A stretch of 64,000 bases of DNA from the NCBI RefSeq assembly GCF_038396675.1, contig NC_088922.1:67625001-67689000 (forward strand), read 5' to 3'. The position numbers and the translations under genes were made by a program. Shown here piece by piece: positions 1 through 64,000 of the stretch. Below the pieces are notes generated by a model. The model had not been told where the DNA came from, did not search any database, and saw only the letters and a program-made list of their open reading frames with translations. Numbering within the stretch: the stretch's first letter is position 1; each line of letters begins with the position of its first letter. This DNA comes from Hydra vulgaris (taxonomy: Eukaryota > Cnidaria > Hydrozoa > Anthoathecata > Hydridae).

Positions 1-2276
1 CAGAAAGATTATCTCATCAGAAATACCAGACAGTATTTCCTTGTGGTACTTTTTTTGAAAGTTTGTTGTGGCACTGAGTAGTTCTTCATTGCTCATCTTG
101 TTGAAGTGCCAAAGAAATCCAACAATACTACAAATTTGTTGTTGTGACTCAAATCGACGTTTAAGAACTGCTAGAATAGAGCCGATTATTACATAAAATA
201 CGTTGATTTTATAGTGCTGTTCTGAATCAAATTGTGTTTTCAACTTTCGAGTGGTAGAAAATTCTGGTGAAATGTCAATATTCATTGCAATTAATTTTGA
301 CTCACTCAGAACAGCATCCCATTTTTCACGAATCTGTTGAATGAAAAAAGATTTTTAATGTTTTCCATTTCAACATCTAGAGTTGCATTTCTTGCCTCAA
401 TTATAAGATTGGTTTGGTGAATCATTGTGAGGAGCTTCATTCATAAAGATTACAATGCATTCAAATTTTGACAAATACTTTTGAATGGACTAAAGTTCTG
501 ATTGAGCTGATACTTTGAGATTGAGAGATTGCAGCTCTTTTAAAGCTGTTCTCAGTGAATTCAAGTGACGGGCAACTGGTTTTACTGCTTCAATCCTTGC
601 TGACCATCGGGTCTTGGAAATACCATGTAGTGAAGCAGGTACATGTTGCTTGAGAATTTCCCACCTTTGTGGACTACTGCTGAAGAAATTGTACATTTGC
701 TGCACAATTCCAAAGTAAAGAATTGCTTCTTTGCATGATTCAGCACAGTCAACACCAACAAATTTTAAAGTGTGATTTCCAAAGCTGGCAAACATACAGT
801 TTGGGTTTTCTTCTAGCAAAACTGCTTGCACACCTTTGTATTTTCCAGCCATGTTTGGACCATTGTCGTATGCCTGACCAGTACACAGTTTAAAATCTAT
901 GTTCAACAAAGTTAGAACGTGAAGAATCCTTGCTGCAATTTCTTTTCCAGTTTTTTTTGAGTAATCGTCAAAATAGAGATTTCAATGGAAAATTTAAATC
1001 CATCAATTTTTATATAACGGATAATGAAAGTTGTTTGCTCCTTGTGAGAGCAGTCTGGTGTTGCATCAACAACAATTGAAAAATATTTGGTGTTTTGAAT
1101 CTCTTCAATAATTTTGGTTTGAACAAAAGATCCACAGAGTTCAATAAATTCATTTTGAATCCGGGTGGACAGATAATGAACTTGTAAGCGCTTTTTGTTC
1201 AGTTGAGATTCATGGACCTTTTTCACATGCTCTGATAAAATTGGATCATATTTGCTGAGGAGCTCAATTATTCCGAGAAAGTTTCCATTGTCAGGGTCAT
1301 AAATGTGTTGACTGGAACCAAATAAAGCAAGCCCACGTTCAGAAAGAAAAAGAATGACGTTCAAAAAGCGCTCAAGAAGTTTTGTCCAATTACTGGTTTC
1401 AGTTGGCAATTCTGTTATTAGTAAATTATCAATAAAACTTTTTCTGATGGCTGCTCTACTGGCTGATTTCCATTTGACATAGTTTTGTTTATGTGATACA
1501 GACATTTCATGTGCTGGTATTCGGTCTTTCAACTTTCTCCAACCCCTGGTGATATTCCAACCTAACTGTTCTGAAAAGGTGGATACCTTGGAATCACTTT
1601 TGTTTAAAAGAAAGCAGGGTGCACAATAGAATGACTGTTGCACATCACTCCAGCAAAGCCAATCTCTTGTGCATATCTCACCATTGGGAAGAATTTTTGA
1701 TCTCAGACGAGTAGGAAAGGCGTGATTATAAGAATCTCGTGGAATATTGTTTGGAATTAAAAAGTTTGTTTGGAAACTTTCTTGCATTTGAGGAATATTT
1801 CGTTTGTCAACAGTGCCAATGTCAGACACAATCAATTTTGATATATTAGAACAATCTGATTCACATTTTTGGTCCAAACTTTCTGAATATGAAATTTCAG
1901 AATCAGAGATGCAATTATCATTTGAGATGGCTTGCAAATTTGTTTCCCTCTGCTGACTGTTGCTTTGGTGAATCAATGAATTTTTACAATTTGATTCCAA
2001 GCTTTCTAAATCTGTAATTCCAGATTCAGAGACACAAGTTGTATTTGAGATGTCTTGCACATTTGTATCTATCTGGGGATTTTTGTTTTGTTGTAACATT
2101 GATTTTTCAGAAGATGTAGTTCCGGATATTTCAATATCTGATTTACCGTGTGTTGGGTTGGCTTGATTTTCCAGTGATCTTAGAAATGATGTTATTGACT
2201 TTAGGCTCTTTGATTCTTCTTCAAGTTTTTGTCTTTTTCGCCTTTTGGATGCACCACTTTCAAATTTTCTCTTCAT
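1..2276 (-). pseudogene. ZMYM1-like hAT transposase, broken, runs off left edge
   Basis: The reading begins at the ATG at 2276 (MKRKFESG, a start typical of this family), not at the more upstream ATG. A TTF-type zinc finger follows a long Ser-rich N-terminus (Cys residues around ICTRDWLCW and FYCAPCF, about residues 190-225), then the DUF4371-like region (FSIVVDATPDCSHKEQ). Near 945-955 an A-run slip breaks the frame. The protein resumes at 909-490 (TGQAYDNGPNMAGKYKG, SKTRWSAR), which is the hAT catalytic part of ZMYM1-type proteins. Further C-terminal sequence (about 290-1) is readable in another frame up to the edge, with STTRKLKTQFD and GFLWHFNKM. What is seen: at least two frame breaks. 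Known: such genes are hAT transposases or domesticated derivatives. Inference: a dead element. Confidence 0.85.
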
Positions 2277-2514
2277 GTTTAAATTTAGCAATGACATTAG
2301 TTTTAAAAGTTTTCGATCTTGCTGCAAACAACAATTATTAATGACTGAATTAAAATAAATATCAGAACAAACTTAATACAACACAAATAATTTAATTAAA
2401 ATAATAATTATGTGTATTAATAATCAACTAATTAAGTAAATTAAAATATTGTCTCAACATTGATTAAAATTTTATGTAATTGCTCATGTTATCACAATTT
2501 AATAAAAATATATT

Positions 2515-2615
2515 AAATTTCCGATAAAATTTGGAGGCCCCTATTTAGGTCGAGGCCTAGGCCAAATGGCCCGTGTAGCCCCCCCTCTGATAGGGCCTGG
2601 TTGGTACATATGTTT
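2515..2615. repeat. GC-rich terminal segment of the ZMYM1-like hAT element
   Basis: A conspicuous GC-rich block (aggcccctatttaggtcg, then a run of seven C) lies just outside the 5' end of the hAT gene. Many hAT elements of the ZMYM/TTF type have G-rich, GGCC-containing ends, so this is probably the element's terminal region. The exact terminus and an 8-bp target duplication are not visible to me. Confidence 0.45.
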
Positions 2616-2840
2616 ATATTATGTTTTTTCCATGTTTTAAAAGCGCTATGGCTTGGTAAACGTGTAGAGCAAGATTTGTCAACCTTGCCAGGCAAGTGAT
2701 GTACTTATAACAGAGGGTTAGACGACAGTTTTTATTGTCAAGCTGTTACTGCTCTAGGTCTAGTTGTTTTTAAACCTTTATTATTATTTATTTTAAAAAT
2801 ACATAATAATGTATTTTAATGACATTTTGCGTAATGTTGT

Positions 2841-3124
2841 TTGTAATAAAATATCACATTCGCCTAAAATATCACATCCCCCTTAGAAAAACCGAAATCG
2901 AGAATGCGTTTTCAAGTTATTGCACTTAGAAGTGTATCTAGTACGTCCGAAATATTTATGTACAAAAACAATAAATTAAAAAAGCAACGATCAAGATTCA
3001 TAAAACGGTTTGTAAATAATGTACTATAAATAAAGTCAGCATTAAATGGTAATATATTTTAAATTCATACTTATGAAATTTTGATCTTAATATATTGCGT
3101 GACAATGATTAAATAGATTAAACA
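2841..3124 (+). repeat. Repeat X, end segment (copy A)
   Basis: About 280 bases beginning near ttgtaataaaatatcacatt and ending at the minisatellite. The same sequence is present in reverse orientation at about 40140-40390, including the stretch around the gtacgtccgaaatatttatg block. It marks one end of a dispersed family, called X here. No coding capacity is seen. Confidence 0.8.
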
Positions 3125-3261
3125 TGAGGGATGTGATATTTTAGATACCAAATACTAATACTTTGCAGTATTTTAAATGTTACATAGGGGGATGAAATAT
3201 TCTAGAAGACTGGATAAGGGGGATGTGATATTTTACGTAGGAATTTCGGCTTCTTATTGTG

Positions 3262-3372
<111 letters not shown>

Positions 3373-3513
3373 TTACACATGGTGGATGTGATATTTCAGA
3401 TACAAATACTAATACTTTGCAGTGTATAAATGTTACATAGTGGGATGTAATATTTTAGAAGCTTGAATAAGAGGGATGTGATATTTTACGTAGGAATTTC
3501 AGGTTCTTATTGT

Positions 3514-3519
3514 GATATA

Positions 3520-3587
<68 letters not shown>
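3514..3587. repeat. (TA)n microsatellite inside repeat X
   Basis: Shorter TA tract at the equivalent place in the second X unit. Confidence 0.95.
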
Positions 3588-3590
<3 letters not shown>

Positions 3591-3895
3591 TATACAGGGG
3601 GGATGTAATATTTTAGATACCAAATACTGATACTTTGCAGTTTTTTAAATGTTACATAGAGGGATGAAATATTCTAGAAGCCTGGATAAGAGGGTTGTGA
3701 TATTTTACGTAGGAATTTAAGCTTCTTATTGTGATATATATATAAATTATACATAGGGGATGTGATATTTTTGATACCAAATACTAATATTTTGCAGTAT
3801 TATTTAATGTTACATAGGGGGATCTAATATTTTAGAAGCCTGGATAAGGGGAATGTAAGATTTTATGTAGGAACTTTAGCATTTTATTGTGATAT

Positions 3896-6041
3896 TTAGT
3901 CAACACATATACTGAAATAGTGGTAGCTCTTTTTTTATTTCTTTCAGCTTTATTGAAAGATGTTTAAAAATATATGAGATATGTATGTATACAATTTATG
4001 TTTATTTACAAAGCTTATAATAAATTTACAATTATTTTTATTCTTTATTTTCATTTTTTTTTTTACCTTTTAAATGTTTAATTTAATCTTCTTTTTAATT
4101 TAGATGCGATTGAGCTAACAATTAAAAAATGCAAAATTGTTCAACCAAGACTTTGAAAAAGCTTTTTAAAATGCATAAGGCTTTGAACGAGTTAATGAAT
4201 TCTAAAGATTTAAAAAGAACACAACAAACATATTTTTATGCTTGTATTTTTATGTGTTAGTGCATGAACATTCAAGGAAAAGAAATAATTACTGTTTGTC
4301 ATTGTTGTTTCTTTTTTTGTATATTTTTAAATTTAAGGAGAGAGGAGTAGAAATTATTTGGAATCTTTTATTACATAAAAGAAGCTTCTTTATTATCCCA
4401 ATAAAGTAACAATTTTAAAGTATGATTAGATTAACGTTTTTTTGTGGGTGGTATGAGAGAAGGTGCTTCTGATTCTTGAATCAATTTTGAATCTTCTCAA
4501 GTCCAGTTTAAAAATCAATTTATATATATTTATAATGATAAATGTAAAATCATTGTGAATTTTTTTATTAAGAAACATCAAATATCAATGTGTAATGATA
4601 AAGAATACTGTACCAATACTGTATGTACATTGTAGTATATTTATAGTACTGTATAATATTATGGAAAAGACGAACATAAAAAATTTGGGAATTGCGATTA
4701 TTTACTGTTAACTAATTTAAAATCAAAGCAGCATGTTGATTATTGTTGTTTTAAGCCCACTGCGACATCGAAATGCATCGGCGAATATTTTAATCATTTC
4801 GACAACGAAACGATTAAGCAATAATAAAAAATTTATATTCGTACACACTTAGAATATTTGGTTTCTTTATTTACTTAATGATACAAATGCTTTAAACCGT
4901 TTCCCACATTGTAGGACGAGGATTTCAACTATTTAAAATCGTGCTTATAATGACAGCTTGATAGCAAGGAATTTTACAAGTTTAAAATAAGGACGAAAGC
5001 GTGGTGATTTAATTAAAATGATTAAGTTAGATAATAAAATTGACTATATCGATTGGCATATGAAAGACTTTTTAATTTCAATTCAACAAGTCGAGTACAA
5101 ACGCGTAGTTGTGGTAACAAAATTCCGAACATAAATTGCCGGTAATTATAATATTTGTCAAACAGTTCGACTTGAGCAGTACAGGAAAGGAATGAGTTTA
5201 AGCAAAGTAAAGTGAAATTATATTAGTAAATATTTATTATTTGGGGTTAAAAGTTGAGCGCACAAATTTTTGTTTCGAATGCACCGTCGTCTGACGTGTC
5301 AGAAACCCAGAGCTATTCAAATTTTATTACGCATAATACTGGTCTCAAAACATCTTGAAAATATTTGATAAACATTAAAAATATTTAAATAATATTCTTG
5401 TAACTTTTTATTCAAAAGTTTCTATTCTACTTATTAAATATTTTTATTTTTCTTCAACTTAATTTAATCTAAGTTGTTTAATTTTCTACGTGTAATCTTA
5501 ATACTAAGTAGGTATTGAAACTTATCCCCCTTCTACTACTTGCCTTACCGAGTCACGCTTTACCTACCAGGGCTAGTCCAATGGGTTAGTCAACAAAAAG
5601 CCTCTCTAGAACACAACATAAGTCACGATCTTTCGGCGAAGCCGTCAGCAACCCTTGCATGTGGAAATAGACGTTTTTAGAGGAAAAAAACATAAGTATT
5701 AGAAAATAGAAATATAAGCGTTACAAAGCGTTACAGAAAGGAGACAGAAAGCTCATTTTAAAAGACAAAACTAACAGAAAACAATAAATTTCTCTAAAAA
5801 ATAAATGATATTAAATGTTGTATTTTTTCCGTACGAAAGACATAGTTTAGTATAATAAAAGTCAAACGTGTGCAGCACATTTATCGTATATTGTATATGT
5901 AGCCTAACTGCTTTTCAGTATGAGCCATTAAGACATACTTATTGGTTTTCTTACGATTATGTATATAAATTGTCCCTAATTCGGAATATGTAAACAGGTT
6001 TGATGTACTCATTACAATTTTGAAAAACTCAAAAGTTAAAA
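3896..6041. other. AT-rich stretch with no gene recognised
   Basis: No ORF with recognisable content on either strand. It holds short A/T runs and one GC-richer island (5525-5680, listed separately). The Ginger element to the right may begin in its last part, but I could not identify a terminus. Confidence 0.5.
5525..5680. other. GC-richer island, possible SINE-like or foreign piece
   Basis: A 150-base block around ccttaccgagtcacgc, gggctagtccaatgggtta and cgatctttcggcgaagccg stands out from the AT-rich surroundings. It has no ORF. I could not fold it into a tRNA or match it to a known RNA. Confidence 0.3.
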
Positions 6042-6427
6042 ATGGAAAAGGTGGAAAAAAACGAACATTACTTTAAAAATATTTTAGCATATTTAACAGA
6101 GAGCACTTACCCAGCTGGTTTTCAAAAATATGAGAAACGAAGTTTGAGAAATGTGTCAAAAAGTTATTGTGTGCTAGGTACTGGTAATAAAAAACAAAAC
6201 TCAAATTCAAATATTACATTGAAATAAATGAAATTGAAAGTATACTTGTTCAATATTTACTACCCTTAGATAACAAATTGAAGCGTAGAATAAAGATATG
6301 TGGAAACTTATATTATGCGGATATTGTTGTGGATACACAAACAAAACAATAATGAAAATAATGGAAAAACATTATTGGCCCAATATTACCGGAGATATTA
6401 AAAAATGGGTAAAGTATTTTGCTATTA

Positions 6428-6476
6428 AATTTATTTAAATTGCATTTAATTTAATTAAATGCAATTTAAATAAATT
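6428..6476. repeat. Perfect palindrome, 24-base arms, 1-base loop
   Basis: Arms 6428-6451 and 6453-6476 are exact reverse complements around a single T. It sits in an intron-like part of the integrase gene and is composed of A/T apart from one GC dinucleotide in each arm. Confidence 0.9.
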
Positions 6477-6481
6477 AAATT

Positions 6482-6531
6482 AGTGGTTTTACAATTCTAT
6501 TTTATTATCATAGTAGAGTTGTAAAACCACT
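6482..6531. repeat. Hairpin, 18-base arms
   Basis: The AGTGGTTTTACAA arm at 6482-6499 pairs with 6514-6531 with one mismatch (17 of 18), directly after the previous palindrome. Confidence 0.85.
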
Positions 6532-8399
6532 ACCATCGGCCTTGGAAAAATAAGATAAAAGGTTAAAAAAGGAATAAAAAAATAACTCTTTTAATAGATA
6601 AAACAATGCATTTGATGTCAAACATCGGGTCAACTGCTTTTCACATCCGAACCTTTACATTCCATAAAGGTAACTTAATAAAGTGTTTTTAAATATCTTT
6701 CAAGAATTTAGAATCTTTAATTTAGTATATTATACGAATGTATTATGTTTACTTTCTTATGTTGCATAATGTTGAAATATTGTGTTTAGACCACAAGAGT
6801 ATGGGAAATTATTGGATTAGACTTCGCCGGACCATTTACTAAAACATCAATGGTTAACAGATACTTCATGAGATGCACCAATTAATTTTTCTAAATGGCC
6901 TATTGATTACGCATTACCAAATAAGGAAGCAATAACGGTAGCAAGAGCAATTATAAATTTAGTTACAACCTTTGGTTTTCCATCCGTCATACTTACTGAC
7001 AATGGAACTGAGTTTTGCAATGAGATATTTTTTAATTTTTTTATATAATGCAGACCCGTAGGAACAACATTCGGTCGAATCCTTTAAGGATGAATTAGAA
7101 TAAAACCTTTTGATTTTGTATAATGCAGCATTTACAATAGCAAGTAATAAAAATAATTTATTTTTTTCCGTTATTTAATTAGTTAAACGATGAGGTATAT
7201 AAGATCTTGGGTGTCGAACGACGAAGAACTGCTGTTTATCACCCTCAAACAAATGGACAAGATGAAAATACAAATAAAAATATAAAAAGATGTGCATTAT
7301 TTTATTATTGTTTAAGTTCACAATAAAATAATGACAATAACATCACTATTTTGAAATTACGTTAATTAGAAAAATCAGAAAACTTGCCAACGAAACCAGT
7401 CAAACTGGGATGAGTTTCAAGATATAGTTTTATATCCATTACGAATTAAAAGACAAACGTCTACTAAATTGTCACCTTTTGAGTTGATGTTTGGTGGTCG
7501 TTCACCTGTTTGCAGAAGTGAGTTCAAAGAAGTAAGTATATTTGGATATCATTTTAAGCAATTATATTCACTTTACACTCATAATTCTGTATACCAATAC
7601 CAGTATGCTTTGTTATTTAGATGGTCGGTATTTTCCCCGCAAATGAAGATAAAGTTAAAGCTGTAGTCGAAAAAAATGAAGTTCATATTGAAAATTAACC
7701 AATTTGGTCACTAAAGTAATCACTTATACCACTTAATTTTAATTTAACTTTTAAGATACCATCCTTTATCTTTTATTTTTTTCTAATTGCAGTAGTTACA
7801 AATTTTAGAACATTACAGAAGCTCAAAAGAAACAAAAAAAAATATTACGATAAAAGAGTTTTAAAAAATATCAAATCAAAGGAAGAATGCATTTAAATCG
7901 GGGACAAAGTTTTGTTACTTGATATTAGAGGTAGGAGAAGCAAAGGAGCAGCTTTTAAGCCACGGTTTAAAGGACCTTATGAAGTAAGCTATATTACAAA
8001 ATGTGGAAATTACAAACTGAGTAGTAATAAAGTTATTATAAAAGGAACCCACAAAAGAGCCCATGTTAAGAAATTTCTCGAAGGCATTTGTGATAAAAGG
8101 TATGCGCACAACTTATATACAAGTTTTCCAATAACTACTTTTTTTAACTTTAAAAAAGAAAGCTAAGGAGTTTCATTAATATTATTGCTAGACAACCAAT
8201 TTTTTCTAATTTGAAAGGCTTTTGTACCCTCTACTTTAGAAACAATTACAACAAAAAGTGAAATAGAAATTGAAAAAAAACATTCATTGGTGGAAAGCAC
8301 AAAGGGTAAATAGTAACAACAGATTTTCTTTTTATGTTTCACTTTTTGGTCTGCTTAAGCATTTTTTTTCCATATTTTATTTTTTGTTCAATTTTTTAG

Positions 8400-8942
8400 A
8401 GGCAAATAAGGCAGAGCAGCTAATTAAAAGCTTTGTAGTTAAAGATAGTGAAGGTATGTCTTAAAAAATTACCTTTGCATTTATATTTGTTACCTTTTTA
8501 TTTTAATTTCTATCCAATTTTTTAGAGGCAAATAAGGCAAAGGAGACAATAAAAAGCTTTCTAGTTAAAGATAGTGAAGGTATGTAATAAAAAACTACTT
8601 TTCATTTATAAGTGTTAACGTTTTATTTAATGTATGGTTTGTTTTGTAGAGGAGGCAGATTCAATAAAAAGCTTCGTAGTTACAGACAGTGAAGGTATGT
8701 ATTAAATAACTACAATTTCATTTATATTTGTTAGCCTATCATTTTATATTTATGTTCAATTTTATAGACGAGAAAAATATGGCAGAGGAGACAATAAAAA
8801 GCTCTGTAGTTGAAGATAGTGAAGGTATGTATTAAAAAATTTCCTTCAAATACCTTCATGTTGGCTTTTTATTTTAATTTATGTGCAATTTTCTAGAGAT
8901 ATTGTATACAAAAAAAAGCTGCATAGTTGAAGATAGTGAAAG
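8400..8942 (+). repeat. Five tandem mini-exons (exon plus intron duplicated)
   Basis: Predicted exons 8400-8453, 8526-8579, 8650-8694, 8768-8824 and 8897-8942 are each preceded by a T-rich TAG acceptor and followed by GTATGT (GTATAT for the last). The first four are 54, 54, 45 and 57 bases, all multiples of three, and each is split after the first base of a codon at both ends, so any number can be spliced in without a shift. Each encodes a version of IKSFVVKDSE with a variable leader such as ANKAEQL or ANKAKET. Unit spacing is about 118-129 bases, showing that exon and intron were duplicated together. They lie between the integrase/GPY part and the Ulp1 part and probably form a linker. Function unknown. 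Confidence 0.8.
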
Positions 8943-9149
8943 GTATATATTATTCAGTGGCGCACTAGTAAACTGAAGATTTCTATGTAAACTTACGTAA
9001 ATAAAATCAATTTTAAACATTATCCCTACCCGGTAAAAAAATAGAAGGTCTAAAAAATTATAACATTATGTTATCTTCTGTAAATGTAATACTATCGTTA
9101 TTTTATTTGATGCATGTATGCATGAATAATTAATTATTATTAAATTTTG

Positions 9150-10240
<1,091 letters not shown>

Positions 10241-10383
10241 GTTATTTAACTAAACGAATAAATGATATATTTTATATAATATTGTTTTTATTCTTATATT
10301 ATTATTATCATTATGTGTACAAGTAACCTTGGCATTTACAACATCAACAGTTGAGTTTCAAAATGTATGTGAATTTTCTCACT

Positions 10384-10547
<164 letters not shown>

Positions 10548-10754
10548 AACCTATTTTAGTTTGCTGAAAATTATATAAATGGAAAAGAATTGGTGACCAC
10601 CTTTCCAAATGAAGAAGTGAATGCATATAGGAAGAAAGTGGTGTAGCTACTATTAGATGAAGGAGGTTAGTAAGGTTGTTTATAGTGTTGGGAATATTTA
10701 TATTACTTTCATATAAAATTACATTTAAAAAGAAACAAAAAAAAATGATAAAAC

Positions 10755-11028
10755 TAAATCAATAGGTCAAAAATGTTGGCAGGATAGTTTGTGTCGTATT
10801 TGCGGAAGTGAAACTGGTCCAAAAACTAAAAAAAATCAATAAAAAAGATAAATGGGTATAAAGAAATATTTAAATTATTTTTCAACATTATTTTCAAATA
10901 GAAAAATGATTTAACCTTAAATAGTTATTTTTAGATAAAATGTGATTTTTGCATCCAAAATCGATGGTACCATATAGGATGCATTGTTTTTAAAAATAAA
11001 ATTTCATTTTGTTGTGAACAAATTTATT
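10755..11028 (+). pseudogene. PHD finger at the end of the Ginger gene
   Basis: LCRICGSETGPK near 10790, then after a predicted intron (donor 10856, acceptor AG at 10933-10934) the exon WIKCDFCIQNRWYHIGC and FCCEQIYY, ending at a stop near 11028. The order Cys-X2-Cys, Cys-X2-Cys, His-X2-Cys, Cys-Cys is that of a PHD finger. A one-base slip in an A-run just before the intron breaks the frame. PHD fingers at the C-terminus are known in Ginger elements and may read chromatin marks at the target site (inference). Confidence 0.65.
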
Positions 11029-11115
11029 ACTAAAAAGTAAAATTAATAATAAATGATATAACATTTATAACATAATAAATCTTGTAAAAAAATAACAAAT
11101 AGAAGGGTTGATAAT

Positions 11116-11123
11116 GATATAAC
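11116..11123. repeat. 8-bp target-site duplication, left (GATATAAC)
   Basis: Identical to 20486-20493 and directly abutting the left terminus of the hAT element. Confidence 0.9.
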
Positions 11124-11139
11124 TAGGGGTGGAAGTTAA

Positions 11140-11690
11140 GGTTAGTTTTAGTCTAACTATATTTAGTCGACTAACTTTTTAGTCTAACTTTTTAGCGTAA
11201 CTAAGTTTAGTCGACTAACTTTTTATTCTAACAAAATTTAGTCGACTAACTTTTTAGTCTAACTAAATTTAGTCGACTAACTTTTTAGCGTAACTAAATT
11301 TAGTCGACTAACTTTTTATTCTAACAAAATTTAGTCGACTAACTTTTTAGCGTAAATAAATTAGTCGACTAACTTTTTAGTCTAACTAAGTTTAGTCGAC
11401 TAACTTTTTCGTCTAATTAAATTTAGTCGACTAACTTTTTAGTCTAACTAAATTCAGTCGACTAACTTTTTAGCGTAACTAAAATTAGTCGACATTTTAG
11501 CGTAAATAAATTAGTCGACTAACTTTTTAGTCTAACTAAGTTTAGTCGACTAATTTTTTAGTCTAACTAAATTTAGTCGACTAACTTTTTAGTCTAACTA
11601 AATTTAGTCGACTAACTTTTTAGCGTACCTAAAATTAGTCGACTAACTTTTTAGTTTGACTAAATTTAATCGACTAAGTTTTTAATTTGC
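11140..11690 (+). repeat. Left subterminal array, ~31-bp units with TTAGTCGACTAA
   Basis: About 17 units of the form TTTAGTCGACTAAC-TTTTTAG followed by TCTAACTAAA or CGTAACTAAA. The core AGTTAGTCGACTAACT is palindromic and contains GTCGAC. Point variants and a few length variants occur. Repeated subterminal motifs in hAT elements are usually transposase binding sites, here perhaps for the BED finger (inference). Confidence 0.9.
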
Positions 11691-12239
11691 GAAAAATATA
11701 TTGTTACTTTTACCCACAAAATACTTTTTTTAAATCTTGTTATGTGTTAGTTGTGAAGTGGTTTGAGCGCCATTTTTTTAATAACAAATTGCTGTAAGTT
11801 ACAATTTAGATCTCCATGCCATCTTTTTCAAAGTTGATTTTCAGAGTTTTTCAAGTTTTTGGAGAAAATTTTTTTTTCTTAACTTTGCGAGATATACACT
11901 TGGAGTTTTGTAATAGTAAAAAAATTGTATTCAATTACTCCCCCCTTATTACTAAGTACTTGTTTTAACTTTCAATGAAAAGCGGTTTAAATCTGGATTT
12001 TTTCAATTTCTAATTAAAATGAACCATAAACTATAAGAAAAAAAAATGGTGCCATATTTTTGAAATGTGTTGTATGCAGAAGCTTTTTCGGATTTCTTTT
12101 ATATAATACAAGCAATCATTTTTTGAGGTAAAAATACCTAATTTATTTTGTTCTACACTCATAAAACGCAGTTTTTACAGTGACGACAATGTGATGGTCT
12201 ATAGATAAAACTAACATCAAAAGGCAAATATCTGTAAGT

Positions 12240-13440
12240 TTTTTAGCTGTGAACTTTGATGAAAAGCTATCTTGGAAAGTGCATATAAATTCTATAGAAA
12301 AAAAATTTCAAAAAACATTGGCATGATATATAGAGTTAAGCCACTTTTAAATTTTAAGTCCCTAAAAAGTTTATATTTTTCCTTTATACATAGTTACTTA
12401 ACTTACGGCAACATCATGTGGGCAAGTACTAATTACACTAAGCTAAAAAAACTTTATAGCAAGCAAAAACATGCTGTTAGAATCATATTTGGATCTGGTA
12501 GAGCGGTTCCTTGTGAACCTCTTTTACGTGTAATAGGTGCCCTGAATATTTTCAAACTTAATATCCATCTTGTTCTACTGTTCATGTATAAAACAAAATA
12601 TGGACTGTCCCCCAAAATATTTGAAACTTATTTTAAAGTAATACACCATAAATATGCTACAAGTTTTTCCGCTAACAACTTTGTTATACCAAAATCTTAT
12701 TCTAAACAAGTTTCTTATTCAATTCAGAATCGCAGACCACTTTTGTGGAAAAGATTTCCAAACATTGTTTCCGGAAAAAAAAATCTCTTCATCAGTTTAA
12801 AACTGATTCAAAACAGTTTTTTTTAAACGCAGATTTTGACTTATATTATTATAAGTCTTTCTTTTAAAAATAGATCAGATATATAATTTAAAAACTGAAC
12901 AACAAGTTAATTATTCGTATTTTCGTAATTATTCGAAAGAAAAAAAAAAAAAAAAAAGGGTAAAATTTTTTGACAATAATCATTATCAAAAATCACATTT
13001 TCTCGCTTTTTATTTTATTTTTTGTGCGTATTTATATATATAAAGTTATTATATATTCACTTTTACTTTTACCTAATCTAGTTATGATATTTTACTTTAT
13101 CTTTTATATATTTTACTTAAAATATATATAAAGTTTTATATATTAACTCTTACTTTTACTCAATCTATTTATGATATTATGTATTAAACGATATTTTACT
13201 TTATTTATTATATATCTTTTGTAAACATTCATTTAATTTTTCTTTTATGCTATATATTCTTGAAGCAACTTTGTAAAAATTATAAATTGTAACACGGTGC
13301 TTGGCGATAACGCAAATTATGCCTTCTTCTTGCTCCGGCCATTAACTTAATTGTAAATTTATGGAAACTGTCAAATTTGTTAAACGGCAAAATAAAATAG
13401 AATAATAAATAATAATAATAATAATTGTAGTTGTTAGTAA
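12240..13440 (+). mobile_element. 5'-truncated CR1/L2-like LINE, 3' end
   Basis: The remnant encodes the C-terminal end of a LINE reverse transcriptase: NFDEKLSWKVHINSI, then after an A-run frameshift KISKNIGMIYRVKPLL, SYLTYGNIMWAST, KLKKLYSKQKHAVRIIF and the final segment to about 12826. About 600 bases of untranslated sequence follow, ending in a TAA-type tail (aataataataataat, near 13410-13425), as in CR1-like LINEs. Related protein sequence occurs in the LINE at 53.2-59.9 kb on the other strand. Dead copy inside the hAT element. Confidence 0.8.
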
Positions 13441-13533
13441 CAATTACACAATATAGAAATAATAAAAAACATTAATTGCGTAACAATTTGTTACGCAATT
13501 AATGTTTTTTATTATTTCTATATTGTGTAATTG
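13441..13533. repeat. Perfect 93-base palindrome (46-base arms, 1-base loop)
   Basis: Arms 13441-13486 and 13488-13533 are exact reverse complements around a single T, immediately after the LINE tail. No mismatch in 46 pairs. No coding content. Confidence 0.92.
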
Positions 13534-13968
13534 AATATATATCTTGTTCAACTCTCAATTTTTATTTTTTTTTTATTATTATTAAAATGCTAATAACTAA
13601 TTATGCATTCGGTATAAAATATCAGCTGTTTTTGGCGGAGTTGTTCTACTAACAAACCAATTTTTATTTAATTCAATGAAAGAAAATGTGGGGCAATACT
13701 AGGTACAAACAAAACATTTTTATTACCTAATTGTCACAAATTATATTACGTATTTTAAATTTCTTAAAAACAATAAATTTTAATGAATGTCTTTAAGTTG
13801 ATTTATTTGTCTTAATTCATATTATGTTCATATAATTTCTCAACACAACAAAATTTAAGGAATGTCTTAACTGACACCTCAAAGTAATGGTTTCCCGCTA
13901 TATATTAGATAAACCGTTATTCTCAAATATATATTTAAATTTACTTTAAGAAATTACATTTTTAAACT

Positions 13969-15109
13969 ATGTCGAAAAATAATACGTTTTCTCCAATTGA
14001 ATATGCTGCTCCAATATCTGATTTGATGAATCTGACGAAGAAAAGATTGGATAAAAGAAAGACTATAGATGAACAAAACCCTGCAGATCATAACGATAGC
14101 GAAACAAGTTCAAGTTTTTCATCCGGTCAAACAGAAATTGAAGTTGATGCTCAGTCCATTGAAGAAGCAGCTAAAACTACATACGAATATTACTCAATCG
14201 AGGAGGAAACATCAAAGTGGATATGCAATATAATGTAATAGTAACAGACCTAAAAAGTACTCTTGTAAAACATCAAAGAGTATATTAGATTACCATCTTG
14301 AACATGATCACAAAATAATAACGCCGAAAAAAAAACGAACTATGAGTGGCTTGTCAAAAGAAGTTAGCGATAAGATTGATAAAGCTCTTTTAATTTTCAT
14401 TATTGCCTGTTGTCTTCCATTTATGTTGGTAGAAAGTAGTGCATTTAAAGAATTTGTTTTGTGTTTAAATCCAAAGTATAAAGTGCCTTGCCGAAAAAAG
14501 TTAAGATCTCTTTTAACTGATTTATATCGAGAAAAAGTTGAACTTTTGAAATCAAAATTATTATCAATTAAAGTTTTATCTATTACTACTGACGGATGGA
14601 CGTCCTGTCAAAACTTTTTTTTGGATCCAAATTATAAAAGTTTTCAATTCTTTGAAAAGTACGAAAAAAAGAAATATTTAAAAATTGTGAAAGAATTTTT
14701 GTCAGATTTTTATCTCTCAAAAAGAGTTGGTGAAATAATTCCAATTAAAAAGGTCACAAAGGAATCAAAAAAATTTAAGTTGTCATTTGAGGATGAAGAA
14801 GATGATTCCGGACGTGATAGTGACAAAAATGTAACCTTAGATTTAAAAAAAGAAATCAGTGAATATATAAGATTGTCAGTGCACGAACAAAATGTTTTAG
14901 AGTTTTGGCATCGAAATCAATATGTTTTTCCAATATTGTATTGCATTTCAACGATGATTTTATGTACACCTGCTACCAGTGCACCAAGTGAGCGCCTTTT
15001 TTCTGATGCATTAAACAATTTGTATGCTAAGCGAAACAGGATGACGGCTGAATGTTTTCAAATGTTGATGTTTTTGTACGAAAATTTGGAATTTTTTAAT
15101 TTGGTTTAA
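13969..15109 (+). pseudogene. BED-finger hAT transposase (ZBED-like), internally deleted
   Basis: ATG at 13969 opens an acidic N-terminus (89 codons, stop at 14236). A Cys/His segment in another frame reads KYSCKTSKSILDYHLEHDH, the second half of a BED zinc finger. The second ORF from 14342 has hAT RNase-H-fold start motifs (CCLPFMLVESSAFKEFV, SITTDGWTS), then jumps directly to the C-terminal part and the dimerisation domain (PATSAPSERLFSDA, YAKRNRM). The join after TTDGWTSCQN removes most of the catalytic domain. Known: hAT transposases combine a BED finger with a C-terminal dimerisation domain. Inference: this is the relic transposase of the surrounding 9.36-kb element. Confidence 0.8.
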
Positions 15110-16295
15110 AATTGGTGCAATTTAATCAATGTAATACGGAAATATCTTGTTGTAATAATTATTTTTGAATTTATTTTATTGTTCTTAAACAAAAACTCTT
15201 AAATTTAGAACTTGAACTGTTTTGTTTTAAAAACAATCAAAAAAGGTTGCAACATGTTTAAAAAATGATTTTATAAAGTTGTTGCTCTCTTGTTTGGGAC
15301 AGGGGGGGACCCCAGAAACTTGAACGCTTTTATGTTTCCAGGCTACAATTATTGCAATTTTTTGAAAAGTATCATTATCCGATTTTCAATTTTTTTCTTT
15401 AGAAAAACCAATTGCTTAATTAGACTATAAAACGAAGTGCAAAATATGAACGTAGCAAGTCTTCCCGATTCTATGTTATTTAAATTTAATTTTTTTTACA
15501 TTTGTAAATGTATTTTACATTTTCATGTATTAACTATGACCCACCCAAGTTTATATTTCGTAATGAATGATTTCATTAACCTTTTCTTTTCTTTATAATT
15601 CTACAAAAAATGGCGTCTTAAATGCGTTTCATTTAAGTTGATATTTCAAACTTACTTTTTAAATAAGATTGCTTCTAGTTAACTTTAGATCTTACTATTC
15701 ACGCTAAAACTCTTATTTTCTAACAAACTATCTCCTCCAGCTTGAAGCAATTTAAAGCCAAAAATTGCTGCTGCCTAGTATACAGCCATATTTAATATAA
15801 TTAAATGAGTTTATATACGACTAAAAATTAAATTTTTGATACCAAAAAAAAAACATTATTTTGGGAAAAATATATCGTAACTTAATTCTTTTTTTAACAA
15901 AAAGTGAAAATGTAATTTAAAATGATAGATATTCTGCATTTTATAAGTAATTAAAAAGTGATAAGAAATTTTCTGGTTTGATAAAGCGACCGCTGCCATT
16001 TAACAGAATGTTTATCTTATTTTACAGTTTTACACGATTTAATTGCGAAGGTTGCATTTTTAAATGCGGACGATGAGCCTCTTGGTAAATGCTATTAAAT
16101 GTTTTGCATTTTAAAAACTCTATTAATACGTTTATGTTTACGTTACTATTTGCGTGGTATGCATTTTAGAATAAATAAATTGCCGAAGCTTAAATGTACT
16201 TAAATTGCAACAAACATAACCTAAATACGCCAACCAATTTAAGCGCAATTCCATGTTTATATGTCCGTACGTTGATATCTAAATATCGGTAATAG
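15110..16295. other. Noncoding interior of the hAT element
   Basis: No gene seen. It contains one copy of repeat V (about 15262-15420) and otherwise plain AT-rich sequence. Confidence 0.5.
15262..15420 (+). repeat. Repeat V, copy 1
   Basis: The segment around gttgttgctctcttgtttgg, gacagggggg and tatgtttcc resembles 59905-60065 in the same orientation and 52930-53100 in reverse orientation. The most conserved words are GTTTGGGACAG and GTTTCC. Nature of the family unknown. Confidence 0.6.
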
Positions 16296-18590
16296 CATGG
16301 CCTATTAGAGATGGACGTGCAACCTATTTTTTTTTTTTTTTTTGCGAACCATGCTCATTGCGCATTGTTACAAACCTTTTGTTTTAAACAATAGAAATTA
16401 AATTATAAAGTCTGTCGGATTCGTCGAAAACTTTTGGTCTCGTCTAACCAGTTACATTAACTTCCTTTTAGTTATTCAAGATAACAGCAATAGATAGCGA
16501 TTCCACGGCTCAACGAAAAACATTTGACGTTTGAAAAAAAACACGTAACTTTCATGAACTTTACTCTCTTATATCTTTTTGTATGCTTAAGCAAACACCT
16601 TAAGGTTTTTTGCATCAATTAGTGTTACTCAACCTCTTTCCATTCATATATAGAAAGTACTATGGTTTATATGGCTTGATTTAAATTTTATCCATATCTT
16701 AAGACCACTTTTAAGTAAAAACCTCGAAGCGGGAACATTTTTTTAAAGCAAAGCTTTTAGAGGTTAGGATTCCTTAGTACCAAAACACATCCAATTTTTA
16801 TAAAACTTTCCGTATACATTAAAAAAGGGATGACGAATCAAATGGAATGTGCACACTTTTTAACTTTTATACATAAATTTTTAGTTCTTAGCGTTTCAAA
16901 ACTTCAAGGTTTATTTTTATAGAAAAAAAAAAGTGTTTTTTAAAAGTGTCCAGGTGGAAATTGCAAGTTTACCCTTTCCTCTTTTTATAACAAGTATTTA
17001 TTTATGTTTTCTTGAAGAATAGGGTCTAAGGATTTGTATATAGAAACTATGTATATATATATAACTATCTTCCTTCGCATATTTTATGACATTTTTTGTT
17101 TTGATTTTGCGTGACATAATGCAAATTTTCGGTGCCATAAAAATGCAAATTTTCCATACTCAAGCCCTATACCTTTCGTCAAAAAATCATCAATTATTGC
17201 ACTACAAAAAATTCAATAACATTAGATCCGCTTAACTTCAAAGGCCGAATGACCCCTCATTTTTTAAGTCAAGTCAAGCTCTATACAATGATATAAGTTA
17301 CATATGTTTAATTGAATAATAAAAAAATCGTCAAGAATGGCTACAATAGAATCAGATTTTAAGTTTAATTTTATATAGCTAGATATTCCTTATATTTTAA
17401 GAAATAACACTGATAATAATATAGAAATTGAGATCATTTACTTAACTACTTTAGTACATGTATAACTAGAGATATAACAAATAATACAAAATATCAACTA
17501 GTTTTGTAGCTACTTAGAGAATATTGGTTTCATGTCCAGGGAACTACACCATCTACTATATTGCTGTAGACTTATTGTTTATGAATATTATAGAATTTTT
17601 TATTTTTATGTTTAACAACAGAAATATATACAGTTAAGGATAAATAACTCATACATAAAATGAATATAAATACAATAAAGAAAAAAATAATTTGTCACAG
17701 TTTTAAAGAATTTAGCAAAGCCAATTTATGGCAAACCGCAAGAATAACTAAGTGTTTAATATTAACATAGCATGATTTACCAGCTATATATAAACTAATT
17801 TTTATTTGACAAAAACAAATGGGTTATTATGTGCCTTTTATGACAAATGAAATAGTATATGAAATGTGAAATACGAAAACATGAAATATCTAGCTACATT
17901 TTGCAAGATGATTATAAACTTGAATAACTTTTTAAAAGGTTTTGCATTATCAAACGAGTTATAAAAAAGCCCATTAGAAAATACACCTACTAAAAAACAA
18001 TGCTCGGTGGAATATATATTATGGAGCTTATAGAGTAGTCGAGGCAAAAAATGGCGACATATAGGAAATAATACTCAAAAAATACACAAAACTAAGGCTG
18101 GTGAATGAAGGACCAAGGAGTTGCATGAAACCAGATCTTGACTAAAAATTTTATTTAAGCATTTTTACTTTTCGCTTTACTTTTTTTAGTCATTTTAAAA
18201 TTATCTTTACAGATCTATTTTATTATTGATGGAACTTTGTTTACACGAAAAAAGTTCCCAAATTTACAAATGTTTATCTTGGAAAAATGATCAAAATCTG
18301 TTCGTGCCGACAACTGATTTCCTTTTCCTTGGTGTAACTTGTTTAGTAATTTGTCAACACGTGAAGTAGTTACTTATCCTGAACAGTCTTATTAAACAAA
18401 TGCTATAAAATTTAAACTAGTACCACGTGATCAGAGTTTCTGTTTAAAAACTAAGGGCAGCCATTTTAATAGACTTTTTTGTTGACGGGTGAAAATTTAG
18501 AGTTTGTCTGAAACTCGCATGGCTCGCTGATTTCTGTGGCCTCTTTGATGTAAAACAATAGGTTGCACGTTCATCTCTTATAGTTCCATG
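16296..18590. mobile_element. Nested element Z with ~35-bp terminal inverted repeats
   Basis: The left end CATGGCCTATTAGAGATGG is mirrored at 18555-18590 (read inward CATGGAACTATAAGAGATGA); both continue into ACGTGCAACCTATT. TAATAG lies next to both ends and may be the target duplication. The interior has no credible gene and carries element Y copy 1. A non-autonomous DNA transposon is the simplest reading. Confidence 0.65.
16493..17344. mobile_element. Element Y, copy 1 (uninterrupted, 852 bp)
   Basis: Starts at GATAGCGATTCCACGG and ends at GAATGGCTAC. The same sequence is found at 32065-40064, there split by insertions, which shows the family's extent. The ends form short imperfect inverted repeats (G-TAGCGATTCCA against GTAGCCATTC). 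Noncoding, so probably a non-autonomous DNA transposon. Confidence 0.75.
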
Positions 18591-19944
18591 ATAATAGATA
18601 GTGAGTGTCATACCCCCGACACCACCTTCCCTTCTCGCTGGCTCCAATACTATATATCACTAATATGAAAATAAAAATTTATAGGCAATGTATAATAAAA
18701 TACAATTTTAGGAATGTTACTTATCTGGGATAATTTTTCCTATGTTGCTATTTTAAGCCTTTGAAATAGGGTTGTTAACCGAAAGGTTTCAAAGATTTCT
18801 GTAAAAAAATCTTTCAAAAGGGTATATACAATTAATATTTATTTTTATTCGTAACGAATATATAGAAGCATTAAAATTTGTCAAAGTAACTTTCGTAAAT
18901 AATACTTCTGAAAATTAGACTTTCGCAAATTGCTATTTCAAATAATGCTCTTCCAAAACTTCCAAAAGTTTCAGTTTCGGAAGTAGCACTTGAGAAATGA
19001 GCGCTTTTAATAACTACGTTTCGAAATCTATAAAGGAAGTTTATTCGCCTAACTGCAAGAAATGTGAAAATAAAATATCTGTATATATCAAACTGTTTGT
19101 AATGAAACTTTATCTTCAGTATAGCAACATATTAAATTTTTATTAGTTTGTTTTTTCAAATAATGATCAAAAAATTTATTTCGAAAGGAAAATTTTCGAT
19201 AAATCCACTTGAAGAACGGTCACTTACGGAAGAAAACTTGAAATTCGTCATAAAAACAAGATTGAAATGTTCCATTTAAAAAAATCCGTTCAATGAACTA
19301 AGTAATTAAATGCTCATTACTCATAAGTGTCAATTATCGCGCATGCAAGTTTTTATGAAGTAAAAAACTGATATTATTTTTTAACTGAGTCCTTTCAGTA
19401 GGTTTCAAAAATCTTCTTTCGAAATGAATCGATTAGCAAGTTTCTTTTCGCTTGTGATTCTTGCGAAAATTTTATTTTTCGTATATTGCTTTACCAGCGG
19501 CGTGGGCAGGATTTTTTTTGATGTTTCAGATATGACACTTTTAGGCATCGTGCGATCTCATAACTCAAGAATGTTGTTAAGTCAAATGAAAATGTTTCTC
19601 AAAAAAATTGCGGTGATTGGAGCGTGAGAACAAAAATACCCCCAACAAGTTGGCTTTCCCAACCCCGAATTAGACGTTAAATTAAACTGCAGAATGTTAA
19701 TTAAACGTTAAAAGGGTGCCTTTTTTAGATTCCGTGCCCATTGGGTGTTTATAAACAGTTGCAACAACCACATTGGTAGTTGTCTCAGAGCTGGGACAAA
19801 ATTCTGATAATCAAAGTTGATTTAATACGTTACGAATTTGATTTGACGTGCCCCTATGAACCATATTTGGGACATTCAAAATAATGTGCCATCGTGTGTG
19901 AAAATTTCATGGCTTCATAGGTTATTCAGTTTTTGGTACTGAAG
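18591..19944. other. Noncoding interior of the hAT element
   Basis: No gene recognised. Degenerate TTTCG-rich words recur between about 18780 and 19260. Short ORFs here show no recognisable motif. Confidence 0.45.
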
Positions 19945-20440
19945 CTTGTTTTAATCGACTAATTTTAGTTACGCTAAAAAGTTAGTCGACTAAATTTAGT
20001 TACGCTAAAAAGTTAGTCGACTAAATTTAGATAGACTAAAAAGTTAGTCGACTAAATTTAGTTACGCTAAAAAGTTAGTCGACTAATTTATTTACGCTAA
20101 AAAGTTAGTCGACTAATTTTAGTTACGCTAAAAAGTTAGTTGACTAAATTTAGTTAGACTAAAAAGTCAGTCGACTAAATTCAGTTAGACTAAAAAGTTA
20201 GTCGACTAATTTATTTACGCTAAAAAGTTAGCCGACTAGTTTTAGTTAGACTAAAAAGTAAGTCGACTAAATTTTGTTAGACTAAAAAGTTAGTCGACTA
20301 AATTTAGTTACGCTAAAAAGTTAGTCGACTAAATTTAGTTAGACTAAAAAGTTAGTCGACTAAGTTTATTTTGACTAAAAAGTTAGTCGACTAATTTTAG
20401 TTAGACTAAAAAGTTAGTTGGGTAATTTTAGTTGCGGTTT
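19945..20440 (-). repeat. Right subterminal array, ~31-bp units, inverted
   Basis: About 16 units of AAAAAGTTAGTCGACTAA with TTTAGTTAGACT or TTTAGTTACGCT spacers, the reverse complement of the left array. Same two spacer variants (TCTAAC and CGTAAC when read from the left). Confidence 0.9.
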
Positions 20441-20485
20441 TTTTAGTTAAGTTAGTTACAATTTTTAGTTTTGGTCACAACACTA

Positions 20486-20493
20486 GATATAAC
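20486..20493. repeat. 8-bp target-site duplication, right (GATATAAC)
   Basis: Exact match to 11116-11123, directly after the terminal CAACACTA of the hAT element. Confidence 0.9.
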
Positions 20494-20587
20494 TTTAATA
20501 AATACATTTTATAACATAATATATAAATTTATATAATTTATTTAGGTTTTACGCAAAACACTGCTAGAAGTTTAAAAAGAAAAGAAG

Positions 20588-20590
<3 letters not shown>

Positions 20591-20654
<64 letters not shown>
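20591..20654. repeat. (TA)n microsatellite at the edge of element U
   Basis: TA tract ending at the terminal TTAGGG of the next element. Confidence 0.95.
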
Positions 20655-20658
<4 letters not shown>

Positions 20659-22608
20659 GGTGATGCAAAATTTTTAGGTTCAAAACTTTAGTTGTCCTTA
20701 AGCTTGCCCTTGTTCTATATGACAATAGTAATTTTTTTCCAAAACTTGAATCAAATCGGATGATATTTAGGGGTTGCCATGTTTTGTCACATTTTGGAAT
20801 GAGGTTAAAAAAGCAAAAAAAAAATTTATTTTTTTAATTATTTATTATCAATTACTTATTACTATGTGGTGGATTGTGGATGTTTAATGTTAAACACACA
20901 ATAATATAGTACTGTACTACTGTGTAATTACACTAGGCAATAATAGATCAATCATTTTCATCATTCAACAGTCATCTTCATCAGAGGAGACTTTGATGCA
21001 ACTGGAAATTTCTTCCGGTGAAGATCAACCAATCGAAGAAGAAACTGCTTTTGGTTTTTATCTTTCATAACGCTTTTGTTGAAGGATGTTATAAGTGCTA
21101 TGTCTCGTTTCGCGCAATCTTTGACAACCTTCATTTGACGAACCTTGTGCTTCATTTCAAGATATGTTGAATGCATTAATTGCTATTGTACGCTTTGGAT
21201 ATTCTTGAATTCGTTGAAGAAGCTCGGCATCATTGAATAGTGCTCGTTCAGCTAACGAACCTTCATTCCAATACTGCCCGTATATAAATGCCACAAAAAG
21301 ACTTATGTCTGTTATTCCTTTCTTATCCTTTGCAGTAATAACAAATATAGCTTTTGCCATCCAACGTGCATTGTGTGTTGCACCTGGTGCCCGAAACTTT
21401 ACATTTAACTCCGATGTTGCAGTTGATCCTCCAAGAAAAATAAGGTACAAATTCAAGAGTTCTAAGTAATCATCCCTAGGTTGTTGACCTCTAATAGCTT
21501 CACCATAATACACTACCATTTCTTCACAGAGTTTGAGAAAAAATTACAGTTAAACAATTCTTCATTCCCTATAGTGAACACTTCCTTGTTGATTGCTGGC
21601 CATTGCTTCTGGAAACAATTAAAAACTCCAACTTTAGGTCCTCCACCAAATGCAGTCATTAAAATGGTGGAAAGCATGACTTCAAAGACATGGTGTCTGC
21701 ATGCTATCCATATAAGATTACGGTCAAGATTCTGCTCTATTATTGTGCAGGCACCAATGTTAAACCCAGTGTTGGATAAAGTAGTGTCAAAAACCAGTCC
21801 CTGGACAAGTTCTTCCAATTTCCAATCTTTAAGAGCCTTCATGCAAGCATCAGCCGGTTGCTCACCTGTACCTCAATCAATCTTAGGAACGCCCAGCAAT
21901 TTTTCCACCCCACCACCAGCCTTAAGGATGGCAATTCTATCCACTTTTTTTTGACCACCAGTGATATCAGGTAAGAGCTTTCCATCCCAATGCAGAAGAA
22001 GTGGATCATCAGGAGAAAAATCAACCTTGTCAGCTGTAGTCAGCGCTTCACGAACAGATCGCCTTTCTCTGCGGATTGTGCTGTACGACAATGATTAATC
22101 TTTTAGAGAGTGACCAAGAGCCTGAGTAACTGTTCCAACCACAAAGAGTGCACGGCGATCAGAAATATTAACACAATCAAGAGACGATACAACATTATTT
22201 GTTAGAACTTTCATCTTCTTTTTCGTTGAACCACTTGTGCTAAGTGTGCTGGAAGCGGAAGTAGTCTGATATTCATCATCATCCGAGGAACTTGAGCTAC
22301 TTTCACTCACAATGTCAACTGCTGATGAAAAAGAAATAAGTTCTGTTTTTTCCATCAATTCCGCTTTACTGCTTTGACGCCTCAATTCCATTTTAGTTTC
22401 TCGGACTCGTTTCCGTGCCTTCCTAGCTGTTAAATTCCGATTAATTCCTGCCATGCTACAACTTAATGGATCTTCTTGCTGCTGATGTAAAAATGCTTTA
22501 TCTTCATCATTTTTCATAACTTCTGATGCATTTTTGGTTGATATATCAAAAAATTCTTCAAGGATATTTGTCATAAAGTTTTTTTTAACTTTCTTTCTGC
22601 ATTGTCAA

Positions 22609-22641
22609 TTCTTTGAGTTGGAATTCTTCCAACTCAAAGAA
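22609..22641. repeat. Perfect hairpin, 15-base arms, 3-base loop
   Basis: TTCTTTGAGTTGGAA and its exact reverse complement around TTC. It lies in the N-terminal part of the element U gene. Confidence 0.9.
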
Positions 22642-22644
22642 TTT

Positions 22645-22683
22645 CTCTGTTGACTTCCTTCCTCTGGAAGGAAGTCAACAGAG
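22645..22683. repeat. Perfect hairpin, 18-base arms, 3-base loop
   Basis: CTCTGTTGACTTCCTTCC and its exact reverse complement around TCT, three bases after the previous hairpin. Two successive perfect triloop hairpins are unlikely by chance. Confidence 0.9.
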
Positions 22684-22984
22684 TTTGTGTAGGTTTACCA
22701 ACAAGCCACACCACAGCAGAAGATCTAGTGGTTGCCATATTAATTTCTATTCAAAATATATTGTTATATATATATCTAAAATAAAAAAACAAATTTGCAA
22801 AATTTGAGAGAACCACAAAATTTTACCAATGGTTAATTCATCTTATAAAAGATGGCAACCCCTAAAATTGCTTCTTTTAGTCTAATTTTTGGTACACATG
22901 ATCCTAGGTGATAAAGGAACACAGGCAACCTTGAGGAAAATGCTTTTTGTAAACTTTTTTTTTTCTATTACAATCTGAATCACC

Positions 22985-23160
<176 letters not shown>

Positions 23161-23369
23161 TTGGGTTGAGGATTAATTCATGAGCGTTTTTTTCAAACTT
23201 ATTTTAAACAAAAAAACTACAACGATTTAAAACTAACAAATCAAAACACACTATCTTGTAGACCAAAACATTCTCTTTCAAACAACATAAAACATTTTGC
23301 CAATGCATTTTATTTTTGCGTGCATTTTTAAATTTGAAAAAAACGCTCATGAATTATTCCTCAACCCAA
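23161..23369. mobile_element. Mariner-like MITE, 209 bp
   Basis: Terminal inverted repeats of about 37 bases start TTGGGTTGAGGA and continue AATTCATGAGCGTTTTTT at both ends with one mismatch. The flanking dinucleotide is TA on both sides (23159-23160, 23370-23371), within a TA tract. TTGGGTTG starts and TA duplication fit mariner-type elements. No coding capacity. Confidence 0.85.
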
Positions 23370-23639
23370 TATATATATATAAATCAACATGCAAAAACTT
23401 TTAGCACGTGAAAATTTTGAAATATATTATTAAACAAATAAATAAACTTTGGTTTAAGTTTAATTTTACAAATTACCAAAAGTCAAAATAAGTCAAATAT
23501 AGCAATTGACTTTAGACATTGAAGTAAATAAAAAACAAATTTGCATTCAATAAAATTGTATTACAAAAAACATTAGAGTTCAAAAAGTTAAATATCAGTT
23601 AAAAAAAAAAATTTGTTTATAAAATAGTGTGCAAAAGAG

Positions 23640-23720
23640 ATCCACCTGTATCATTTAAAAACTGCAAAGTATTAGTATTTGGTATCTAAAATATCACATC
23701 CCCCATGTGTAATCTATATA
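23640..23720 (-). repeat. Repeat X copy B, left piece (reverse)
   Basis: Reverse-complement X minisatellite words (GTATTAGTATTTGGTATC, TAAAATATCACATCCCCC) end in aatctatata exactly where the CMC transposon starts. The continuation is at 31727. Confidence 0.8.
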
Positions 23721-23734
23721 CCCAAGTAGCAAAC

Positions 23735-24165
23735 AATATTGGCGCGATATTGTTTACAATATTGGCGCAATATTGGCGCGATATTGTTTACAATATTGGC
23801 GCGATATTGTTTACAATATTGGCGCAATATTGTAAACTATATCGCGCCAATATTGTAATGTCAACATTTTGCCAATATTGGCCAATATTGGCGATACAAT
23901 ATTGCGCCAATATTGTTAAATCAATATTGGCCAATATTGGCGGTACAATATTGCGCCAATATTGTTAAATCACTATTGGCCAATATTGGCCAATAGTGAT
24001 TTAACATGTTGACATTGCAATATTGGCGCGATATAGTTTACAATATTGGCACAATGTCGTAAATAGTATTGCGCCAATATTGGGGATTTAATACTGACCA
24101 ATATTGGCGTAATATAGTTTACAATATTATGCCAATATTGTAAACTATTGTATTGTCTGTTATAA
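23735..24165. repeat. Palindromic array of AATATTGGC words, left end
   Basis: Dozens of overlapping AATATTGGCGCAATATTG, GCCAATATTGGC and TTTACAATATTGG words. The array is self-complementary and continuous with the terminal inverted repeat. The few ORFs across it translate repeats only. Confidence 0.9.
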
Positions 24166-24186
24166 ATTTTTATTTTATATGTATAT

Positions 24187-24218
24187 TTTAATAAAATACA
24201 ATATTGTATTTTATTAAA
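24187..24218. repeat. Perfect 32-base palindrome, no loop
   Basis: TTTAATAAAATACAAT and its exact reverse complement, joined directly. Confidence 0.9.
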
Positions 24219-24242
24219 ATACTGTACTATAGTACCAATTTG

Positions 24243-24292
24243 CGTTATTCTTTTGGGTTAAGCAATTAATTGTTTAACCCAAAGGAATAACG
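24243..24292. repeat. 50-base palindrome, 23 of 25 pairs, no loop
   Basis: Arms 24243-24267 and 24268-24292 (CGTTATTC..TTGGGTTAA) with two mismatches and no spacer. Confidence 0.85.
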
Positions 24293-24485
24293 AATACTAT
24301 TAGATTGTAAACTTGAGTTAATGTCAAGGAGGCAACAATATAGGAACCCTTCTAAAAAACAAGATTTTTAAAATCTAATAATAAATTTATTAATGGTTAT
24401 ATCCAACTGATACAAATGAAAAAAAGAAAGAAAACCAAAATATAACAAAATATAACAATCAACGCTATTTAAAAACACTTTTCTT

Positions 24486-24608
<123 letters not shown>

Positions 24609-24615
24609 ACACACA

Positions 24616-26727
24616 CTACTGCATTATAGTCTCACTATCAAATAGTGGACATTGAACTTCAATATCTTGTCGAAAATCATTTTCATCGCTTAATAGTGGA
24701 CGTGGCTCAGTTGTGGTTCTATTCTTTCTTCCACCGTCTCTATTAATGGCCGTGGCCAGAAAGCTACCAATTCTTTCTTTAATGTTTTTGTCATTAGCAT
24801 TTTCAAACTTTTTTTTTATGGCAGCTGTAAACAAATTTAAATTTAATAATGGTAAATAAAACATAAATAAAATGTAATTTTACATATTATTAAATTTGTA
24901 AATTAAACGAATAAGAGGATAAATAATTATTTAAATTACCTATAACCACCTTGCATGACGTAAGTGCCGAAAATGATTTCTTTTGTTTTCTGCCATACAA
25001 CGAATATAGCAAACATACTTCTTTGGCCATTAGCTGTTTTAAGCCGTAGTGAGTTGCTTATAATTGTCTCCTCCAACCGATGCAAGGAAGTTCATCTTAA
25101 ATAATAAAAAAAAAACCCACATATTATTTAAGAAAAAATAAAAAATTAATGTAATTGATTTTGAAAAAGATGAATGGTTACATAAATGTGTGTGTTTCAT
25201 ACAGGTTTCCAAATGTGACAATACGATTATATATAATGTGATATTTAAATACGATATAGGAGAAAAAAAGCAATTTGTTACTAATAGACCCATGAGGTCA
25301 ACCTGTTTTGCAGATCAAGATGGCAAATTTTCATAAATGTCTTATAAAGTGATAATAACACTAAGAAAAAAACCGTACAAAATTCCTTTCAGGTTTATGA
25401 GCTTATCATACCCTTACCCACAGTTATACAATATTAATAGATTTTTCATTCACCAGTATTGGTTGTCTTTGCCACACACAAAAGCGGACCCTAAAGTTGC
25501 TAAAGTGGGGCTCCATATGACTCTAAGATTAGTAGACTCATTGCTCTACTAAATGAGCTAATTGTGCATAAAAGTTAAAAATCACAACACAATTTAGTAA
25601 GTATACTTTATATATAGCATTTTATTCCATATCTAAAATAAATGTATCGTATATATAAATGTAAGGTATACTAATTTTAAATGCACATGGAACTGTTTCT
25701 AAAAACTATTAACGGATATGAATTCTTTGATACATACCAAAGATTCATAAGTGTCTTTATTCTTTAATTTTTCATCCAGGTCTAGAAGATCTTTTTCCTC
25801 TCTAACCGGCAAATAATTCCATTGCATTGATGGGTATGGTCCTGCTATGCTATGATTGCAAACTGTAGGAGGCAACACTAAACCTTTTTCTAAATTGATT
25901 AGACGAGTGTTTATTTTTTTCAAATCATATTGAATGCCCACAAGCAGATCTAAACTTTTCTTCTCAAACGCTGCAATAAAATATGTAAACTGACATAAAT
26001 AAGAATGACTGACTATGACTTAAATAAAAAGCAAATAGATTAGATCTAAGAACACACAAAAAAAAAGGAAAAAAAAGGTATAAACAGTACATTCAATTAA
26101 ACATTCAAATAAATAACCCAACTATGTAATTCTTTACCAGCAAATCGGGTACCTAAAGCAGCTACAACAGTAGCCAAGCTCTGGTCAGGAGAGGCAGATA
26201 TTGGTTGATAATGGTTCGATATAGATGGTTCAATATATTGAACAGCATTACAACCTGCTAACTTTTTAGCTGGAGGCATGGGATATTCTTCGTCACTTTC
26301 AATGGCTGTTTCAGCACTTGATGTTAACTCTAATGTTTCCATCTGTTCTAAAGCAGTTTCATAACTGTCTAAAAATGTATAAAGTAAAGATGAATATAGC
26401 TGTTCACATCATTAGCATCTTGCACAAATGTAACCTAAAAGACAAAGCAAGACTAAACACTAAAACAAGCAAAAATGACATAGTAAACAACGCTAATTAC
26501 CAGAATAATAAAGAATTCTTATTTTCAGATGTTTTCAGTTACTTTCAGGAGTAAGTGTGGCTTCCCAAATTGCAGCTGAAAGGCGAGATGATCATAAGTG
26601 ATTTGGCCAACACACCAAACTTTCACTGATCAGCCATGACGAACAGATAACGTCCATGGCACACATACCTTTTTTTTTTCATCAAGAAATTCAGCAACAG
26701 CAAATTTTTTAAACTTGGTTGCCATCC
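24616..26727 (-). pseudogene. DUF4806-type companion protein of the CMC transposon
   Basis: Exons read from right to left. The first starts at the ATG at 26727 (MATKFKKFAVAEFLDEKKK, then SWLISESLVCWP), with a stop near 26600. The next covers 26342-26150 (acidic, PPAKKLAGCNAVQ). Then 25941-25700 gives LLVGIQYDLKKINTRL and WNYLPVREEKDLLDLDEKL. About 25095-24950 gives NFLASVGGDNYKQLTTA and, after a one-base slip, KQLMAKEVCLLYSLYGRK and SFSALTSCKVVIG. The last is 24835-24616. The LPV..DLLDLDEKL / GG..Y / LYSLYGRKQKKSF order is that of DUF4806 proteins, often encoded beside CMC-type transposases in Hydra and insects (from memory). At least one stop and one frameshift. Role unknown, perhaps a DNA-binding or assembly partner. 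Confidence 0.65.
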
Positions 26728-27104
26728 TTAATTTAACCGTACAATATGTGTATATAAATAAAAAAAAATTCAAAAAATTCAAAAAGTAATATAATTAAAT
26801 AAGTAATTTTTTAAGTTTAGTGGTTCCACACTTGTGTGATCAGCGTAATTAAGGAAAGAGCCGAAAAAAATAAAACTGTTTAGGTTCTATCTTTTTTGGG
26901 TGCATTCTTATTGGTTCATTTTTTTTAATCATGAAACTCAGTTTTATTTTGTTTTTAAATGTTTGGTGATTTTAATTTCTATAAGTTTCAAGTTTTAGCT
27001 AATTACAATGGGGCAAGAGTTTTAAATGTTTTCACGGTATATGGAAAGGTAAATTATGAGGTGATTTATCAAATATTTTAATGCTGGAAACAAGGAGACT
27101 ATAT
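26728..27104. other. Intergenic segment of the CMC transposon
   Basis: AT-rich sequence between the DUF4806-type gene and the nested 924-bp element. No gene or repeat recognised. Confidence 0.5.
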
Positions 27105-28028
27105 CAGGCCTTGTTACGAGATTTCGCTGCGTAGCGAAAACGCGTAACGCATTTCTAAGTTACTCAACTCATCAAATATATTTTGCATCGTTAGAAGTTA
27201 TATTGCGTCACTCGCGTCTTTTCAAGTACCGCTTTATAATTAAATTTATTTTATTAACGCGTTAAAAATCATACAGTTTGTTTTTTCTCACTATAACAAA
27301 AGTTACAAATAAAATCTAAGTTCTTATATAAAAAATTATTTTTATTATTTTTTTCAAATATGAACTAAATTTTACTTTGAAAAAAACATTTTTTTCATGA
27401 AACGTAAAATAATGTTTGTTTATTTTCTTGATTTTTATGTTTATTTTCTTCTGATTTTGGTTTTTGGTTATTTTATTAACTGTTAATAAATTTTTTCTTA
27501 TTTAATATATGAACTCATTTTAATGTTTTTAAACAAAAAAGAGTTTTTTTTTTTGTTTATCAGTTACCGATAACATATTCGTGATCATAATTTATTTTTA
27601 TAAATTAAACGAACGTCATTAAAACTTTACATTATTGAATTAACAATAAACAAAATATCTTATTAATAAAATATTTACATCAAAATAAATCGTGCATTTT
27701 TTTAACTATTATGACTAAAAATAAATTTTATATTTAAAAGAAATTTATATATTTAATTCCTTAAGATAAAACTTAAAACACCTAATTTTTAACAACAACA
27801 AAAAAATTATTTAACAAACTGTTTCTTTAACAAAAAATCTATTAGTTTACAATTGCGGTTAAATACTTACGACTTTATTTCTTCTGAATAAACGTCACGT
27901 TAACGACAATCAAAAGATAATTTAAATATTCTAAAAGATTTTGCGTAGCGCTAAACTGCTGAACGGGTAGGCAAATCGCCTTTTCGCAAGCAAAATGCGA
28001 GCTGCGTAGCGCTTCTTAACAAGGCCTG
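27105..28028. mobile_element. Non-autonomous 924-bp DNA transposon, 6-bp duplication
   Basis: Ends CAGGCCTTGTTA (27105) and its reverse complement (to 28028), flanked by CTATAT on both sides (27099-27104, 28029-28034). Subterminal GC-rich words GCTGCGTAGCG and GAGCTGCGTAGCGC stand out near both ends. No ORF. It sits between the two genes of the CMC transposon. A 6-bp duplication excludes mariner, piggyBac and standard hAT; the superfamily is left open. Confidence 0.8.
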
Positions 28029-28386
28029 CTATATACTCTTGAATGAAATCTACTTTTTAAAAATATATAACATTAATAGTTTAAGAAACGCTATTCGTTA
28101 GGATCTCTCCTTAACTACGCTGAGATGCAACACTAAAAAAAATAAAAATTAATCGGTACTATTTAATTTAATATTCATTTTTATATAAAAAAAGAGTTTG
28201 TTAACTTGCATATTGCAGTAAATGTACAGTGAATTGTATAAATTAGCTTTTTAAGATAAAAAAAACTACTGTAAACTTAAACTCAACCTGAAAGCAAAAT
28301 CTACTTTAGTGAATAAATTATTATCTCTTTCTATAAAATAATGAAATATATAACATTAGAATAGCGTCCTAACATTTCAAGTACGT

Positions 28387-30501
28387 CTAGTGGCCCCAAT
28401 GAAGTAAAGCAAAACTAACAAAATAATTTTCTCTAGGTAATAATAGGCATTTTTTCAGTATAGAAGTTATTGGAAAAGCAAAAAATTGATCAGATAGTTG
28501 ACTAACTCTAAAAACATTGAGCAAAGAAGATTCACAAGGATAGGTGTAGAAATTTTCTTTTAGTCCAAAAACACGTGTAATTATCATAACATCGTCAGCA
28601 TCAATAACATTTTCAATAAGGACAACTTTTCCATTATCAAGTAAAGCACAGTTGGTGGAATTTGCAGAAAAATATGAGAAACCAGCATATTCAACCTATT
28701 GCTTTCCGTAGTATCCTAATGTAGGGCCGTTGCTGTGTATCCTTTTCAAACTTGCTATCAGGTTCATATTGCAACTAACATATGTGTTGCTATCAACTCT
28801 TTCTGACAAACGTCGACACAACTGCTGCAGTGGCATGTGACCACTTCTTAACAATCGTTTCATAATGCCTAAAGCATTTTCAAAAGGAAATGCACTGTAC
28901 TCATCAAGTGAACCATACTGTCTTACATCATCACAAATGTGACAAAGGCTATGCATTGTGTAGCTTATGGAACTGCTGCCATATAATTCTGGCATTTGCA
29001 TGACAAATATGTTTAACAACTTTTCTGCATAATCAACATGCGTCCAACACATATTTGGATTAGCTTAAATACTAATTGCAACATGCAATAACATAAAATG
29101 CTGGTACAGATTATTGGTAAGATGGCTTCGTAATACAAGAGGCCCAAGGTAGCACAAAAATAACCGAAACTCTGTGGCTTTCCATCAATCAATGTCCTTT
29201 AGTGATCTTGGCTTACGTACAAATTCAACAGTAACATTAGCTGCAAAATTTTTCAAGCCATTTGAAATTATATCTGCAATTAGCGTGCTTATTTTTGCAG
29301 CACGTTTTCCACGAATCCAACGCAGAAGTAATCTTCGTGTGGCACCAAGACAAACTAGATGCATATATTCTAGTGGAAATTGAGAGATGTGACCAATATT
29401 GAGCTCTAACAATGGGGATACTGCATCTGGTTTGTGATGCTGAACTTGTTGGAATAAAGCAAATGAAGCATCAGTTCTCTTCAATGCATTTATATCAGGA
29501 AATACAGTTCTATTATCTACCCTAGTTCCCTTTTGAATGCATCGCTCACAACCATAAAACCTATTATGTCCTTTTATACATTTAACAAAAGCACGTGCCG
29601 GTGCATCACACACAAAGCCTTTAGCATGCATGGTAAAGTGCTTTTCACCTATAAATAAACCTTGTTTCTTCAAAACATTGAATTCAGCTACAAAACTAGC
29701 TAGAAAAATAGCTGAACTTTTTGGTTTGCTGTTGCCACAAAATATGCTAACTACAAACAGTTTATAAATATTGTCGCCAAGTGTAACACTGCAAAGTATT
29801 GGCCAAAACTGTTTTCCCGAGCTCTTATACAAAGGCAATCCATCAATGCTAAACAATAAATTGACTTTGCAGCTTTTAATGCTGTTAAACACTAGTAAAT
29901 TAGTTAACTGATGTTTCAAACCAAAATAAACAAACTCTGCTTTTTGCCCATACATGTCTTGCATGATAATAATGTCAGAACTGCTTTTTGTTTTCAATAA
30001 GGTTCTACTATCTTTGGGCAAATCTGGATGTTGTTTTGACAAGATCTTTAGTAAGTCTGATAGAGCACTATGTGTTACGTTGTGTTTGACTGACCAGCAA
30101 ACAAGCAGCTCTTTAAAAGTAACCTCATCCTCAGCCTCTTCATTGTCACTGGAACAAGAAGGATAATAGCCTTGCTCATCATCAGTTACATTACAGTCAT
30201 CATCGGCATTGATAGTCAAATTTGAGGATTGGTTTTCATCAAAATGTGATATGTCACCAAACTCAACATTTAAGGATTTTAATGTATATTCAACCAAACA
30301 ATTGTTATAAGAGTTTTGAGATAACATATTATGATTAATAGATTCATCACTAAAGTTTTTTGCCTTTTCAAAGTCACAGTTAAGTAATTCATTCCTATTA
30401 TCAGCATTACTTGCTGAGTGAATTTTACTTAAATGTTGCTTAACTACTCTTTTAATATAATGTGATTTAGCAGATCGAGTTGAACTTATTGATTTTTTCA
30501 T
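28387..30501 (-). pseudogene. CMC (EnSpm/CACTA-type) transposase, three nonsense codons
   Basis: ATG at 30501 (MKKSISSTRSAKSHYIK). The same frame continues for 705 codons to 28387, broken only by stops at 29185-29187, 29065-29067 and 28696-28698; no frameshift. Motifs in order: DLLKILSKQHPDLPKDSRTL, LLFSIDGLPLYKSSGKQFW (first Asp), FVCDAPARAFVK (second Asp) with CX2C (YGCERC) exactly 19 residues after that Asp, PLEYMHLVCLGATRRLLL, then MHSLCHICDD (HX3H) and SAFPFENALG with Glu exactly 20 residues after the second His. This is the DDE plus zinc-ligand plan of the CMC/Transib/RAG1 group. The gene lies upstream of the DUF4806-type gene on the same strand. Confidence 0.8.
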
Positions 30502-30550
30502 TACCTATAAAATTGCATGACGCTATAGCATTAAAAAAAAAGTAAAATAA

Positions 30551-30907
<357 letters not shown>

Positions 30908-31259
30908 ATATTATACCAAAAAAACAAATATAGGCAGTATTACAAAATTGTAATTGGTAATACATAAATTGAAAACCTTATAATAGTTAGCAAATAAAGA
31001 AATTAGATTAGAAATGAAGAGTAGATTAACCTAAATCTAAATTTAATAATACCTTATTTAAAAATTATTAGTTTAAGAACTTAGTAATTTGTAAATAATT
31101 TACTAAATTATATGACGTATTTATTACTTAATTGAATATCTTTAACAGTAAATAGAATGCAAAAACTATATCTTACAGATGTAACCAACTCAAAATATTT
31201 TCATATAAAAGTAAACTTACTATTTCAATTTTGATACTTATATTATAGCAATATTTATC

Positions 31260-31424
31260 CACTTCTTCTCGTGATGCAATCCGTTTTAAATTGATTACAA
31301 CCACTTCTTCTCGTGATACAATCCGTAAATTTTCAACTAAAAGGATTTCTTTACTTTTACCACTTCTTCTCGTGATACAATCTGTTTCAAAATAAGTTAC
31401 AACCACTTCTTCTCGTGATTCAAT
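31260..31424. repeat. Four subterminal repeats CACTTCTTCTCGTGAT
   Basis: Copies at about 31260, 31301, 31360 and 31403 share CACTTCTTCTCGTGAT followed by A/G/T-CAATC, in the same orientation, spaced 41-59 bases. They lie 0.3-0.5 kb inside the right end of the CMC transposon. Subterminal repeats of this kind are transposase binding sites in CACTA elements (known). No equivalent was seen near the left end. Confidence 0.8.
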
Positions 31425-31504
31425 CTGTAAATGTTTAATTAAGAGTACTGTAGACATGAAAGTACAAAACAAAGGACTTTATGACTATCAAATAATGTTA
31501 CGCA

Positions 31505-31726
31505 TGCGTACCAATATGTAAATTGGGAATATTGGCCAATATTGGAATAATAATAACGAAACAATATTTGGCCAATATTGGCAAACAATATTGCACCAAT
31601 ATTCGCATAGCAATATTGCCCAAAATTGGCATGCCAATATTGCGCCAATATTGTATATCTTGGCCAATCTTGGCCAAGATACCCAATATCGCGCCAATAT
31701 CGCGCCAATATTGTTTGCTACTTGGG
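31505..31726. repeat. Palindromic AATATTGGC array, right end
   Basis: Mirror of the left array: AATATTGGCCAATATTGG, GCCAATATTGCGCC and a CTTGGCCAATCTTGGCC variant, ending in the terminal GTTTGCTACTTGGG. Confidence 0.9.
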
Positions 31727-32064
31727 TATATATATTACAATAAGAAGCTGAAATTTTTTCGTAAAATATCACAACCCCCTTATCCAGGCTTCTAGAATAA
31801 TTCATCTTCCTATGTAACATTTAAAATGCTGCAAAGTATTAGTATTTGGTATCTAAAATATCACATCCCCCATGTATAATTTATATATATATATATCACT
31901 ATACGAAACTGAAATTCCTTCTTAAAATATCACATCCCCCTTATTCAAGCTTCTAAAATATTACATAATACTATGTAACATTTATACTTTGCAAAGTATT
32001 AGTATTTGGTATCTAAAATATCACATCCCCCTTATCCAGGCTTCTAGAATATTACATCCCCCTA
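31727..32064 (-). repeat. Repeat X copy B, middle piece (reverse)
   Basis: Continues the X unit interrupted at 23720 (tattacaataagaagctgaaa), followed by two further reverse units with TATCACATCCCC and ATTAGTATTTGGTATC. It ends in CCCCCTA, where element Y is inserted. Confidence 0.85.
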
Positions 32065-32147
32065 CGTTAGCGATTCCACGGCTTAACAAAAAACATTTGA
32101 TGTTTATCAAAAAAACACGTAATTTTTATAAACTTTGCTCTGCACAG

Positions 32148-32339
32148 GTCAGAAATTTAAGGTTTAAGTTTACTATCCGAGTACCCCAAAAATGTTAACA
32201 AATATAGTAAGTGGGGCATCTGGACACTTTATTTTCATATTTAGAAAAATCTGGGAGGTATCACATTTTTAGAAAATTGACATAGAAAATCTGCTAAAAA
32301 GTCATTATTTTCGTACTTAAAAAAACTAAATATACTGAC
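32148..32339 (+). repeat. Left terminal inverted repeat (192 bp)
   Basis: GTCAGAAATTTAAGG at the outside to ATATACTGAC at the inside. Pairs with 35452-35643. Confidence 0.92.
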
Positions 32340-32527
32340 AGAAAGTTAAAGTTTATTTAAAAAAATGTTCATATACCAACTTTTCAAGGTCTTTAATTTA
32401 ATATTTATACATAAACATTATTAGAATACACAAAGTTGGTCAAAAAAACATTTTTTATTAATAATATTTCTTTTTGACTACGCATTTTTATTTTTATTTT
32501 ATTATAGATACCTAATATATAGAATCT

Positions 32528-35044
32528 ATGGCTCCTCTGCTCTCTAAGGAGAAAAGAGAATACCATTTTAAAAGAAATCATGTACTTTTTCAAAAGATCA
32601 TTTGCTGTTGCTACCTTGAAAAGAACAACAAATGTGTTCCAGTTAATAAAAATTTGGAAGGTCTGGTTCAAGTTTTCTGTAAGCCTGAGTTTTCACTTAA
32701 AGTATTTGCCTACCCTACAGGATTATGCCCAGGTTGCAAGAAAAACTTGTATCTCTGTAAGGCTGGTAAAACTATTGCAGACACAGTTTCTTTAAAATGG
32801 AAAAATTCTGATTTGTCTAGCTTGCAAACCTCTAGAGATTGCTCAGTATTATGCAGTATATGCAGTCAAGGAAGAAATAGATTATTAAATAAAAGTATGA
32901 AAAAGGGAACTAGCTCAACACTGAAACTTTGCCAAATATGTTTATGTGAAGTTGCTAAAGGTAAACCCCACAAATGTTCCCCTTTAAAGAGTAGCACAAA
33001 TCTTTCTGAGAGTAAAATTTCTAAAAAAATTTCTAAAATTTCTAAAAAAGTAAAAGAACAAGTAGCTTCTTTCCTTCTTAAAGAAATTTATTCTGATCAA
33101 GGGCAAAGTCTAGGAGCTCAAGCCATTCTCAGAACAGGTAAAATATTGTTAAATAAAAATAGCTATCTACGTTTTTAAAATAACAGTTTATATTATATTA
33201 AGGAGGTAAAAGTATTCATATTACACTCGGTACTCGGGAAAGTGACCAGAGAAAGATTCCTTATAATGAAGTAGAAGTTTTGGTAAATACCTTAGGACTT
33301 AGTCAATTGAAGTCAAATAAAATGTTAAAAACTTTGAGGAGAAGCGGTGTAAAGTTTGAGTCAAACATGGAGAAAGCCCTGGATGAAAAAAGTAAACTAC
33401 TTTCCAACTTTTATGTCACTGAATTATTAGACTTTCAAGAAAAAGAAAATGATAATGACTATGCTACAGTGAAGAGACACTTGGTATATATTGAAGATAT
33501 TACAGCATTTCTGGATTTTGTAATGAAATATCGAGGGCAGGTTCCACAAAACACATTTGTAAAGGTTGGAATAGATTCAGGTATTTATATTTAATTTATT
33601 TAACTTATATTACTTATGATATTTTAATTATCGTCTTTTTGAAAACTTGTTTTAAAAAATATTATTTGTACATATTTATATACAAATATGTATGTGTGTA
33701 AGTATATATATATATATTATAGGTGGAGGATCACCGAAAGTTATAGTAAATCTGTTTGATCCAACCAAGGACAGGACAGAAGATAGCAGCTCCTTAGGAT
33801 CATACTCAGGAGCAAATACGTCACTTGTTTTAGCTTATTGTGAAAGGGTAAGTGAGAATCATTCTAACATGACAATGATTGTGGAAAGATTGAAGTTGCA
33901 TGAATGCAAGTACTCATTGGCTTCTGACATGAAATTAATCAACATATTGCTAGGAATTTCGGTGTGTTTGTTTTAAATAATTTTAAGATAATAAGACATA
34001 TCATGGTAATAACTATATTAGGAAAAGGTTTTTTTTACCCTACAATATATTTATAAATTGAATTATAATATAAAATTTTAGGCTCATGGAGGAAAGTATG
34101 CTTGTGCATGGTGTGAAGGTTCTTCAGAATTATTTGCTGGAGAGTTAAGAACATTTCAATCTTTGAATAATTACTATGAACTGTATTCATCTGCAGGATC
34201 TCCGGTGAAAAGAATGAAAGAATATAAGGTATAAATGAATAAATATATTGTAAATATTTTCGAAATTTATCATCCATTACCATTTTATCATTTTAAATAG
34301 GATAAAAAAAATTTATTTCCATATATTTAGAATGTCATTAATCCTTGTCTGCTTAAGATAGAAGACAAATCCCTAAGTATAATAAGAGAGATTCCATTAC
34401 CAGAACTTCACCTTCTGATGGGATTTGTTAACCATGTGGCAGCATTTATAATGCAACTTTGGCCTGGATTTATAGATTGGGTCAAGAGCATTGGATGCCT
34501 TCGAAAAGGTTACCATGGAGGAACATTTGAAGGAAACACGTGTAGAGAGATACTTAAAAGTTGCGACAAACTTGAGTTGATAATGCCTGTTGAACTGTAT
34601 CCTCTCTTAGAAACAATGAGAAAATTTTATAAGGTTGTTCATGGTGTCTTTGGCTATAAACTTGACCCAAACTATTCAATTTTAATTGAAAGTTTTACAC
34701 AAAGCTATAAGGATGCGCAAAACTATTGCAGAGAGGTAATTGCTGTTTTTTTTACCCTTTGTATTTAAAACTAAGTTATTGATAAACATATTTATAGTAA
34801 GCTTTTTTAGTTTTTAGGTAAACAGCTCACGGTTACTTGGAAAGTACATGCTGTAACAGCACATCTGGAAACATTTGTTGATTTGAGTGGCCTTTCCCTT
34901 GGGCAGTTTAATGAGCAGACATCTGAATCTTGCCATTCCAAGATGAAAAGTGTAATAAACAGGTTTGGAGTCTCGCAGTACAGCAACAAACATAAGGAAA
35001 GAAGCAAAAGAATTTCGGAAGTGTTCAGTTCAAATAATTTATAA
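32528..35044 (+). CDS. RAG1-core-like DDE transposase, six exons, 670 aa
   Basis: Exons 32528-33137, 33203-33580, 33723-33961, 34082-34228, 34331-34735 and 34811-35044 all have GT/AG borders and total 2013 bases, exactly 671 codons with the TAA; no stop or frameshift. The N-terminal part is Cys-rich (GLCPGCKKNLYLCK, LCSICSQGR, LCQICLCEVAKGKPHKC), probably zinc-binding. Core: D328 in VGIDSGGGSPK, D398 in SDMKL, CX2C at 417-420 (YACAWC) exactly 19 residues after D398, HX4H at 606-611 (VHAVTAH) and E628 or E632 in FNEQTSESCHS. From memory, mouse RAG1 has D708 then C727/C730, H937/H942 and E962, an almost superimposable layout; ELHLLMGFVNH also recalls a RAG1 LH-x3-G segment. It probably catalyses DNA cleavage and transfer in the nucleus. 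Alternative label: an undescribed branch of Transib/Chapaev-like CMC transposases. Confidence 0.8.
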
Positions 35045-35451
35045 GTTATTGAACATTATTTGTACATGAAAACATAAACATTATTAAAATCTTTAGTTAA
35101 AAAAATTTGTATACTTATTCAAAAAGACATTATAAATATATTAGTACATACAGTTTTTGAAATATTTTATTTATTATTTATTATATTATTATTATTTATA
35201 TATATTAGGTTATTAGACATACAATACTAATATTTTACTATATTACAATACTAATAAATTATTTATATACTATCAATATGTTCTACTTTACTAAGCATAC
35301 TATGTTCCTAATATAATTCAAGCATATCTAAACCTTTTTCACCAAGTTAGATATATCTAAGAGCTGTCTAATGAAGTTGATGTGTAGATACAAAACTTAA
35401 GAGCATAAAAACTTGGAATATAAAGTCATTTTATGTTAATTTTACTGTTCC
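35045..35451. other. 3' noncoding part of the RAG1-like transposon
   Basis: AT-rich, no ORF; between the stop codon and the right inverted repeat. Confidence 0.6.
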
Positions 35452-35643
35452 GTCAATATATTTAGTTTTTTTAAGTACGAAAATAATGACTTTTTAGCAG
35501 ATTTTCTATGTCAATTTTCTAAAAATGTGATACCTCCCAGATTTTTCTAAATATGAAAATGAAGTGTCTAGATGCCCCACTTACTATATTTGTTAACATT
35601 TTTGGGGTACTCGGATAGTAAACTTAAACCTTAAATTTCTGAC
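35452..35643 (-). repeat. Right terminal inverted repeat (192 bp)
   Basis: Pairs with 32148-32339 with three mismatches. Confidence 0.92.
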
Positions 35644-36119
35644 TGTTACATCTTTTTGTATGGTTAAGCCAGCCTTAAGGTTTTTCGCATCAGTTAGTGT
35701 TACTCAATCTCTTTCCAACCATATATAGAAAGTATTAAGCTTTGTATGGCTTCATTTATATATTACCATATCTTGAAACCACTTTTCATAAAAAAACTTG
35801 CCGCGGGAACGCTTTTTTAAAACAAAGCTTTTGAAGGTAAGGATTTCTAAGATCTTAAACACATCTAATTTTTATGAAACTTTCCATATTTATTAAGAAA
35901 AGGACGGGGAATCTAATGAAATCTGGACGTTTCTTAACATTTATACAAAAAATTTTAGTTCTCAGCGTTTAAAAACTTCAAGGTTGATTTATATAGAAAA
36001 AAAAGGCTTTTTGAAAAACGTCCAGGTGGAAATTGCAAGTTTAGCCTTTCCTCTTTTTAAAACAAGTATTTACTTAAGTTTACCTAAAGAATTGGCACTT
36101 AGGATTTGCATATATAAAT

Positions 36120-36125
<6 letters not shown>

Positions 36126-36204
<79 letters not shown>
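36126..36204. repeat. (TA)n microsatellite in element Y copy 2
   Basis: Expanded TA tract where copy 1 has only a short TATATATATATA run. Confidence 0.95.
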
Positions 36205-36206
<2 letters not shown>

Positions 36207-36578
36207 TTTTGTTCGCGTAATGACGTTATCTGTTTTGATTTTTGCGTTTGTTTTGGTTATGAAAATTAAATTAAAAGTGAAAGTATGATTCTTAAAATTT
36301 TAATCAAATGAAAATACATCTTTTACTTTTTCCAAGATAAAAGGTCTGCATTCTTCAAGAAAGTTAAAATCTTGATTTTTACTATTTTAAGTACAGGTTG
36401 CTCTTATTTAAACTGTTTTTTTCAAAACAAAAACCTAAAAATAGTATTCAACAAAAGCTTATGAAAATGGAGTTGTGTAAAAAATTCTTTATTTCTTTTT
36501 ATATTTATTTGCCTCTATTTGTTTGTTGATTAAATACTATGAACTCTTGTAATAATTATTTTAATTTCTTTTTTTTAG

Positions 36579-37915
36579 GTGTTGACATTAACAATAGTCT
36601 CACCAAAATGGTTGCTCCATTTATAAGTCAAGAAAGTAAGTCAAAATTATAAATTAGGAATACTGTAGCACAAATTTTTTTCATTTTAATAATTCTATTT
36701 ATTGAAATCAAAATAATCCACCCCTTACTTTTCTTTATGTCACTTAAATTAAGTTTAATTTTAATTTTAGTCTCTGACACTGTTATGGATTATCTAAATA
36801 TTAATGGAGGCATTGTATCCCACAAAAATCCAGGTTTGGTTTTAACCAATCGCCATTTTTTACAAATTTGTAAAGAAAAAGATAAATTTAACTTGACATG
36901 GCCAAATCTTTCAGTATTTTTTACATCCTTGTTTAAATACCCTATATCTAGAGTTATGCTGATCAAGTGCCTTTAAAAGTCAAAAGATTTTATTGCAAAA
37001 GTAAATCGTGGCAAAAATTTTGATTTAAGAAAGTATTTTTTAAGCTCTGCTTTATCTTTTATTGGTGCTTTTCCGGATGTTGTTGGTTTGTCGCCTTCTG
37101 ATGCTTGTTCTACCCCAACTTCTATCCACAATAGTGAAATTGTTCCAAATCAAATTACTGTTTTTGTGTCTTCTGATTTAAACTTGCAAATTGCTAATGA
37201 TGATTTTTTGTGTTCTGTTACCCCAAACTCTATTGTATACACCCCTTTAGGAAATGATTCTGAAAATTTTCTTCTTGAAGCGCAAGTTAATGAAGTGAAT
37301 CTGCCAGTTTCCAATTTGGATAAAAAACTACTTATATTATCAGGTGATTTGACCTATCAAATAAAAAAATACAAACAGAGAATTAATCATCTTAAATTAC
37401 AAATGAGACAAATTAATAAAAGATGTAATAAATATAAAAGAAAATATCAAGCAATCTTATCAAAATATAGTGTCAGAAATGTCAACAAAAGAGAAGTTAG
37501 AAAGGATTGTAGGATTAACCAATTGTTGCAAAAAAATTTAGATTAGAAAAAGAAATTGATTTGGCTAGAAAACGTTCACAATCAGATCGACAAAAGGCAT
37601 GGTATTTTAAGAAAAAAATTGAAAACACTGTTTTGAAAACATCTGATGAAACAAATGATTCAATCTTAAAGGAGAGTTTAAATTACTTTGAAAATCTTTC
37701 AGAAGAGCTGAAGGAAAGAGTTAACTTTTTGTTAAAAAAATGTAATTGATGTTTTTGAAGGAGGTAGATATAATGATGAAATTCGCTCTGTATATTATGA
37801 CCTTTTAAGTAAATATGTTTCTGTTAACAATGTTGAATCAGTTATCAGAACTGTACTACAAAAAATGACTGGAATTTCATGTGGTACACTTCCAAAAAAA
37901 TTTGGATAGAAGTAG
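36579..37915 (+). pseudogene. Unrecognised transposon gene remnant, coiled-coil region
   Basis: Exon-like 36579-36635 (NNSLTKMVAPFISQE) joins 36771 onward (SDTVMDYLNINGGIVSHKN). The frame runs to 37546 with one stop at 36974-36976. After an A-run slip the protein continues EKEIDLARKRSQSDRQKAWY, then after another slip FEGGRYNDEIRSVYYDLL and SVNNVESVIRTVLQKMTG, stopping near 37910. The middle is Lys/Gln-rich (YQIKKYKQRINHLKLQMRQI) and should form a coiled coil. The GRY-DEIR..YYDLLS end resembles conserved ends of unclassified transposon proteins I have seen in cnidarians and insects, but I cannot name the family. Three lesions mark it as dead. Confidence 0.5.
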
Positions 37916-38799
37916 GGGTAGAGCAAGCATCAGAAGGTAGCTACTTTTAAAGTTGGAAGTTATTGGAAGAGCCAAGACAAAGTTTATATAGCTAGATAAC
38001 AATTAACAGACAACTTAAAAAATTGCAAAAAGATGGGTAAGTCCATCATGCCAGACTTTATCGAAAGCCTTTGATATCCAGAGCAGTAGAATTTGCCTAA
38101 CCACCTCTATGTAATGCTATGTAGTACCATTCTGTAACAACAGTTAGCAAGTCAGTTCTAAAACAAGATGATTGAAATCCATTTGTTTCTTAAGTCATCT
38201 GCAAATAAAGCCACCTTTAAGCTTTTCAGGATGATCACTAGTTTTGGTTAAAAGTTAACCCATTACTTAGTGACACTAGTGTGATTTAGGAGCGTTTAGT
38301 GCCACAGGGTCTGTGTGTTTTGTGATTGTGATGTTATTGTTGTGATTTTTTGTGTTGTTAGACAATTTGGCTTACCTTCTCGATGGTGTCTATTGTTAAA
38401 AATGATTATTAGTTTGTTTCGTTACTGAAACTTGCTACTTCCAATCATTCACTAAAAGCCAAGAAATGAGTTTTAGAATAAAAACATTTTTCTATGTTGT
38501 TTTAATTTTTTTATCTTACGCGTTTTCATAGGTTTACTTAAGCAATCTGAAAGAGTAAGTTTCTTATTTTATACTTATTTAGTTTTAAATGTTTTTAATT
38601 TATATATTTTTAAAATGAATTAAAAAAATATATTTTTAACACGTTATTGTGTATCTGTGTTTCTAATAATAATATTTTTACATTTTTAGATATAATTTCT
38701 GCTGTTATACCTGCCTATTGCAGTTGTAAGTACTCCAAATTTCAGAAAGTTCGTTTGCTGTAAGTTATTTTCATTAAAAATTAAATTTTAACTTTATTG

Positions 38800-39838
38800 A
38801 AGAATCTTCTGTCTGTTAAATAGGTTATTCTGAATAATTTCGACAGATTTTAAAGCTCTTTTGTAGTAATTTACTGACCGATCTGTAAATTATACAATAG
38901 TTTCAAAATGATGTATGATTTAAATTCCATGAGTCCTTTATGCATATTTGTAAGGTGTAATTATAATAAAACCCCAAATTTTATTTTCCAAAACTAAGTA
39001 AATAAGTGAAAACCATCAGTCTGTAAAATAGATGATTCTGGTCAATCTCGTCAGATGAATAAAAATGGGACCATTATCAAAAATTTCGAATCAAATTTAA
39101 CAACGGTTGAAAAATATCAAATATATTTAAAGTCGGTATGCCCAGTTGGTTTGTGCAGCCCTTTTGCAGTAATTTACTGACAGGTCTGTAAATTATACAA
39201 TGATTTCAAAATGATGTACTATTTGGACTCCATGGTTCCTTTATGCACATTTGTATGGTGTTATTATAGTATAACCCCAAATTTTATTTTCTAAAACTAA
39301 GTAAATAAGTGAAAACCCTCAGTCTGTAAAATAGATGATTCTGGTAAATCTGGTCAGTTGAACAAAAAAATTCGTGGGTATTTTATTTTCTTATAGTTGT
39401 TGGATCACTATGGAAAATTTAAAGTCAAATGTAATAATGGTTTAAAAGTTATTCTAAAGTTAATATGACACCAAAACTAAGTAAATGAGTTAAAAGCCAC
39501 AGTCTGTAAAATAGACAAATCTGGACAATCCCAACTGAATTAAATAAAAATGTTTTTGTTTTTTATTTTCTTATAGTTGGTCAATCAATGTGGAAAATTT
39601 CAAGTCAAATGTAATAACGGTTCAAGAGTTATTCAAGAGTCAATATGACACCAAAACTAAGTAAATAATTAAAAACCCTCAGTCTGTAAAATAGACAGTT
39701 CTAGGCAATCCCGACAGAATTTAAAAAAATTTTTTTTTGTTTTTTATTTTCTTATAGTTGTTGATTCAAAATGGAAAATTTCAAGTCAAATGTAATAACG
39801 GTTCAAAAGTTATTCAAAAATCAATATGATCCAAAAAT
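38800..39838 (+). repeat. Tandem repeat array, ~180- and ~285-base units
   Basis: Recurring blocks CAGTCTGTAAAATAGA (near 39015, 39320, 39500, 39680), ACTAAGTAAATAAGTGAAAA, GGAAAATTTCAAGTCAAATG and TTTTATTTTCTTATAGTTG. The first two units carry an extra block (TAATTTACTGAC..TCTGTAAATTATACA) at about 38868 and 39166 and are longer. No coding content. Confidence 0.8.
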
Positions 39839-40064
39839 ACTCTCTTTTTCGGTGCCATAACACTGCAAATTTTCCATACTTAAGCCCTATACCTTTCGTC
39901 AAAAAATCATCAATTTTTGCACTACAAAAAATTCAATAACTTTGGATCCACTTAACTTCAAAGGTCGAATGACCCCTCATTTTTTAAACCAGGTCAAGCT
40001 CTATATGATGATATAAATTATATATGTTTTTATAAATTATAAAAAAATCGTCTGGAATGGCTAC

Positions 40065-40390
40065 CTATGTAACATTTAAAATATTGAAGAGTATTAGTAT
40101 TTGGTATCTAAAATATCACATCCCTCATGTGTAATCTATTTAATCATTGTCACGCAATATATTAAGATCAAAATTTCATAAGTATGAATTTAAAATATAT
40201 TACCATCTAATGCTGACTCCATTTATAGTATATTATTTACAAACCGTTTTATGAATCTGTTTTGTACATAAATATTTCGGACGTACTAGATACACTTCTA
40301 AGTGCAATAACTTGAAAACGCATTCTCGATTTCGGTTTTTCTATGGGGGATGTGATATTTTAGGCGGATGTAATATTTTATTACAAGTTA
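40065..40390 (-). repeat. Repeat X copy B, right piece with the X end segment
   Basis: Reverse minisatellite unit (to 40140) followed by the reverse complement of 2841-3124, ending in ggatgtaatattttattaca. It defines the right border of X copy B. Confidence 0.85.
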
Positions 40391-41150
40391 CCGAAATAAT
40401 TTTTGAAACAATATTAAGACAGACTGAAAGGAAGAAGAGGATTTAGCAGGTTTTAACTTAAATTTAAAAATTACGCTGAATACCCGAATATTAGCAAAAA
40501 CTACAAAACCAAGAAAAAAAATAGTTATATATTATTTTAAAGGATGCTAGAACGTAAATAAAATAACTTTAAGCTAAAATAATTACAAAAACTTAATTAA
40601 AACCGCTCCTACAACCAGATAAACTGATATTGAAAATTCTAGTAGATATTTTATGAAAGATATCATTTTACTTTTCGTAAAACGTTTTACTATGACATAT
40701 TCGATTAAAAAAATTGGTCTAAATTTAATCTGAAAAAGTCTTCCTTATATATAGAAAACTTCGCAAATTTTGTCTACGGAATTAGTCACGTGACTGAAGT
40801 GCCTAGTTGTACATATAAAAAGTTAAATAATGACCTTATTTGAAGGCGAGGAAAAGGAAAAAACTTCTTACCTTAATTTTTGCCATCTCATAACTCGGTT
40901 ATTTGTTTTTTCTTTATCTATTTCTGATCATCCCTCTTTAATCAACTATAATGAATATGCATACAATAAATTGTATATTTTGGAACCTATTTCTAGATCA
41001 ATCCGATTTAAAAATAGGCCGGCTATAGAATATAGTAATGAGCATAGTCCATAAGAATACATAGTCTGGAAACACGGACCGTTTCCATTGTTTTTCGATT
41101 TTAACTTGAAAACTGCACAACGACCCGGCAAACCTGCACAAGTTTAAAAA
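40391..41150. other. AT-rich upstream region of the C2H2 gene
   Basis: No ORF with recognisable content. The 74-codon ORF at 40830 has no motif. A promoter for the following ORF would lie here, but no element is clear apart from TATA-like runs. Confidence 0.4.
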
Positions 41151-42320
41151 ATGGCATTATTTAACAGCGATTTCGAGATAAATAGTGATTTGGAATGTTT
41201 GTTTGACGTGGTTGAAGGAGGATTTTTGAACAATGACATTAACTTAATTACAGATATAGATTCTATTGTTTCTGATATTGATATTTATAGAGATAATGTC
41301 GAACAGCATGCATGCATTCAGTGTCCCAAAGTTTACAAGACAATTAGAGGTTTAAAGAGACACATTGCATCGAAGCATATTTTAGAGAGTTTTGAAATAG
41401 ATTCTTCCAAAATGTATAATACGGAGAACTCGTCTAATACATTGTCACCACTAAAGCTGAAAAGCATAGTTGAAGAATGTGCAAGTTTATTGCAAATGGA
41501 CATGTGTCTGCCATTTGATATAAGAAAACAGTTCTCATGCGAGAAATTTAGTTATTCATTAGATGATGCTGAAAATCTTTGGCAAAAGTTAAAACCAATA
41601 ATAGAACAATTTAAAGGCAATAGTGATTTATTTTATCAAGATTATTATGGATTGTTGAGCGAAAATCTACTAGCTTCACACTTCAGCGATCTAGCTTTGA
41701 GTAATACACTACTCACTGAAATGTCTTCTCTTATATTAAACAATCTTTCTGATATAAAACCAAATACTATTGAATCTGTAAATACAACTCAGGAAATAAC
41801 TGATATAGAGAGAAAGAGTTTACAATATCTTATTGGATATATTTTTCAGAGAGTGTATACTAAATTTAAAAGTAGTAAAAATGTATGTAAGTATAGCCAA
41901 CAGTGTGTTTCAATTTTACTGCGCTGTAGGGTTATGGAAGATGATACTCAGACACTTGTAAATATTAGAGATAGAGGGGGTTTGTGGAAAGTAAACAATA
42001 TAATTCAAGATCTTTTTCTGACATGTGAGAATATTTTTCGTAAAAAAACAACACAAGTTTTTTTGAAACTAGATCCGGAAGTTCTAATCAAGTCTATGTC
42101 TACAAATTATATTGTTTTATCCCTTTATAAACAAGTTTGCAATGATCCAAAATCAACTGAAGTTAGTAAGAATTTGCTAGAGCACTTAATTACATTATTT
42201 GTAAGAGTTCGTTCATTTTCTTATGCCAAAGATATTATTGAAAAACATAAGATGAGAAAGAAAACCTGTAAAACTCGTTCATTGCGATGCGAAATAAAGA
42301 AAGCAAGTGAAGGAAATTGA
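41151..42320 (+). CDS. C2H2 zinc finger + DRGGLW-domain protein, intact 389 aa
   Basis: ATG at 41151 to TGA at 42318, no lesion. Residues 1-50 are acidic. A single C2H2 finger follows (ACIQCPKVYKTIRGLKRH..KH, about residues 55-78). The C-terminal half has the order YLIGYIFQRVYTKF, ILLRCRV, NIRDRGGLWKVNNIIQDLFL, LFVRVRSFSYAKDIIEKHK and a basic tail (KMRKKTCKTRSLRCEIKK). The YL-GY and RGGL-x-VN pattern resembles the C-terminal domain of P-element/THAP9-type transposases (weak, from memory), and I recall many such single-exon genes in Hydra. A P-type transposase lies 2.1 kb downstream on the other strand. It may be a transposon accessory protein or a co-opted DNA-binding protein; function unknown. 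Confidence 0.65.
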   Translation: MALFNSDFEINSDLECLFDVVEGGFLNNDINLITDIDSIVSDIDIYRDNVEQHACIQCPKVYKTIRGLKRHIASKHILESFEIDSSKMYNTENSSNTLSPLKLKSIVEECASLLQMDMCLPFDIRKQFSCEKFSYSLDDAENLWQKLKPIIEQFKGNSDLFYQDYYGLLSENLLASHFSDLALSNTLLTEMSSLILNNLSDIKPNTIESVNTTQEITDIERKSLQYLIGYIFQRVYTKFKSSKNVCKYSQQCVSILLRCRVMEDDTQTLVNIRDRGGLWKVNNIIQDLFLTCENIFRKKTTQVFLKLDPEVLIKSMSTNYIVLSLYKQVCNDPKSTEVSKNLLEHLITLFVRVRSFSYAKDIIEKHKMRKKTCKTRSLRCEIKKASEGN

Positions 42321-42495
42321 CATAAATATTGAACATAAAAGGCTATTTTCATAGCCACATATCTTTTTAAAACATTAATGGCATAAAACTACTTTAATTC
42401 TGTTTAAAATTTTACTTAATATTTACTTAATTTATTAAAATAGTACTTCAATAAACTTTTTGTTAGCTTTTTGTTGTAAATCTCATAGTAAATTC

Positions 42496-43307
<812 letters not shown>

Positions 43308-43374
<67 letters not shown>
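43308..43374. repeat. (TA)n microsatellite
   Basis: TA tract with one AA interruption. Confidence 0.95.
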
Positions 43375-43379
<5 letters not shown>

Positions 43380-44416
43380 AAATGTCATTGTTTTCGTTGA
43401 AAGAGGTTACACAACCCATGAACCTTGATTATACCTTAATTCCCTAATAAAAGTTTTTTTTTTTTCTCAAAAAGTATATCAACCTGGGTCTCAAAAGAAC
43501 CAGAATTTTATACAAATTTTAGAAATAATTGAAAAAAATCAATTTTTTTTAAACCAAAAATTATTAAGATCAAAATTATTAATAATTTTGTGACATTTAG
43601 TAGCAATATCTTTCTAAAAAGATTTTCATAAGGAAGAATAAAAATATTTTTTTAATAATTAAAAAGAGCTATTTATAGAAAAGAATTGTTTCTTTTTGCA
43701 CCTCAATAACCTTACTCGCATGGGGCAATTTTCAGTTGCTACGGTACTGGCTGAGCCAATAAAATAAAATTTTATTGAAATGAATTAATTTTAGTTACGT
43801 TAAAGATATTCTTATGACTGTAGTGACAAAGTATTTCATCACTACATAGTCACACAAGTGATGAAGTACTTCATCGCTTTCATTTAACATATATTTTTTC
43901 AAAGCAAACTTTGATCACACCTGCGACCGTCGGTCACAGTCCCCCTTTATTTACTTATAAATAATTATGCAAGCAAATAGAAAACAAGCAAATGTTATTC
44001 CAAGTGAATTAAAATTATAAGTATTGATCTTGTTTATTTTAAATGTTTACTATACCTATGGCAGAATTAGTCTAAGACGTGGGGGGCAAGCTGACCCCCA
44101 TGTCCCCTACAACAGTCAAACCGCGCCCCCTAAAATATTCAAAAAAATAATTTTTCTTTTAAATAACCCTCAGGAGGGGGTCCAAAATCAGTAGTTTAAC
44201 TTACTTGAACTTGATGGAAGCCCGCCAATTTATTTAATTTATGCCAATCGTATTTTATTTAGAAATATTTTTTTGAAGAAAAACACAATGCCTTTATACT
44301 AATTCATTTATAGATACTCTTACCATTATAAATATAATGACAAATAATGCTTTTAAAACTTTGTGGTTATGAAAATAACCTTTTTATTTCAATTAATAAA
44401 TGTGAAAAAGCAGAAC
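43375..44416. other. No gene seen; GC-rich patch at 44070-44180
   Basis: Mostly AT-rich. A perfect 16-base palindrome GATGAAGTACTTCATC lies near 43860. The patch around gtggggggcaagctgacccc and ccgcgccccc resembles the G-rich ends of some hAT elements (compare 2515-2615), but no partner end is seen. Confidence 0.4.
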
Positions 44417-47126
44417 TTAATGTTGGTTTGTAATTTGAATTAACTTTGAACTATTTTTTTTTCTTTTCGGTAAAGGATTATTTTCAATATCCATGATATT
44501 ATTGTTAGTAGATTGAATGTTACCAGTAATTGGACAAACTGAAAATTGTGACTTGATTGTATTGTCATTGTAGCCAAAATCTTTGATAGATGGATTATCT
44601 TTTCTGCGACCAATTGCACGTTGTCTTCCAAAATAGTTTTCAAGGTCATCTTGGCAGAATCTTTCAGAAAATACAAATCGAACACCATTTTCAAGTAAAA
44701 ATTTAACAACTTCTTTAAATGAATGCACTGTAATTTGCAAACCTTCATAAGTTTGAGAAGAAATAAACATTTTTGATTTTGAGCTCTCATCAAAACTTCC
44801 TTCTCGTTGATCTATAGATTCTTTCCACAATTTAAAGTATAAGAGGAAGTTATCTAACCAAGCAAATCTTGAATCATCTACTGATTCATAAGGTTTTAAA
44901 AATGGCTTTCTTTTTGTTATATGCTCAACACTGTTCTTTACATTCAAACAATCAAAAAACATATCCATCATTAAACAAAATTCTGCAGTTCCAGCAGCTT
45001 CTGGTGGTCCAAACTGCTTTAAAACATTTCCTACCGTTTTGCTCAATACTTGGGATGCAAGACGTACCCTCATCACAGAATATGGTGTTAAGTTTACATG
45101 ATCGCTTGTTAGTTTAGGAACAAGTTTTAAACCTCTTTCTAAATCAGAATTATAAAATGTTGAAATATGATTCCAAAGAAGAAAAAATCCACTATTCCAC
45201 ATGTAGCGTGATTTACATCCAGAACCAGAATTACTTAGACAGTTTCGAGAAGTTTTGATTAGATGAGGTACATCTGCAAAGAAAAAGATGAATCTATTAT
45301 CATTACTAAATAAGTTTTTAGTGCGATATATAATTTTTTTCCCTGAGCCACCATCTAATTTCTTATGCATTTTGAAAAACTTCCTATTTGGAGATGCACC
45401 ATCTGCAGTTGCAGCTATGACTTTCAAATTTATACTCTCCAGATAACGCACTGCTTTCCAAAATATTGGCATAAGTTGTGTCGATGTTACTCCAGTTGTG
45501 GCAAATGTTGCTAGACTATAGGAAAGTGGGTTTACTATACTTTTAACATGAAAAACTAAAACATAAGAGGCTAGCTCTCTCACATTTTTAAGTGTTGCAT
45601 AGTTAGTTTGAATATCTCCTAAATCTACAAATCCAATTAACTCACCAGAGTATTTATCCCAAACCAAATCTTCTTGAACTTTCATTTCATCAAACAGAAT
45701 TGTAACAAATCGTTCAGAACTAGAGAAGTTAGAAGTTTTATTTGCAAGATCATTAATGACTTGAGGATTAAAACCTCTTGAAGGATGTATATAATTTTTG
45801 TAGTCTCTCAAGGTGCGTAAACTTGGAAGAACTAAAAATCCTGAACCAGTCTTACTATCAAAACGCAAATCAGAATATGCTGACGAAGATTTAACTGCTA
45901 AATTGAGACAAAATTTTATTATCATTGGATGATATTTTACACTACAGGGGCTAGAAGCTTTAATACTTTTGCTGCTCATTCCAAAATAGTTTCATGAAGT
46001 CTGGAATATTTTTTTGATTAAAACCAGAGTACAATGTTTTAAGGTCTTGATCAAGTTCTAAATTAACTTTTTCACTTTCCATATTCAAAACTGTTTTCAT
46101 ATGTTCAATCTGATTTTCCAACTGTTTGCATTTTAAACGATGTTGTTGCAAACTTAATTTAATTCGTTCGGTGGAGGTAAATTTAAGAGGAGCATTCAGC
46201 TTTGCAGGTTGGTTTAAAGTTTTATTTTTATTATTTACTTCATAATTAGTTTTAAGTTGCAAAGAATGGCATGAATAACAACAACTCTGGGATTTTATTA
46301 AAATATTACAATTAAGTGAACGATAAAACTCATCTTGATTTAATCTAGGTTTAAGAGGAAGTTGCTTAAAAAGCAAGTAGTTAAATTTTTTAGTTATAAC
46401 ATGCTTTTCAAATTTAAAGTTTTGGTTGATTAAGTCTAAACTTTTTACTTCAACACCAGGACAAAGAACAAGAGTTTCAATATGACTTATAAATTTTGAT
46501 AAAGAAACATTTAAAAAAGATCCTTTATATTGAAGGTACAAAAGATGATCTATTGGTAACATCCAACCAAAAATTCTTACACAATAGTCTAGCAACTCGT
46601 CGACATAAATTTCATACTTTGGTAAAATATGTTCTGGAGAATTACAAGTAATTACTATAAATCTATCATCCAAAGAAATTTTCCAACAATCATCAAGAGA
46701 GAGCTTTAAAATACGTTTTGTAAAATCATCAAAAGATTTGTAACATGACGTTGTAGTTCGAGAAATTAACTCTTGCGTCACTAAAAACTCCTCACGTTTT
46801 GTAATGGATATTGAACTTCGCTGTGATTGATTACTTTTCTTAGGGAGATTTAGAGTTGGCAATGCTCCATCCTTTAAAATTTTTCGAGATGAGTAAACCC
46901 AAAATTGATCTTCAGTAAAGTGAAGCTCGCAAATATAAATGTTGAAGGAATCAATTCGTTTTTTCAAAGAATCATCGATGAGTCTGTCTCTAGTAATTAC
47001 GTTAATAAGCTCATTACTCCATTTCTTATTTGCATCATTAGTTGGAGTAGGAACTTTGAAAATGCTGATACCTTTGTGTCTTCTTGAAGTTGAACAACCA
47101 AATATTGCACAATTTTCACCAGGCAT
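44417..47126 (-). pseudogene. P-element/THAP9-like transposase, one frame break
   Basis: The start is the ATG at 47126 (MPGENCAIFGC), which opens a THAP domain (CAIFGCSTSRR, FKVP, YICELHFTEDQF, LPTLNLP; residues about 1-90). A coiled coil precedes the break (KCKQLENQIEHMKTVL). The frame ends at 45960 after FWNEQQKY, while a second frame, open from 45979, continues (SSPCSVKYHPMIIKFCL) to 44417 for 520 codons; the overlap is 20 bases at an A-run. The P-type catalytic region follows: LFDEMKVQEDLVWD, ATADGASPNRKFFKMH, DVPHLIKTSRNC and CQDDLENYFGRQR, giving candidate Asp, Asp and Glu residues. Apart from this slip it looks complete (about 900 residues). Whether it is a mutation, a ribosomal frameshift or an assembly indel cannot be told here. 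Confidence 0.85.
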
Positions 47127-47333
47127 ATCAAAAAAAATCAATTTCAATAAAAATAGAAAGACAACTTTAAAAAATAACAGGCAACCGCTAACAACAACAA
47201 TCTTTTTGTGCAGGTTCGGAAGTCCGGAAACGAGAAAAAACAGTTTGAAAGAGTTAAAACAATGCGCTATTGTTCGCTTCCAAACTATATCTTTCTTATA
47301 ACTATGTAATGAGAAAGTTCGATCAAAATACAA

Positions 47334-48545
<1,212 letters not shown>

Positions 48546-48616
48546 TTACTAATTAATTATTGCTCTGTTCTTTAAGAACATTGAGCACTCTATTTGTAAA
48601 ATACACTAACATAATT

Positions 48617-48621
<5 letters not shown>

Positions 48622-48706
<85 letters not shown>
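48622..48706. repeat. (TA)n microsatellite at the 5' edge of the Penelope-like element
   Basis: TA tract abutting the Penelope-like element. Confidence 0.95.
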
Positions 48707-48713
<7 letters not shown>

Positions 48714-48745
48714 AAAATATTTTAAAAGAGAAAATACAACTTTAT

Positions 48746-48790
48746 AATGGAACTTGAAGTTTCATGCCATTCGGCAATCATCAGCCATAT
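48746..48790 (-). ncRNA. Hammerhead ribozyme-like motif, inverted copy
   Basis: Reverse complement of the motif at 49069-49113, carried by the left arm of the fold-back. Confidence 0.65.
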
Positions 48791-48909
48791 TATTCAAATA
48801 TAAAATAAAAACCGTTATAAAAAATACAAATTTAGCGTTGCAACGGCATCTGACGTCAAGTGTACGTGATCCGATATTTGCTAATCGCCGGAATCAAAGA
48901 AATGAATTG

Positions 48910-49242
48910 GTGAATTGATTTCTGCTTGTAGGCATAGGAAAAAATATTTACTTTCTAACTTTGATTCCGGCGATTAGCAAATATCGGATCACGCACACTT
49001 GACGTCAGATGCCGTTGCAACGCTAAATTTGTATTTTTTATAACGGTTTTTATTTTATATTTGAATAATATGGCTGATGATTGCCGAATGGCATGAAACT
49101 TCAAGTTCCATTATAAAGTTGTATTTTCTCTTTTAAAATATTTTAATAATATTATTTGATCTATTTTTTTCAAAAAGATATCGATCACTCTTAAACAGAC
49201 AAGAGTTGTAGTTCCAGCAATATACAACATTTATCAATAAAT
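48910..49242 (+). repeat. Upstream pLTR of the Penelope-like element
   Basis: Direct repeat of 51368-51701. It begins GTGAATTGATTTCTGCTTG, copied from the last codons of the ORF, and ends CATTTATCAATAAAT. Confidence 0.88.
49069..49113 (+). ncRNA. Hammerhead ribozyme-like motif, upstream pLTR
   Basis: Core CTGATGA (49074-49080) and GAAA (49095-49098). Stem I is ATGG with CCAT, stem II TGCC with GGCA around a GAAT loop, stem III ACT with AGT around a TCA loop. Predicted cleavage lies after T49107. The short stem III fits the minimal type I hammerheads known from Penelope-like elements. The base pair next to the core in stem II would be U-U, so activity is uncertain. Confidence 0.72.
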
Positions 49243-49284
49243 TTATTGCTCCTCCTGTTGAGCACTCTTCTCAAGTCGTTAAAA

Positions 49285-51435
49285 ATGGAGAAAGTTAACT
49301 TCAATTATTCAATAAAAAATATACCTATACCATCAAATAAAGAATACAAATTGCGATTACTTGAAAAAACTGAGATATTGATTAAAAGGATGCGATGGAA
49401 GGCGTTTTTCTTCTTAAATCACCAGTCTAACGGTATGAATGATATTAATAGTAATAGTAATAATTATACCAAATTTAATTCTTATGGTATTAACACACCA
49501 CATTGTCCACAACAAAATAAAGATATGTGTGCCTTTGAATGCGGTTTATTCAAATTAATTAAGAACATACAATTTAGGAAGGTTCAATGCGCCTTCCAAA
49601 ATAATTTAAAAAAAGACATTTCTTCAATTCAAAAATCAACGTATACTTACACTTACGCAGATAAAACATCAAATTTGTATAAATTATCAAAAGACGAATA
49701 CAATAAGTTGTTAATGAACGCTACTACATCTAACTATAAAAATACCAACCCTATTATAAAAGATCACATTAATAAAGAAGGAAAAACTATTCTAAAGAAT
49801 CATGACGTTTTTAAAAAAATCAATATAAACAGTTCTTCCAATTGTTTCATTACATTAAAAGATCATAAACCTAATTTTTTAAATAATCCTACTGTTCGTC
49901 TAATTAACCCAGCTAAGAATGAAGTTGGTAGAATAAGTAAGCATATTTTATCAGATATTATCACCAACCTAAGAAATATTTTGCAATTAAATCAGTGGAT
50001 TAGTACACAAAATGTAATAAATTGGTTCAAAAACATCAATGACAAACATTTTTATAAATTCCTTATTTTCGACATCGTTGACTTTTACCCTTCTATTAAT
50101 GAAAAGCTACTTATCGACTCCATAAACTTTGCAGAACAATACGTTTCCATTGATGCTGATCACAAATCTTTAATTCTCCACGCGCGTAAGTCTTTATTAT
50201 TTACCAATGATCAAGTTTGGATTAAAAAATCGAGTGGTTTGTTTGATGTTACCATGGGTGCATTTGATGGAGCGGAAGTGTGTGAGTTAGTTGGTATTTT
50301 TCTTCTCTTCCGGATTTCGCAATTTTATAAAAAATCTGATTTTGGATTGTATAGAGACGATGGCCTAGCCGTGTTTAAGAACGCAAACGGTCCAAAAATG
50401 GAAAAAATTAAGAAGCATTTTACTCAAATATTTAAATAATACAACCTCTGTATTTCCATTCAATCTTATATGAAAGTTGTTAACTGCCTTGACGTTACAT
50501 TTGATCTTAATAACTGCACTTTTCAACCTTACCATAAACCTGATAGTACGCTAAATTACATCCATGCTAGTTCCAACCATCCACCAAGCATTTTAAAACA
50601 ATTACCAACCTCAATTGAACATAGATTATCTTCCAATTCTTCAAGCAAAAAAATTTTCCAAAAGTCTGCTCCTATTTATAAAGACGCATTAGAAAAGTCT
50701 GGATTTCACACCAATCTCCAATATCATTCGAATCTAAATCCTTCTAATACTAATAAACGAAAAAGAAATATAATATGGTTTAATCCTCCTTTCAGTAAAA
50801 ATGTGGTAACAAAAAATGGACACCTTTTCTTAAACTTAATTGACTTACATTTTCTATTACATCATAAGCTCCACAAAATTTTCAACAGAAATACAATAAA
50901 AGTTAGTTACAGCTGCATGCCAAATATTCGATCAATTATTAATTCACACAACCAGCAAATTTTGCACAACAAACTCACCACTAATGATATAAATTGCAAC
51001 TGCATTAAGAAAACTGCATGCCCGTTAAATAACGAATGTCTATCAAAAAACGTTGTATATAAAGCCACTTTACCATCACCTAATCCCAGTCTTACGGAAA
51101 AATCTTACATCGGTATCAGTGAAAACTCATTCAAGCTCAGATTTGCAAACCACCTTAAATCATTTAATGCAACAAGGTATAGAAATGATACAGAACTTTC
51201 CAAAGAAATCTGGAAATGCAAAGACGCAGGTAACATGCCTATAATTAAGTGGAACATAATTAAACGATGCCAATCTTATAATCCAGCTACAAAAAAGTGT
51301 AACCTTTGCATCAGTGAAAAATATTTTATTATGAATTTTGATAATGGTTTACTACTTAATAAAAAAAGTGAATTGGTTTCTGCTTGTAGGCATAGGAAAA
51401 AATATTTACTTTTTAACTTTGATTCCGGCGATTAG
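49285..51435 (+). pseudogene. Penelope-like RT with GIY-YIG endonuclease, one nonsense codon
   Basis: First in-frame ATG at 49285 (MEKVNFNYSIKNI). The frame is open to the TAG/TAA end at 51435 except for one TAA at 50437-50439, after KKHFTQIFK; the downstream half is in the same frame, so a single base change could explain it. Motifs: CFITLKDHKPNF, NPTVRLINPAKNEVGRISKH, LIFDIVDFYPSI (catalytic Asp), VTMGAFDGAEVCELVGIFLL, GLYRDDGLAVF (catalytic Asp pair), then CNCIKKTACPLNNEC, VVYKATL and KSYIGISENSFKLRFANH, which form the Cys motif and GIY-YIG-type nuclease. The last codons lie inside the downstream pLTR. The element type copies RNA at chromosomal ends or nicks (known for the class). Confidence 0.85.
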
Positions 51436-51695
51436 CAAATATCGGATCACGTACACTTGACGCCAGATGCCGTTGCAACGCTAAATTTGTATTTTTTATA
51501 ACGGTTTTTATTTTATATTTGAATAATATGGCTGATGATTGCCGAATGGCATGAAACTTCAAGTTCCATTATAAAGTTGTATTTTCTCTTTTAAAATATT
51601 TTAATAATATTATTTGATCTATTTTTTTTTAAAAAGATATTGATCACTCTTATACAGACAAGAGTTGTAGTTCCAGCAATATACAACATTTATCA

Positions 51696-51701
<6 letters not shown>
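51368..51701 (+). repeat. Downstream pLTR of the Penelope-like element
   Basis: Direct repeat of 48910-49242 with few differences. It starts within the ORF and ends at AATAAAT followed by a TA tract. Confidence 0.88.
51527..51571 (+). ncRNA. Hammerhead ribozyme-like motif, downstream pLTR
   Basis: Same core and stems as the upstream copy. CTGATGA at 51532-51538; predicted cleavage after T51565. Confidence 0.72.

Positions 51702-51781
<80 letters not shown>
51702..51781. repeat. (TA)n microsatellite at the 3' edge of the Penelope-like element
   Basis: TA tract between the pLTR and the right arm of W. Confidence 0.95.
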
Positions 51782-51788
<7 letters not shown>

Positions 51789-52104
51789 TTGTAAAAACAA
51801 ACAATCGATAAAAACCGATTGGTCGTTTTAATGGTTTTTCGAAGATCGATAAGTCAAGAACTGCGGGTTTTTGAATTAAGAAATTTTCATTTTAGAATCT
51901 TCACAACCTATAAAATGCTAATTTAAATTGAAATTTTTTAGATCTCACGACTGCACCGCTAAAGTTAAAATTAAAGCATCTTTTTATATTATGGCCCGCG
52001 GTCTACTAGGACGTAAAAAAGTTTAAACAACTTTATTTTTAAAAATTTTAGTTTACTTTGTTACAAAAAAAACTAACGATCATTTAAAAATAAATAGAAG
52101 ATGT
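51782..52104 (-). repeat. Element W, right inverted arm
   Basis: Reverse complement of 48191-48413 plus about 110 extra bases (around gattggtcgttttaatgg and caagaactgcgggttttt). The outer end is AAATAGAAGATGT. Confidence 0.85.
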
Positions 52105-52249
52105 CTTATGAAATATATAATTAATTCTAAAAGCAATTAATTGCTTTCGGAACTAATTACATAATTCTTAAGACAAAAAGAAACAAAACATAATTTACTT
52201 TAAGAAACAAAGCATAATTTCTTAAACTACGTGTAAAATTTATTATAAT

Positions 52250-52800
52250 GTATGCAGTCCCTCCAGTTTTGTGAATCTCTTTAGTTTTGTTTGATGATGC
52301 TTTGTGAGAGCGAAAGATTAATTTCTGAGCTTTTGAATAAACACAATTTGAACGAACTTTTAAATGTAGTTAGTAAAAGTTCGTGGGGCAAGTACATCAA
52401 ACGATGACAACACAACTAGACAATTTTTTCATTAATATAATGAAAGATTTTAGAAAACGGTTTCAAATTATTTGATGCGCAACATCATTTTATTATGACA
52501 TTAACTTATCAAAATTTAAAATACTCGGTTGGGAAACTGCTTCGCTCTATGTAGACCTGTAATTTTGGTATCATATGACCCAAACTTTTGCTTTCAAAAA
52601 CAAAGCTTTTAATTCATTTCTATGAAATTATAAAGTTATTTACTCTTCCATTAGATATGTTTTCTGAAGAGGCTCAAGAGTCAGCCAATATTGCTTTTAA
52701 AACCTTTTGTGAAAATTTTACTAAAAATTGTAATCAGAAAAGAAAATTTAGATCTTTTTCATCTTCTTTTATGTGCATTTGATCCTTTAGTTTGCACATT
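52250..52800 (+). pseudogene. Transposon-derived gene fragment (SEEAQE family)
   Basis: Readable pieces in shifting frames: SNDDNTTRQFF near 52395, TAKLYVD-like and FWYHMTQTFAFKN near 52550, and LPLDMFSEEAQESANIAFK at about 52648-52710. The order DGNTARRFF, WYYM-x-VHK, LPIG-x-SEEAQEARNK belongs to an unclassified transposon protein frequent in cnidarian and insect genomes (from memory). Heavily decayed. Confidence 0.45.
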
Positions 52801-52929
52801 TTGAAAGAAAATCGAGAAAAAAATCTACCGTCTGGCTGGAGCGGATCCAGCATTTTCGGTCTATGAGATAGCTAGCTTCTAGACATGTAGCAAACTCCAA
52901 ACATTTATATGTTTATACTTATGTTAAAT

Positions 52930-53100
52930 AATGAGGTTTTGCAAAAAGTTGCGATGAGTGGAGGCTGGGAACAAAAAAGTTCCAAAATTTTCGCCCTTCT
53001 CCCTGTCCCAAACGTGAGAGCAACAAGTTGATGAAATATTTTTTGTGCAATTTTTAACTAGATTTATATTCATCGATAAATTTTAAATTTCATAGTAAAA
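52930..53100 (-). repeat. Repeat V, copy 2 (left flank of the LINE)
   Basis: CTGTCCCAAACGTGAGAGC, GCAACAAGTTGATGAAATAT and AACTAGATTTATATTCATC match 59895-60065 in reverse orientation, so the LINE sits between inverted V copies. Confidence 0.75.
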
Positions 53101-53110
53101 TATTTTTGCG

Positions 53111-53203
53111 TTCAAAAATTATGAACATGTAAAGTTTAAACCCCCCTCAATTTGAAAGGGTTGCAAATTTTATATGGTCATAATTTTTGAACGCAAAGAA
53201 ATT
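53111..53203. repeat. Hairpin inside repeat V
   Basis: TTTGCGTTCAAAAATTATGA and its reverse complement near 53180-53203 bracket a C-rich segment (aaacccccctcaatttg). Confidence 0.75.
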
Positions 53204-53624
53204 TTAAATTTTTAATTTCTTTCCTTTTTTTTTGCTGTTTAACAATAAATAATCAACATATATATACAAGAAAAAAATAAAAAATATGTCCGTAGATACA
53301 AAGAAGACAGTAAAATCTTGTCAACAAGCACCGTTTTTGTATATACAATAAAAATAAAAACTGTTCTTTTTTACAATGATCTTTATAAAATAAAGAGTTA
53401 AACAGACAGGGGCTCAAAGAAGATGAAAATGACAATACATCACCGCAATCTTTTCATAGAGCCCCTTTATACATTTTGAATAGAATATAGACATTAAATT
53501 AAAAAGCCCTTATGGGCATAAAACTGCTGCGCTAATCAGTAAATCAAAAAAAGATCAAATAAAATAAATACTGAAATAATTAAAATTACTTGGTGATCCC
53601 TTTAAGCACAATTGATTCTCAAAT

Positions 53625-55130
53625 TTTAAAAATTTCCTTTTTTATTAGAAACTTAATTGAACTTAATGATTTTGCTATACATTTGAATCCTTTTTGATAA
53701 CTATTCCATATATTTGGTCCTCGATATGCAATGCTATATTCAGCATATTTATTGAAGTTTTGAGGCAGTTTATATGAGTTACTAATATTTGCTCTTAGAT
53801 AATAGTTTTCATTTATGTTTATTTCAAACTTGTTATTAAAGTTTGCAGGAGAGAGATTATTATTGAATCGATACATAAAAATTAAATGCTGATAGATATT
53901 TATTTCATAAACACCCATCATTTTCATATCTTTCATTATAGGTTTGGAGTGTTCACGCTTGTTTTTAGAGTAAATGATTCTGCTAGCATGTTTTTGTAGA
54001 CTATAAATTTTTTTAAGTTTTGATAGTTGTGTACTCGCCCATGTTATGTTTGCATAGCTGATGAAGCAATGAATTAGTCCAGAATATATTAGTTTGAGAC
54101 TTTGTTTATTGATATATGAGCGAACTCGTTACATCATACCAATTATATTAGTGATTTTAGATTGAAAATAACTTATTTGAGGAAGCCAGAATAAATTCTC
54201 ATCAAAAAAACTTCTAAGAATCTAATACTGGCTTGTTTTTTAATTAAATTATCATTTAAGATAAGGTCAGGCAACTTAAGAGGAAGGTTTTCTTCTTGTG
54301 TTTTTTTATGGAATAAAATATATAGTTTGTTTTCTCTGAGTTAAGTGAGAGTTTGTTAGCCCTAAACCAATTATTTACTTTATTTAGTTCAATATTCATA
54401 TCTAAGTATAATTTCTTGATATCATTGTTAGTAAGAAAGATATTTATATCATCAGCAAACATGGCTGAATTAAGTTGTAAAGATGCATTGCATAAACCAT
54501 TTATATAAATTAAAAATAGGAGTGGACCAAGGATAGATCCTTGGGGGACTCCACATAAAACATTTAAAACTCCAGATTGTATATTACACATTGTTTTCTA
54601 TTGGTAAGATAACTTTTTATCCAATTGTAAGTTTTATTAATTACACCATAGTGCTTTAGTTTATCTAATAGGATGCAATGGTCAACTGTGTCAAAAGCTT
54701 TTGATAAGTCAATAAATGCTCCTAGAGTAAATTAGTTTTGTTTAAAACCATTAGTTATTTGGTTAACTAATTCAATGATTGCATGCTCTGTTGAGAGGTT
54801 TTTTTGAAATCCAAACTTGTTTTTAGTGAGGTGATTATAGATTCTATTATAAATCACACGTTCAAAAAGTTTTGAAAATACAGAAAGTATTGATATAGGT
54901 CTATAATTGGTTATGTCTGAATGTTCATTGCATTTAAAAATAGGAATTACTTTTGCTAATTTAAGTACATCAGGGAAAATCCCCGATGTTATTTATAGCT
55001 TAAGTATATGGATCAGAAGTCTGCTTAGACTGATGTTATTGAAGATAAATAAATCGCTAGTTATTTCATCAAACCCTGGTGCTTTTTTTTTTTTTAAAGA
55101 AGAAAAGGCTTCTTCGAATTCTTTATAGTT
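53625..55130 (-). pseudogene. LINE reverse transcriptase domain
   Basis: Readable across frames: [60 protein letters not shown] (catalytic Asp), NVLCGVPQGSILGPLLFLIY, SAMFADDINIFL (FADD box), NKLSLNSEKTNYIF, then YANITWASTQLSKLKKIY, KHASRIIYSKNKREH and RGPNIWNS to the end. Frame changes near 54590, 54250 and 54120 and an internal stop near 54735 make it inactive. Confidence 0.85.
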
Positions 55131-55139
55131 GATAATGAT

Positions 55140-57629
55140 AAATGTCCTGAGATAAACAAAAAATTTGAATCTTTTTCAATTTCGATGCACCATAAGCTTT
55201 TTCTATGCGTCTAAATTTAGGCCAAATTCCTGACCCCAAAACAGCCCAAAAAATTTAATTTTTATCCAAAATTTCTTTATCTCAGGACATAAAGCTCATA
55301 AAAATGAACATCTGTACAAAATTTCAAATCAATTAGACAAATACAGCTCCCGCAATCTTATCCAGAATATGAAAAACTTTACAACAGAGAAAAATGCAAA
55401 TAAAACTTTATATTTTGAAAATACAAATATATTAACACTTGAAAACAGGTTAAACCCCCCCCCCCCTTTTCATATAATGTTCCTTCTTCATCATTGTGCT
55501 TATCATCAAACCCCTTCCTTGTTGCTCTAAGCTTTTTTCTTTGTTTTTTAAACTTTTCAGATGATTTTATGTCCATAAGCTTTTCACGTAGCACATCACT
55601 ATTTTGAAAACCGTTTTTAGTAAAATGTCCTGGTAAAATTCCTAAACTGTGAAGAACATCTATCATACCAGTTTTACCATCATTAAACTGTATAACAGCA
55701 GATGCAACACTAATTTCAAGTGTTGACCTACCCACGTACACATTTTTTGGGCATTTTGTCCAAATTACATTATTGAGCGATTCATTTGCATTCTGTGTTT
55801 CTCCATCAAGACATCTTTTTAATAACTTGTTTGCACCAAGATCTTTGTGTGAAAAAATAGGTTTTATAATTTCACAAACAGCTTCTGGAATGTTTATACT
55901 GTTTTTATAAGTCAAAGTTTGATTAATCTTGTCCCTTTGATATTTACACCACGAATCGCTAGTACGAGGACAATACTTATGGCGTTCTTCATCGCTGCTG
56001 CTTTCAGAACAGTGATGAATTAGTCCTGCTATGGATTTTTTCATGCCATACAAATTCCATAATAGTTTTGCAATGTATTAATGACTTTATCTGTCATCCT
56101 TCCTTTTCCAGTAAGTCTTTTACCATCTTTTAAAACTTTTCCCTTGTACAATACTTTAAGAGAGCGTAAACGAGACCCAACTCTTTTTTGAACATGACTG
56201 ACACATTCACTTTTTTCAATTTTATACCCTGGGTAAACATTATTACTTTCTATATTTTGGTAAGACTTGCTGTCACCATCACCACAGTATTTTGTATAAC
56301 GCAGTTTGTTAAAAACAGTTGATCGTTTAAATATTTGCAATGCCCCAATAGCTTCCATTGCACCTGCACTACCTTTGTGATTAATTGGGCAAATATGTGA
56401 TTCTTCCCAGTTATTGTATCCCGGTATATCTTTGTTTCTCTGCCAATATTGGCAACTTTTACAATCCTTTATGAGAGTTTGAGTGTCAACACACTTCCCA
56501 TTACTAATAGCTGTAACAACACCGTTCAGCGAGGAAAAACCGCGTCGCTGCCATGTTCCATCAACACTTACAGTAACATTTTTTATATCAGGGTCACCAA
56601 TAGTAGACTCACTTGTACGTTGTGCTTGTGCAGCTGCTCGCTTCATTGAATCTTGGGCAACTTTGATATAAGACGAATGCAATTTATAGACAATGTTATT
56701 GTATGTTTTTTTTTGCATTGGTGGTGGACTGTTTATTATGTTACAAAAACTTTCCATTGCAGCATAACCTTTTCCAATTTCTCTGAAAGCTACACACATT
56801 CTGATATTAATGTCAAACGATTTCATGCCTTGTGTTTCATTATCACTGTTTTTTTCAATTTTTTTTGAGGTAAAAAACTCATTTTGCCATTGACATTTTT
56901 TTGCAGTGCAAGACAAAACAAGTTGATGTGAAAATCCTTTCTTTCTTGATAAATCATTATTCAATTTTATTAAAGATTGGCATTTTGGACAAGAACCAAC
57001 AAGATTTAAAATTGAACTCAAGACATCATAATTAAATATAATGTAACATTCAGGATTACTATCTTGACTAATACTTGGAGTATCAGAAGTAGGTAAATTT
57101 AACTTTTCAGCAGATGCTGATTTGCTTGAAGAAGTATTTGTTAGAGATGTATTATTTGATGTATTATTTGAACTTGAAGTAGTATATTCAGAAGTCAAGT
57201 GAATTTTATTCGCAAGTAATCTATAACATTTACGTTTTTTGCTTTTAGACTTATTTCTTCTTTCTGCAGAACCCATGTTGATAGTATGCACTTTTATCGA
57301 GTTAATATATAGTAATAAGCCAATTCAACAACGTTGTTCTTTCACACCATGTCATTTAAACATAGAAAAACAAAAAACAAAGAAGTAGCTATTGGTTTGA
57401 GTGCTTAGATTTTGTAAAATTTAGTTAAAATTGCCTTATTTTGACGTTGCTATGAGCGTTGCTAGGGGAAGCAAAATCACCCTACTAAATTTAAACTGTT
57501 TTTTTAGGCCTTTTTATGTTTTTTTGTAAAATAATATGTATGTTTTTAAAAACAGCAATAGTTAAAGTTTTTAACTAATCAACTTTTGAAAAACTACTTT
57601 TTTCAATGTTTTTTAGCAGTCTACCACCT
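55140..57629 (-). mobile_element. Mutator-like element inserted in the LINE
   Basis: It interrupts the LINE between its endonuclease and reverse transcriptase. TAATGAT occurs at both junctions (55133-55139, 57630-57636) and may be the target duplication. ATGTCCTGAGATAAA at the left edge recurs inverted at about 55275-55289. One gene on the minus strand. No long terminal inverted repeat is visible between the two edges. Confidence 0.65.
55379..57291 (-). pseudogene. Mutator-like transposase domain protein, one frame break
   Basis: ATG at 57291; a better start may be the inner MGSAERRNKSKSKKRK, which opens a basic, then Ser/Thr-rich N-terminus. CPKCQSLIKLNN and CTAKKCQW suggest a zinc-binding segment. 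The catalytic-like region reads VTVSVDGTWQRRGFSSLNGV (Asp), CPINHKGSAGAMEAIGALQI (His/Glu) and YTKYCGDGDSKSYQ (Asp). The frame ends at 56041 after LQNYYGICMA and reopens one base over (YGMKKSIAGLIHHCSES, DSWCKYQRDK, LLKRCLDGETQNANESLNN) to 55379. This is the Mutator-like transposase domain type common in cnidarian and insect genomes. Near-complete apart from one indel. Confidence 0.75.
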
Positions 57630-58912
57630 TAATGATTTGATTACTGTAGTATTTATTTTTAGCCTTTTTGATAAGATTTTGGTAAAAATATTTATAATTT
57701 TTGTAGTTTATCTCATTTTCAGTGTTTTTATTTTTTTTTAATTTATTATAGAGTTTTTGCTTCTTTTTTGAGCATTTTATCAGTGATTTATCCATCCACG
57801 GATTGGCAACTGCTTTTGTCTTAATTTGTATGTTCTCTTGAGGACAGGTTTCATTAAAGCAATCTAGGAATATATCTAAAAAATTATTAAAAGCTTCGTT
57901 AGTGTCATGACATCTATACACGTTGGACCACGTTTCTTGTTTTAGTCTAATCAATAATTCATTAGTTTTACTCGTTTTAAGATTGCGTTTTTTCATATTT
58001 GTAACTTGTGGTTCACAATCAGACATGGCTTTTAAATTTCTTACTTTTATAAATATCGGAAAGTGATCGCTAATATCAGTCATAATTATCCCGGTTTCAA
58101 ATTCAATTTCCACGTAATTATTAATTAAAATATAGTCTATTGCCGTTGCCGAGGTTTTTGACACTCGTGTTGGCTTATTAATTGTTGACAAGACATTAAA
58201 TTTAAGAAGCATATCAAAAAAGATTTTGTTTTCGGAGACTTTGAATAAGTTAGAGAATCAAGGTTTATGTCTCCAATAACGTATAAAGTTTTATTTTATT
58301 TATTTATTTTTTCAATTGTATTTTTGATAAAAGTTTGAAATGATTTGATTTTGCCACTTTGTAGACGATAAACGCATCCAATTAAAATATTTCGAATTTT
58401 TTTATTCACAATTTCAATGAAAAGGCTTTCTTAATTATCGGTTGAGAAGCATAGTTTGTTTTTTACCTTAAAATCATGCTTTTTTGAGACATAAAGCCCT
58501 AACCCTCCACCTTTTTTCCAGTTCCTCTTGTTTGACTAATAAGTTTATAAGATGGCAAATTAAAAGTAGAATTTAATTCAAGAGAATTTTCAAAATCATG
58601 CCAAGTCTCTGAAAGAGCTATGACGTCGAACGTGAAATTATTAATATTTAAAAATTCTTTTAGCTTCTCAAAATTTTGCTGCATGCTTCTAATGTTTATA
58701 TGCAAAACTGAAAAAGAATAGTTATCGTTTATTATTTTAAAATCAAAAGGATCAATATATGGTGTGTCAATTAAGTTCATTTGGGTTTCTTGAAAAATAT
58801 TTATATTTTCTTTAGACAGGGTATTTAAAAAGTTACCCTCAAAAGAATTTAAATTTTCAAAATGCGTAGCCATTTTAAATGAATAATTAAAAAGATCAAA
58901 TAAAATATCCAT
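57613..58912 (-). pseudogene. LINE apurinic-type endonuclease domain
   Basis: Starts near the inner ATG of MATHFENLNSFEG. Motifs: SVLHINIRSMQQNFEKL (Asn), VIALSETWHDF (Glu), GGLGLYVSKKHDFKVK after a frame change near 58499, ILIGCVYR, LYVIGDINLD (Asp), ATAIDYILIN and DISDHFPIFI (Asp-His). These are the endonuclease/exonuclease/phosphatase signatures. The frame breaks several times; the region ends at the Mutator-like insertion. Confidence 0.8.
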
Positions 58913-58955
58913 AGATAAAAAACAATGAATTAAATCAGAACTTTAAAAAAAAAAA

Positions 58956-59761
58956 TTACACGTTTCTGTGCGTCAAACAACCAGCTGCGCTGCGGTCAAT
59001 TTCTTTATTTCCGTGCGTCGAATTAACATCTACTTTGTGGATGTTTTCTTTAAATTCGTGAACAATAAGTTTATTGTACACGACTTTAGCGTAATGACCA
59101 TTTTGTCGATGAAGCTTGACCTGTTCAAAATGTTCTTTTCGTATTTTTCGAGTCGTAAAACTAAAATCTTCATTTATAAAGATATTGCTCCCTTTTAATT
59201 TCATTGCTTTTTCTAAGATTACCTTTTTATCATCATAATCACGAAGCTTTAGAACAATTGTTCGATTTCGTTCTACTTTAGCTAGTTCCACTCGATGGGC
59301 ACGTTCAATCTTAATATCTTTCGCTATTCCAAGTTGTACGTTAAAAAGTTTCTTTATTTTTTCTTTTGTTATATTCCAATCTTTTCTTCGTTTGTTTCAA
59401 CTACCCCATCGATTCGTAAGTTATTTCGCCTATTTCTATCTACGCTCTTTTGTTTTAGTTCGGTATTGTCCAAAGATATTTTTCCCTGCATTTTTCTGAC
59501 ATTTGTTAAGGCTTCACAAATCTTATTTATTTTTTCTCCTACTGTTTTAACTTTGTCTTCGCATACGCCACTAACAAAATTCAATCCTGATTTTATATGG
59601 TCTAGTTTGCGTCGAACATCTTGAAAACTTGTTTGAAAATTATCAAACTTTTGATTCATGCTTGAAATAGCTTCACGAAAAAAAGATAAAGTCGTTTCTT
59701 TTTGTAGATTTAGCATTTCCCTCATCATAACAATGGAAACAAATTCGTCCGATTTAGACAT
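58956..59761 (-). pseudogene. LINE ORF1 protein (coiled coil + RRM-like)
   Basis: Begins MSKSDEFVSIVMMREML at 59761. A coiled coil follows (FREAISSMNQKFDNFQTSF, KLDHIKSGLNF), then SVDRNRRNNLRIDGVVE, the start of the RNA-binding region. One frame change near 59370 leads to RTIVLKLRDYDDKKVILEKA and FINEDFSFTTRKIRKEHFEQ, ending at 58956. ORF1 proteins of this build bind LINE RNA and act as chaperones (family knowledge). Confidence 0.75.
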
Positions 59762-59894
59762 TAGATAAATAATATTTCGTAAAAATAATATCCACAAAAC
59801 TTTTTTTTTTTAACTTTTTATAGCTCTAAAGAAAAACGCGTCCGTTCACCACGATGCTCAATTCTCGATGAAATAATATAATGAAATAATAAAA

Positions 59895-60065
59895 TGAAAC
59901 TTGAAATTTATTGATGAATATAAGTCTAGTTGAAAATAGGATAAAAAATATTTCACCAACTTGTTGCTTTTACGTTTGGGACAGGAAGGGGGCGAAAATT
60001 TTGGGGCTTTTTTGTTTCCATTCTCCAATCATCGCAATTTTTTGCTAAGTGAATTTCAATCTTTC
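59895..60065 (+). repeat. Repeat V, copy 3 (right flank of the LINE)
   Basis: Contains GTTTGGGACAGGAAGGGGGC and CAACTTGTTGCTTTTACG. Inverted relative to 52930-53100, direct relative to 15262-15420. Confidence 0.75.
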
Positions 60066-60947
60066 TTTTTTTTTACAATTAGAAGCTAGGGCTTATAGCA
60101 ATATGCATGCTATTATAATTGTCCTAAAGATCCAGTATAACAAAAAAATTTTATTCAGATTTTAGGCTTTCAAATGTTTAAATATGTATATTTTTATCGT
60201 TTTATTTTTTTTTTCTGTGTTCTTATGTAGCAATAGTTTGAAAAATATACGAAAATTATCTAAATTCCATACTCTAAAATATTTGATGACTTCTATTTCT
60301 CATCGAAAGTATATTAAATATGAGTTGTATAGATATAAAAGTTCACTTGAAATACTCTCACAAGCAATTTATTTTCATAAAAATAACTACATAAAATTGA
60401 TATAGACACAACTCCCGTACATGATCCTACATGAACTGCATTTTAAAAATTGCTCTTTGTATGTGACTCTATGATACATAGTGCAATCCTTTACTAATAT
60501 TTAAAAATATCTACTTTTAAAACTTACATTTTCCGACGAATTAAAGTTTATTTATCTAGCAACTAAAACTTGCGTTTTTCTGTTCCGTGCGTGATTGCGT
60601 GATTCTGCTTCAAACCTACTTTATTCTTTGATATCATTACTAATGTAAACCATTCTTTCTTTACAAAATATTTATATAGATTAGAATTAAATGCGAGTAA
60701 ATTGGAGATGATCAGTTTTTTTATTAATGAAATAATATAGACGAGTTTCCGTACGTGATTTTTTGGAATGCGTCAATGTTCATGTAAAACGGTTCTTTGT
60801 TTGAGCGATAATGTGAATAAAGTATGGTCAAACACTTGCAAATAAATATTTAAAGTGTATATCAGTATAACTTGTCTTCGTGCGTCCATCGTGGTTATAA
60901 TTATCTTTTTTTTTAGTAGGCTTTCTTTTTCACGTGGTTTAACAAAA
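60066..60947. other. Upstream region of the nucleoplasmin-like gene
   Basis: No ORF with recognisable content. A T-run followed by AG (about 60907-60916) 30 bases before the ATG would suit a splice-leader acceptor, as trans-splicing is known in Hydra, but a plain promoter-proximal 5' UTR is equally possible. Confidence 0.35.
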
Positions 60948-63896
60948 TGGCTAGTGACACTCAAGAGGAGTTTTGGGGTAATAAATAATTTATTTCATTT
61001 TTTATATTTTCAATTTAATCGCGTATTTTTAACAAATTAATTTTTATACTTCTTCGTTGAACCTGCTTCATATTATAGTTATTTTCAATTGTGAACCCTT
61101 TTTTATTTTATGGTCTTCATGTATTTTGATGTTTAACAATATTGGTTATAAATTAAATAACATTTTTTACTATTAATATTTAACCGATATTTGTTTATAT
61201 ATAATTCACAAACGTTAATTGCATTAAATAAGTGAAATTCTATTACAACATTTTTATTATATCATAATTGTTATAATAACATGTTTATAACAGCGTTCAC
61301 ATATACAATGTTTTTTTAATTCTACGTAAGACGATATCATAAATAAACTTCAAATTTTACGAGTTATTAGTACTGAAAATTCCTACAGTTGAACGCCTTT
61401 AGAGGAAGTAAAGGATAACAAGTAGTTATACAACTTTTGAAAAAAACAGTAATTATAGCCTAAAATTTTTTTTGACTTATGAAAAATTATATTTTTCCAG
61501 TTGTTCTCTGAATTTGTCTAATCTAAATATAACTTTATAATTCAGTTCAGTTGACATTTTTTTTAGTTTAAAAAGATATCTTAAAGTTTTAAATTTGTTA
61601 AAAATGTTATTTTATCACCTTTTTGTTTGATTTAATTTGTTTAAAAGTAGATACATATTTTGATGTATTTAAGTATTTTTTTAATTTGAATTTGTCAAAT
61701 TAAATAATTTAATTTGGAAATTTATTTGTTTATCACAAGTATAAAAATTGCTCTTTTTACCCATGACTTGACAATTTGCTTATTAACTAATAAATTTACT
61801 ACTTAAAATTTAATTTTGACTTATTGATGTAATAATCTGTTGATGATTTACAATCCAACGCTGAAGATAAATGTGGATTTTAATAAATCTGAAGATTATA
61901 ACATCCCTGTATTATTGTATGTATGAAATCAACAATCTAGTTATGTATTCAGTGTATGTATCAATGAACAAACTGTGTCTGCCCTAATCCATTGTTTAAG
62001 CTTTTAATCTGTTATTTATAATGAAGCTATAGATTTGGAAAATAGATTTTAAAGTTGTTCATAATGGAATTTGAAGAGAATAACTGCAGTTTTTTATTTA
62101 TGGGGAATAAAATGTGCATCTTGTCTCCTAAATTGTATTTTTTATAAACTTTACTAAAATATTTGTTATACTTTATATTGATGCTATTATTGCATAAATA
62201 ACTTTGTTCTAAATTGCACCATTATTTGCTGAATTTCTTCACCTTCTAATGATTATACAAATCCAACTCCTAACAAAATGAGGACAAATATGAGCTTAGT
62301 TTATGAAGAAAGGTGAATATGATTGGCAAGTTTGCCTAATGCAACTTTTAATAAAGCTTAAATAGTTTTACTGTGTTACTTAAATCATTCATTTAAATAC
62401 TCTATTAGAATACTTACTTTTACTTATTCTCATTGCAGTTTAATGTGCACTTATTTGTTCAGCACTGAAGATTAATTAGTGTACAGAGATAGTTAGATTT
62501 TCAGTGCTAAATGAATACCTAATATCTAGTATTAAGTTTTAAAAAAAGCAAATCAATTTTCAATTAAAGTATTCAATAAAAACTGCTTTTTATTTCCTCA
62601 GCTTAACACACAGCTCAAAGGACTGCATGCAAATCACTTTTTTCACGACTTGAAAATAATATATGACCACCAGATTCTCCTGAATCCTGATAAAAGTTAG
62701 CTGGTTTTATAAATAATGATGTAAGTGCTAGCTGATCTTCAACCTTTATTATGCCTAGTTACTTTAGCTTATTGCCATGATAAATTGCTATCAAATTATT
62801 TGGTACAAAGTTTGAGAATAATAAAATCAAGAAAGATATATATTTGTGTATATATCAAGTTATTGATTTAGTCAAACTTATTTGTTAATCTGTTATAACA
62901 CTTTTAATTAAAGTTTGTTATAGCAACCTCTAATTAGAAGTGTTATAACAATTCTAGTTAGAGTTTATTTGCAAATTGTTGCGCATCTAGGTGACATTAT
63001 GTTGTCCTCTAGGGTGGGGAAGGAGTTAAGTTATGTGACAATATGTACCAGATTTTATAGTAAAGAACAGATGGTCTTTTTAACTTACAATCCAACTTCC
63101 TCAAAATGTGTATAAAACCCAATGGAGAATAATTGGTTATTTGTAAAAAGCAGGTTACAAACGCGTTTTTGAGTAGTTGTTTCAAAGAAAATTTGTCATT
63201 GTAAATATGTTATTAAGTTTATATGAAGTCCAATTTAAGTTGTGTCTGAGTACATTGTCTGGTATTTTAAGTTTAGTAATTTTAGTTTTAATTTTGGTTA
63301 TATGAGTTACAATTGAAATTTTATTTTTTTAACTAAAAACAAAAATACTGAATATTTCTGAAAATTTCTTAAACCAGTCATTTTTTTAAAAAAAAAGCTC
63401 AGTCTTTTCTTGTTATTCAATCCTTTTTCTTTTCTTATCTGAATAGGTGTAAAGATAATAAATTCAAAGAAAAATAACAGGAAATATAACATTGTCTCTA
63501 AACTTTTTAATTTAATTTTTGTTTAATTTGTCTGTAATTATGATTTAGGTTGTGTTTTAACAAAGGATAAAAAAGAGTTCACTTGGGATCCACAGACAGA
63601 CAGTGAGGCTGATGTTGAGCACAAGCTTCAGTTGAGCACTGCTTGTCTGGGTTTTAAAGCAAAAGAAAATGAGCGCAATCTCGTTGAAGTGACCACAGAA
63701 GACAATAATGGAAAAGATATTACATGTCCAATTGTTGTTCTTAGAGTTGGTGGTAAAGAGTGTGTGCACGTTGATTTAGGTTTTACAAATAAAACAAAGT
63801 TTACCCTTAAAGAGGGTTCAGGTCCTTTGGCTCTATCTGGTGTTCATTTGCAAGCTCTTCCTCTGGATTTTGAAGATGAAGAGGATGAAAGCGAAG
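60948..63896 (+). CDS. Nucleoplasmin/nucleophosmin-family protein, exons 1-2, partial
   Basis: Exon 1 is 60948-60977 (MASDTQEEFWG). A 2571-base intron (GT at 60978, AG at 63547-63548) follows, then exon 2, 63549-63896, continuing CVLTKDKKEFTWDPQ. Both exons join in phase. The sequence covers the nucleoplasmin core: HKLQLSTACLGFKAKENERN, NLVEVTTEDNNGKDI, VVLRVGGKECVHVDLGF and GSGPLALSGVHLQALPLDF, then the first acidic tract EDEEDESEG. Known: the core forms a ring-shaped pentamer that binds histones in the nucleus or nucleolus. A GT at 63897 after an in-phase codon base suggests another intron, with the C-terminal part beyond the window. If unspliced, a stop follows at 63929. The only clear host gene here. 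Confidence 0.85.
60978..63548 (+). other. Intron 1 of the nucleoplasmin-like gene
   Basis: AT-rich, no ORF with recognisable motif and, unlike the rest of the window, no TA microsatellite or transposon that I can see. Confidence 0.6.
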
Positions 63897-64000
63897 GTCA
63901 GTTCATTCTAAATGTTTTACCAATTTTTTAAGGTTGTTTTTACAAGCACTTTAATTTGGATATTTTATATACATTTATATAGATATATTTTGTATTTGTG
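63897..64000. other. Probable start of intron 2, to the window edge
   Basis: Follows the GTCAGT donor-like sequence. Nothing else seen. Confidence 0.45.

Follow-up and report, generated by a model that had tools for sequence, protein, structure and literature searches.

Positions 32143 to 35643 of a 64,000-nucleotide stretch of Hydra vulgaris DNA (the window, C3:67625001-67689000) very probably hold a Chapaev-type cut-and-paste DNA transposon (CMC, 'CMCT' clade), an assignment set by published descriptions of the hallmarks of this group. In the available text of PMC4079192, these hallmarks are CAC/GTG ends, target duplications of 3 to 4 bp, and a DDE transposase with C(2)C, LH and H(4)H motifs. 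The Hydra family has CAC/GTG ends, a 4-bp duplication, and the C(2)C, LH and H(4)H motifs together with a predicted DDE triad, and its Cys-rich N-terminal region, probably of the Chapa type, lies before the core as the Chapa domain does (PMC4079192, PMC4411706, both as excerpted). The comparison is with descriptions rather than with a named Chapaev sequence, and among the features tested it brought out no difference. The definition of the CMCT clade, given in the accessible part of PMC12730594 as C(2)C, H(3-4)H, mostly CA..TG ends and duplications of 2-5 bp, also fits the family.

The first-pass annotation had suggested that the element could be an undescribed relative of RAG1. This suggestion found no support in the comparison: its ends, 4-bp duplication and motifs are published Chapaev hallmarks, and Chapaev has already been put in one superfamily with Transib and RAG1 (PMC4411706, as excerpted). 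Hydra is included in published trees of these groups (PMC4411706 and PMC4079192, in the text available), and no published Hydra element of this kind is named as this family in the portions of the literature searched, the Repbase reports lying outside that literature. The element well exemplifies a kind already known and is no missing link, and the picture of V(D)J origins, in which the available text of PMC4411706 already gives Chapaev a place as a distant relative, is unaltered. What is gained is a defined Hydra Chapaev-type family, with ends, duplications and one open gene, that can serve as an outgroup in comparisons of the RAG1/Transib core and of the N-terminal zinc domain.

The features of the element and its surroundings are listed below in window positions, with the strand and the basis for each.

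32139..32142, no strand: left copy of the 4-bp target duplication, TCTG (host-repeat copies unbroken here; 4-bp duplications elsewhere)
32143..32362, no strand: left terminal inverted repeat, starting CACAG (arm match and the ends of other copies)
32528..33137, plus strand: exon 1, with the ATG and the Cys-rich N-terminal domain, probably Chapa-type (splice model, homologous N-termini)
33203..33580, plus strand: exon 2, ending in the codon that follows D328, the first catalytic Asp (splice model, P0001, family alignment)
33723..33961, plus strand: exon 3, with the second catalytic Asp, D398 (splice model, P0001, family alignment)
34082..34228, plus strand: exon 4, with CX2C, C417 and C420 (splice model, P0001, family alignment)
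34331..34735, plus strand: exon 5, with the LH motif (H485) and the GN motif (splice model, P0001, family alignment)
34811..35044, plus strand: exon 6, with HX4H (H606, H611), E632 as the likely catalytic Glu, and the stop codon (splice model, P0001, family and RAG1 profile alignments)
35429..35643, no strand: right terminal inverted repeat, its outer CTGTG missing, as is part of the target duplication on this side (arm and junction comparison)
35644..37519, no strand: continuation of the host dispersed repeat to the right of the element, its left part being the sequence just before 32143 (35643-36136 and 36177-37519 aligned to repeat copy L051; junction compared)

The inverted arms of 192 nt with three differences that were noticed at the outset are real; they start at 32148 and end at 35643, with mismatches at positions 75, 83 and 188, and similarity between them extends to 215 nt at 95% (32148-32362 and 35429-35643). 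The element had been placed at 32146..35645, and both limits needed correction. Comparison with other copies locates the outer CACAG of the left end outside the arms as first noted, so that the element begins at 32143, while the right end stops at about 35643. All 10 of the 10 two-ended copies have CACA(G/A) on the left and (C/T)TGTG on the right, whereas the window copy has the left end only. The description "apparently intact" therefore applies to the open gene but not to the transposon as a whole, since the outermost CTGTG of the right end is missing, together with part of the duplication there. The left duplication of the window copy is TCTG, and no right duplication of its own is visible.

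Further copies with the same termini, proposed as a check on the original reading, were sought in the whole genome (911.5 Mb, 15 contigs), and the family comprises at least some tens of terminal repeats. The 215-nt repeat gave at least 41 genome matches, 39 of them beyond the window copy and one of these a 29-base fragment, among the 40 of 98 candidates that were scored, a number well beyond coincidence. Nearest to the window copy are L009 and L011-L014, with 96-97.5% identity to it along more than 3 kb. Eighteen stretches were taken for comparison, of which a script found 11 to be two-ended and 7 one-ended; with L010 left out, ten remained for counting duplications. Six full-length exons without stops or frame-breaking gaps are present in none of the 18 fetched copies, some of them partial stretches; a 15-base gap that is frequent in exon 1 among the copies is in frame.

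The 4-bp flanks match exactly in 6/10 two-ended copies, with one mismatch in 3/10 and two mismatches in 1/10, and at this base composition the chance of at least 6/10 exact 4-bp matches is about 5e-11. The flanks match at 5 bp in 0/10 and at 2 and 3 bp in 1/10 each, both times in L015, the one copy of ten that matches better at 3 than at 4 bp. The duplicated 4-mers vary (for example TCAA, TCGT, ATTA, TTTA, CAAC and AGAA). The window element itself sits in a dispersed repeat that is older than the insertion; of the other copies of this repeat, at least 39 match the right flank (40 of 573 candidates scored). The sequence of the empty target site is unbroken in all three of the host-repeat copies read (...AAACTTTGCT CTGTTATATC...).

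The duplications also bear on Chapaev3, which has CAC/GTG ends and the motif set in common with the Hydra family. According to the available text of PMC4079192, Chapaev3 makes a 3-bp TWA duplication, whereas the Hydra duplications are 4 bp and varied.

More distant relatives in the same genome also speak for a Chapaev-type family. Three of 12 stretches fetched (L054, L056 and L059, at 36-38% identity; the other nine had no clear ends by script) end in CAC/GTG and are flanked by perfect 4-bp duplications (TGTG, ATTA and GGAA). In L059 (1233-4228), both ends, flanked by the exact GGAA duplication, read CACAGTG, which is also the V(D)J signal heptamer.

The high identity of the nearest copies and the 6/10 exact duplications indicate that the family was mobile fairly recently. 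The first-pass annotation had spoken of a recently active transposon, which stands as far as recent movement is concerned. Because its gene is open but its right end is truncated, the window copy could at most supply transposase, and movement of the copy itself is probably not to be expected.

The gene model proposed from the sequence held. Six exons with GT/AG borders sum to 2013 nt, encoding 670 residues and a stop, and the key residues lie where they had been placed (D328, D398, C417, C420, H606, H611 and E628/E632). Introns 2 to 5 are supported by the Hydra vulgaris protein LOC124815287 (P0001), to which residues 244-670 of the spliced product align without gaps, at 96% identity, across all four junctions; intron 1 is based on the reading frame and on homologues that continue across it. 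P0001, itself a Hydra vulgaris record, also provides a second open reading, but one that starts at an internal Met. As originally stated, no RAG2-like gene is present, the longest open frame in the element outside the exons being at most 95 codons.

At least 28 protein relatives were found at E <= 0.001 (7991 candidates scored). Those with a named source organism come from Hydra vulgaris or the beetle Brassicogethes aeneus, and none of the 28 carries a functional name. The core residues are almost invariant in an alignment of 27 of these relatives, from which a fused gene model (P0028) was left out. Among rows with a letter at the position, the count is 27/27 for D328, 26/27 for D398, 27/27 for each of C417 and C420, 26/26 for H485, 25/25 for H606, 24/25 for H611, 24/25 for E628 and 24/24 for E632. 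The spliced protein matches no Pfam model, PF12940 included, at E values up to 10. Weak Pfam matches among the 27 members are to DUF1280 in seven (best E 0.0014) and, in one member, to Herpes_UL52 (E 0.00041), the latter taken to be a chance likeness of Cys patterns. Neither the protein nor the family profile retrieved a RAG1 or Transib chain when the PDB was searched by sequence, and four pattern matches in viral contigs yielded no confirmed relative.

The placement of the element on the RAG1/Transib/CMC branch, as an animal cut-and-paste transposon with introns, was borne out. For profile-to-profile comparison, the family was represented by 25 of the 28 relatives (all but P0012, P0024 and P0028), and Transib by the Hydra protein L038 with 24 of 120 relatives listed (513 found). 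L038 matches the RAG1/Transib Pfam model PF12940 at E 3.8e-12, and its profile retrieves 6pqn, a Transib transposase of known structure, at E 6e-186, with RAG1 chains at lower scores. The 6pqn match identifies the L038 profile as Transib, and for the same reason the idea that the L038 family is Chapaev3 was dropped. The Hydra family matches the Transib profile at E 1e-4 with a probability of 52-58%, and the core alone does so at E 3.5e-5 with 72%. The score of 45.3 lies beyond all of 100 column shuffles, the best of which reaches 30.3; the profile read in reverse gives 19.6, and the N-terminal part by itself 19.1. In the full-length alignment the first Asp, second Asp, CX2C, GN, HX4H and E motifs are matched between the two profiles; LH is not paired.

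The similarity to RAG1 itself is weaker. Against a profile of 30 vertebrate RAG1 cores (of 76 proteins found), the family scores 29.2, with E 0.014 and a probability of 3%; none of 40 shuffles reaches this score (maximum 27.9). This weak alignment pairs D398, C417, C420, LH, GN, H606, H611 and E632 with RAG1 counterparts, namely the second catalytic Asp, CX2C, LH, GN, HX4H and the catalytic Glu. For scale, Transib compared with RAG1 by this pipeline gives 48.5 and E 2.9e-5, and the distance between the Hydra family and Transib may thus be about equal to that between Transib and RAG1. RAG1 of V(D)J recombination differs from the element in being a host gene rather than part of a transposon; the element has no RAG2 partner, and no sequence match to RAG1 was detected without profiles.

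The same comparisons weigh on two further classifications. One would make the element an EnSpm/CACTA transposon in the strict sense, which would account for the CAC ends and the C(2)C motif that are common to both. It is very unlikely: the hhalign score of the family against four Hydra EnSpm-like proteins, presumptively so labelled by ourselves from motifs without Pfam support, is 16.0 and within 50 shuffles (maximum 25.9), and there is no Pfam match at E 10. This set is small, and the same four proteins do no better against Transib (14.8) or RAG1 (23.6). As far as these profiles see, the scores against the three sets suggest that the family is nearer to Transib and RAG1 than to EnSpm. The EnSpm families in the accessible part of PMC12730594 have 3-bp duplications, against 4 bp here. 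In favour of the EnSpm label, Repbase has merged Chapaev into EnSpm (PMC4455052, as excerpted), and the element could therefore be listed in that database by this name.

The other classification, as a Transib or a ProtoRAG (RAG1-RAG2) transposon, draws on the significant similarity to the Transib profile, the CAC ends, the motif order D, D, CX2C, GN, HX4H, E seen also in 6pqn, and RAG1's catalytic and zinc pattern. Transib typically makes 5-bp duplications (PMC4411706, in the text available), whereas the Hydra family has none in ten copies, and PF12940, which Hydra's Transibs match, is unmatched here. For ProtoRAG a second, RAG2-like gene would be needed, and this partner was rejected because there is no open frame for it. 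A Transib or ProtoRAG identity is accordingly extremely unlikely.

The N-terminal region of the transposase had been described as a novel Cys-rich domain. It is Cys-rich, and exon 1 and 15 homologous N-termini have CX2C pairs and a GX2H motif in common, but novelty is doubtful, as this is probably the Chapa-type zinc domain already described for Chapaevs. The available text of PMC4411706 reports this complex zinc finger in Chapaev, Chapaev3, TransibSU and RAG1, and that of PMC3124419 states that two zinc ions are bound by this part of RAG1. When compared with a RAG1 N-terminal profile, the Hydra N-terminus scores 26.6 with the CX2C pairs in register (60 shuffles, maximum 23.9), whereas Transib, as an unrelated control, scores 24.6 against that same profile. 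The single-sequence score was reached by 2/100 plain shuffles and 8/100 with Cys and His fixed, and the N-terminal profile did not find RAG1 in the PDB.

Rather than being nested in Chapaev, the family could be a lineage of its own, as yet without a name, in the wider CMCT clade, with Chapaev-like ends and duplication length, as might be argued from the 28 relatives without a functional name, the lack of a Pfam model and the distant similarity to Transib. This is unlikely, and it is likewise improbable that the family is a CMCT lineage between Chapaev and Transib, combining a RAG1-type N-terminal zinc domain, a RAG1-like core and a 4-bp stagger. If true, such an intermediate lineage would date the pairing of zinc domain and core to before the RAG1 line split off. 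Every Chapaev hallmark that could be tested was found in the family, and so a separate name is not needed.

For the Chapaev-type element, a mechanism can be proposed from the chemistry of Transib and RAG1. The core motifs D, D, CX2C, LH, HX4H and E, which follow one another as they do in Transib and RAG1, predict a DDE transposase with an RNase H-like fold. This protein would bind and pair both terminal repeats, and would cleave at the CAC border with an active site formed by D328, D398 and E632; C417, C420, H606 and H611 would hold a zinc ion. The ends would then be joined to the target with a 4-bp stagger, and fill-in by the host would produce the duplication.

The window contains several other features. 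A satellite-like stretch at 31850-32031 matches a tandem satellite with a spacing of about 157 bp on several contigs. A hAT C-terminal dimerisation region is encoded at 14234-15106 on the plus strand (E 1e-16), and a P-element-like pair of frames lies at 44420-47387 on the minus strand, with matches to THAP (E 3e-10), a TNP-like RNase H domain (E 2e-27) and a GTP-binding insertion (E 4e-15). Two abutting frames at 49195-51432 on the plus strand look by eye reverse transcriptase-like and then GIY-YIG-like, with no Pfam match at E 0.01. A Mutator-like transposase frame occupies 56044-57324 on the minus strand (E 5e-63); towards the end of the frame there is a weak ubiquitin-like match that falls below the cut-off (E 0.004). 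Finally, a 439-codon open frame at 29188-30504 on the minus strand has an Asp before CX2C and an MH motif but no Pfam match, and presumably has the look of an EnSpm-type transposase; near copies elsewhere are 96-97% identical and read up to 707 codons. The window thus looks like one with two different CMC-type elements about 2 kb apart.
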